Below are positions 1 through 55,577 of a stretch of 55,577 nucleotides of DNA, piece after piece; position 1 is the first letter of the stretch, and every line of letters begins with the position of its first letter. Below the pieces are notes generated by a model. That model was given only the letters and a program-made list of their open reading frames with translations, did not search any database and was not told the origin of the DNA. Source of the DNA: Williamsoniiplasma lucivorax ATCC 49196. Lineage in GTDB: Bacteria; Bacillota_I; Bacilli_A; Mycoplasmatales; Mycoplasmataceae. The stretch is taken from positions 1-55,577 of the forward strand of contig NZ_JADH01000010.1 of assembly GCF_000518285.1 (NCBI RefSeq), given 5' to 3'. Made by a program: the position numbers and the translations under genes.

Positions 1-1
1 T

Positions 2-292
2 CATTCTGATTATTGTTTTCAATATTCTAGTTATAAAGTTCTTGATAAATTAAAAACTATTAATGCCAAAACTTCAATGGGAAGGGTTGGGAATTCATTA
101 GATAACCGAGAAGTTGAATATTTCTTTGGTTGCTTAAAAGGAGAATATTTAAATCATTTAGCTACTGCCAAAATGAAATTTAATGAAATTCATAAGTATA
201 TATCAGAATATATAGAGTGATATAATTTTAAAAGAAAACAAAAAGTATTGAATTGAAAAACGCCAGCTTCCGCTAGCGCTATTAATTCATAA
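2..292 (+). pseudogene. IS3-family (IS150-like) transposase, C-terminal part, cut by the window edge
   Basis: The plus strand reads open from the window edge to a TAA and gives about 96 residues. They match the end of the DDE domain of IS3-family OrfB: an SDYCFQYSS-like segment, GNSLDNREVEYFFGCLKGEY carrying the catalytic Glu, then YIEWYNFKRKQ and a final W-x-TPAS. Both Trp codons near the end are TGA. Family knowledge: this integrase-like enzyme cuts and joins IS ends. I cannot tell whether the 5' part, outside the window, is intact. The element ends just past the stop, inside the lipoprotein gene read from the other strand. Confidence 0.85.
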
Positions 293-2292
293 AATGTAGA
301 ATTTATTTTTCCGTGTTTAATAGTAACTGCACCTGTTATTTTACCTGTTCCAACTGAAGCTGAAATTATCAACTCTCCCTCAATGATGTTTTCACCATTA
401 ATTGCTGATCCAGTTAGTTCATAATCTTCTTCACGAGCAAAACCAAAACCTTCTAATTTATTTAATTCCGCTCTAACCAAATTTTTCACATTTTCTAAAG
501 ATGTTCCAAACATTATAGAAACTTCCATGTTTGTAATATCTGCTTTTACTAATTGAATAGTCAATACACCCTTGATTAAGTTTGATGTAGATGCAGCTGT
601 TATGGTTAGCTCTCCCTCAATTAAGTTCCCATTCACGAATGCTGGCCCACTCAATTTATAATCCGCATCAGTTATATCAGCAACATCTAGTAAAGTCTTA
701 ATTTTTTCATTAACAAGATGCTTAGCTTCTGCAAGTGATAGATTTGGAATAAGTTTTAATTTCAGATTTGCAATGTTGTGTTTCACTATTGAGATAGTTG
801 TTGCACCTGTAATTTTTTTTGATGATTCTGCAGCTGTAATCACTAAATTTCCTTCAGATAATTTTTCATTCGCAATTCCCTCTTCACTCAAAACAAAATC
901 TGTATCTTCGATAAAACTTACACCTGGTAAATTATTCATCGCAGTTCTAATTGCACTTTTTGCATTTGTTAATGTCATCCCAATTGCCAAAGGCACTTGA
1001 AGATTTGCAATGTTGTGTTTTGTCACTTGTATTGTCACTGAACCCTTAATTTTATTTGATGAAGTAGACGCCGTTATTCTCAAGTCTCCTTCAGTTAGTT
1101 TTCCATTTGTAAATCTTTCTTCACTCAAAACAAAATCTGTATCTTGGATAAAACTTACACCTGGTAAATTATTCATCGCATTTCTAATTGCGGTTCTTAC
1201 ATCTATTAATGATGATTCAGGTCCCAATGAAACTTGGAGATTTGCAATATTTACTTTTGCTAGCAAGATAGTAACTGTACCGATAATTTTTTTCGTTGAA
1301 TTAGAAGCCGTTATTGTTACACTTCCTTCAGCCAATTTCTCATCCACGATTCCGTCTCCACTTAGAACAAAATCATTATCAGTAACAAAACCAACACCCG
1401 GTAAATTATTTATCGCAGCTCTAATAATTGTATTAGCCTCTAATAAAGTCGCTCCAACATGCAATTTGGGTTGAATATTTGTGATGTTTGCTTTTGTTAA
1501 TTCAATAGTAATTGAACCTTTAATTTTATTTGATGAAGCTTTAGCTCTTATTGTAAAACTTCCTTGTTCAGCTAAATTTGCACCATTAATCCCAGTTCCA
1601 CTAATGTCAAAATCATCTGCCTCACTAATAGAGCTAACACCTGGTAATCTATTGATTGCATTTATAACATGTACTTTCGCCATACTCAGGGGTATATCTG
1701 GAGCAAGACTTAATTGTATATTTGCAAGGTCTGTTTTTCCTACTTCAAGCACTTTTAAACCTTTAATTTTATTTGATGAACCTTTAGCTTGGACAGTTAT
1801 TTCTCCTTCATATAATCTTCCAGTTTCAATTCCGGCCCCTTGAAATGTAAGGTCAGCATCTTTAACCGAACCAAAACCTGACATCGAGTTAATTGCGGTT
1901 CTAATCATTTGTTTTGCTTTTCAAGATGGTTCTCCAGGTGCAAACCTTAAGCTTTCCATTAACCCAATGTCTTTTCTGAAGATATAACTAACCACGACTT
2001 CACCTTGATAAGAACCATTAATTTTTAAGGTTGCTTGTTCATTTGTGGGAGTAGTCCCGGTTTTTATAGCTATTGTTGCTTCACTCATGCTTGCATTTAA
2101 GGTTTTAAATTTTGCAATAATAGTGTCTGGCGTGATATCACCTAAGATACCTAAATCCACATTAAATCTTTGCATTTGATTACCATTGCGGGTGTTGTTT
2201 TTTGAGTGTGGACTGCAAGAGCAAGCCACAATCGTCGAAGTTGATGCTGCTGCTACAAGCACAGATCCCAACATCATTAATAATTTTTTCAT
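31..2292 (-). CDS. Tandem-repeat surface lipoprotein, 3' end disrupted by an IS3-type element
   Basis: The start is fixed by a strong AGGAGAAG Shine-Dalgarno just before ATG and a lipoprotein signal peptide (MKKLLMMLGS..., lipobox TSTIVAC, Cys at about residue 24). After a degenerate first unit come about seven tandem units of roughly 79 residues. Each has a LPGVSSIxxxDF-like segment, an SxEGxLxITAS segment and a KIKGxVTIxxxK-HNIANLQ segment. One TGA after residue 123 and another at 190-192 must be read as Trp; with that code the frame closes at a TAA at 31-33. The last 85-90 residues are antisense to the transposase, so the native C-terminus is lost or replaced. Role unknown; surface-exposed adhesin-like or antigenic protein is inference. 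Confidence 0.8.
881..1191. repeat. 74-nt near-identical direct repeat inside the lipoprotein gene
   Basis: Positions 881-954 and 1118-1191 agree at 72 of 74 bases and lie exactly 237 nt (79 codons) apart. This equals one protein repeat unit. Other units are far more divergent at the DNA level, so these two look recently duplicated or homogenised by recombination. Confidence 0.85.
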
Positions 2293-2415
2293 TCTTCTCC
2301 TATTTGATGTGAGCATAAAATGAATCATAATATTTTATAAGTTATTAATCATCTATAAAATCAATTCGATTCCCAAAACCTGAGGCAAAAAATTTGTTTT
2401 TTGCCTATTATTTTT

Positions 2416-2476
2416 CAGAATATATTAACTTAAGGACACCGCCTTTTTCAAGGTGGTGTCCTTAACATACTCTAGT
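2416..2476. repeat. Palindromic repeat, copy A
   Basis: The stem TTAAGGACACCGCCTT faces AAGGTGGTGTCCTTAA across a short TTTC loop. It is preceded by AGAATATATTAACTTAAGG and followed by ACATACTCTA. A second copy near 51.2 kb matches it with its flanks, and a degenerate one lies near 54.15 kb. There is no T-run after the stem, so an ordinary terminator is unlikely. It could be a MITE-like or IS-end remnant. Confidence 0.75.
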
Positions 2477-3316
2477 CTTTATGTCACTCCATAACAATTA
2501 CTATTATTGATTTTTTTTTATTTGCAATAATATAGTATTAAAAAAAGAAAATTTATTACCATCTGAAAATAATATTTCGTTAAAAAGAATCGCTAACAAA
2601 GCGAAATTGGACATGATTAAAGAGCCAAGTGTTACAAGAGCAAAATTATTATAAAGCCTCTAATTGTTTTTATTTGGCATGATTACTAAGATCTAAACAA
2701 ACTTAACCAATGATCTTTTAAGAAAATAACTGGTTTTTCTTTTTATCAAACTATTTAGCATAAAAGAAAACTTTTTCTAAAATAGCGTTTTTCACTTAAC
2801 TATTATCTTAGAAGTGTATAATAGGGTTAGCAATTAAAAAAACAGTGTCAAAAGACAAGTTTTGAATTAATTGATTTTTAGTTGCTATTATTTGTTCTTT
2901 TAAAAAATAGTAGATTTCAGATTATAAAAATTTTCAAAAATTCGTTTCTTCTTGGCTTTCCAAGTTGGTTGTTAGTTTTTACTCTTTCTTACCCTTTGTA
3001 TATTATATGATTTAATATTTTTTCAATTATTAACATCATTAAATTAATAGTTGTTCTTGTGCTTTCGTTAGCGAAAGTTATTATATTCGGCTGTTAGCTT
3101 AGTAATAATGTTTATTAAATAAATTTCCTTTCTGTTCTTAAAAACTTAATTATTATAAGTGTCTAAACTACCTTGTGAATTATAATTATTTATTAAATTC
3201 TTGTTTCTTTCAAAATGGTTTATTCTGTCTCGTGTGTTTTCCATTAGTAAAATAATTATTAATATGTGTTTTAAATCTAGAAATCAAAACTATTGATAAA
3301 GACCAAATATAAAAAT
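2477..3316. other. AT-rich intergenic tract with decayed coding remnants
   Basis: No intact gene is visible in about 840 bp. On the plus strand at about 2540-2655 a 38-codon fragment ends in TAA (…ISLKRIANKAKLDMIKEP…) but has no convincing start or RBS. A TATAAT box lies at 2817-2822 without a good -35. Small hairpins occur at about 2955 (CTTGG-CTTT-CCAAG) and 3060 (CTTTCG-TTAG-CGAAAG). A plus-strand terminator follows at 3317-3369. This could be a remnant gene or an untranslated RNA; I cannot decide. Confidence 0.5.
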
Positions 3317-3369
3317 GAACTCTGTATTCAATCTTAGCCATAGCTAAGATTCATATGAGTTCTTTTTTA
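3317..3369 (+). terminator. Strong rho-independent terminator
   Basis: Nested perfect stems: outer GAACTC/GAGTTC and inner ATCTTAGC-CATA-GCTAAGAT, followed by TTTTTT on the plus strand. No plus-strand gene was recognised upstream, so what it terminates is unclear. Confidence 0.75.
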
Positions 3370-3417
3370 TGGTTTAAATCTGATTACCAACAATATAGTT
3401 TGACATAGCAAATATTG

Positions 3418-3446
3418 AAAACAGCATTTGAAAATGCTGTTTTTTG
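3418..3446 (+). terminator. Second plus-strand terminator-like hairpin
   Basis: AAACAGCATTT and AAATGCTGTTT form a stem with a tiny loop, followed by a T-run. It lies about 50 bp after the previous terminator and faces the glyA terminator. Confidence 0.65.
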
Positions 3447-3460
3447 TTAAAGATTAAAGA

Positions 3461-3496
3461 AAAAACATTTTAAGATACAACCTTAAAATGTTTTCA
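3461..3496 (-). terminator. glyA terminator
   Basis: AAAACATTTTAAG pairs with CTTAAAATGTTTT across a 7-nt loop. On the minus strand it is followed by TTTTTTC. It sits immediately after the glyA stop. Confidence 0.8.
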
Positions 3497-3499
3497 TAA

Positions 3500-4744
3500 T
3501 TAGTATTTTAAATTTTGATAAATCGGGAATTGTTCACAAAGAGCAATTACTTCTTTTGATAATTTGTTGATGTTTTCTTCTGAATGATCTTCTAAAGCAC
3601 TAACGATTAAATCAGCTACTTTAATAAATTCTTTTTCTTTAAAACCACGTGTTGTCATAGCAGCGGTCCCAATTCTCACACCTGATGTGTTGTATGGTGA
3701 TTCAGTGTCAAATGGTAGTAATTCTTTATTAGTAATAATTCCAATTGATTCTAAAATCTTTTCAGCTTTTCTTCCAGTGATATTAAAAGCAGTTTTCACT
3801 TCAAAGTTGATTAAGTGGTTATCAGTTCCACCAGTCAACATTCTAATGCCACGTTCTTTAAAACGTGCTTCAACAGCTTTACTATTTTTAATAATTTGTT
3901 TTCCGTATTCAACAAATTCCGGAGTTGATGCTTCTAATAAAGCTTGGGTTTTCCCAGCAATTTGGTTTTCTAAAGGTCCACCTTGTGATCCTGGGAAAAC
4001 TGCTGAATCAACTTGTTTAGCGTATTGAGCTTTACAGAAAATAATCCCTCCACGTGCACCACGTAAAGTTTTATGCGTGGTTGTTGTGACAATGTCGGCA
4101 TAATCAACTGGGTTTGGGTGTTGACCAGTAGCAACTAGTCCAGCAATGTGTGCCATATCAACCATTAACATTGCTCCAACTTTATCAGCAATTTCTCTAA
4201 ATTTTTTGAAATCAATAATTCGTGAATAAGCACTAGCTCCAGCAACAATTAATTTTGGTTTATGTTCTAAAACAATTTTTTCAACTTCATCAAAATCAAT
4301 TAATTCAGTTTCACGATTGACACCATAATGTTTAAAATCGTATAAACTTCCTGAAAAGTTTAAAGCAAAACCATGAGTTAAGTGTCCTCCGGCATCTAAT
4401 GACATTGCCACAACTTTATCTCCAGGCTTAATGATTGCTTTGTAAGCGGCTTCGTTGGCTTGTGATCCTGAGTGTGGTTGGATATTTGCATGATCAGCAT
4501 TAAATAATTTTTTGGCTGTTTCGATGCCTAATGTTTCGATTTCATCAATAAATTCACAACCTCCATAATATCTTTTCCCAGGCAGTCCTTCAGCATATTT
4601 GTTAGTCAGAATTGAACCGTTGGCAATTAGGACTGCTTCAGAAACATAGTTTTCTGAAGCGATTAATTCGATATGTGTTTGTTGTCTTTTTAATTCTTTG
4701 TTTATTGATTCTTGGATCAGTGGGTTTAATTTGTTACTTTGCAT
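3500..4744 (-). CDS. glyA: Serine hydroxymethyltransferase
   Basis: A PLP enzyme that interconverts serine and glycine while moving a one-carbon unit to or from tetrahydrofolate; it feeds purine, thymidylate and formyl-Met synthesis in the cytoplasm. The 414 residues equal the family length. The PLP-lysine motif TTTTHKTLRGARGG is clear (Lys225), as are the N-terminal IASENYVS and the KRYYGGCEFID segment. The ATG has an AGAGGT Shine-Dalgarno and overlaps the end of rpiB by 11 nt, so the two are co-translated. A strong terminator follows. The putative folate-type ECF component in this window would fit its cofactor need. Confidence 0.97.
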   Translation of the reverse strand: MQSNKLNPLIQESINKELKRQQTHIELIASENYVSEAVLIANGSILTNKYAEGLPGKRYYGGCEFIDEIETLGIETAKKLFNADHANIQPHSGSQANEAAYKAIIKPGDKVVAMSLDAGGHLTHGFALNFSGSLYDFKHYGVNRETELIDFDEVEKIVLEHKPKLIVAGASAYSRIIDFKKFREIADKVGAMLMVDMAHIAGLVATGQHPNPVDYADIVTTTTHKTLRGARGGIIFCKAQYAKQVDSAVFPGSQGGPLENQIAGKTQALLEASTPEFVEYGKQIIKNSKAVEARFKERGIRMLTGGTDNHLINFEVKTAFNITGRKAEKILESIGIITNKELLPFDTESPYNTSGVRIGTAAMTTRGFKEKEFIKVADLIVSALEDHSEENINKLSKEVIALCEQFPIYQNLKY

Positions 4745-5177
4745 AATTTTTAAGTACCTCTACTCTTTCTTTGTGTCTTCCACCTTCAAACGGTGTGTTT
4801 AAAAATGTATCAACAATTTTAATAGCTTTGTCATTAGCAATTAACCTTGCTCCCAATGCTATTATATTCGCGTTATTGTGTTTTTTAATTAATTCCGCTG
4901 TTTGAGTTTCATAACTCAAACCAGCAATTGCACCTTTAACTTTATTTGCAGCGACCGAAATTCCAACTCCAGTGCCACAAATCACAATCCCTAAACTAGT
5001 TGGTTCATTAACAACAGTCTTAGCTAATTGAATGCCTAATTCAGCATAATTGCTAGCAATTCCATCATTATTCCCAAAATCTACGACTTCGTAGCCTGCT
5101 TTTTGTAAATGATTGATTAAAGCATTTTTCATGTCAACACCGGTGTGATCATTTGTGATATAAATTTTTTCTTTCAT
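4734..5177 (-). CDS. rpiB: Ribose-5-phosphate isomerase B
   Basis: Interconverts ribose 5-phosphate and ribulose 5-phosphate in the non-oxidative pentose phosphate pathway, supplying PRPP. The 147-residue RpiB/LacAB fold starts with the sugar-binding ITNDHTG segment. The CGTGVGISVAANK loop carries the catalytic Cys67, and the ANIIALGAR segment is present. The start has a strong GGAGGT Shine-Dalgarno. It is the first gene of a two-gene unit with glyA. This gene is a common source of ribose isomerisation in mollicutes. Confidence 0.96.
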   Translation of the reverse strand: MKEKIYITNDHTGVDMKNALINHLQKAGYEVVDFGNNDGIASNYAELGIQLAKTVVNEPTSLGIVICGTGVGISVAANKVKGAIAGLSYETQTAELIKKHNNANIIALGARLIANDKAIKIVDTFLNTPFEGGRHKERVEVLKNYAK

Positions 5178-5195
5178 GATACCTCCATTAGAATT

Positions 5196-5204
5196 ATTTT
5201 AACA
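5196..5204 (-). promoter_or_regulatory. Extended -10 promoter of rpiB-glyA
   Basis: The minus strand reads TGTTAAAAT, an extended -10 (TGn plus TAAAAT), about 20 bp before the rpiB start. No clear -35 is visible, as often with extended -10 promoters in AT-rich Firmicutes relatives. Confidence 0.5.
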
Positions 5205-5252
5205 ATAAACGAAAATAAAAAGAATAAGGTTTAAAATAATTATGAGGTTTAT

Positions 5253-5549
5253 ATGAAAGATTATGTTACTGTCAAAGAATTTTATGAAAAATTAGATCAA
5301 GGTTGAAAAGTTCTTGATGTGAGAAGTCCTCAAGAATTAAAGTATTTAAATACTTTTCCAAATTCAATTAATATTCCATATCCCGAATGTGTGGATCGCA
5401 TGGCTCATTATTTTCCAAACAAAAATGAAAAATTGATTACTTTATGTAATGCTGGTAATCGTTCAGGCATGACTGCCCGAGCATTTCGTAAACATGGATA
5501 TTTAAATGTTTATGTCTTAAATGGTGGAATGGAAGCTTTAGATTTATAA
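5253..5549 (+). CDS. Single-domain rhodanese-like sulfurtransferase
   Basis: The protein has 98 residues, one rhodanese domain: a WKVLDVRSPQE segment, then LCNAGNRSG with the active-site Cys65, and a final VLNGGMEA. Family role: carries persulfide sulfur on the Cys, used in sulfur relay or detoxification; the partner here is unknown. Trp18 is TGA, so the frame before residue 19 is visible only with code 4. The ATG has a GAGG Shine-Dalgarno. It is the only intact plus-strand gene left of the origin, divergent from rpiB and closed by its own terminator, so it is a monocistron. Confidence 0.9.
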
Positions 5550-5550
5550 A

Positions 5551-5606
5551 AAACAAACTTTTGTTGAAAAATTAGTTACTAATTAATCTCAAAAGTTTGT
5601 TTTTTT
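5551..5606 (+). terminator. Terminator of the rhodanese gene
   Basis: AAACAAACTTTTG and CAAAAGTTTGTTT form a 13-bp stem with a 26-nt loop and end in a run of T. Confidence 0.8.
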
Positions 5607-5651
5607 AAGGGTTAATAAAATTTCTCTAAATTTTATGAATTGGTTGGTTTT

Positions 5652-5822
5652 TTAGCTAATAGAATCAGCTCATGGTCTATCTCAAGTCATGAATGCTCAT
5701 GTACCAATGAAAATACCAGCATGATATGTATCACATTTTCTAACATAATCACTTCCACCTGCTAATGTTAAAAATGGCACTGTTATCCATTCATTAATGG
5801 TTTCTACTCTTATTTTAATTCT
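5652..5822 (-). pseudogene. Remnant of an unknown protein gene
   Basis: Fifty-six codons lie between an in-frame TAA and a terminal TAA, with no standard start or Shine-Dalgarno. The peptide has protein-like composition (…EWITVPFLTLAGGSDYV… then …GIFIGTWAFMTWDRPWAD) and three TGA-coded Trp, suggesting the 3' end of a decayed gene. A second fragment on the plus strand at about 5830-5970 (…HGDYQLFVPKPKDIED…) also lacks a start. I do not recognise either. Confidence 0.4.
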
Positions 5823-5895
5823 TTAAATTTTAAAGTCTATCAATCATGGAGATTATCAATTATTTGTCCCTAAACCAAAAGATATTGAAGATAAA

Positions 5896-5930
5896 AACTC
5901 ATCAAAGTTATGGGTTAACTTTGATGAGTT
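5896..5930 (-). terminator. Terminator of the membrane-protein pair
   Basis: A perfect 15-bp inverted repeat, AACTCATCAAAGTTA and its complement, with a 5-nt loop. On the minus strand it is followed by TTTTTAT just after the stop of the second membrane-protein gene. Confidence 0.8.
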
Positions 5931-5939
5931 AAAATTAAA

Positions 5940-6758
5940 CTATTTTTGTGTTTCTGCTAAATTTTTATAATAAAAGAAATTTTCAATGATAACTTTTTTA
6001 AACTCAGAGAAGTACACTAATTTTTGATCGACAATCATACTATCAAGATGCAATTTTTCCATTCAAAAAATGAAAAGACTAACATTTTTTAAATAAGTAA
6101 TAAAAATCTTAAGTTCTTGAGTTTCTCTATTTTTATGTGGTAACTTCATAAGCTTCTTCTGGCATTTTTTGAAATCAAAATTAAGTTTTGCTTCAAACAT
6201 TTTAATTTTATTTTTTGGACAAGAGTGTGGAAAAAATCAAGCATATGTCGGAATTAAGAACAAATACATCATTCATCAATTAGTGTTTTTTAAAGTAATG
6301 AGATGAGGTTTGTGATAATTAATATTGAACTTAAAATTATCTAAGGATAATTTGTTTTTTAATTCGCATTCATAATTGAAATATAGTTTATTTTGAGACC
6401 ACATTAATTTGTTGTTTCTTCATCAAAATCATAGGATAACTAATAGGTGAATAATTCAAAAACCAATACTTATTGATAGGTAAACTATCAATTCTTCATT
6501 TTTTGTTTTGCTTAAAAAAATTGTCCAACAAGTAAAGAGGATGAAAATTAACGAAGATGAAAACATAAACACCAAATAGTAACTTAGGTTTTTTCATTGC
6601 ATTGTTTTAAAATAGAGAGGTAATTGCTTAAAATTTATTTCTTTTTCAAACATGTTATAAACTATTTTGTTTTTTAACCTATTACCCATGGCATACAAAA
6701 TAGTGTAAAAAATACAAAGTATTAATAAAACAGAATAAGTGATTAAGGTGGCAATCAT
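5940..6758 (-). CDS. Hypothetical membrane protein, paralogue of the next gene
   Basis: A 272-residue protein that appears only when TGA is read as Trp; it contains many TGA codons, so a standard-code search would miss it. ATG is preceded by AAAGGAA at good spacing. The N-terminal half has about four hydrophobic segments: one at residues 1-25, a pair near 60-105 and one near 165-185. The C-terminal half is soluble and Lys-rich, and ends in EFKKVIIENFFYYKNLAE. That tail closely matches the end of the upstream gene. No catalytic motif is seen and the function is unknown. The two genes are 30 bp apart with one terminator, so they are probably an operon. Confidence 0.75.
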
Positions 6759-6788
6759 ATTGTTTTTTCCTTTCTACATTTTTATAAA

Positions 6789-7547
6789 TTATCTTGCTTC
6801 GGTTTCTTTATTTAAATTTTTATAATAAAAGAAGTTTTGAATTACTGCTTTTTTTAATTCATCGATATAAACTGTCTTACCATTTATCACAATTCAACCT
6901 GAACCATATTTTTCGATTCTTCAAATAAATAAACCATGAATCCTTAAATAACTAAGAAAAAGTTTGATTTTTTTATTTGGTGTTTTTGCTTTGAGAATCT
7001 TTTTATTATATATTTTGGTTTCAATATTCAACTGTTTTTTTCAGCTGCGATATCTTAAACCTGCATTTGGAATTAAAGTAATTTCATTTAATTGGTAATG
7101 GCTTATATCCATTTTAAAATTTTCTTGATTTCATTTGTGTTCTAATTCAGGATCACAAATATCATAAACATGACTAGCAGAAGCAATGATTTTGCTTGTT
7201 TTTAAATAAAAATAAGAGGTAAGTGCAATATAAAGCATTCATCCAATTGAACTAATGACAAAGAATCAAATCACTTCATTTTTAAATGCATGTGCTTTAT
7301 TTATAATGAAAAAATAATAACCAGACATGATGTAAGCTATTAGTGTTAGAAAAAAACAAACGAAATTATGAATTAATAATTTACATTTTGCTTTTTTAAA
7401 AAATAATGGAAATTTGGAAAAATCTATTAAATTTTTATACACATCATAAATTAATGTTTTTTTTCAATTGCCATATCCTCAAGTAATGAAAATTGCAAAC
7501 AATGCAAATTCTAATGCAACAACTACAAATATAATTGATTCAGCCAT
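6789..7547 (-). CDS. Hypothetical membrane protein, paralogue of the downstream gene
   Basis: A 252-residue protein, also hidden by TGA codons. Two in-frame ATGs lie at the start; I chose the second because AAAAGGAG is about 8 nt from it and overlaps the first too closely. One transmembrane segment is at residues 3-23, two more near 58-80 and 92-112. A soluble region follows (…HYQLNEITLIPNAGLRY…), then KTVYIDELKKAVIQNFFYYK at the C-terminus. The shared architecture and tail with its neighbour indicate tandem duplication. Possible -10 boxes lie upstream near 7580. Function unknown; the family may be restricted to mollicutes. Confidence 0.75.
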
Positions 7548-7691
7548 TTTCATTCTCCTTTTGGGTTTTATTATCATTTTTTATACACTTTTAAAAATGA
7601 AAAATTGAAAAAAATAAAAAATATTTTTAAAAAAATAGAGATAAATCGACGAAAAAATTGAAAAATAGAAATTTTATTTGTGTTGTTAGAT

Positions 7692-7775
7692 ATTTGTTGA
7701 GAAAATCATATAAGTGAGTGCTAAAGTTAATCAAGCTGTTTTTTTAGAATTTTAATAATTATTTGTTGAGAAAAT
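7692..7775. repeat. Short direct repeat upstream of the membrane-protein pair
   Basis: ATTTGTTGAGAAAAT occurs at 7692-7706 and 7761-7775, 69 bp apart, in the roughly 300-bp AT-rich gap between rpoC and the membrane-protein genes. The rest of the gap holds only the rpoC terminator and possible -10 boxes. Confidence 0.5.
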
Positions 7776-7781
7776 ACAAAA

Positions 7782-7816
7782 AATACCACTTTTGAGGGTT
7801 TCTCAAAAGTGGTATT
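7782..7816 (-). terminator. rpoB-rpoC operon terminator
   Basis: AATACCACTTTTGAG and its perfect complement form a 15-bp stem with a 5-nt loop. On the minus strand a T-run follows. Confidence 0.85.
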
Positions 7817-7856
7817 TTAGAATTTTAAAATGTTTAACTGATTAAGTTATCTAATT

Positions 7857-11612
<3,756 letters not shown>

Positions 11613-11626
11613 AATTTCTCCAATTC

Positions 11627-15445
<3,819 letters not shown>

Positions 15446-15453
15446 TTTTTCTC

Positions 15454-16626
15454 CTATTTTTCTTTTAATAGCAATCTTATTTTTTGTAAAAACTGGTCAT
15501 TTAGTTCAAAAAAACTTGATTGTTTCTCTTCTTTTTTAGCTAAGAATTTTAAATCTAACATTTTTTGAATGACAGATTTAATCTCTTTTTCTTTGGCAAA
15601 TTGGAAATTTCTAATTTGCAAACTATTGGCGATTTTTTCTTCTTTTAAAACATTTGTATTTAAAAGAATAATTTTTGCTGCAATCACTTTATCAATGAAT
15701 TTTGGAAAAACTGGTGTTGTTCCACTTTGATCTGATTGAATAAAATTATCAAATAAGTATAAACAATAAGTATCATTAACTCCGCTTTTAATAATTTCTT
15801 TTTCAAATTCTAAAAGTGAATCAAGATTAAGTTTTTCAAAACTTTCATTCACTTTCTTGATAAATTTATCCCAATGAATACCAAAGCTATGCATTGGATT
15901 GACAATTGGAATGTTCCAAGAATTTCTTTTTAAGTATCATCTCGCAAAAATAAAGGCGAGCGTAATACTGAATTCTTTGTATGGATAAATAAACAAGAAA
16001 GCATTTAAGATTACACCAGCTTGAGTAATTCCGCCAATATCTTTTTGATTTAAGTTTTTAATATAATTTAAAAACCCCTGTATTTCTTTGTCTATGATTT
16101 TGGTTTGTGGATTTAACAAATTTTTGAATGGTGTAGAAGTTTTAAGATTGCGATAATAATCAGCTTTAATATCTAAGTCAAAACCCATGTTCCTGAATAA
16201 AATATGTACAATTAGTTCATAGTTATCTTCATTAATTTGGAAACTGTCATTTTCAATTAAGTCCCAAATTTCAATCAGGTTTCAAATTTTAAACTCCTCA
16301 CGGGTTTTAGGTTTTTTTCCACTATCAATTTCAATAATGCTTTGCACCGTTTTGGTGTAGTCACCTTGATCAAGATTTTCTTCAATGGCTAATAAGCTTA
16401 AAAAATCCATCAATTTCACATCTTTTGAAATGTTTGAATCCCGGGGAACTTCGTAAGCTTTTAAATAATCATATAAAAAACGATCACTACTTACTTGTCT
16501 TTTAAATGTAAAATGAAATTTACTATTATGCGACACTGGCAAGTTTGTAAAGTACATGTCATTATCTAAATTTTTGCTTGTTCTCTTTACTCATTTATCA
16601 TTTAGAAAATAGTCTAAACCAACCAC
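15454..16626 (-). CDS. Fic-fold-like protein with a degenerate active-site motif
   Basis: The 390-residue protein starts at GTG with GGAG 7 nt upstream and contains TGA-coded Trp. Residues 60-145 are helical and resemble the N-terminal region of Fic proteins. A YYRNLKT segment near 156-162 and the segment FLFIYPYKEFSITLAF near 211-226 sit where Fic proteins have the yR motif and HPFxDGNGR. If the alignment is right, the AMPylation His is Tyr214 and the DGNGR anion-binding residues are lost, so an active AMP-transferase is unlikely. The C-terminal 100 residues resemble a winged-helix or helical tail. It occupies the position where Bacillus has a small rRNA methyltransferase gene (ybxB). The Fic assignment is inference from residual pattern only. 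Confidence 0.5.
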
Positions 16627-16706
16627 TCGTATTCTCCAATTCTTCCAACAATAGACCCAGAGAATAGTAGAAGTTCTTAGCTAGCTAAACTAATCTCAAT
16701 CTTTTA

Positions 16707-16734
16707 AGTATAATACTTAATTGATAAATTTCAA
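16707..16734 (-). promoter_or_regulatory. Promoter of the Fic-like-rpoB-rpoC operon
   Basis: The minus strand has TTGAAA, a 16-bp spacer and TATACT. A start site near 16700 leaves a leader of about 75 nt before the GTG. Confidence 0.65.
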
Positions 16735-16751
16735 TAATCTATGGGTAATTT

Positions 16752-16760
16752 TGTGGATAA
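16752..16760. promoter_or_regulatory. Perfect DnaA-box sequence far from oriC
   Basis: TGTGGATAA (TTATCCACA on the minus strand) matches the DnaA 9-mer consensus. It lies within the palindrome GTGGATAAATCCAC, 17 bp upstream of the -35 of the rpoB operon promoter. Confidence 0.5.
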
Positions 16761-16780
16761 ATCCACTATTAAGGTACAAA

Positions 16781-16802
16781 AAAACACCAAAATTGGTGTT
16801 TT
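16781..16802 (-). terminator. rplJ-rplL terminator
   Basis: AAAACACCAA and TTGGTGTTTT form a 10-bp stem; on the minus strand it is followed by TTTTT. Confidence 0.85.
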
Positions 16803-16825
16803 TTAAGAGCTTAGAATCTTTTAAA

Positions 16826-17191
16826 TTATTTTAATGTAACTGTTGCTCCAGCAGCAACTAAAGCTTCTTTCATTGCTTCTGCATCTTCAGTTTTAACGTT
16901 TTCTTTAACAGTAATTGGAACTGCTCCATCTACCATTTTTTTAGCATCCATTAATCCTAATCCTGTTAATTCTTTAACAGCTTTGATTAAGTTAACTTTT
17001 TGTTCTCCGATTGCTGTAATAACAACACTTACTTCTGATGGTGCTGCATTTGTTGCGGCTGCAGCTGGTGCTGCAACTGCTGCTGCTGCAACAACTCCAA
17101 AGTGTTCTTCGATTGCTTTAACTAAATCGTTTAATTCAGTTAATTTCATTTCTTCTAAAGCTTTAATAATATCGTCTTTTGTAATAGCCAT
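16826..17191 (-). CDS. rplL: Ribosomal protein L7/L12
   Basis: A 121-residue ribosomal stalk protein; dimers bind L10 and recruit translational GTPases. The N-terminal dimerisation helices, an Ala-rich hinge (about residues 32-50) and the C-terminal domain with the LVKAVKELTGLGLMDAKK-type segment and a final AGATVTLK are all visible. It lies 25 bp after rplJ under the same L10 leader control and ends at a strong terminator. Confidence 0.97.
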   Translation of the reverse strand: MAITKDDIIKALEEMKLTELNDLVKAIEEHFGVVAAAAVAAPAAAATNAAPSEVSVVITAIGEQKVNLIKAVKELTGLGLMDAKKMVDGAVPITVKENVKTEDAEAMKEALVAAGATVTLK

Positions 17192-17216
17192 GATTGTATT
17201 TTCCTTTTCTTTATTT

Positions 17217-17711
17217 TTATTCTGATTTTAGTTTAGCAACTTCTTTAGTTACTAACATAAATTGACGTAGTGGGTAGATCAATGAAGATGCGAACATACT
17301 GTATAATTCATCTTTTGAAGGAATTGATGCCACTTCATTGATTGCTTTGGTATCCATTACTGCACCTTCATAAACTCCGGCTTTTAAAACTAATTTTTCA
17401 TTAGTTTTTGCGAAGTTAGCAACTAATTTTGCTGGTGCAATTGGATCTTCTGAAAATAAGAAAACATTTTGTTGAGTTAAGAATGCTTCTAATCCATCTA
17501 ATCCCGCTTCTTTAGCCGCCCTGCGAACTAAAGAATCTTTGTAAACTTTAATGTCGATGTTATGTTCTAAACATAAACGACGTAATTGAGTCATTTGAGC
17601 AACTGTTAAAAATTTATATTCCGCAATTGCTACTCCATTAGATTTTAGTTTGTTTGTGATTTCAACAACAACTTCATTTTTCTTACTATGAGCTGGTCTT
17701 TCTAATTTCAT
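17217..17711 (-). CDS. rplJ: Ribosomal protein L10
   Basis: The 164-residue base of the L12 stalk. The family pattern KxxVVxEIxxKLKSNGVAIAEY…TVAQMTQLRRL…VYKDSLVRRAAKEAG is plain. Its C-terminal helix carries L12 dimers. It is preceded by a canonical L10 leader with a terminator hairpin, so its expression is probably autoregulated by the L10-L12 complex. Length is normal. Confidence 0.97.
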   Translation of the reverse strand: MKLERPAHSKKNEVVVEITNKLKSNGVAIAEYKFLTVAQMTQLRRLCLEHNIDIKVYKDSLVRRAAKEAGLDGLEAFLTQQNVFLFSEDPIAPAKLVANFAKTNEKLVLKAGVYEGAVMDTKAINEVASIPSKDELYSMFASSLIYPLRQFMLVTKEVAKLKSE

Positions 17712-17734
17712 AAAACCCTTTCTATCTATTAAAA

Positions 17735-17845
17735 ACCTCGGGTAAGACCCGAGGAAAAAACAAAAAAGTTTTATTTTAAAACGTTTTGTCTCCTCGGTAG
17801 CAAATTAAGAACTAATGTTCAGCCACTGTCTTAGGTAACTAATAG
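17735..17845 (-). promoter_or_regulatory. L10 leader with transcription attenuator
   Basis: The minus strand contains the L10-binding core, with GACAGTGGCTG, then CTTAATTTGCTACCGAGGAG. It is followed by a terminator hairpin CCTCGGGT-CTT-ACCCGAGG-TTTTT just before rplJ. CCGAGG in the core (17792-17797) can pair with CCTCGG of the terminator 5' arm (17749-17754), an alternative antiterminator pairing. Known family behaviour: bound L10(L12) favours the terminator. Possible -10 boxes lie near 17850. Confidence 0.8.
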
Positions 17846-17962
17846 CAATATAATAATAACATGTTATTAAATAAAACACGAAGTCGATTTTGTTTTTTTA
17901 AAGTTTTGTGGTTTTAATGTTAATTACTTTTGCTTGTTTTAGCCATTATTTTATGTTGAAGT

Positions 17963-18008
17963 CCAAACACTGTTGGGTGCATCACTGTGTCTTTGGAGTG
18001 CGGTTTGG
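17963..18008 (-). other. Unassigned structured segment between the CobO-like gene and the L10 leader
   Basis: CCAAAC and GTTTGG close a 46-nt segment that also contains CACT…AGTG and two CACTG copies. No T-run follows. The rest of the roughly 200-bp gap is plain AT-rich sequence. It could be upstream leader structure or chance. Confidence 0.3.
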
Positions 18009-18047
18009 GTTAGCATCATTCATGTTATATCAAACATTGACTACTTT

Positions 18048-18575
18048 TTAAAATTCAATTCCTTCACGCGCAATCACACCTTCATCAAGATAATGTTTGA
18101 TTGGTTTAATTTCTGAGATTAAGTGGGCCACTTGATTTAACTCAGGAAATGAATATCTCCCCGACATTGCAACTTCTAAATGGGTTGATTTGTTTTTTAG
18201 TGCTTCAACTAAATCGTGTTTATTAATAAATCCATTTTGCACAGCTCCCAAAATTTCATCAGCAAGTAAAATATCTAAGTTTTCATTTTTTAATTGATTT
18301 TTAAAATATTCATATCCTTGTAAAGTTTCATGTTTGAACGTTTCAACTTCTTTTGGATCCATTTCTCAAACAAACTTGGTTGAGAAATGGTAAAAAGATT
18401 TAATGTGAATTCCTAATTTCTCTAAAATAATATTTTCACTAGTTGGTCTATTTTTTAAAAAACGAACATAATCAATAGTCTTCCCAGCACCAAGTGCTCT
18501 TAAAACCATTCCATTCAAAACTGAAGTTTTACCCTTACCTTCACCACAATAAATTTGTATATAACCTTTTTCCAT
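18048..18575 (-). CDS. CobO/BtuR-like P-loop ATPase (corrinoid adenosyltransferase family)
   Basis: A 175-residue protein with the P-loop IYCGEGKGKTS at residues 8-18. LLADEILGAVQNG resembles the family LLDE motif, and MSGRY resembles the TGR motif. The C-terminal HLISEIKPIKHYLDEGVIA and the REGIEF end follow the CobO/CobA family closely. One Trp is TGA (…FVWEMDP). Known family reaction: ATP-dependent adenosylation of cob(I)alamin. No cobalamin enzyme or transporter is visible here and mollicutes generally lack B12 metabolism, so another substrate is possible. It sits between rplA and rplJ with its own possible promoter and an rplA terminator upstream. Confidence 0.8.
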
Positions 18576-18592
18576 GATTCTCCTATACCTAA

Positions 18593-18598
18593 ATTATA
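18593..18598 (-). promoter_or_regulatory. Candidate -10 box of the CobO-like gene
   Basis: A perfect TATAAT on the minus strand, about 18 bp before the ATG and just after the rplA terminator. No clear -35. Confidence 0.4.
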
Positions 18599-18604
18599 CA
18601 AACA

Positions 18605-18626
18605 AAAAACCACCATGGTGGTTTTT
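18605..18626 (-). terminator. rplK-rplA terminator
   Basis: A 22-nt perfect palindrome (AAAAACCACCATGGTGGTTTTT) lies between rplA and the CobO-like gene. On the minus strand it is followed by a T-rich run. Confidence 0.7.
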
Positions 18627-18649
18627 ATCAAATAATTCCTTTATTGGTC

Positions 18650-19366
18650 TTATTTTTTAGAATCAGCGAATGATCCTTTCATTCCTGGAGCTAAAACTTT
18701 AATTCCAGGACCCATTGTTGTTGAGATAGTTACATTTAGCATGTATTCACCTTTAACAGTTTGAGGTTTTGCTTTTTGAACTGCATCTAAGATAGCATTA
18801 AAGTTATCTTGTAATTGTTCAACAGTAAATGAAGCTTTTCCTAAAATTGAATGTACGTTTCCTTCTTTGTCAGCACGGTATTCAACCTTTCCTTTTTTAA
18901 CATCATCAATTGCTTTAGCAACATCCATTGTTACTGTTCCAGTTTTTGGGTTAGGCATTAAACCTTTTGGTCCTAAAACCTTTCCGATTGCTCCTAATTT
19001 TGCCATCATTTCTGGAGTCGCAATAATAACATCAAAATCAAATCAGTTTTCTTTTTGAATTTTAGTAATTAATTCTTCCCCTCCCACAAAATCAGCTTTT
19101 GCATCAGTTGCTTCTTTAGTTTTAGTATTTGTTAAAACTAAAACTTTTTGAGTTTTTCCAGTTCCTGATGGAAGCACGATTGCTCCACGGATTTGTTGGT
19201 CAGCTTTTCTTGGGTCAATATTTAAGTTGAAAGCAATTTCAACTGTTGAATCAAATTTAGTTGTTGCTGTATCTTTAGCTAATTGTAAAGCTGTTTTTGG
19301 ATCATATTGAGTATGACGTTCAACTTTAGCTGAAGCTGCTTTTAATTTTTTTCCTAACTTAGCCAT
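18650..19366 (-). CDS. rplA: Ribosomal protein L1
   Basis: A 238-residue protein of the L1 stalk near the ribosomal E site and a translational repressor of its own operon in many bacteria. [19 protein letters not shown] is the family signature. One Trp (KEN-W-FDF) is TGA. Its ATG shares one base with the rplK stop (TAATG), so the two are coupled. Confidence 0.96.
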
Positions 19367-19794
19367 TATTTGTCATCTCCCATTCCAGTAATTTTAATTC
19401 CCATGTTTTTTGCAGTTCCTGCAATAATTTTCATTGCTGCTTCAAGAGAATTAGCATTTAAGTCTGGTAATTTATATTCAGCAATTTTTTTAATTTCATC
19501 AACTGAAATTGTTGCTACTACTTCTTTTCCAGAAAGTTTTGCACCTTTTTGAATGTTAGCTGCTCTTTTTAATAAAACAGCTGCTGGTGTTGTTTTCAAT
19601 ACAAAATCAAAAGATTTATCATTGTAAGCTGTAATGATAACTGGAACAACGTCTCCAGCACGATCTTTTGTTGCATCGTTAAATTGTTTTGTGAATTCAG
19701 GCATGTTAATTCCTAATGAAGCCAATTCAGCTCCTGGTTTTGCTTGCATTGCCATAAATTCAAGTTTTGCTATACGTGTGATTTTTTTAGCCAC
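19366..19794 (-). CDS. rplK: Ribosomal protein L11
   Basis: A 142-residue protein of the GTPase-associated centre, binding 23S rRNA with L10. The segments [20 protein letters not shown] and [13 protein letters not shown] are typical. GTG is the start codon, placed 7 nt after AGGAGG. The usual Pro-rich start is slightly altered ([13 protein letters not shown] instead of ipAGkAtPaPPvGpaLGq-type), so it is divergent in the thiostrepton-binding region. Confidence 0.95.
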
Positions 19795-19799
19795 GGGTA

Positions 19800-19890
19800 A
19801 TACCTCCTATAAGTATTAAATCTGTGTCACATCTTTACTCGCTGTGGTTCATTCGAAATTGCTTTTCTCCCACAATAAAAATCGACTTAT
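19800..19890 (-). promoter_or_regulatory. Candidate L11/L1 operon leader
   Basis: On the minus strand TATTGTGGGAGA and AACCACAGCGAG flank a 15-20 nt segment and can pair (TGTGG/CCACA). This GTGGGAG…ACCACAGC pattern resembles the L1-type leader seen upstream of rplK in Firmicutes. A TAAAAT box lies just upstream near 19895. Confidence 0.45.
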
Positions 19891-19921
19891 TAATTTTAAC
19901 ACTTTTCTAAAAAAATAAAAG

Positions 19922-19989
19922 AAAACTTCTCCAAGAAAATCAACAAAAGTTTTGGGTCTAATGCATCATTTTCTTGAAGAAGTTTTCAT
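19922..19989 (-). terminator. nusG terminator
   Basis: AAAACTTCTCCAAGAAAAT pairs with ATTTTCTTGAAGAAGTTTT across a long loop. On the minus strand TTTTATTTTTTT follows. Confidence 0.65.
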
Positions 19990-19996
19990 TTTTAAA

Positions 19997-20590
19997 TTAA
20001 AATTCTTTAACTGATTGAATGTGTGAAATTGAAACTTCGGCTGGTGTATAACGACCAAAAATTTCCACTGCAACAATTACTGTATTGTTTTCTAAATCAA
20101 TTTCAATAATTTTACCTTCAGTTCCTTTGTAAGCACCTTGAGTAATTAAAACTACTTCATCAACTGCAAATCCAACTGGTATTTCTTCAACAACGGGTGT
20201 TTCTGCAATTTCTTCTTTGCTTGGTGTTGTTAACATATTGATGACTTCATCATCAGTTAATGGGAATGGTTTAGCACCTCTTCCAGATGATCCAATAAAA
20301 CCAGTTACCCCCGGTGTGTTACGAACAACAAATCAGGCATGTTCACTCATAATCATATTAATGAAGATGTACCCAGGAAATCTATTTTTAATTACTTCTT
20401 TTCCTGCTTTGGTTGTTGTTAATCCTTTTGAAATTCTTACATCAAAGACATCACTTTGTAAATTAGAAGTTTTAATTTTTTGAACTAAGTCTGAAAGCAC
20501 TTTATCTTCATGACCAGTTTGAGAATTGATCACAAATCATTGTCCTTTCATATTTAATAGTTCTTCGATTAATTTATTATTTTCTATCAT
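19997..20590 (-). CDS. nusG: Transcription elongation/antitermination factor NusG
   Basis: A 197-residue protein. The NGN domain begins with GQWFVINSQTGHEDKV and contains RFPGYIFINMIMSEHAWFVVRNTPGVTGFIG. The C-terminal KOW domain has VLITQGAYKGTEGKI. Both Trp are TGA, so the frame is split under the standard code. Known role: binds RNA polymerase, suppresses pausing and links to ribosome or Rho-like partners. The start follows AAGGGGT and lies 9 nt after secE, the conserved secE-nusG pair. Confidence 0.96.
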
Positions 20591-20599
20591 TTTTACCCC

Positions 20600-20977
20600 T
20601 TATAATACTTTTATTAAACTAAATAGTTGTTGCAATCCCATATCAATTAGGAAGAACATGATTGCAGTTATAATCATAAAAATTAAAACCGTAATATATT
20701 TGTTTGTCAAATTTTTAGATGATGATCATTTGATTTTATTAACTTCTTTAACTAGCTTAACAGGAAATTCTCTTGTTGCTAGTTTCATATTAATTTTATC
20801 TTTTGGATCTTTTTCTTTTTTAACTCTGATTGTTTTTTTTGTTTCTTTTTTTAACGCTTTTAAACTTTTTGGTTCATCAGATTTTTTTTGTTTCGCGTCA
20901 ATTTTATCTAGTTTAGCTGCAATCTTTTTTTGTTTCTTTTGATTTTTAAGTTCTTTTTTAGACAAATTATCAGACAT
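20600..20977 (-). CDS. secE: Preprotein translocase subunit SecE with a long charged N-terminus
   Basis: A 125-residue protein, about twice the usual Gram-positive length. The SecE core is the C-terminal 60 residues: FPVKLVKEVNKIKWSSSKNL, followed by one transmembrane helix (ITVLIFMIITAIMFFLIDMG). The first 65 residues are almost entirely Lys, Asp and Glu (…KKQKKIAAKLDKIDAKQKK…). W is TGA. Known role: clamps SecY in the membrane channel. The context rpmG-secE-nusG confirms the call. Confidence 0.92.
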
Positions 20978-20979
20978 AA

Positions 20980-21138
20980 CTATCGAGTCTCCTTATGTAA
21001 TGTGTGGCGATTGCAAGTTGGGCAAAATTTTTTAATTTCTAGTCGTTCTTTTTGTGTTAGTGTACTTTTAGTTAAACTGTAATTACGGTTTAAACATTCT
21101 TCACACACTAAAATAATTTTTCTACTATTAGACCCCAT
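20980..21138 (-). CDS. rpmG: Ribosomal protein L33
   Basis: A 52-residue protein with four zinc-type cysteines (CEEC…CPTC), [16 protein letters not shown] and [15 protein letters not shown]. It is in the conserved place before secE. The AAGGAG for secE lies inside its last codons, so translation is probably coupled; the two genes are 2 nt apart. Confidence 0.95.
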
Positions 21139-21168
21139 AAAAAACCTACCTATAACCTCATTAAATAA

Positions 21169-21747
21169 TTATACAAGTATTTTAGATAAATCACTAATTG
21201 TTTTGTCGAGAACTCTTTTTAATTTAGTTCTGGTGATATCATATTTTTTCACCATTTCAGTTTGTGTTGTTCCTAAGACATACTCTTCAAACAAAACTTG
21301 TGCTTGTTCATCATTTTCTGGTAAAGAAAAATAATCTTCTAAAACCATTTTCATAGTAGTTTCGTGAATACCATCATCTTTATCACCGATATTTTCACAT
21401 CACACATATCCTAGTGTGCTTAGGTTTAACATTTTGTGGTGATTAGTCACAAAGGTTGCTGCATAATCAGTACATTTTCAAACTATTGAATCAATGACAA
21501 ATGATAGTAATGTTTTGGTTGTTTTCATGGCAGCATATTTTGTGATTGCTTCATCAAATGCCATTCATGCAATTGAAGTATAATCACTTTTTTCCAGAGG
21601 AATAGCTGGGAATTTCTTGAAAACCTTATTTAATGCATAATGAACAGGTTGTTCAAATTGTTTATAAATTTCGTATTTTTCTTCAAAATTTATTGCATTT
21701 CAGTCTAAATTTTTGATATTTAAGCCTATTTTGGCTATATTATTCAT
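21169..21747 (-). CDS. SigH-like sigma-70-family protein
   Basis: A 192-residue protein with several TGA-coded Trp. The middle (SDYTSIAWMAFDEAITKYA…TLLSFVIDSIVWKC) resembles sigma region 2. The C-terminus (EYVLGTTQTEMVKKYDIT, RTKLKRVLDKTISDLSK) has the look of a region-4 helix-turn-helix. Position is the main support: Bacillus sigH lies exactly here, between rlmB (yacO) and rpmG-secE-nusG. It is highly divergent and may be a minor sigma factor or a decayed one. It starts at ATG with AGGAG, and a small hairpin abuts that Shine-Dalgarno. Confidence 0.6.
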
Positions 21748-21757
21748 ATAATCTCCT

Positions 21758-21773
21758 AAGCAGTTTTCTGCTT
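21758..21773 (-). promoter_or_regulatory. Hairpin abutting the Shine-Dalgarno of the SigH-like gene
   Basis: AAGCAG-AAAA-CTGCTT on the minus strand ends at the base before AGGAGA. A GATAAT-type -10 is about 8 bp further upstream, so the hairpin would be at the extreme 5' end of the mRNA. It may protect the end or modulate translation. Confidence 0.45.
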
Positions 21774-21857
21774 ATCACAATTATCAACTAAAAGTTTATT
21801 TTTCTACATATAAATAAAAACTTCTTTTAATTTTAATTTTTTTGGAAAATAAAATTA

Positions 21858-21877
21858 AAAAAGAAGCTCTTGCTTCT
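21858..21877 (-). terminator. rlmB terminator overlapping the stop codon
   Basis: AGAAGC-AAGA-GCTTCT followed by TTTTTTAATTTT on the minus strand. The stem uses part of the rlmB stop codon region. Confidence 0.75.
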
Positions 21878-22610
21878 AAAATAATTTTATCTTTTTCCCA
21901 ATTTCATACATCAAAATTCCGGCCGCAACACTAACGTTGTATGAATCAATAACTTTAGTTGAAGGAATAAAAATATTTAAATCACTGTTTTTAGTTAATA
22001 GGTTACTACTTCCATGTTGTTCGTTTCCAACAATCAAAACAGCTTTGCTGGCAAAATCAACATTCCGAACATCTTGAGCATCTTTGTTAAGGTTAGAAGA
22101 ATAAATTCAATATCCACATTTTTTTAATTCACTAACTACATTGTTTAAGTTAGAAACTTTTGAAACTGCTAAATCATAAACAGTTCCACTACTTGTTTTA
22201 ACAACGGTTGGAGTGACCATCACTTGTTTATGATCCATGATAATAATGTTTTTCACACCAAGTAAAGTAGCACTGCGAATAATTGCTCCAAAATTATGTG
22301 GATCATGAATTTGGTCTAAAATTAAAATTAAATCTTGTTCACGGTGAGTTAATTCATCTTTAATTTCACCAAAAGGTTTGTAATTGTATTCCTTAACTTC
22401 TGCAATCACATTTTGGTGATTTAAATCATCGCCCAACATTTTACTTAATTCTTGTTCATTTTTTTTAATCACTTTAATATTAAATTCATCAATAACTTTA
22501 TTGTCATTAAATTCATTAATGTTTTTCACATAGATCGCTTTAATCATTTTGGGGTGTTTGTTTAAAAATTCTTCAACAATCCGTTTTCCATAAATTAAAT
22601 TCGGTTTCAT
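21876..22610 (-). CDS. rlmB: 23S rRNA (guanosine-2'-O)-methyltransferase family protein
   Basis: A 244-residue SpoU/TrmH protein. The N-terminal substrate-binding domain begins LIYGKRIVEEFLNKHP. Motif 1 is DQIHDPHNFGAIIRSA, motif 2 includes VLIVGNEQHGSS and motif 3 PSTKVIDSYNVSVAAGIL. Known role: SAM-dependent 2'-O-methylation of rRNA, with a deep trefoil-knot fold. Its ATG overlaps the cysS stop (TAATG). Motif 3 normally has a longer lead; the conserved Glu and Asn are present. Confidence 0.93.
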
Positions 22611-23935
22611 TACATTATCCCCTTCGCTTCTAACTCACTTCGAATTAAGTCAGCTTTGACAAAATCTTTACCTAAAACTAATTGATTTCATTGTTTGATT
22701 TTGGTTTCATCATCTTCAGAAAGACTAATTTCAATTTGCTCAATAAAACCTAAAGTTTTTAAAATTAATTGTAACTGATCAAATAAAGGTTTAATTGTTG
22801 AAAAATTTGTTTTTTGACTAATTAATTGGTTAATATTTTTAATTAATTCTTCAATAATGGATAACACTAAGCTCGTGTTTAAATCATTTCCCATCGCTTG
22901 GTCAAATTCTTTGATATAGTCCTTGTTTTCAATAACTTGGGTTTTTTCAAAAATAACTTTTGAAAAAACAATTTTCTTTTTCAAGTAATCCAGTTTTTGA
23001 AAAAACTTAGTCGCTTGAGTTAGCAAGTCATCACTTAAATTTAATGGTTGTTTATAGTTTGTTGATAAGAAGATTCATCTTAAAACATCACTTCCAAAAT
23101 CTTTAACAAAATCTTTCACTAAAACAATGTTCCCAAGAGATTTACTCATTTTTTCATCTTTTCAATTTAAGTGACCATTGTGCATTCAAATGTTAGCTAA
23201 CTCTTTTTGGTTGTGAGCGAGATATTGAATGCGTTCATTTTCATGATGAGGAAATTTTAAATCAATTCCTCCTGAATGAATATCAATTGTTTGACCATGA
23301 AAATATTCTTGAATTAATAAGGCACATTCAGTATGTCATCCTGGTCGCCCTTGACCAAACGGTGAATCTCATGTAATCCCAACATTGGTTTTTTTTCATA
23401 AACTAAAATCTAATGGGTTTTTTTTCTTTGGATCAATTTCTACACGTTCCCCACTAATTAGTTCTTCGGGTTTTCTCCCTGATAGTTGCCCATATTGTGC
23501 TTCTCATTGATCGATAGCGAAATAAACATCACCATCAACATTATAAGCAAATCCTTGTTGAACTAAGTCATCAATAAAACTAATCATTTGTTTGATGTGT
23601 TGACTAATTGGTTCTATTTTATCTGGCATGATAATGTTTAAAGCTTGTAAGTCAGCAAGATATGCTTTGGTAAAAAATTCGGCAACTTCTTTTTCAGTTT
23701 TATTTTCTTCAATCGCTTTATGAATAATTTTGTCATCAATATCAGTAACGTTTTGTAAGTAATTAACTTTGATGTTTTTGTGCTTTAAAAAACGCACAAA
23801 AACATCCATCAAAATATTTGGACGAGCATTACCAATATGAATATAGTTGTAAACTGTTGGACCACAAGAATAAATCATTAATTCTTTTTTATCTAACTGT
23901 GTATTTGTTCTTGTAAGTGAATTATATATTTTCAT
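22610..23935 (-). CDS. cysS: Cysteinyl-tRNA synthetase
   Basis: A 441-residue class I enzyme that charges tRNA-Cys. The HIGH-type motif is [16 protein letters not shown], the zinc site includes [13 protein letters not shown] and HHENE, and KMSKS is MSKSLGNIV. Several Trp are TGA. The Firmicutes gene for a mini-ribonuclease III usually lies between cysS and rlmB, but here the two overlap directly. It may be co-transcribed with the ECF gene, 11 bp upstream. Confidence 0.97.
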
Positions 23936-23946
23936 TTAAACCTCTC

Positions 23947-24855
23947 TTATTTTTTTAGAATTGGTTTCATTACTCAAAAGACTGTTGATAAAACGGTTGT
24001 ATTAAATGCAATTTTTAGTGGCGCTTGCAATAAACGAACAATAACCATTGAAGAGTAACCACCTTGGTAATCAGGAATTCCTAAAATTTTCGAATCACCT
24101 CATGAAGCTAGTAAAATTGTTGCTAACGTTTCTGTCACAATACATAATAAAATAATTGGTAAAATAATCTCTAGTCAATGCTCTCTTTTTAGTGCCACTA
24201 AAACAAAGGCAATTAATCAAATGACAAAGAGGGTTAACCCCATCATAATTAAAAATAAAGCAGGGATAAATTTACCTGGAATTTCAATCCCGAAAAAGAC
24301 AGCATCTTCATGACTACCATTCATTGTGATGAATCACATAATCGCTGTGAAAGCAATTGTATAAAGATTAATGATCAAAAATGTTCATCATTTATTTTTA
24401 CCTTTTCAATCTTTAGTATAAGATACTATTCCTGCTCAAAACCCAAAAGAAAGAGCAACAAATAAATAAGCAATATGAATATAAGAAGGGATGAAAATAA
24501 TACATAACCCCTCAGTAATAAGACCAGCAATAATTCCAACAACAGGACCAAAAAATAAACCCGTAATTTTAATCATAATCCCACTAAAAGCGATTCTGAT
24601 TGGAGGAAAGACAGTAATTGGTAAAGTCATTGAAATTACAACCGTAATAGACACAGATACCGCAACCATCATGGCAATATAAGTAATATTTTTAGTTGTA
24701 AATTTTAATCCATTATATGGTAGTTGTCGAGATTTTCGATAATTATAATAAAGTGCGGAACTTAAAAAAAATAGAAAAGCACTAAGTAACGTAAATCCAG
24801 CTGTTGCTAAAGCCATATTCGTGTCTTTTAACAAGAAATCATTAACTATATTCAT
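23947..24855 (-). CDS. ECF transporter S component, probably folate-type
   Basis: A 302-residue membrane protein. After an N-terminal helix (about residues 18-40) it has the S-component signature region FPPIRIAFSGIMIKITG followed by LFFGPVVGIIAGLITEG. Further helices continue to the C-terminus. S components bind a vitamin and dock on the shared EcfT/A module. Mollicute proteins with this PPIRIAFSxI pattern are usually labelled folate-type, which is inference here. It is longer than typical S components (170-200). The start follows AAAGGA; a longer in-frame version would overlap ung. Confidence 0.75.
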
Positions 24856-24868
24856 TGGCTTGTCCTTT

Positions 24869-25528
24869 CTACTGTGTTCAATCAATTTCAATTTGATTAA
24901 GTTTTTTTAATTCTAAATTAATTTTTGAAAATGGTTTGGTTCCTTTAAAAAATTTATAATAACTAAATGGGGATGGATGCCCAAACTCTAACTTAATCGA
25001 GTTGTTATTAAATTTTAAGTTATTATATGTTTTTTTTGCTCAATTTCCAAATAAAACATATACATAAATATTACTATGTTTATTAATAAATTCTAAACAA
25101 TTGTTCACAAATTGTTCTCATCCAAAATTTGCATGAGATCCAGGTTGAGACTTATTAACTGTTAATGTAGTGTTAATTAAAAACACACCTTGCTTAACTC
25201 AACCTGATAAATCATTGTTTTTTGTATGGTCAATTTGTAAATCATCTTGTAATTCTTTGAAAATATTTTTTAAACTTGGTGGTGTTCTGACATCATTTGT
25301 TGTCGAGAAAGCAATTCCATTAGCTTGTCCTTTTTGATGGTATGGATCTTGACCAATGATAATTACTTTGATCTCTTCTGGTTTGATTAAATCAAACAAA
25401 CGGAAAACATCTTCCGCCCTTGGATAAACCGTGTTATTCGCTCTTTCCTGATTAATTTTTGCAATTAATTTCGGAAAATATGCTTTCTTTTTTTCTGCTT
25501 GAAAAAACTCATCTCATTCTTTTAACAT
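24869..25528 (-). CDS. ung: Uracil-DNA glycosylase
   Basis: A 219-residue family-1 enzyme that excises uracil from DNA. The water-activating motif GQDPYHQKGQANGIAFS has Asp61, LINTTLTVNKSQPGSH and VLFGNWAKK are intact, and the DNA-intercalation motif is HPSPFS instead of HPSPLS. W is TGA. ATG with GAGG. Useful in AT-rich genomes where C deamination is frequent. Confidence 0.96.
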
Positions 25529-25548
25529 GTTACCTCTTTAATATGGAA

Positions 25549-25570
25549 AATGTAGACAAAAGTCTACATT
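25549..25570 (-). terminator. Terminator of the lipoprotein gene
   Basis: AATGTAGAC-TTTT-GTCTACATT followed by TTCC on the minus strand. Perfect 9-bp stem; only a short T-run. Confidence 0.6.
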
Positions 25571-25578
25571 AAATGTTA

Positions 25579-26883
25579 TTATTTTACTTCTTTTTTAATT
25601 TCTAATTTAGTTAGTTTAATTTTACTAAATGCACCTTCTCCAGGTTTAGAAGTTTTACCAAAATCCTTATTACCATCTTTAATAAAATTAAAATCATTAA
25701 ATTGATAACCAGCAAAAGTCCATTTAACAAAATTTAGTTTTTTATTATCTGTGTTTTCTTTATTATTAGCTTCAGCGGCAATTGCACGATAAACAGGTCT
25801 TAATCCTTCGAATGTGGTTTTTACATCATATTTATCAGCATTATCATTTTTGGCATCTAAAGTAAATTTATAATTAATTGTTATTGGTGTCGCTTCCCCT
25901 ATTAAGAATTGGTCTTTTTTAATTTCTCATTTATTTTTTTCGCCTTCTTTATAATTTTCAAGAATAATTGCCCCACTCTTTGGTGGAGTTTCATCGGCTT
26001 TACTATTTGATTCAGGATCTTTAACTACAATTGAAGGGGTTGGTAAGTTTCCACTACTAAAAATAAACTGACTAAATGGATTCAATACATCTTGTCCAAC
26101 TTTTTTAGTTCTTTCTTTAGGTGGGTCTGTTTTATCATTAGCTTCCTTGAAACTTTTAGTTCCAGAATCCTCGTTTTCAAGTTTACCATCATTACTTATT
26201 ACGGTTAATACATCTGAGTTAAGGAATTTAGTGTTTCCATCAATAGTAATTTTTTGTTCTAGTCAACTTGAATCTTGTTTATCTTCATTTAATCCTAAAA
26301 AGTTTTTAGCAAAAACTTGTCCGTCTTCTGACCCGAAAGCTTCTTTAGCAATTTCTAAAGAGGCCTGAGCACCTGTGGCAGTTGGTGTAAATCCATGTTT
26401 ACTTTCATTATATAAATCTCATAAACCAGCAATTGAGGCAATTTGGGTTTTTTCAAATTTATTGAAAAATTCACGTTTGTCTTTACCTTGAATTTCTGAA
26501 TCTTCATTTTTTCAAATCCCATGAACAGCAGCACCTTGTACACCTTGATCGTCCCCGATTAAAAAGTTGTTGTGTTTATTAAATTGGTTAGGGTTGTTCA
26601 TTGCAGCCCCAGTTACACTTAATAAGTTTCTTAATTGCATAATTATTCAAGGGAAACCATAAGCTTGTTTAGTGGCTTTTGAAAAACCACTATCAAAAGC
26701 CGCTATTTTGTCATCTTTAGAATAATCTTTTCATGCCCCTGCATCTTCTGTTCCTGGAATAGTCGGTGCTCCTTCAAATAGAACTGGAACTTCATGTTTG
26801 GGAATGGTGGCACATGAAACAACTGCCATAACTGATGAACTTGATACAGTAACTCCCATTAATATTGCAATTAATTTTTTCAT
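25579..26883 (-). CDS. Lipoprotein of unknown function
   Basis: A 434-residue protein with signal peptide MKKLIAILMGVTVSSSSVMA and lipobox AVVSC (Cys24). The mature part begins ATIPKHEVPVLFEGAP, is acidic and Lys/Asn/Asp-rich, with several TGA-coded Trp. Residues 120-230 are rich in short helices; the C-terminal third resembles a beta-sandwich (…ATPITINYKFTLDAK…). No tandem repeats and no known domain were recognised. ATG has GGAG. It lies between ung and dnaB with its own terminator and is probably a surface protein. Confidence 0.75.
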
Positions 26884-26941
26884 TTGCTCCATTACTCCTT
26901 TTTGTTTTTAAATAACCTATATATTATACCAATTTTTATGA

Positions 26942-28297
26942 TTAATTAGTTAAATCAATAAATTTACCAAATTGTAAATTAAATGATAACTTTACATTAC
27001 CTGTTGGTCCATTACGGTGTTTTGCAATGATTAATTCAGTATCTTGCATTTTTTTATCATTAAATTCTTTCTGAGTATCGTAGTATTCTTCACGATACAA
27101 AAACATTACCATATCAGCATCTTGCTCAATCGCTCCTGAATCACGTAAATCAGACAACATCGGTCTTTTATCTTCACGTTTTTCCACAGAACGTGAAAGT
27201 TGTGATAAACAAATAATTGGAATCCCAATATCACGAGCAATTCTTTTTAATTGACGTGAAATGTTGGAAATTTCATTTTGTCGATCACTTCCATTAGAAC
27301 CAGGTGTGGTGATTAATTGTAAATAATCAATGACACATAAATTAATATCTTCATCGCGTTTTAATTTATGTAATCTTGATTGAATTTGTTGAATAGTAAT
27401 TCCTGGGGTATCATCAATAAAAATTTTGGTTGTTTGTAATCGATCGTTTGTTTTATGAATGTTATCTCATTCAAATTGAGAAATATTTTTTCCTTTTTGC
27501 AATTTTTTGTAATCAATTTGCGATGACATCGAAAGAATACGGTTAGTTAATTGTTCTTTTGGCATCTCAATTGAAAAAATTGCAATCCCGTTTTTCTTAT
27601 TGTTCTTCTTAGAAATTCCGGCATTGTAAGCTAAGTTCAAAGCAAAAGCTGTTTTACCCATTGATGGGCGGGCAGCTAAAATAATTAAATCTCCTGGCTG
27701 AAATCCTAATGTCATTTCATCTAAATTTTGAAATCCAGAAGGTACACCCAATAGAGTTTCGGTTTGTTTTTCTAATTCACGCATTTTTTTAAGCACTTTT
27801 TCCATAGTTGTTCCAATTGCTTCAACATTATTTTTATTTGATGATAAATCTAAAGAAAGTAATTCTGTTTGAGCTTTATTAATCACATATTCTAAATCCG
27901 GATTCGCTAAACGTTCTTTTTCAATACTTTTTAATTTTTGTTCAAATTTACGTCCGATTGATTTTTTATAAACAATTGCAATCATTGATTCTAAATCTGA
28001 ATCAGTAACGAATTTATCACTGATTTCTGAAATTAATTCCACTCCACCAGCTTGATCTAATTTTTTTTGTGTTTCTAATTCATCAGTAATTGTAATTGGG
28101 GAAATTTCTTTAGAATTAGCATGCAAATCAGTAATTGCTTTGTAAATTAATTTGTGTGTTGACACAAAAAAATCATCAGTTGTTAAAGCTGAAAAAATAT
28201 CTGGTAAAGCATTTGGAGAGTGCATGGCAATCGCCAAAATAGCTTGCTCAGCCTCACTTAAATTTGCATTTTCTTTTTCAATTAAAATTTTATCCAT
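26942..28297 (-). CDS. dnaB: Replicative DNA helicase
   Basis: A 451-residue DnaB. N-terminal domain (NLSEAEQAILAIAMHSPNA), linker helix, then the RecA-like core with Walker A ARPSMGKTAFALNLA, and VIDYLQLITTPGSNGSDRQ with RDSGAIEQDADMVMFLYR. The hexamer unwinds the fork ahead of the polymerase. Two overlapping ATGs exist; the second has better spacing to GGGA. It lies next to rplI as in Bacillus, but a lipoprotein gene is inserted between. Confidence 0.96.
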
Positions 28298-28352
28298 CAT
28301 GTTTTCCCATTCAATATAATAATATTTTATCTTAATTTTCAAAATGGTAAAT

Positions 28353-28373
28353 AAAAAGGGGTATAAACCCCCT
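28353..28373 (-). terminator. Terminator of the repeat lipoprotein gene
   Basis: GGGG-TTTATA-CCCC followed by TTTTTATTT on the minus strand. Short but GC-rich stem. Confidence 0.6.
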
Positions 28374-28440
28374 CTTGCATAGATAATTGAAGTAAAATTT
28401 TCAAACTTGAAAATTTGCACAACACATACTTAAACAAAAA

Positions 28441-30084
28441 TTAACTTAACTTAAATTCAGCACCAAAGTTTATTGCATTACTTAGCATCCATACAGGATC
28501 ACCCCTTTGCTCAACTGTTTGTCTTGTAAGAAATTGAAGGTGATAATTCCCTTTTTCTTCATATCATGTATATCCATATTTAACAGATGCTGAACCATTA
28601 TAATTAACATAATTTGCATTAAGTAATGGAATTGTTGTAAACTGATCCAGTAGCCATTCTTCTTCAGGTTTAATCTTACGATTATTTTCCTTATTTAAAT
28701 CAATTCTTATTGGTTGTTTCCAATAAATTGAGCTCAATAGGTTGTCTTGGCCAAGGGCACCTTGTGCTTTAACCACAACAACAGCCTGATCGGTTAAAAA
28801 TTCCATTTTTGAATAATTTTTTATTTTTCCAATATTTGTATCAATAATAGTGTATTTTATACCTTCATTACCAACAGGTTTCAATAATGATGATTGCTGA
28901 TTTTTAGGTATTGAAAAAAATTTAGGTTCAATAATTGTTTCATAATGATGCTCTAATGTAACATCTTTATTATATTTGAATGTGTTTTTGTCACTAGCCA
29001 TTCCCACAAATTTGAAGCTTTCTTTATTTGTTGTGTTCGTTCTTATTGTTGGTTGATGGTATACTTTAATTCCACCACGTATTTCAATACCTCTAAGAAC
29101 AATTTCATCTTCTAATTCAGATGCGGTTCACGGTTTATCAGTTCTAGAATCCAAAATTTTTCACAAATCATTACTAATTGTTGAAATGTGTTCTGGTTCA
29201 TTAACCAAAAATGTGTGGGTCAAATCAATTTTGCCATGATATTTGAATTTAGGATTTTCTTCAGCATGTCCAAAAAAAGTTCAAGTGTTATTTACTGGAT
29301 TTATAGAACGGGGGGCTAGTTTTGGTTGAACAGTAATTCCGCCTCTAATGTCGAGTTTTGCATCAGCGATGGCTTTTTGCAATTCTAATTGGGTTCATGG
29401 TTTTGTTGGTCTAGATTTTAAAATATCTTGTAATTTAGTGCTAATTTTTGAAATGTGTTCAGTTATATTGGTGGAGAAATTATGAATTAAAGAAATTTCA
29501 TCACGATATTTAAATGCGTTATCTACATTTCCGTGTCCAATAAATCTTCAAGTATGATTATTAGAGCTCGATGTACGAGGGGTTAATTGTTTTTCAACAG
29601 TAATCCCACCCTTGCCATCAATTTGTCTATAAACAATTTCTTTTTCTAACTCTTCTTTAGTTCAGGGTTTATCAGTTCTAGAGTTTAGGATATCTTGTAA
29701 TGTGGTTTGAATGTTAGAAATTGGTTGGGTTGTATCAGTTGGAATTTTGTGAAGTAAATTAATTTGGCCATTATATTTGAAATCATTATTAACACTCCCA
29801 TGACCAATAAAAATTCAATTGTGTTGTATTTCACCCAATGAACGATTAGTTAGTTGTCGCTCAACAGTAATCCCACCTTCAACATCAAAACCTTGATTAA
29901 CTATCTCTTTTTCTAACTCTTGTTTAGTTCAGGGTGTATCCCTATTGTCCAAAAGGCTTTGTAATTCAGTTTTGATATTAGAAATTGGTTTTGACATAGA
30001 AACCTTCATACTACAAGCAACCACAAGGTTAGCCATTACCCCAACTAATGAGATAGTACTTAAGAGACTTAATAATTTTTTCAT
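28441..30084 (-). CDS. Lipoprotein with four tandem 88-residue repeats
   Basis: A 547-residue protein that needs TGA as Trp. Signal peptide MKKLLSLLSTISLVGVMANL with lipobox NLVVAC. Four tandem units of about 88 residues follow: ISNIxTxLQxIL, then SRTDKPWTKxELExEIV, then GGITVExQLTxR and WxFIGHGxVxNxFKY. The Trp of PWT is TGA. A unique C-terminal domain (about 150 residues) closes the protein. AAAGGAG precedes ATG. Function unknown; a surface or adhesion role is inference. It differs in repeat motif from the lipoprotein at the left edge. A good promoter is upstream. Confidence 0.8.
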
Positions 30085-30115
30085 AAGATAACTCCTTTGA
30101 ATAAATATTTATTTA

Positions 30116-30143
30116 ATTTTAAATTTTTTTGCTTGAAAAACAA
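30116..30143 (-). promoter_or_regulatory. Promoter of the repeat lipoprotein gene
   Basis: TTGTTT, 16-bp spacer, TAAAAT on the minus strand, about 30 bp before the ATG. It lies downstream of the rplI terminator, so the gene is an independent unit. Confidence 0.55.
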
Positions 30144-30194
30144 GGAAAAATCTTTTTAAAAAAGTACTTTCTCGTTAAAAAAAGTACTTTTTTT

Positions 30195-30223
30195 AAAAAA
30201 CCCACAAATCGTTCGATTTGTGG
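30195..30223 (-). terminator. rplI terminator
   Basis: CCACAAATCG-AA-CGATTTGTGG followed by GTTTTTT on the minus strand. Confidence 0.85.
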
Positions 30224-30250
30224 ATGAATAATAACTTGTTTTTGACTTTA

Positions 30251-30694
30251 TTAAGCTGCTTCAATATTCACTTTTAGTTTAGCAACAATTGAATGAGGTA
30301 ATTTAAGTTCTAATTCATAAGACCCGACTTTTTTTAAAGCGTCATGATCTTTAATTTTTCTTTTATCAACTTCAATTTTGTGATTTTCTTTTAAATCACC
30401 AACAATTTGGGCATCAGTAATTTGACCAAATGTTTTACCATTTTTTTCTTCAATTTTAAAAACTAAATGAATTTCTTCAATTTGTTTTTTTAATAATTCA
30501 GTTTCACCTTTATCTAATGCATCCTCTTCTTTAGCAATTTGCAATTTGGTGTTTAGTGTTTTAATTGCTTCTTGATTGGCAATTTTAACTAACTTATTTG
30601 GAATTAAGAAATTAATTGCATATCCATCTGAAACGTTTTTAATTTCATCCTTTTTTCCTTGTCCTTTGACATCTTGTAAAAATATAACTTTCAT
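30251..30694 (-). CDS. rplI: Ribosomal protein L9
   Basis: A 147-residue protein at the base of the L1 stalk. [20 protein letters not shown] and [10 protein letters not shown] are the family start, with a long connecting helix and a C-terminal domain (…GKTFGQIT…). Length is normal. A terminator lies between rpsR and rplI, so it may have its own promoter or rely on read-through. Confidence 0.96.
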
Positions 30695-30725
30695 AAATAC
30701 CCCTTTGTTAATATTCTATAAAATA

Positions 30726-30750
30726 AAATCTCTGTTTGGAACAGAGATTT
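30726..30750 (-). terminator. Terminator of rpsF-ssb-rpsR
   Basis: AAATCTCTGTT-CCA-AACAGAGATTT followed by TATTTT on the minus strand; a perfect 11-bp stem just after rpsR. Confidence 0.8.
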
Positions 30751-30755
30751 ATTTT

Positions 30756-30980
30756 TTAATCAATTATGTATGGTAATAGTCCCATTTGACGTGAACGTTT
30801 AATTGCTAATGCTAAAACTCTTTGGTCTTTTGGAGATGTTCCAGTAATTCTTCTTGGAAGAATTTGTCCATTTCCAGAAATGAATTTTTTCAATAATTCT
30901 ACATCTTTGTAATCGATGTATTTAATGTTGTTTTTAGCAAAGAAATTAACTTTTTTACGTCTTCTAATAATTTTTTTCAT
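30756..30980 (-). CDS. rpsR: Ribosomal protein S18
   Basis: A 74-residue protein that pairs with S6 on the 30S platform. [20 protein letters not shown] and [20 protein letters not shown] are family signatures. It is third in the rpsF-ssb-rpsR order common to Firmicutes. Confidence 0.96.
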
Positions 30981-31002
30981 CGTTAGTTAATATCCTTTCT
31001 GA

Positions 31003-31422
31003 TTAATCTCATAAAATAGAATCTTCAATTGTTTGGTCATCACTTGGTGATTCATCAACAGTTGATTTTTGGCTTGTATTAGATGAATTTTTAAATTGGT
31101 TATCATTTGATTTAGAACCTTTAGGTTCTAAAAATTCAACGCGATCAACATTGATATTAACGATGGTTTCATATTTTCCACCATCTTGTTTAGAACGGAC
31201 TGAAATTCTTCCTGTTAATCCAATTAAACTTCCTTTTTTAAGATAGTTAACCATTAAATTAGCATTGTTATCTCATGCAATACATGGAATAAAATTTGTA
31301 TGTTCAACATCTTTTCTATATTCAGAAACCACTAATGTAAAACCAAGAAATTTTGTTCCATTTGTTGATTCGCGTAATTCTAAATCATTAGTGATTCTTC
31401 CGATTAATGATACTTGATTCAT
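31003..31422 (-). CDS. ssb: Single-stranded DNA-binding protein
   Basis: A 139-residue OB-fold protein: MNQVSLIGRITNDLELRE, FIPCIAWDNNANLMVNYL and GRISVRSKQ, then an acidic disordered tail that ends IEDSILWD. The last Trp is TGA. The tail lacks the exact DDDIPF tip but is acidic as needed for partner binding. ATG with AGGAG; between rpsF and rpsR as expected. Confidence 0.95.
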
Positions 31423-31441
31423 TCTAATATCTCCTTCTATT

Positions 31442-32371
31442 TTATTTGTTAAGTTTTGTAGCAATTAATTTCATGTAAGTAATTAATTCTTTTTTAGTCA
31501 TGTCGCGTAAGTTTGCGTCATGAATTTTTGCTTCTTTTTCAGGAGCTAAAGATCTTAATGAGTTAGCGTGTTTTTGTAATTCACTTCTTGCTTCAGTAAT
31601 CATATCTGATCCATCTAACTTAGCTCTTTCTTCAGTTGACATTTTTGCTTTTTCAGTTTTTTTAGCTTCGCGCTCAGCAATTAATTTTGCTTTTGCAGCT
31701 TCATCAGTTGCTGCTGCTAAAGCTTTTTCATGTGCTTCTTTATCAGCTTGTTTGCTATCTTCATGTTGTTTTAATTCAGCAGCATATTTAGCTTGAACAC
31801 GAGCAATAAATGCGTGTGAATCTTCTTCATGTTTTTCTTCAGTAACTTTTGGAGCTGCTGGTTTAGCAGTTTTTGGAGCTACATGTTTTTCAGTTTTAAC
31901 AGCATCAACTGGTTTGTCAGTTTTTGTGTCTTTGTTAAAATCTTTATTGTATGGTTTTTTGAAGTCCTTGTTATCTTTGTTAAATTCTCTTTTAACAAAA
32001 GGTTTTTTGAAGTCTCTTTTTTCACGACGTTCTTCTTCAAATTTAGTCATGTCAGTTTTTGATAATTTAACTGATTGCTCATAGTTCCCTAAGTTTTCAG
32101 TATTTAAAACTAAAGTACGAACAACGTTTTTATCAATTCCAGTCACACGTTCAAATTCAGCAACAGCTGATGATGTTGTTTCAACGATAACAACAACGTA
32201 ATATCCTTTTTTCTTGTGATTAATTTCATAAGTAAAATTCATTAAACCTCATTCTGAGCTTTCGATAATTTTACCTTCTGAAGTTAAGATACCATTTAAT
32301 TTAGCAATAACTTCATTAGTATCTTTCACATCTTGATCAAGGATATACATAATTTCATATTTTCTTATCAT
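31442..32371 (-). CDS. rpsF: Ribosomal protein S6 with a C-terminal extension of about 210 residues
   Basis: A 309-residue protein. The first 100 residues are the S6 fold (MIRKYEIMYILDQDVKD…GYYVVVIVETTSSAVAEFER). The rest is an extension: a basic segment with KDF-KKP-type units (about residues 115-160), a Pro/Ala-rich linker, then a long charged helix probably forming a coiled coil (residues 190-260) and a helical end. Normal bacterial S6 is about 95-135 residues. The frame is continuous, and one Trp (SSEWGL) is TGA. Start with AGGAGG and a possible RNA leader upstream. The function of the extension is unknown. Confidence 0.92.
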
Positions 32372-32445
32372 AATGTATAATTTCCTCCTTATGGTCTTTG
32401 GACATTTCTGCCAAGGGGTTAATCCGTGTAATTAACTCGTTAAAT
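32372..32445 (-). promoter_or_regulatory. Candidate S6 leader RNA
   Basis: The 5' UTR contains GTTAAT-TACACGG-ATTAAC, a small stem-loop, followed by CCCCTTGGCAGAAATGTCC. Bacterial rpsF leaders that bind S6-S18 have a stem with a CCG-type bulge; the similarity here is only partial. Confidence 0.35.
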
Positions 32446-32454
32446 ATTATACCA
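32446..32454 (-). promoter_or_regulatory. rpsF extended -10 promoter
   Basis: TGGTATAAT on the minus strand, a perfect extended -10. It leaves a leader of about 70 nt. Confidence 0.7.
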
Positions 32455-32504
32455 TATAACCTATTATTGTGATTTGATAATTCACATCAAGGCAAATCAG
32501 GCAC

Positions 32505-32535
32505 AAAAAAATGAGAACCTAAATTCTCATTTTTT
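32505..32535 (-). terminator. lysS terminator
   Basis: AAAAAATGAGAA and TTCTCATTTTTT form a 12-bp stem followed by T on the minus strand. Confidence 0.8.
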
Positions 32536-32537
32536 TG

Positions 32538-34041
<1,504 letters not shown>

Positions 34042-34049
<8 letters not shown>

Positions 34050-35028
34050 TTTTTTCTTCTCTTTCATATTCATCAATTAAGTTGATCACATCTTGTAAAG
34101 TTTCAATCTTGTTTGAACGTTCTTTCAGTTGATTAATTGATTTGGTTTTTGGTAAAACATCAAAATATCAAGTTAGGTGTTTTCTAAACTCTCTCATGCC
34201 TCATTCTTCTGTTTTTAGTTCCATTAACATTTTAGCATGTTCTAAAATAGTTTCTTTTCATTCTTTAAAAGTTGGCTTGGGTAATTCTTGACCAGTTTCT
34301 CAAAAATAATTACATTGAGCAAAGATTCAAGGGTTTCCTTGGCACCCTCGTGAAATCATGACAGCATCACAACCAGTTTCATCTAGCATCTTTTTAGCAG
34401 ATTTAGCATCAACAACATCCCCATTCCCAATCACAGGAATTTTAACCGCATCTTTAACTTCTTTGATTTTTTCTCAATCAGCATGGCCAGTATAAAAATC
34501 ATTTCTGGTGCGACCATGCACAGCAATTGCGCTCGCTCCTGCCTTTTCGATTAATTGAGCAACTTCAACAGCATTCACACTATCTTTATCTCAACCTAAT
34601 CTAATTTTGGCAGTCACAGGTTTTTTAGTATTTGCAACAACTGCTTTGACAATGTCATGAATTAAGTCAGGAGTTTTCAATAAGGCTGAACCAGATTCGG
34701 AACGAACAGCCACTTTTGGTGCTGGACAACCAAGATTTAAGTCAATAATGTCGCATTCAACATGTTTATCAATTCATTTAGTAGCTTTAATAAATGAATC
34801 GACATCATTACCAAAAATTTGCATGCTCATTGGGTGTTCTTTAGGATCAACACCTAACATTGTAAAAGTTTTTTTGTTTTCATGAACCATTCCTTCAACG
34901 CTCACCATTTCCGAGCACACTAAAGCAGCTCCATGTTTTTTGGAGATTAAACGAAAAGCCTGGTTAGAAACACCAGCCATTGGACCTTGAATAAATTTGC
35001 CTTTAATTTGAATATTTCCGATTTTCAC
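34042..35028 (-). CDS. dusB: tRNA-dihydrouridine synthase B
   Basis: A 328-residue FMN enzyme that reduces uridine in tRNA. FIQGPMAGVSNQAFR, DLNLGCPAPKVAV (catalytic Cys), VTAKIRLGWD and AVHGRTR are family motifs. GTG start with GAGG 6 nt upstream. Two or more Trp are TGA. Gene order dusB-lysS is the same as in Bacillus. Confidence 0.94.
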
Positions 35029-35030
35029 TA

Positions 35031-35336
35031 TTACCTCATTTTATTCCCGTTGACATATAATTTATCATTAACATCTGTAAAAAATACACTCACTGTTTGG
35101 GCATCATCTTTAAAAAATTCTTTTAAATATTTAGCAAATATTTCTTCTTTATCTAATCTTTGTTTTCATTCAACTTGAATGTAAATTGTTTTTTCAATAC
35201 TAAAAACTTTGCTATTTTGTAAAACAAAGATTAGTTTTGTCACATCTGCATGCACCATTTTTCCGATTTTATCAATTTCTTGGTAAAGATCTTGCATTCT
35301 TTTTTCATCAATTCCACTTATACTAATTGTTGGCAT
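35031..35336 (-). CDS. DUF1904-family small protein
   Basis: A 101-residue protein starting MPTISISGIDEKRMQDL. A tautomerase-like beta-alpha-beta pattern follows (…KLIFVLQNSKVF…IYIQVEWKQR…VSVFFTDVNDKLYVNG). This matches the DUF1904 pattern as I recall it. W is TGA. Its stop is 2 bp before the GTG of dusB, so they are co-transcribed. Function unknown. Confidence 0.65.
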
Positions 35337-35374
35337 ATACCTCATCTCCTTTTGACTTATTAATATTTTACTTT

Positions 35375-35403
35375 AAAAAAGAGAAACCCATAAAGGGTTT
35401 CTC
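35375..35403 (-). terminator. Terminator of the ABC ATPase gene
   Basis: GAGAAACCC-TTTAT-GGGTTTCTC followed by TTTTTT on the minus strand. Confidence 0.85.
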
Positions 35404-35404
35404 A

Positions 35405-36580
35405 TTATGATCAATCAATTGTTGAAGGATCAGCCGGATTTGCATTGTGTGTTAGTTCATCAATTAAACCATTTTTAATATGAATTATTGTGTGTCCAAT
35501 TTTTGCAATATTTGGGTTATGGGTTACAACAATCATTGTTGTTTTAAATTCTCGGTTAATTTTAACAAGAATCTCTAGCACTTTACGTCCCATTTCTTCA
35601 TCCAACGCCCCAGTTGGCTCATCAGCAAAAAGAATACTTGGGTTTTTAGTTAAGGCACGCGCAATTGAAACACGTTGTTGTTGCCCCCCCGACATTTGGT
35701 GAGGATACTTATTAAGTTGGTCAGTCATTCCGATTGTTTCGAAGATTTTTTCAATTGAAAAGTTTTCATTTTTATTAGTTGATAAATTTTCTCCAACTTC
35801 AGCATTTTCTTTAGCAGTTAAATTAGTTAATAAGTTGTATTGTTGAAAAATAAATCCAACATTTTTTCTTCTAAATTTTGTTAAGTGTGAATCTTTTAAT
35901 AAAGAAAGGTTTGACCCTAAAACAAAAACATCTCCACTCGTTGCTTTATCTAAACCAGAAATAATATTTAAGAAGGTAGTTTTCCCAGAACCAGATGGTC
36001 CTAAAATAACAATGAAATCACCTTTCTCTAAAACAATATCAATCCCTTTTAAAACTTGGGTTTCTAAATCCCCACTAATGTATGATTTTTTTACATTTTT
36101 TAATTCGATTGCGTGTTTATCAACATCAGGAACATATCCAGTTGTTGAAACAATATTACCTTCTAAAATACCTTTTGAGTATTTTGAAGTTAATTGTTTT
36201 TGGTTTTTAATTTGTAATTTTAAACCCTTAACTCCTGGTTCATATTCAATATGATTAGGAACTTGAATGAATTTTCTTTCTTTTGGTTCAGCTTTTAGCT
36301 CGGCAAGAAGTGATTTTTCTTTTTTTGATTTTTTCGATTTATTAGTTTGAACATTTTTTTGTTCAACCTCAACACTAGTTACTTCTAAAATTTCTTCTTT
36401 TGATTCAAGATTTTGTTCTATTGAAGCAGCTTTTTCAATTTTTGATTGTTTTGTTTTAACAGTTTTTTGTTTAGATTCAACTGGTGTTGAATCTAAACTC
36501 TTTGTTTTTGGTTCAACAATTTCTTTTTTAGTTTTTACACTAGTTGGTTTTTTAGGGGCTTGTTTTTTTTCTGCCATCAT
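35405..36580 (-). CDS. ABC transporter ATP-binding protein (LolD/MacB type) with a long charged N-terminus
   Basis: A 391-residue protein. Residues 160-385 are an ABC ATPase of the MacB/LolD/FtsE family: Walker A LGPSGSGKTT, Q-loop FIFQQYNLL, signature MSGGQQQRVSIARAL, Walker B ILFADEPTGALDEE, H-loop VVTHN. Residues 1-140 are low-complexity, rich in Lys, Glu, Val and Thr (…KTKSLDSTPVESKQKTVKTK…). With TGA read as Trp the C-terminus is two residues longer than a standard-code reading. No FtsX-like permease lies beside it. The substrate is unknown; lipoprotein or peptide export is plausible. Confidence 0.88.
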
Positions 36581-36681
36581 GATTCTCCTATATAGTTAAA
36601 CAATGTCTATGTTATTTTATCATTTTAAAGAGCATTTTAATTTTATTCTCTTCGCTCATATCATTAATTGAGTTGTTGTAA

Positions 36682-37539
36682 TTAATTGATTGTTTTTAAT
36701 TGTTGGTTCGTAATTTGATATTCTCTTTGACAAAAATCACAATGAACAATTACTGTTTCATTTTTTTGAATCATCTTTGCGATTTCTTTTTCACCCAAAA
36801 GCTTAATTGTATTTAAAATTTTTTCTTCATTGCAAGTACACTTAAAAATAATTTCTTTTGTATCCAAAATTTCAACATCATCAACAATTTCACTAAGCAA
36901 ACTGTGGTAATTAAATGACTTAATTAACACATCTGTAATATAGTCAGAATTACCTAATTTATGCTCAATAAAATCAATATCTTCATCAGTGTGATCTGGT
37001 AATAATTGGACTAAAATCCCAACAACTTGATCAACTTCTAAATTTGCGTTTAATGTTGCTTTTGTAGCAATAAAAGAATGGATTTGGTTTGATGTTTTTA
37101 AATATTCCATAAAATTAGCATCAACTCCACCCTCAATTAAACTGATTGTTGAAATGTATGGTTGATAATTTTTTAAATAACGTCCAACCAACATTGTCCC
37201 ATCACAACCTAATGCTTGATTGAATGGATTAGTTGCATGCATTACTTTGCTTGCATCAAATTGGGGGTTTTTAATAAATGATCTAATTTGGTTTTCTTGA
37301 TATTCAGCAATAATTGTTCCTAAATACCCATTTTTAGCAACAATGTTAGTATTCATTGATTCACCATTTTTTAAATCTAATGAAATTAATGCGTTAGCAG
37401 CAGTTATCCGACTTAAAATAACTCCCGCAATTGGGTTAGTTTTTTGTAACTTTAAAATTTTTTTCATTGCTTCGGTGATGTTAACAATTGAAATTTTTAC
37501 ATTATGTTTTTTACTTATCGCTCTTATTCCTAAATCCAT
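36682..37539 (-). CDS. hslO: Redox-regulated chaperone Hsp33
   Basis: A 285-residue protein whose holdase activity is switched on by oxidation of a zinc-bound Cys tetrad. The tetrad is CTC (234, 236) and CDFC (267, 270). GGVDANFMEYLKTSNQIHSF and the LLPDHTDEDI segment fit the family. It lies upstream of ftsH as in Bacillus (ftsH-coaX-hslO, coaX missing). The sequence is clear and no frameshift is seen. Confidence 0.94.
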   Translation of the reverse strand: MDLGIRAISKKHNVKISIVNITEAMKKILKLQKTNPIAGVILSRITAANALISLDLKNGESMNTNIVAKNGYLGTIIAEYQENQIRSFIKNPQFDASKVMHATNPFNQALGCDGTMLVGRYLKNYQPYISTISLIEGGVDANFMEYLKTSNQIHSFIATKATLNANLEVDQVVGILVQLLPDHTDEDIDFIEHKLGNSDYITDVLIKSFNYHSLLSEIVDDVEILDTKEIIFKCTCNEEKILNTIKLLGEKEIAKMIQKNETVIVHCDFCQREYQITNQQLKTIN

Positions 37540-37556
37540 ATTTTCTCCTTAAAGAT

Positions 37557-37586
37557 AAAAATAACGAATTAAAGTTCGTTATTTTT
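37557..37586 (-). terminator. ftsH terminator
   Basis: AAAAATAACGAA and TTCGTTATTTTT form a 12-bp stem with a 6-nt loop and T-run; also close to the hslO start. Confidence 0.8.
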
Positions 37587-37587
37587 A

Positions 37588-39768
37588 CTATTTTTTATTT
37601 TCTGAATCTTCTTCTTTTTTAGCTTCATCTTTTTTCTTTGATGGTGCTTTTTTAGTTGTTGATTTAGCTTTGGGTTTATCTTCTGTTTTTACTTTATCTT
37701 CGGTTTCTTTTGGTTTTTTAGTTTTTTCAGAAGGTGCTTTTTTAGCTTTTAGTGTTTTGGGTTTATCTTCTGTTTTGTCTTCAGTTTTGCCTTCAGAAGT
37801 AGATTTATTTTTTAATTTTTCTTCTTCTTGTTTAACATCTTCAATATCAATATCTAAAATATCACCAGCTGCTTTTTTCTTAGATTCTTCTGCTCAACGT
37901 TCTTTAGCTTCCACAACTTCTTTTGGTAATTTTCCTTCTTTATCAATGAAGTCAATTTGTTCAGAAGTAATTGTTTCTAAAACATCAAGTGATTCAGCAA
38001 GCAACTCTAAAGTTTGCATATTAGCTTTGATAAGTTGTAGAGCATCTTGGTAAGAAGCATCTAAAATCTTTTGAATTTCTTTATCAATTTTAGCAGCAGT
38101 TTCATCAGAATAAGTTCCTTCAATCTTACCATATGACTCTTCAGCCATTGTTAAGAATTTGGTCATTCCTAAACTTGACATCCCGAATTGAACAACCATA
38201 CGACGAGCAATGCTAGTTGCTTTATCTAAGTCATCATGTGCTCCAGTTGTTACATTTTCTTTACCAAACATAATTTCTTCAGCAGCACGCCCACCTAAAT
38301 AACCGGTAATCATTGCATATAAATCTTTTTTAGATGAAAAGATAGTTTCATCTTTTGGTGTCATAATTGTGTAACCACCAGCATTTCCACGAGGAATAAT
38401 GGTTACTTTTTGCACTTTAGAAGCACTTTCTAATTTCAACCCAATCAAGGCATGTCCAGATTCATGATATGAAACAATTTTCTTATCTTGTTTGGTCATT
38501 GCACGAGTTTTCTTAGCAGGACCCCCAACCACACGATCAATTGCTTCATCGATTTCAGTAATTGTAATAATTGTTTTATTTTCACGAACCATTAAAATAG
38601 CAGCTTCATTTAAAACGTTTTCAAGTTGTGCTCCAGAGAATCCAGGAGTACGTTCAGCCACACGGTGTCAATCAATTGTTGTTTCAATTTTTTTACCGCG
38701 TGCATGTAATTTAAGGATTGCTTCACGTTCACGAATATCTGGTAATGAAACTTGAATGATACGGTCGAAACGTCCTGGTCGTAATAAGGCAGGGTCTAAA
38801 ACATCAGAACGGTTAGTTGCAGCCATAACAATAACTCCACTATTAGTTCCAAATCCATCCATTTCAACCAACAATTGGTTTAATGTTTGTTCACTAGTTC
38901 CAGTTCCCATTGATGATGAACGCTTACGTCCAACAGCATCGATTTCATCGATGAAAATAATACATGGCGCTGCTTTTTTGGCATCCGCAAACATTTCACG
39001 AACACGACTAGCTCCAACCCCAACAAATACTTCTTCAAATTCTGATCCAGAAATTGAGAAGAAAGCAACTCCAGCTTCACCAGCAACAGCTTTTGCTAAT
39101 AAAGTTTTACCAGTTCCTGGTGGACCTTCCATAAGCACACCTTTAGGAACACGAGCTCCTGCATCAGCATATCTTTGTGGATTTTTTAAATAATCCACTA
39201 ATTCAATTAATTCAGTTTTTTCTTCTTCAATTCCAGCAACATCAGAAAATCTTACATTAGTTTTGGTTTGTTTAGCACGGTTTTTCCCCATTCCGAAAAT
39301 ACCTTGGCCTCCACCCATTCCGCCACCTTTAGTCATTGCTTTATAAACAATAGCATAAACTACAATTAGTAATAATAATGGTAGCAATGAAGTAACTAGT
39401 GGTAATCAAGTGTTTGTACTTGCACTAGCTCATGCAAATGATTGTAAGAATTTAGTTAATTCTGGAAATACTCCACCCGACATCAATGAATAAGTTGTGT
39501 TAACAGTAAATTGAATTCAATGACCGGAAGGATTTAAATAAGCCCCAGTAATGCTAATTATTCCATTAATTCCACTATGAATACTTAAATTTTTTATCAC
39601 TTCTTTACTTAAAAAGTTACCATGATCTTTAAGGTATTGGTTTAACCAAGCAACATCATGTGCTTCTGATGATCCTTTAAGAGTTAAAACAATTGTTGTG
39701 ATTATAGCTGCGACTACAATTAGTAATATTATCCAAAACCATCAACTTGTTTTGCGTTTTTCCTTCAT
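37588..39768 (-). CDS. ftsH: Membrane ATP-dependent zinc protease FtsH with a charged C-terminal tail
   Basis: A 726-residue protein with two N-terminal transmembrane helices (about 10-30 and 125-145), an AAA+ domain (Walker [10 protein letters not shown] near 215, Walker [15 protein letters not shown], second region of homology [17 protein letters not shown]) and a zinc protease with HESGH at about 435. It degrades membrane and regulatory proteins. The last 70-80 residues are low complexity with [20 protein letters not shown]-type units, beyond the normal end. Several Trp are TGA. AAGGGGT precedes ATG. In Bacillus hpt lies between tilS and ftsH; it is absent here. Confidence 0.96.
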
Positions 39769-39811
39769 TATGTACCCCTTAATTTCTTTTTAGATTTTAT
39801 CATAGTTTAAA

Positions 39812-41008
39812 CTATTGGTTAAAATTGTTTAATACTTTCAAATCTTTTTTTTGATAAACAATTGCTTTTAAAAACCGTTTTTTATAACTTATTTTTTCAT
39901 CAATTAAATATCTATTCATTTTTTTGTTTTTATAAGTTGTGATTGTTTTATATTTTTCAAAATCATTTGTAATGATGTATGGATAATATTCACCATCACT
40001 TTTGATTGTTTTTAATAACTCTAATCCATTATTAAATTCTTGAACGAATGCAAACTCATTTTTATTATTAATAATGATTGTTTTTGGTTTAATTAAATCT
40101 TTATGTAGTAAATAAAGTCTATTAAAATCTTTCATTAAAACAAATTCATTTAGTTCTATTTTTCAAAATACTTTATTTGCTGTTTTTAATCTTTTACTAA
40201 TTTCAACAAGAGTTTGTTTTTTTCTTCCTTGTAATAAATCTGTTTTGTTTATTTTTTCAAAATACTGATAAACAATTCTTTGAATCATTTCACTGGTCAT
40301 TTTTTTTAATTGTTGATCAAGTGCTAATTCTTGATCAAATAAATTTTTTTCTAGATAAATATTTGCTTGTTTAATCTCTTGTTCTAATACTTGATTGGCT
40401 TCAAAAATTTGTTTGATATATTTTGCAAAATCTTTTTCAGCTAGGTTTTTTCTAATTTTATTACGTTGATATTTTTCATCAAAATTTGTTAAATCAAACA
40501 CATAAGCAATTTTTTGATCATTTAAAATTTTTAAAATTTCACTTTTTTTAAAATCTAAAATTGGTCTGACAACCAACATCTTTTTGTATGATGAAATTGG
40601 TTTAATCCCCCAATATTGAATTAAGTTTTGTCTTTGTAATTGCATTAAATAAGTTTCAACCACATCATTTTGGTTGTGGGCAATCAAGACATGATTAATT
40701 TGATATTTCTTTCCTATTTCAACAAAAAAATCATATCGTTGTTCGCGAGCCCAAGCCTCAAAATTTAATTTTAAATTTTGATAAAACTTTGGATCAATTG
40801 TCTTGATTTCTAATACGAGATTATGTTCTCGACAAAAATCTTCAACTATTTTTTGATCAAGGTGGGAATCTTTTCTAAAATTATAATTAACATGACAAAC
40901 AACAATTTTTTTTGGTTTTTGTTTAAGTAATCAAGACAACAAAAACATACTATCTGGTCCGCCAGATACTCCAATTAAATACTCATTATTAACATCAAAA
41001 TTATTCAT
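39812..41008 (-). CDS. tilS: tRNA(Ile)-lysidine synthetase
   Basis: A 398-residue protein with N-type ATP pyrophosphatase motif GVSGGPDSMFLL near residue 13 and the TilS segment IAHNQNDVVETYLMQLQRQN. It ligates lysine to C34 of the CAU-anticodon tRNA-Ile, allowing AUA reading; this is essential. Very Lys-rich, with many TGA-coded Trp. C-terminal domain shorter and divergent. It lies 7 bp after trmN6 and is part of the dnaX-to-tilS gene string. Confidence 0.93.
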
Positions 41009-41015
41009 AAAATCA

Positions 41016-41738
41016 CTAATCCCTAAACATCGCCAACAATTCATTGGTGTATGTTTCATCAGCATTATGAGCAATTAAAGGGGGTAAAATATTCATTCCT
41101 TCTTTACCATTTAAAACTCCATCAAGTAAAACTGTTTTAGCTTTTTGATCACTTTTAGAATGAACAAAACGCATTCTTTTTGGTGCTAATTTATTTTTAT
41201 AAAATAAATTGATAATCTCTCCTGCTCGTTCTGCGCGATGAACAATTGTAAAAACTCCACCATTCCTTAAAACTTGACTAGCAGAATAAATAATTTCTTC
41301 TAAAGTAATTAGTGTTTCGTGTCTTGCATTAACAACTTCTTCACTTAATTCTTTAGTTTTTGTTGCAACTTCCATTTTAAAAAATGGTGGATTACAAATC
41401 ACTGCATCAAATTTATGACGATTAATTTTGGCGAATTCTTTAATATCGGCCTGGATAATTTCAATTTGATTACCAAGTTGATTTAACTCAACATTTCCTC
41501 TTGCTAATTTGGCAGCTTTACTTTGAATCTCAATACCACAAATATATGCTTTTGTATATTTGCTAATAATCAAGGGAATGACTGCATTGTTTGTACCAAA
41601 ATCAGCAATGGTTTTGATTTTTGAATTAAGATTCAAAAATCTTGAAACCAAAACACTATCTAAAGTAAAAGAAAACATCTTTGTATCTTGATACAAAGTG
41701 CGATCTTTATAACCTAAAATGTCGTTTTGAATTTTCAT
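41016..41738 (-). CDS. tRNA1(Val) adenine-N6 methyltransferase-like (TrmN6/YabB)
   Basis: A 240-residue SAM-dependent enzyme. Motif I region IADFGTNNAVIPLI, then the N6-amino-methyltransferase motif NPPFFK at about 117, and the MRFVHS segment of the YfiC/YabB family. The likely substrate is A37 of tRNA-Val; this is inferred from the family and not provable here. It overlaps holB by one base (TAATG) and belongs to the recR-tmk-holB string, as Bacillus yabB does. Confidence 0.85.
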   Translation of the reverse strand: MKIQNDILGYKDRTLYQDTKMFSFTLDSVLVSRFLNLNSKIKTIADFGTNNAVIPLIISKYTKAYICGIEIQSKAAKLARGNVELNQLGNQIEIIQADIKEFAKINRHKFDAVICNPPFFKMEVATKTKELSEEVVNARHETLITLEEIIYSASQVLRNGGVFTIVHRAERAGEIINLFYKNKLAPKRMRFVHSKSDQKAKTVLLDGVLNGKEGMNILPPLIAHNADETYTNELLAMFRD

Positions 41739-42481
41739 TAAAGCCTTTCTGCAATTTTAATAAAATAATTATCAATTGCTAATTTATCATTTGGTAATTT
41801 CTTTAAATCTTCAATCAAAATAATTGTATCTTCAGCAAATTGTGGAAATTTTTTGATGATTGTTCGATTAAATGCTTGTTCTAATATTTCAATAAAACTA
41901 GCTTTATCAATTTTTTTAAAATTGTTTGCTGATAATAAATATTCTTCTTTGGAATTAGTTATTAAAAGTTTTTCCAAAGCATTTAATTCACGATCATCAG
42001 CGTTTGTTTCAATCACAAAAAGTTTACATCTCGATTTGATTGTTGGAATAATATTTGTGCGATCCTTACTTAAAAGTAGAGCATATGTATTTAAAGGTGG
42101 TTCTTCTAAAAACTTTAATAAAGCATTACTTGCACCAATTTTTAAATTTTCAACAACATTAATAACATAAACTTTAATTGCTGTTTTTTCAATTGAAGTT
42201 AATGAAAATTTATCCATGATTTGCTTCACTTCTTCTTTAGAAATTTCTGAAGTTCCATCACCAAGATGAATCACATCAAACAACAATTTCTTTTTCGCTC
42301 TTTCACAAGACACACAACGATCATCTAAATCGGAACCGTTTTCACAAAACATATACCTGATTAGTTCTTCACTAATTTCTTGAGCATCTTGGATATTTTT
42401 TGAATTTAAAATGATTGATGAATAAAGATTATTATTTTTATAAAGTTGTTTAAGTTCATTAATTAAATTATTTTTTAACAT
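41738..42481 (-). CDS. holB: DNA polymerase III delta' subunit
   Basis: A 247-residue AAA+-like clamp-loader subunit, related to but shorter than DnaX. It has Cys-rich segment CENGSDLDDRCVSCERAK, VINVVENLKIGASNALLKFL and EEPPLNTYALLLS. The P-loop is degenerate, as expected of delta'. Its start overlaps the tmk stop by 14 nt. In a cluster with tmk, recR and dnaX. Confidence 0.88.
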   Translation of the reverse strand: MLKNNLINELKQLYKNNNLYSSIILNSKNIQDAQEISEELIRYMFCENGSDLDDRCVSCERAKKKLLFDVIHLGDGTSEISKEEVKQIMDKFSLTSIEKTAIKVYVINVVENLKIGASNALLKFLEEPPLNTYALLLSKDRTNIIPTIKSRCKLFVIETNADDRELNALEKLLITNSKEEYLLSANNFKKIDKASFIEILEQAFNRTIIKKFPQFAEDTIILIEDLKKLPNDKLAIDNYFIKIAERL

Positions 42482-43097
42482 AATTCTTAATTGCTTCTAA
42501 AATAATTTTTTCAGTTTCTTTTTGAACTTCAACAACTGGTAAATTTGTATTCACTACTTTAAATCTTTCCGGATATTTTTTAATTAAAATTTCATATCCT
42601 TCTTTTACTTTAGTTTTAAAACTAGTTCCTTCAACATCTAATCTATTTTGTTCTTCATTGCGCATTTGCATTCTTTTTTCTGCTTCTTGTGGGTCGACAC
42701 TAAAAAATAAAGTTAGATCGGGAATATATTTTCCAATCACAATTCTTTGCACTTGATCAACATTATCAATCCCAATACCACGAGCATGCCCTTGATAAGC
42801 GCTTGTTGAATCCATAAATCGATCAGAAATAACAATTTTCCCAGCTTCTAAAGCTGGAATAATAACTTTAACTAAATGTTCACGACGAGCCGCCAAAAAT
42901 AATAATGCTTCTGTCCAACCATCAATTCCTAAAGTTTGTTCAGTTAAAACTAATTGCCTAATATCTTCAGCAACCTTTTCTCCCCCGGGTTCACGTGTAA
43001 AAACAACTTCATAACCTAAAGTTTTGAGTGTTGATTCAATCTTTTGAATAGCTGTTGTTTTACCAGAACCATCCATTCCTTCTAAAGTAATAAACAT
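42468..43097 (-). CDS. tmk: Thymidylate kinase
   Basis: A 209-residue protein that phosphorylates dTMP. P-loop LEGMDGSGKTT near residue 5-14, DRF motif ISDRFMDSTSAYQG, LID-type region with RMQMRNEEQNR. Its start shares a base with the recR stop. Between recR and holB as in Bacillus. Confidence 0.97.
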   Translation of the reverse strand: MFITLEGMDGSGKTTAIQKIESTLKTLGYEVVFTREPGGEKVAEDIRQLVLTEQTLGIDGWTEALLFLAARREHLVKVIIPALEAGKIVISDRFMDSTSAYQGHARGIGIDNVDQVQRIVIGKYIPDLTLFFSVDPQEAEKRMQMRNEEQNRLDVEGTSFKTKVKEGYEILIKKYPERFKVVNTNLPVVEVQKETEKIILEAIKNYVKK

Positions 43098-43690
43098 TAT
43101 TTCACCTTCATTTCTTTTCTATTATTTAATGCATGTTCTAAAGTTGATTCATCCATATAATCAAGCATACCACCACTCGGAATTCCTTTAGCAATTCTTG
43201 TGGTTTTGATTTTTTTAGTGTTTGCAATTTTGGATAAATAATTAGCTGTTACTTCACCTTCAAATGTTGCATTTAAAGCAAGAATTAATTCGGTTTTTGA
43301 GTTCACCCTTTCAAACAGTTCATTAATCTTTAAATCTTCAGGTTTAATATTTTTATTTAAATTAATTTCTCCACCTAAAATTGCATAACGACCTTTGTAT
43401 TTTTTGTATTTTTCAATGTTCATCGCATCAATTGTTGTTGCCACCACACAAATAATATTAGGATCTCTTGATTCGTCTACACAGATTTCGCAAAGATCAT
43501 TATTTAAAGTTAAATAAAAACATTCTTTACAAATTTTAAAATCAGTTTTAATTTCTTTTAATTGTTGAATCATCTCATCTAATTTTGGTTTGTTATTAAT
43601 TAAATCAATAACTAATCTTTCTGAAGTTTTTTTAGTTAAACCTTGATATTTGGAAATCAAACTTATAATTTCATTAAATTCTTTTTCCAT
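43097..43690 (-). CDS. recR: Recombination mediator RecR
   Basis: A 197-residue protein with a helix-hairpin-helix, a C4 zinc finger (CKECFYLTLNNDLCEIC) and Toprim domain (ILGGEINLNKNIKPEDL…). Acts with RecF/RecO in loading RecA. A GTG three codons upstream is possible, but ATG with AGGTGAA at normal spacing is better. It follows dnaX directly; the yaaK gene usual between dnaX and recR is missing. Confidence 0.95.
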   Translation of the reverse strand: MEKEFNEIISLISKYQGLTKKTSERLVIDLINNKPKLDEMIQQLKEIKTDFKICKECFYLTLNNDLCEICVDESRDPNIICVVATTIDAMNIEKYKKYKGRYAILGGEINLNKNIKPEDLKINELFERVNSKTELILALNATFEGEVTANYLSKIANTKKIKTTRIAKGIPSGGMLDYMDESTLEHALNNRKEMKVK

Positions 43691-43691
43691 C

Positions 43692-45602
43692 TTATTCACC
43701 TATTTTAATGTTTTCACCAAAAAGATCTTCGGCTGCTTTTTGTAAATCATTTTTATCGTGGTTGCTTTCATAATATAAATCTACAAGTTTTTTAACTTCA
43801 TAAGTTGGTAAGGTATTGTTATTTTTTTTATGAATAAAATCTTTTTTAACAAAGTCTCATTTATTTTTATCTAAAACATAAAAAATTAGTCCCTCATTAA
43901 AAATTGCTGTCACATCTTTTCTAAAATCTGGTTTAGTTAATTCATTAACTAGAAAGTTTGTTTCGAGAGAAGTTGGGAAGTTAATTAATACTTCATTTTC
44001 AGAAACAGCAGATACTTTAGCCCCATAAAATGGCATAAATCGATTAGCTATTTTTAAGTTTACTAAATAACCATTTTGATCAGTTTTAAATCAGTTTGTA
44101 ATAACTTCTTCAACACTGTTTCTTTTTTCTTTTTTAGCACCAACTAGCAAATTAATCACATCATCAGTTGGAACTGATGGAATGTTTTTGATTGCTTGTG
44201 ATTCAATTGATTTATTTGTGTAATCAGCAATAAATTCATTGATTGTTTGTTTGATTTTTTCTTCTGAAATAATTTTTGGGGTTGGTTCAATTTTAATTTC
44301 TTTACTTATTTCTTTCTTTTCAAGAATTGGTTCAACTTGAACCAATTCTTCTTGATGTGGTTTTTGTTCTTCAATTTCCACACTCACTTTAATTGTTGGT
44401 TCAATTTCTAATTCTTCAATGATTGGTTCAGGTATTGGTGTAGGTTTAATTATTTCAATTTTTGGGTTGGCAATTTTAGTGACTTCAACATTAGGTTCTG
44501 AACTTGATTTTTCTTGGGCATCATTTTTATTGATTGATTTTAATAAACTGATCAAAATATAATTAAAACTAATTTGACTACCTTTGGTTTTTGAATATGC
44601 TTCACTTAAATGATCAGCAATTGAAAATAATGATGCTAAATTAGTATTAACTTGATTAACATCTTTTAAATCTAAAACATTTAGTAAGGCTTCATTATGA
44701 GTTAATTTATATTCAATTAATTCTTTTAAAATTTCAATTAAACTTAATGCAAAAACATCAAAGTCCATTCCTTGATTTTCCGCATTTTCAAAATATTCAA
44801 TTAAACTATTAGCATCATTTTGAACAATGTTTTTAATCACTTTAATTTTTTCTTGTTTTGAAGCGATATAAAAAATATTTTTTAAACTTTTGATTGTAAT
44901 AACCTCGTCATTAACAACCATTAGTTGTTCTAATGTATTTAATGCATCACGAAGCGAACCATCACTTAAGTAATAAATTTCTTCAACTACATCATCATTT
45001 TCAAAACTAAATCCTTCTGTTTTGGCCACAAACTCAATACGTTCTTTCATTGCTTGTTTTTGAATTTTTTTAAAATTTAAAACTTGACATCTAGAAATGA
45101 TAGTTTGAGGAATTTTAGCAAATTCAGTTGTCGCTAAAACAAAAATAGCATGTAGTGGGGGTTCTTCTAAAGTTTTTAGTAAAGCATTAAAAGCAGCTTT
45201 ACTTAACATGTGCACTTCATCAATAATATAAATTTTATAATTTCCTAAAATTGGTAAAGTTGAAACATTATTTTTGATGTTTCTAATTTCTTCAACACCA
45301 TTATTAGATGCAGCATCAATTTCATAAATATCAGGTGATTGACCACTATTTGAAGCAAGACAACTTTCACATGTTTCACATGGATTTCCATCAATTAAAT
45401 TTTCGCAATTAATTGCTTTAGCAAAAATACGAGCAGTTGATGTTTTACCAGTTCCCCGTTGGCCAGTAAAGAGAAATGCATGTGTGAATGATTTTTCAAT
45501 TAACTCTTTTTTAATAATATTAACAACATTAAAATGTCCAGCAACATCATCAAATGTTGAGGGTCTATATTTTCTATATAATGAACTTTTACTATTAAAC
45601 AT
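43692..45602 (-). CDS. dnaX: DNA polymerase III gamma/tau subunit
   Basis: A 636-residue clamp-loader ATPase. SLYRKYRPSTFDDVAGH at the start, Walker A FTGQRGTGKTS, zinc module CENLIDGNPCETCESC, DEVHMLSKAAFNALLKTLEE with sensor regions. After about residue 360 a Glu/Pro/Ile-rich linker (…PTPIPEPIIEELEIEPT…) and a short C-terminal domain follow. One TGA near residue 504 (VITN-W-FKTD) must be read as Trp, otherwise the tau-like C-terminal domain is lost. Part of dnaX-recR-tmk-holB. Confidence 0.96.
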
Positions 45603-45666
45603 TTTCTCTTCCTCTATAAATATTTTACTTTTAAATATAAATTAACTTACTTTTTCTTTGTAATAA

Positions 45667-46104
45667 TTAACGAAGTTTTTTAAAAAAACTTTCAATTTTT
45701 TCTTGGCAATTTTTAGTTTGGTCTTTTGTTCCAACTTTTCTTAATGTAAATTTAATGTCATTAATACATAAATTTTTTAACACTCCATATTTGGTACCAT
45801 CAAGAATGTATTCAACATTTTGAATTTTGGCTTGTTTAATTGCACCATAACACATCACACAAGGTTCTAAGGTTGAAATTATTTTATATTCATTTAAATT
45901 TAGTGATTTTATTTTTTTAGATAATTTGTTAATCGCAACAATTTCTGCATGAGCAGTAATCTCACTTTTTCTTTCACATTTATTAACACCAAAACTGACG
46001 ATGTTGTTTTGTTGATCAACAATAATTGCTGATACGGGAACATCATTATGTTTTTTTGTTTTTTCAATAACTTGCATTAAAAATGAAAATTGTTGATCTG
46101 TCAT
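45667..46104 (-). CDS. tadA: tRNA-specific adenosine deaminase
   Basis: A 145-residue deaminase that converts A34 to inosine in tRNA-Arg. Catalytic HAEIVAI and PCVMCYGAI zinc motifs are present. The start MTDQQFSFL has AGGAGAGG upstream; the longer frame overlaps the SRP RNA. It lies between SRP RNA and dnaX, the Bacillus order (tadA-scr-dnaX) except that the RNA here is upstream of tadA. Confidence 0.93.
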   Translation of the reverse strand: MTDQQFSFLMQVIEKTKKHNDVPVSAIIVDQQNNIVSFGVNKCERKSEITAHAEIVAINKLSKKIKSLNLNEYKIISTLEPCVMCYGAIKQAKIQNVEYILDGTKYGVLKNLCINDIKFTLRKVGTKDQTKNCQEKIESFFKKLR

Positions 46105-46122
46105 AACCTCTCCTAAAAAAAT

Positions 46123-46203
46123 AAAACCACTATACAAGACACGTTTCCTTATAGCTGCTACCTTCCGGTTCTGACTAAGTTCAGATGTTATCTTTATAAT
46201 GGC
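46123..46203 (-). ncRNA. ffs: Signal recognition particle RNA (4.5S type)
   Basis: The minus strand contains GTCAGAACCGGAAGGTAGCAGC, the conserved apical loop where Ffh binds, with a lower stem CCATTATA / TATAGTGG closing the RNA. The terminal stem is followed by TTTTATTTTTTT, which can act as terminator. About 80 nt, the short bacterial form. It works with Ffh for membrane-protein targeting; yidC lies next to it. Confidence 0.93.
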
Positions 46204-46209
46204 TATATT

Positions 46210-46218
46210 ATTTTACCA
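46210..46218 (-). promoter_or_regulatory. SRP RNA promoter
   Basis: TGGTAAAAT, an extended -10, seven bases before the SRP RNA 5' end. Confidence 0.6.
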
Positions 46219-46329
46219 CACTAAACACCCTAAGAATATATCTGGTTTCTTTTAAATTATAATATTTTATTCTCTTTTAACGTGATTAATTTTATAGTTT
46301 TGTTTGTTTGTTATTTTGTTTTTTATAAT

Positions 46330-46362
46330 AAAAACCAAAACTTTTTCAAGATTTTGGTTTTT
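46330..46362 (-). terminator. yidC terminator
   Basis: AAAAACCAAAA and TTTTGGTTTTT form an 11-bp stem followed by TATT on the minus strand. Confidence 0.75.
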
Positions 46363-46368
46363 AAAATA

Positions 46369-47556
46369 TTATTCAATTACTTTAGCTATTTTATTAGTTT
46401 GACGTAAACGACGTTGGCGTTCACGATTTCCTCTTTTAACATGTTTTTGATTGTAGAAGTGGAAACCTAAAGTTTGGGTAATTTGGAATGTTGAAGAAAG
46501 AATTCAGTAGATTGCAACTCCAGAAGAAACTGTCGCCACAATGAAGATAAATACAACCATCATCACTAATTGCATAATTAAATTACGTTTTCTTGCTTTT
46601 CTTTGCGCTTCAGTTAGTGTTGAAGATTTTTGTTTAATATATTGCAGAATTGTCGGTAACAACATTGAAATAATTTGTAATGGTAGATAAACCACAAGAA
46701 GCACAATATAAATTGGTTCTCCATGTGTCATTCTTTCCCATGGAGCTTCAATTAAGGAAATAACTCCAACGTTAGCAACTTTTAGTGCTCGGGTTGATCT
46801 AATAATTGCATAGATCGCAAATAAGAATGGAAGGGGAGCAAATGAACTTGTCACAGCACTCATTGGTGAAAGACCTTCTTTTTTATATAAAGCAGATGTT
46901 TCCATTTGTTGTTTCTGTCGGGATTGCGTGTCTTTTTTACCTTTATATTTGGCCGTAATTTCAGCCTGTTTTAACTGCAAGAGTTGCATTTTTTCTTGGT
47001 TTTTTTGGGATTTTCAACTAAAGATTAAAGTTAAAGCACGCACGATAAGCACTGTGAAGAAGATGGCAAAGAATGCTGAAATTCCATAACTTTGTTGTGC
47101 TGCACTTGATAGATCTGGATTTAATGTTCCATTAAATCCTTTTAAAATTCCAACAAGAATAAATGCCATTGGGTAAACAAATAATCCATAGAATAATGAT
47201 CCACTTGTTTTGGTAAATGCTTCAGCTCAAGTAGTTATCCCATTATAACCTGGTTCGAAGTCGAAACCACCACCATGGGTTTTTCCACCAATTTCACCAA
47301 GTGAGGCAATAACAATCTCAAATGCTGTTCCTGGAGCATAAACAGTTGTTCCAGTCATGTCCGTAACTTGTGAAACCACATAATTACTTTGATACATTTG
47401 AATACATCCTCATAACATTGAAATAATAATTAATAAAAATCCTAATATTTTTAAGACCTTTAAAGCTATTTTAAGTTTTGCTTTAAGATCTTTTTTTTGA
47501 TTAGGACCACTTTTGGGGTTCAAATGACTCATCACACTATGATGTTGTTTATACAT
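46369..47556 (-). CDS. yidC: Membrane protein insertase YidC/OxaA
   Basis: A 395-residue membrane protein that inserts proteins with or without SecYEG. After a charged N-terminus and one helix (about 30-52) there is an external region, then the five-helix core. The first core loop has the long charged helix (QLLQLKQAEITAKYKGKKD). The C-terminus is basic (HVKRGNRERQRRLRQTNK). Trp are TGA. Order yidC-rnpA-rpmH is that of Bacillus. Confidence 0.94.
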
Positions 47557-47570
47557 ATCTAAACCCCTTT

Positions 47571-47909
47571 CTATTTATTGTTTTTGAGTTTTGCTAGTAT
47601 TTTTTTGAATTCATTATTAGTTTGAATGTAATCCATTTTTAAATAAACTGGTCTTGCAATAATAATAATTTTAAAATTAAGATTTCCAAATTCTGGTAAA
47701 GCATCAAATACTTGGTTTCTAATTTGTCTTTTAATTTTATTTCTAACAACTGCATTGCCAATTTTTTTTCCAACAGAAATTCCAAATTCTAGTTTTGCTT
47801 CGTTTGTTTTTTTAAAATAAACAACAAACGAAGGATTTTTTAAAACTTTATTTTGTTTGATTATTTCTTGAAATTCAAAATTTTTTTTAATAATTCGTTT
47901 GTTTTTCAT
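47571..47909 (-). CDS. rnpA: Ribonuclease P protein component
   Basis: A 112-residue protein that helps the RNase P RNA bind pre-tRNA. The RNR motif is GNAVVRNKIKRQIR, with the KIGxxVGKK-type segment before it. It lies 10 bp after rpmH with no clear Shine-Dalgarno, so it probably relies on coupling. Confidence 0.95.
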   Translation of the reverse strand: MKNKRIIKKNFEFQEIIKQNKVLKNPSFVVYFKKTNEAKLEFGISVGKKIGNAVVRNKIKRQIRNQVFDALPEFGNLNFKIIIIARPVYLKMDYIQTNNEFKKILAKLKNNK

Positions 47910-47919
47910 TTAAGTAAAA

Positions 47920-48054
47920 TTAAGCAGAAAGTTTAGCTCTTCCTTTTGCTCTACGAGCATTAATTACTCTTCTTCCGTTTTTAGTAGACATTCTAGCTCT
48001 AAAGCCGTGAGTGCGAGCATGTTTGATTTTTGATGGTTGTCAAGTTCTTTTCAT
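47920..48054 (-). CDS. rpmH: Ribosomal protein L34
   Basis: A 44-residue protein: [20 protein letters not shown] then [19 protein letters not shown]. The conserved Trp5 is TGA. This small basic protein of the 50S subunit lies next to oriC in nearly all bacteria. It shares a transcript with rnpA. Confidence 0.97.
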
Positions 48055-48105
48055 TTTGATTCACTCCTTCCGTTCTTGATTTTTGATTTATAAAATACAA
48101 TTAAT

Positions 48106-48111
48106 ATTATA
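48106..48111 (-). promoter_or_regulatory. rpmH-rnpA -10 box
   Basis: TATAAT on the minus strand, about 50 bp before rpmH. No clear -35. Confidence 0.5.
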
Positions 48112-48370
48112 CATTGTTTTTATGTTCTTGTTCTATAGTTTTTATGCTTAATTGTCTTATTTGTCGTTATAAATAGTCTTTTCAACAATATATACACACT
48201 TATAAAAGCTAATGTGGATAAGTGGAGAAAAAGATTAAAGATGTGTATTGTTTGGTTTTTTTAAATATTTATCTTTAAGAAAAAAGAAGGAAAAAAAACT
48301 TATCAACAGATTTCTTTTGTTTTAAAAAAAAATAAATATAATCTATTAATAAACAACTTGAAAGGAAATT
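48112..48370. other. oriC, part 1: rpmH-dnaA intergenic region with DnaA boxes
   Basis: A perfect DnaA box TGTGGATAA (48213-48221) and a near-perfect TTATCAACA (48300-48308), with AT-rich tracts between. Divergent rpmH and dnaA frame the region. This is the standard mollicute/Firmicutes origin arrangement, with strand switch of gene direction across it. Confidence 0.8.
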
Positions 48371-49693
48371 ATGATTGATATTGATATTTGAGAAAAAATT
48401 AAGGAAAAGCTTTCGCAAGATTCTAAAATTAATCAGGAAGTCTATAATTCATACATTTCAAAAGCTAGTTTTATTGAAAATAAAAAAAATGATTATACTT
48501 TAGTTGTTAAAAGTTCTTTAGGTGCCAGACTTGTTGAAAAATATCTGCAAAACATTGGGGAAATTATTAAAAAAATCACTAATCAATTGCCCCAAATCGA
48601 TATTACAACAATTGATAAATTCAAAAAGAAGGAAAAAATAATTAAAGAGATTGAAGAAAAAAAATCAAATGATTTTGAGTTTAGTTTTGAACACTTTATT
48701 CATGGTCCAAGTAATGTTTTAGCTTTTAAAGCTGCCCATAGTATTGTTGAAAAACCAGGGGAATGATCACCATTATTTATTTATGGAGATTCTGGGTTAG
48801 GAAAAACTCACTTACTAAAAGCTATTGTTTATGAAATTGAAAATAAAAAACCAGATTTAAAAGTTAAATATATTAGTAGTGAAGAGTTTGCTTCACAAGT
48901 TGTTGATGCTTTACAAAAAGGGTTAGATTCAATCGAAACATTAAAAAAAGACTTTATTTCTTATGATTTTTTACTAATTGACGATATTCAGTTTTTAGCA
49001 AAAAAAGAAAAAACAAATGAAATTTTATTTACTATTTTTAACAATTTCCTTGAAAATAAAAAACAACTTGTTTTTTCAAGTGATAAATTACCAGATAATT
49101 TAAATGGTTTTGACGTTCGATTAATTACTCGTTTTAATTTAGGATTAACAACACCAATTAAACCTTTAGATTTCCATACAGCTTTATATATCGTTGATAA
49201 TGAGTTTAAATTACAAGGAATTACCCAAAAAATCCCTGAAGAAGTGAGAAGTCATATTGCTAAATTCTATGCTAATGATGTTAGAAAAATTAAAGGTTGC
49301 ATTCGCAAAATTAATTTTTGAATTATGACAAATGAAAATGCTGTTTTAGATCTTGATTTATTAAATGAGATTTTTAAAGATATGCCAATTACTAATTTAG
49401 GTATCTTGAATGTTAAGAAAATTAAAGAAATTGTCGCTGAAAAATATGGAATTCCTTTTAAAACTCTTGATGGTAAGGTTAGAACGAGCGTGATTGTTAA
49501 TGCTCGACATATTGCAATGTATTTAACAAGAGAAATTTTAGGTCATAGTTTAACTGCAATTGGTTCTGAATTTGGTGGAAGAGACCACACAACAGTCATG
49601 AGCGGGATTCAAAAAGTAGAAAAAACAATTTTGACTGATAAAAATTTTAAAAATCAAATTGAAGGTTTAAAAAATCTTGTTATTTCTAAATAA
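48371..49693 (+). CDS. dnaA: Chromosomal replication initiator DnaA
   Basis: A 440-residue protein that binds DnaA boxes and melts oriC. Domain I (1-90) starts MIDIDIWEKIKEKLSQD. The AAA+ domain has Walker A YGDSGLGKTHLLKA and Walker B FLLIDDIQFLA. The domain IV signature is GGRDHTTVMSGI. W residues are TGA, for example WSPLFIYG. ATG with AAAGGAA. It is flanked on both sides by DnaA boxes, a setting for autoregulation. Confidence 0.97.
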
Positions 49694-49845
49694 ATGTTGA
49701 TAACTTTTAAGTGAAATATTAATAACTTTGTTGTATTTTTCACATAAAATAAAGTTTTAAAGTTGTTATCCACAAACTAACAGCATAATAATAAGAAAAT
49801 AAATAAAAGAAACAAAACCACCCAACACAAAACTAAGGAGAAAAT
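49694..49845. other. oriC, part 2: dnaA-dnaN intergenic region with DnaA boxes
   Basis: TGTTGATAA (49695-49703) and a perfect TTATCCACA (49766-49774) lie in a 152-bp AT-rich gap. dnaN has AAGGAG before ATG. Confidence 0.75.
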
Positions 49846-50973
49846 ATGGAATTCATTATAAATAGAAACAGCTTTTTTGAAGAATTATCTAAAGCAACAA
49901 AAATTATTGATTATAAAACAATAAACCCAATTTTGACAGGCGTCTTAATTGAATTGACTGAAAACAAACTTGTTTTAATTTCAACAAATGGAATTTTGTC
50001 TTTAAAAACGATTTTAAACAATGAAAATGCTGATTTAGAAGTCAAACAAACAGGAAGAATTTTAATTAAAGCTAAGCACATCCTAGAAATTTTAAAAAGA
50101 TTAGATGATGATTTAATAACTATTTCAGTTGTTGAAAACAACGAAATCAAAATCAAAACAACAAAAACAGAGTTTAATTTAGGGATTTTAGATGCTGATG
50201 ATTATCCTTTAATTGGGTTTAGGGAAAAAGGAATTGAACTTGATCTTGATTCAAAAGAAATTAAGAAAGCAATTAGTCAAACAATTATTTCAATTAATGA
50301 ATGAAATAAAAAAATCACCTTAACAGGGATGAATTTTAAAACAAAAGACAACCACCTTTTAATCTCAACAACAGACATGTTTCGTATTAGTCAAAAGAAA
50401 ATCCCTCTTGAAACAAATAGAATTGAAAATATTAACTTAACAATTCCTCATGTTTCAATTGTTGATCTTTCTAAAATTATTGAACATACTAAAAAATTTA
50501 AAATATTAATCAATGAAGCACAAGTTACTTTTATTTTAGATAACACAATTTTCCAAAGTAATTTAATTGATGGGCAATTTCCAAATGTAGAAGGAGTTTT
50601 CCCACAAGAATTTACAACAACAATCACAGTTAATTCAAAAACAATTCTTAAAACACTTAACCGAGCTGACATTCCAACAGATGATAATTTATCACCAGTT
50701 ATTAATATGCAAATCCAACAAAACAAAATTCTTTTTAAATCATTAATTACTGAAGTTGGGACTTTTGAAGAAGAATTTAATAATTTTACTTGTGAAAAAT
50801 TTGAAGAATTAAACATCAATTTTAATACAAAATTTTTAATTGAAGCAATTAGAAGTTTTGATGATGAAATGATTGAATTAAATTTTATTAATAATGTCAA
50901 ACCAGTTGTGATCAATAAAAAAGGATCAGAAGAATTAAAACAAGTTGTTCTTCCAACTTACATTACAAATTAA
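49846..50973 (+). CDS. dnaN: DNA polymerase III beta sliding clamp
   Basis: A 375-residue ring protein that tethers the polymerase to DNA. Three clamp domains fit the length. A TGA at about residue 154 (INEW-NKK) is Trp. The C-terminus ends VVLPTYITN rather than the usual MPMR tail. ATG with AAGGAG. Next gene is not recF or gyrB as usual but the ilvA cluster. Confidence 0.95.
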
Positions 50974-51324
50974 GAAACCTAAAGAGCACAAATTATCAAA
51001 ATTTGTTGAAAAATCTCTTTTTTTTGTAAAAAAATAAAAAAAATATCGATTTTTCCGTACTTTTCTTAAATTACATCATTTTTATCGCTGGTTTTTCTTA
51101 TATAATATAGTTAGAGATTTTTCCGAAAAAAAACAAATTATTAGAAAAATCTCTATTAAAAGTAAATAAATTCAATAATGAAGTTGTTTTATTAATAAAC
51201 TTAGAATATGTTAACTTAAGGACACCTCCTTTTTCAAGGCGGTGACCTTAACATACTCTAATCTCTTATATACTTGAAAAACAATTATAATTTTATTTTT
51301 AAAACGATTCATGAAAGGTATAAA
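50974..51324 (+). promoter_or_regulatory. dnaN-ilvA intergenic leader
   Basis: Contains a weak terminator-like hairpin near 50986-51004 (ACAAATT-ATCA-AAATTTGT and later T-run). A TATAAT box follows at 51101-51106. A 12-bp perfect hairpin TAGAGATTTTTC / GAAAAATCTCTA lies at 51112-51155. Palindromic repeat copy B comes before ilvA. The hairpin begins at the expected transcript start. A second copy of GAAAAATCTCT (51008-51018) could pair with its 5' arm. No T-box signature was seen. Confidence 0.5.
51203..51262. repeat. Palindromic repeat, copy B
   Basis: Same element as at 2.4 kb: AGAATATGTTAACTTAAGG, then CACCTCCTTTTTCAAGGCGG and TGACCTTAACATACTCTA. Stem bases differ from copy A at a few positions: one arm CACCTCC vs CACCGCC, the other GGCGGTGACC vs GGTGGTGTCC. 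The flanks, including ACATACTCTA, are nearly identical. Confidence 0.75.
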
Positions 51325-52536
51325 ATGAAAAATGTCGTAACATCGAAGGACTTTCTAGATAGATATGAAATAATCAAACCATATATTAATAGAACACCAC
51401 TTATTTATGCAATTAAATTAAGTGAATTGTCAAATAATGATGTTTTTGTAAAGTTAGAAAATTTGCAAAAAGCAGGATCTTTTAAAATTAGAGGAGCTTT
51501 ATCAAAAATTTTATCTTTAACTGAAGAAGAGAAAAAAAGAGGAATAATTGCAGCAAGTATGGGAAACCACTCGCAAGGAGTTGGTTATGCTGGAAAAATG
51601 TTAAATATCCCAACAACAATAGTTATGCCAAAAACTGCACCGATTGCTAAAATTAATGCCACAAAAAAATATGGTGTTGATTTAGTATTAGATGGTGTGT
51701 TTTTTGACGATGCTCAAAAAAAAGCGCAAGAAATTGCTAAAGAAAAAGATTTAGTTTTAGTTCATGCCTTTAATGATATAGATATTGTTAAAGGACAAGG
51801 ATCGATTGGAATTGAAATTTTAGAAGATGTAAAAGATGCCGACTATGTGTTAGTTCCAATTGGTGGTGGTGGAATAATGGCTGGTATTTCAGCTTATATT
51901 AAACAAGTAAATCCAAAATGTAAATTAATTGGGGTTGAAAGCGAGAATGTTCCATCATATTTTGAATCAAGAAAAACAGGTAAACCATTCTTAGTTAGTG
52001 CTAAACCATCAATTGCTGATGGTATCGCTGTAAAACAAACAGGAGATATAACATTTGAAATTTTAAACAAATATTGTGATGATGTTATTTTGGTTTCAGA
52101 AGAAGAAATTGCAGAAACTATTTTGTTCTTATTTGAAAATTGTAAAATTGTAGCAGAAGGTGCAGGAGCAACAACTGCTGCAGCAGTCTTATTTAATAAA
52201 TTAAACGTACAAAACAAAAAAATAGTTTGTGTTTTGACAGGTGGAAATATTGATGTCACATCATTTTTAAATATTACAAACCGTGTTTTATTCCAAACAA
52301 AAAGAAGAACAGTTTTAAAAATTGAAGCACCAATAAGTAAAGATTCTTTATCAGAAATTACAAATATAATCTATAAAAATGGAATTCAAATTTTTAAAAT
52401 ATCAGAATCACAACTAGAAAATTCATTAAGAATAAACCGTGAAATAATCAAGGTTGTTTTAGATATCAACCAACCTGTTGAATTAGAAAATTTAGAAAAA
52501 AATTTAACTACTCACGGATTTGAAATTGTTAATTAA
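51325..52536 (+). CDS. ilvA: Threonine/serine dehydratase
   Basis: A 403-residue fold-type II PLP enzyme: threonine to 2-oxobutyrate and ammonia, or serine to pyruvate. PLP-lysine motif AGSFKIRGA (Lys54), ASMGNHSQGVGYAG, and phosphate-loop VPIGGGGIMAG. After residue 320 an ACT-like domain (…RRTVLKIEAPISKDSLSEI…) suggests allosteric control. The biosynthetic isoleucine pathway is absent from mollicutes, so a catabolic role is likely. Start chosen by GAAAGG at good spacing. ridA follows 10 bp after. Confidence 0.93.
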   Translation: MKNVVTSKDFLDRYEIIKPYINRTPLIYAIKLSELSNNDVFVKLENLQKAGSFKIRGALSKILSLTEEEKKRGIIAASMGNHSQGVGYAGKMLNIPTTIVMPKTAPIAKINATKKYGVDLVLDGVFFDDAQKKAQEIAKEKDLVLVHAFNDIDIVKGQGSIGIEILEDVKDADYVLVPIGGGGIMAGISAYIKQVNPKCKLIGVESENVPSYFESRKTGKPFLVSAKPSIADGIAVKQTGDITFEILNKYCDDVILVSEEEIAETILFLFENCKIVAEGAGATTAAAVLFNKLNVQNKKIVCVLTGGNIDVTSFLNITNRVLFQTKRRTVLKIEAPISKDSLSEITNIIYKNGIQIFKISESQLENSLRINREIIKVVLDINQPVELENLEKNLTTHGFEIVN

Positions 52537-52546
52537 AGGAGAAAAA

Positions 52547-52924
52547 ATGAAATTATTTAATGCAAATAAAGCTCCCAACGCTGTTGGGCCATATTCACAT
52601 GCAGTTATTTTAAAAAACGGTTTTATATATATTTCTGGTCAAATTGGACTTGATCATGAAAGTATGCAAATGCCCAATGAAATTGAAAAGCAAACAGAAA
52701 ATATTTTAAAAAATATTGATGCAATTTTAACTGAAGCTGGTTATAAAAAGAATGATATTGTAAAAACAACAATCTTTTTAAAAAATATCAAAGATTTTGA
52801 AATTGTTAATAATCTTTACGGAAATTATTTTCAAGAACACAAACCAGCTCGCAGCACTGTTGAGGTTTCAAATTTACCAAAAAATGGTCTAATTGAAATA
52901 GAAGTGATTGCTTTTTCTGATTAA
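52547..52924 (+). CDS. ridA: RidA enamine/imine deaminase
   Basis: A 125-residue YjgF/YER057c/UK114 protein. VGPYSHAVILKNGFIYISGQ, IDAILTEAGY and RSTVEVSNLPKNGLIEIEV (Arg that binds the carboxylate) are signatures. It hydrolyses reactive 2-aminoacrylate or 2-aminocrotonate released by IlvA-type enzymes to the keto acid and ammonia. Placed directly after ilvA with AAAGGAG, so it probably works on that product. Confidence 0.95.
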   Translation: MKLFNANKAPNAVGPYSHAVILKNGFIYISGQIGLDHESMQMPNEIEKQTENILKNIDAILTEAGYKKNDIVKTTIFLKNIKDFEIVNNLYGNYFQEHKPARSTVEVSNLPKNGLIEIEVIAFSD

Positions 52925-52967
52925 AATTTTAAACAATAAAAAAATTTAGAAAGGAAAAAGATATAAA

Positions 52968-54122
52968 ATGAAATCTTTAAAAAATTTACAAAAAAAAGAA
53001 AAACCTGTAACGCCAGCAGATCAACTTGTTACAAAAAATGATTATAGAAAAAACCTAAAAAAATGATTACTATTTTTGGTATCTTCATTAGTTGCAACAA
53101 CAATAGCTTTAGTGCTTAATTACACAGTTACACTAAAAGGTGAAGATGTTTTTGGCACCACACAAGGGATTATTGCATTTTTAATAATGATTCTGCTTTT
53201 AATTGCAGCAATTGCATACAGTATTGTCTATTTCATCATATCCCTAAAATATAAATATAATGATGAAGGTATAAACAAAAGAAATGCTGCTATCGCAGGG
53301 TTTGTTGCTGGATTTGGGGATACAATTGGGGTGAGTTCATTTGCACTTTCAACAGCCACACTTAAAGGGACAAAAAATATTAAAGATGACACAAAATTGC
53401 CAGGAACTTTAAATGTTGCTTTTGCAGTAAGTGCAACAATTGAAGCCGCATTATTTGTTGGGGCAGTTAAAATTGATCTTGCTACACTAGGGATTTTACT
53501 AGTAGCAGTTTTGATTGGTACATATTTTGGTTCACTGCTTGTTACTAAAATTAAGGACCCAAAAATTGTCAAAATCGTTATGGGTGTAGTGCTATTTGTT
53601 GTTGGTATTTTTATGATTATAAATAATGTAGGGGCAATTAAAATTTCGGCTCTTGGGGATCCAACATCATTAATAGATGAAAATAATATTTGAAGAATTA
53701 TTGTTGGGGTTATATTATTCTTATTTTTAGGAGGGGTTCAATCATTTGGGGTTGGATCATCTGCACCAGCAATTGCAGGATTATCATTATTAGGAATGGA
53801 TATGAAATACATTTTTGTAATTATTACATCTGCAGCTGCATTAAGTATGGTTCCTGCTGCAATCAACTTTATTAGAAAAAAACAATATATGCAACTAACA
53901 TCAAATATGATTCAAATTTCATCGGTGTTTGGGGCAGCTCTTGCATTCTCACTTATTTTTGTGGGACTACAAGCGGCTATAGGTAAAGATAATTATGAGG
54001 TGTTTAGTAAAGTCCTTAAATGGATTGGGACTGCTGTAATTTTCTACGTATCTATTACAATGCTTGTTGAATACTACTTAAATATTAAAAAAAATAAAAA
54101 AGCAAAAGTTCAAACATATTAA
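52968..54122 (+). CDS. TSUP (TauE/SafE-like) membrane transporter
   Basis: A 384-residue membrane protein with a short charged N-terminus and 8-9 hydrophobic segments arranged as two similar halves. Each half begins with a glycine-rich helix: AIAGFVAGFGDTIGVSSFAL and FLGGVQSFGVGSSAPAIAGL. This is typical of TSUP (DUF81) carriers, which move small anions such as sulfite, sulfonates or acetate-like acids. Two TGA-coded Trp. AAAGGAA precedes ATG. It is 43 bp after ridA, so it is likely in that operon and may transport an acid made by the pathway; substrate is inference. Confidence 0.75.
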
Positions 54123-54295
54123 AAAAACGAACAATAAGAAGCATATATTAACTTAAGAACAACACTTCTAACATAAAAATCATTAGTGGTCATGTCGCGT
54201 TAAAATTGCTATAAAAAGGATACAGAGAACAAAAATAACTATTAAATGTACTTATTTTCTATATTAAAGAAAATACAAAGTCAGGAGTAAATAAA
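54123..54295 (+). promoter_or_regulatory. Intergenic region before ald
   Basis: Holds degenerate repeat C and possible -10 boxes (TATAAA near 54213, TATATT near 54261). No terminator is clear after the permease gene, so ald may be read through or have its own promoter. Confidence 0.4.
54142..54175. repeat. Palindromic repeat, degenerate copy C
   Basis: ATATATTAACTTAAGAACA matches the start of copies A and B; the hairpin core is lost and replaced by ACACTTCTAACATA. It lies between the permease gene and ald. Confidence 0.45.
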
Positions 54296-55405
54296 ATGAA
54301 AATCGGAATACCAAAAGAAATTAAAAGCCAAGAAAATCGTGTGGCGATTACCCCTTCGGGAGTAAGAGAATTAGTTAAATTTAAACATGAAGTTTATGTA
54401 GAATCTAATTGCGGATTAGGTAGTGGTTATGAAGACGCAGAATATATTAAAGCAGGAGCAAAAGTTTTACCTAATGCAAGTGATGTTTGAAAAAGTGAAA
54501 TGATTATAAAAGTGAAAGAACCTTTAGAATCTGAATATAAATACTTTTATCCAAATCAAATTATCTTTACATACTTTCATTTAGCTTCAAATAAAAAATT
54601 AACAGAAGAATTATTAAAATCAAAAGTTATAGCAATTGCATATGAAACAATTAGGGGTAAAGATGGATCAATTCCATTATTACGACCAATGAGTGAGGTT
54701 GCTGGCCGTCTTGCCATAATCAATGGAATGTGATATATGTTTAAAACAAATAACGGAACTGGTCTATTAATGAATGGAACACCAGGGACAGAAAAAGCAA
54801 ATGTTACTATCATTGGTGGTGGAGTTGCTGGTAAAGCAGCAGCAAATATGGCAGCCAATTTAGATTGTAATGTAACAGTTATTGAATATGATGAAAACAA
54901 AATTAGAGACTTATTTGATTTATTCGGAAATAAAGTAAATTTATTAAAATCAAATGAAGCGAATATTGAAAAAGCTGTAATTAACAGTGACTTAGTTGTT
55001 TCAACAGTTTTAATACCAGGTGCTCTTGCGCCAAAATTGGTTACTGAAAAAATGGTTAAACAAATGAAAAAAAACAGTATTATTATTGATGTGGCAATTG
55101 ATCAAGGTGGTAGTGTTGAAACTATTGACCATGCAACAACACATGACAACCCAATTTTTAAAGTTCATGATGTAATTCATTACTCAGTAGCAAACATGCC
55201 GGGAGCAGTTCCTAAAACTAGTACAAATGCATTAACAAATGCAACAATTGACTATGCTGTTAAAATTGCCAATGGTAATTTAAAAGAATTAATTAAAAAG
55301 GATCCAGGATTTAAATTAGGGTTGCAAACCATTGATGGAAAACTTGTATTTTCAGCAGTGGCGGATGCTCACAAATTACCATACACAAATATTGATGAAT
55401 TATAA
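54296..55405 (+). CDS. ald: Alanine dehydrogenase
   Basis: A 369-residue enzyme: L-alanine + NAD to pyruvate, ammonia and [24 protein letters not shown] is the family start; Lys of IIKVKEPL and His of YFHLA are active-site residues. The Rossmann region is [17 protein letters not shown], and [14 protein letters not shown] is the family C-terminal motif. Length equals the family. TGA-coded Trp present. AGGAG before ATG. It links alanine to central metabolism and fits the ilvA-ridA neighbours as an amino-acid deamination group. Confidence 0.96.
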
Positions 55406-55481
55406 AATTTAAGAAAATAAAAAGTATGTTACTAATTTAATGTGTAAAAACAAACGCAAAAAACAAATTCGACATTTTATA

Positions 55482-55541
55482 GAGGGTCTTTACGGATTTT
55501 TGTGTAAATTCATTTTTACTCATTATTCAATTACGACCCTC
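55482..55541. mobile_element. Probable IS256-type terminus at the right edge
   Basis: GAGGGTCTTTACGGATTTTT followed by GTGTAAA has the pattern of IS256-family terminal repeats (TTTACACAAAAATC… when reversed). A complementary GACCCTC lies about 46 nt further in. No transposase is seen inside the window; it would lie to the right. Chance resemblance is possible. Confidence 0.4.
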
Positions 55542-55577
55542 CCTTCAAACATTATATAAAAGTGAGCCAGTGCAGAT

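What the first reader, a model, noticed from the sequence alone, without database searches (positions are those of the whole stretch)
15454..16626. Fic-like protein lacking the HPFxDGNGR motif, fused into the rpoB operon
A 390-residue protein 8 nt before rpoB has the spacing of a Fic domain, but IYPYKEFSITLA stands where HPFxDGNGR should be. Bacillus has a methyltransferase gene (ybxB) in this position. Retention in the RNA polymerase operon argues for a function other than AMPylation, perhaps structural or regulatory.
Basis: inference. Interest (0 to 1): 0.55.

Follow-up and report, generated by a model that had tools for sequence, protein, structure and literature searches.

The report
Inactivated Fic protein leading rpoB operon
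A protein with the fold of a Fic enzyme, but with its catalytic site worn away, has been kept just in front of the RNA polymerase genes throughout one group of wall-less bacteria, under a short and strikingly conserved RNA-like leader, so it probably does a non-enzymatic job tied to making RNA polymerase.

Summary
Window 15454-16626 (minus strand, genetic code 4) encodes 390 residues, 8 nt before rpoB. No curated family claims it, yet its AlphaFold2 model (pLDDT 86) matches Fic proteins: the first 40 Foldseek rows are all Fic, and VIA Z reaches 22.9. A profile comparison with 29 motif-bearing Mollicute Fic proteins gives E 1.6e-6 and places IYPYKEFSIT on IHPFxDGNGR. The C-terminus is a winged helix, as in full-length class II Fic proteins. 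Orthologues exist in 17 of 60 family genomes, which form one clade, always directly before rpoB. The catalytic His is absent in 17 of 17; the motif Pro (17/17), motif Asn (15/17) and fido Arg (17/17) persist. dN/dS is 0.05-0.24. New here: a ~40-nt leader just upstream of the gene in all 17 genomes, one copy each, and in no other genome searched. It is 89% identical where the protein is 30% identical, has a covarying stem, and is not in Rfam. Best guess: a non-catalytic regulator of its own X-rpoBC operon. By recalled locus numbers only, it may be MMSYN1_0805, an unexplained gene kept in JCVI-syn3.0. Function is untested.

The parts
15454..16626 (-). X: Fic-fold pseudoenzyme, 390 aa, genetic code 4, GTG start, stop included
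15727..16446 (-). Residues about 61-300: Fic/fido helical core
   Evidence: Model; VIA alignment to 4rgl covers residues 27-291, Z 22.9
15961..15990 (-). Residues 213-222 IYPYKEFSIT: eroded HPFxDGNGR motif; P215 kept 17/17, family N at 220 in 15/17 (S here), catalytic His in 0/17
16150..16152 (-). R159, invariant 17/17; aligns with the Arg of GxYR in Fic (the fido Arg after helix a2)
   Evidence: fido description in PMC2686095
15457..15726 (-). Residues about 301-390: C-terminal winged helix
   Evidence: 8cil_B aligned to residue 379; Fur and ArsR-type rows on 287-390
16651..16704 (-). Conserved 5' leader element of the X-rpoBC unit (core 16665-16692), putative RNA hairpin
16707..16734 (-). 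Promoter-like site TTGAAA-16-TATACT just upstream of the leader (10 of 12 matches; the scan as a whole found no more sites than shuffles)
16778..16799 (-). Hairpin followed by a T run after rplL, terminator-like by eye; not called by the scan
   Evidence: Sequence
11627..15445 (-). rpoB, starts 8 nt after the X stop codon
   Evidence: product name read from the sequence, not from a family search
7857..11612 (-). rpoC
   Evidence: product name read from the sequence, not from a family search
16826..17191 (-). rplL (L7/L12), upstream neighbour
   Evidence: product name read from the sequence, not from a family search

Best explanation
X descends from a Fic protein with a C-terminal winged helix (class II architecture). 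It has lost AMPylation chemistry and is kept as a non-catalytic regulator. SHOWN by computation: the Fic fold plus winged helix; loss of the catalytic His and of most of the motif in all 17 orthologues; purifying selection; an unbroken X-rpoB pairing; and a dedicated conserved leader at the head of the X-rpoBC unit. INFERRED: X controls, probably autogenously, how much RNA polymerase beta/beta' is made, using the winged helix (and perhaps the old nucleotide cleft as a sensor or protein-docking groove) to bind the leader RNA, the promoter DNA around it, or RNA polymerase itself. Identity as a Fic-fold pseudoenzyme: about 0.95. Autogenous regulation through the leader: about 0.35. The score below is for the two together.
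For: Fold: and a second orthologue. Profile homology: hhalign against 29 Mollicute Fic proteins, E 1.6e-6, score 55.2, against 12.8 for the reversed profile and at most 21.2 in 20 column shuffles. Motif columns: H 0/17, P 17/17, N 15/17; Arg159 17/17. dN/dS 0.053-0.236 in 8 pairs. X next to rpoB in 17/17, even where other DNA has come between rplL and X (L004, L011, L012; L016). The leader has exactly one copy in 17 of 60 family genomes, the same 17 that carry X, always just upstream of X. Its covariance model separates them from all 248 genomes searched in the order: at least 58.9 bits against at most 27.7. The outer stem covaries.
Against: The 17 genomes are one clade (100/99), so leader and X may each have been gained once, independently of each other; their co-occurrence is one event, not 17. 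The leader could serve RNA polymerase, RNases or a ribosomal protein without X. Single-sequence folding energies of the leader are ordinary (z 0.32 to -1.49 in 10 of the 17 folded), and the covariation is modest (3 pairs with changes on both sides, a number that 158 of 500 shuffles reach; 8 of 500 shuffles reach the covariation score). Winged helices can bind protein or nothing. No binding, expression or essentiality data were seen.
Confidence: 0.4

Rival explanations
1. X is an RNA polymerase-associated or assembly factor: made just before beta and translated with it, it binds beta/beta' or the holoenzyme; the leader is a separate, X-independent control or stability element of the operon.
For: Unbroken X-rpoB adjacency in 17/17 with 8-75 nt spacing in the 16 measured; most invariant residues lie in the Fic core and only K382 in the winged helix, which fits a protein or ligand contact in the core better than DNA reading.
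Against: No interaction data; adjacency alone does not show a physical contact.
Confidence: 0.3
2. X is still an enzyme, with another chemistry in the rebuilt cleft, as motif-less fido proteins such as AvrB show is conceivable.
For: The fido Arg (17/17), motif Pro (17/17) and motif Asn (15/17) are kept, and H141, N116, T201 and W230 are invariant in the core. The fido paper notes that AvrB also lacks the motif but keeps Pro, Gly and the Arg and binds ADP (PMC2686095, passages).
Against: Positions 214, 217-219 and 221-222 drift freely (214 is S, Q, Y or E; 218 is K, E, Q, R or S), unlike a catalytic loop.
Confidence: 0.15
3. X is a ribosome- or chaperone-type factor resembling trigger factor, as suggested in print for MMSYN1_0805 (if that gene is the orthologue).
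For: [quoted passage not shown]
Against: Fold and profile evidence here is for Fic plus winged helix; no trigger-factor family is listed for the 17 members in Pfam (E up to 10) or NCBIfam (E up to 0.1).
Confidence: 0.05
4. X is a passenger or decaying pseudogene kept only because it sits before rpoB.
For: The catalytic motif is gone, and the protein diverges fast (30% mean identity between nine representatives).
Against: Full-length open frames in 17/17 and dN/dS 0.05-0.24 in 8 pairs.
Confidence: 0.03

Closest known systems
Class II Fic proteins with a C-terminal winged helix (Shewanella SoFic 3EQX/3ZCN, Coxiella Fic2 8CIL)
   Same: Same helical core and same C-terminal winged helix; 8CIL_B aligns over residues 30-379, Z 22.1
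   Different: Sequence identity 7-15% in the structural alignments; HPFx[D/E]GN[G/K]R is lost; the inhibitory (S/T)xxxE(G/N) motif is not recognisable as a whole; fixed before rpoB
AvrB, motif-less member of the fido superfamily (PMC2686095)
   Same: Fido fold without the catalytic His; motif Pro and the Arg after helix a2 kept
   Different: AvrB is a secreted plant effector with an inserted lobe; X has a winged helix and stands at the head of a housekeeping operon
Motif-bearing Fic proteins of Mollicutes (three PF02661 places elsewhere in this genome; 29 used here)
   Same: Alignable over 205 columns
   Different: They carry HPFxDGNGR (the 29 were picked by that motif) and are found by Pfam PF02661; X is not
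Ribosomal L10 leader (RF00557) upstream of rplJ in the same cluster
   Same: A 5' leader element of a ribosomal/RNAP gene cluster; found by Rfam in 5 of 6 loci here
   Different: The X leader matches no Rfam family at its gathering score and heads the next unit, X-rpoBC
JCVI-syn3.0 protein MMSYN1_0805
   Same: By recalled numbering (0804 rpoB, 0806 rplL) it stands in the same place; of unknown function

Membership tests
Fido superfamily (Fic/Doc/AvrB fold) | Fic helical core fold | tested here: met
   Foldseek rows 1-40 and 1-49 are all Fic; VIA Z 22.9 over 240 residues, rmsd 3.3
Fido superfamily (Fic/Doc/AvrB fold) | Conserved Arg following helix a2 | tested here: met
   R159 in 17/17, aligned with the Arg of GxYR
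Fic AMPylase family (PF02661) | HPFx[D/E]GN[G/K]R with catalytic His | tested here: not met
   His 0/17; only Pro (17/17) and Asn (15/17) of the motif persist
Fic AMPylase family (PF02661) | Score above Pfam's gathering cut-off | tested here: not met
   P0001: no Pfam family at E up to 10; 4 of 17 members touch PF02661, best E 0.05
Class II Fic proteins | C-terminal winged helix after the Fic core | tested here: met
   (8cil_B aligned to residue 379)
Class II Fic proteins | N-terminal inhibitory helix with (S/T)xxxE(G/N) | tested here: inconclusive
   A helix is modelled (65-81), but the motif is not intact in any of 17; 4 of 17 read ..EG at a plausible place and the alignment there is uncertain
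Fic AMPylase family (PF02661) | AMP transfer to a protein | not testable with these tools
   Needs an assay
Known cis-regulatory RNA families (Rfam 15) | Match of the X leader at a family's gathering score | tested here: not met
   No match at the leader reaches a gathering score in the window stretch or in six loci
   Only NF011528, 14.1 bits against a cut-off of 171, over the winged-helix part
JCVI-syn3.0 MMSYN1_0805 | Orthology to X | not tested
   No Mycoplasma mycoides sequence was identified in the collections used

The most novel reading that the evidence does not exclude
X and its leader form a clade-specific autogenous control module for RNA polymerase synthesis: a dead Fic protein turned into a nucleic-acid-binding (possibly nucleotide-sensing) regulator of rpoBC through a new 5' leader RNA. 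The same protein is the unexplained MMSYN1_0805 kept in the minimal cell JCVI-syn3.0.
Probability: 0.22. Interest if true: 0.8.

Novelty: new variant of a known kind. Interest (0 to 1): 0.55.

Why it matters
If right, a modifying-enzyme fold was stripped of its chemistry and placed in command of, or bound to, the RNA polymerase genes of a group that includes near-minimal laboratory organisms. It gives a testable structural identity to a protein family that no library used here names, adds a new leader element for the rpoBC operon, and, if MMSYN1_0805 is the orthologue, explains the fold of one of the unknown genes kept in the minimal cell.

Tried and rejected
Single-sequence searches (Pfam, NCBIfam, PDB) found nothing usable. 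The profile against PDB sequences gave only a cullin winged helix at E 0.14. PADLOC gave nothing, and PHROGs gave weak hits (best a DnaD-like helicase loader at 2.9e-5 in 2 of 17 members), set aside as winged-helix likeness without further test. The viral structure library gave no match at E 0.001 or below.

hhalign against five small Fic subsets alone was weak (E 0.003-0.54); only the pooled 29 gave E 1.6e-6. hmmsearch of the pooled Fic profile against the 17 X proteins was marginal (best 7.7e-4 with filters off). So the sequence link rests on the profile-profile result and the fold.

Leader as a coding extension: rejected, because its frame relative to X differs between loci. Leader in genomes without X: not found by the model in 24 rpoB loci, apart from chance-level scores, nor in the family by exact pattern (0 of 43 genomes without X).

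G013 (coded as the same genus as six X-bearing genomes) has no X, but full-length rpoB is not found there either, so it is uninformative. Naming G006 through its two small contigs failed: only BspA/DUF285-type repeat matches and unannotated stretches. Literature on MMSYN1_0805 and on M. florum Mfl597-602 gave one useful passage each; literature on Fic in Mesoplasma or Spiroplasma gave nothing of use. Papers: PMC4993169, PMC7745072 and PMC2686095 were seen as passages; PMC5893858 as outline, two sections and a term search without hits; PMC6609329 and PMC10211241 as term searches without useful hits. No paper describing this protein as a Fic-fold pseudoenzyme, or its leader, was met; subscription journals and supplements were not searched.

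Rows dropped before counts: L005 from the rpoB spacing and from the rpoB dN/dS set (start not matched by my pattern); L040 and L043 from the tree (not parsed); L083 from the Fic set (no motif match); one search printed upstream sequence for 14 of 24 no-X loci only. In L009 and L017 the outer stem pairs only with a one-base bulge, and the affected outer pairs were counted as unpaired.

Full report
What is there. Read with genetic code 4, window 15454-16626 on the minus strand is a 390-codon gene with a GTG start and a GGAG Shine-Dalgarno-like site. It stands between rplL (16826-17191) and rpoB (11627-15445), 8 nt before rpoB. I call it X. X occurs once in its genome.

Fold. Neither X alone nor the members of its 17-row alignment reach the cut-off of any Pfam or NCBIfam family, and PADLOC gives nothing. 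AlphaFold2 on the alignment gives a confident model (pLDDT 86.4, pTM 0.88). Foldseek against the PDB lists Fic proteins in rows 1-40, E 2.3e-5 at best. VIA-align gives Z 22.9 to 4RGL over residues 27-291 and 22.1 to Coxiella Fic2 (8CIL_B) over residues 30-379, winged helix included; the first rows that are not Fic have Z below 10. A second model, of a divergent orthologue (G006, 23-35% identical to the other rows), has pLDDT 83.7 and again lists only Fic proteins in rows 1-49. The two models share most of their alignment rows, so they are not fully independent.

Sequence homology. hhalign of the X alignment with 29 Mollicute Fic proteins gives E 1.6e-6, score 55.2 over 205 columns. It aligns FIYPYKEFSIT with SIHPFNDGNGR, and the YYR of X with the RYR of Fic. 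Controls: reversed Fic 12.8, reversed X 13.7, rpoB 10.2, twenty column shuffles 9.7-21.2. The five Fic subsets taken alone gave only weak scores, and a plain HMM search was marginal, so the relation is remote.

Active site. Across 17 orthologues the position of the catalytic His is S (8), Q (6), Y (2) or E (1). The motif Pro is invariant, the motif Asn is N in 15 of 17, and the D/E, both G and the R positions vary freely. The Arg after helix a2 that marks the fido group is invariant (R159). This resembles AvrB, which also lacks the motif yet keeps Pro and that Arg (PMC2686095, passages). The inhibitory (S/T)xxxE(G/N) motif is not intact in any member, though four of 17 show EG at a plausible place; with the catalytic site gone, autoinhibition would no longer be needed (inference).

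Distribution and selection. X is found in 4 of 4 genomes of the genus, 17 of 60 of the family, and in a sample of 198 genomes of the order only in the same 17, plus one weak winged-helix hit at E 0.08. Named members, from the record titles: Acholeplasma multilocale, Mesoplasma seiffertii, M. photuris, M. lactucae and M. grammopterae. An rpoB tree of 39 rows puts the 17 X-bearing genomes on one side of a branch (100/99), so one gain and no observed loss inside it. X adjoins rpoB in 17 of 17, and the spacing is 8-75 nt in the 16 measured. rplL lies within the held 1.5 kb upstream in 13 of 17; in L004, L011, L012 and L016 other DNA has come between rplL and X while X stays with rpoB (for L016 rplL is seen further upstream). 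dN/dS of X is 0.053-0.236 in eight pairs, against 0.018-0.145 for the rpoB start in the same pairs. So the protein is under purifying selection and evolves faster than rpoB.

The leader. Printing the upstream sequences showed a block common to all 17: GAGTNTAGTTTAGTTAGTTAAGAGCTTCTGCTATTCTC. In the window it is 16651-16704, core 16665-16692, minus strand. Among nine representatives (36 pairs) 28 positions of the core are 89% identical on average, 28-nt flanks 34-36%, and the X proteins 30%: the leader is better kept than the protein. A pattern search finds exactly one copy in each of the 17 X genomes and none in the other 43 of the family; the same pattern reversed finds none. A covariance model finds the same 17 of 248 genomes of the order at 58.9 bits or more, and nothing else above 27.7 bits. 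Rfam has no match for it at a gathering score, while it does find the known L10 leader nearby in 5 of 6 loci. A -10-like hexamer with at most two mismatches lies 9-12 nt upstream in all 17, so the element probably opens the transcript (inference; the promoter scan itself found no excess of sites). The outer stem has three pairs with changes on both sides (158 of 500 shuffles reach that number), and 8 of 500 shuffles reach its covariation score. L009 and L017 can form it with a bulge (sequence). The inner stem hardly varies. Folding energies are not unusual in the 10 sequences folded. An RNA hairpin is favoured over a DNA operator, but not proven.

How it may work. X leads its own unit, X-rpoB-rpoC, after a hairpin with a T run that looks like the rplL terminator (seen by eye; not called by the scan). 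Fold, lost chemistry, winged helix, position and leader together suggest a non-catalytic regulator of rpoBC expression, perhaps autogenous through the leader. The main rival is an RNA polymerase-binding or assembly protein. Since X and leader were gained in one clade, their perfect co-occurrence counts as one event and cannot tell these apart.

A possible link to the minimal cell. PMC4993169 (passage) discusses MMSYN1_0805 as a protein of JCVI-syn3.0 without assigned function and likens it to trigger factor. From memory, 0804 is rpoB and 0806 is rplL there, and the M. mycoides group lies near Mesoplasma; if so, 0805 is the expected X orthologue. I could not obtain that sequence. In M. florum, RNAP beta/beta' are mfl597/598 and L7/L12 is mfl601 (PMC7745072, passage), which by numbering leaves two genes between them; the paper's main text does not name them.

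Verdict. The thing is a new variant of a known kind: a Fic-fold pseudoenzyme domesticated in the rpoBC operon, with a leader that Rfam does not list. Its function is open.

Noticed in passing
18048-18575 (-): A CobO/BtuR-type ATP:corrinoid adenosyltransferase gene (PF02572, E 4.7e-45) sits between rplA and rplJ, odd for a mollicute ribosomal cluster.
   Followed up: partly
upstream of rplJ (L105:2556-2689 -, i.e. this genome): An L10 leader (RF00557, 70.7 bits) precedes rplJ, so two leader elements stand in this cluster, before rplJL and before X-rpoBC.
   Followed up: partly
L029-L034, L037 and others, just upstream of rpoB: Several genomes without X share another conserved stretch before rpoB (AATTTGTTTGCGTATGTTTT-like), different from the X leader.
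   Followed up: no
21169-21747 (-): A 192-aa ORF that looks like a sigma-type or HTH protein by eye but has no Pfam match at E 0.001.
   Followed up: partly
31-2328 (-) and 28441-30084 (-): Two large putative lipoproteins that appear to be built of internal repeats (read by eye).
   Followed up: no
5940-6758 and 6789-7577 (-): Two adjacent, apparently paralogous membrane proteins just downstream of rpoC (read by eye).
   Followed up: no
   Followed up: partly
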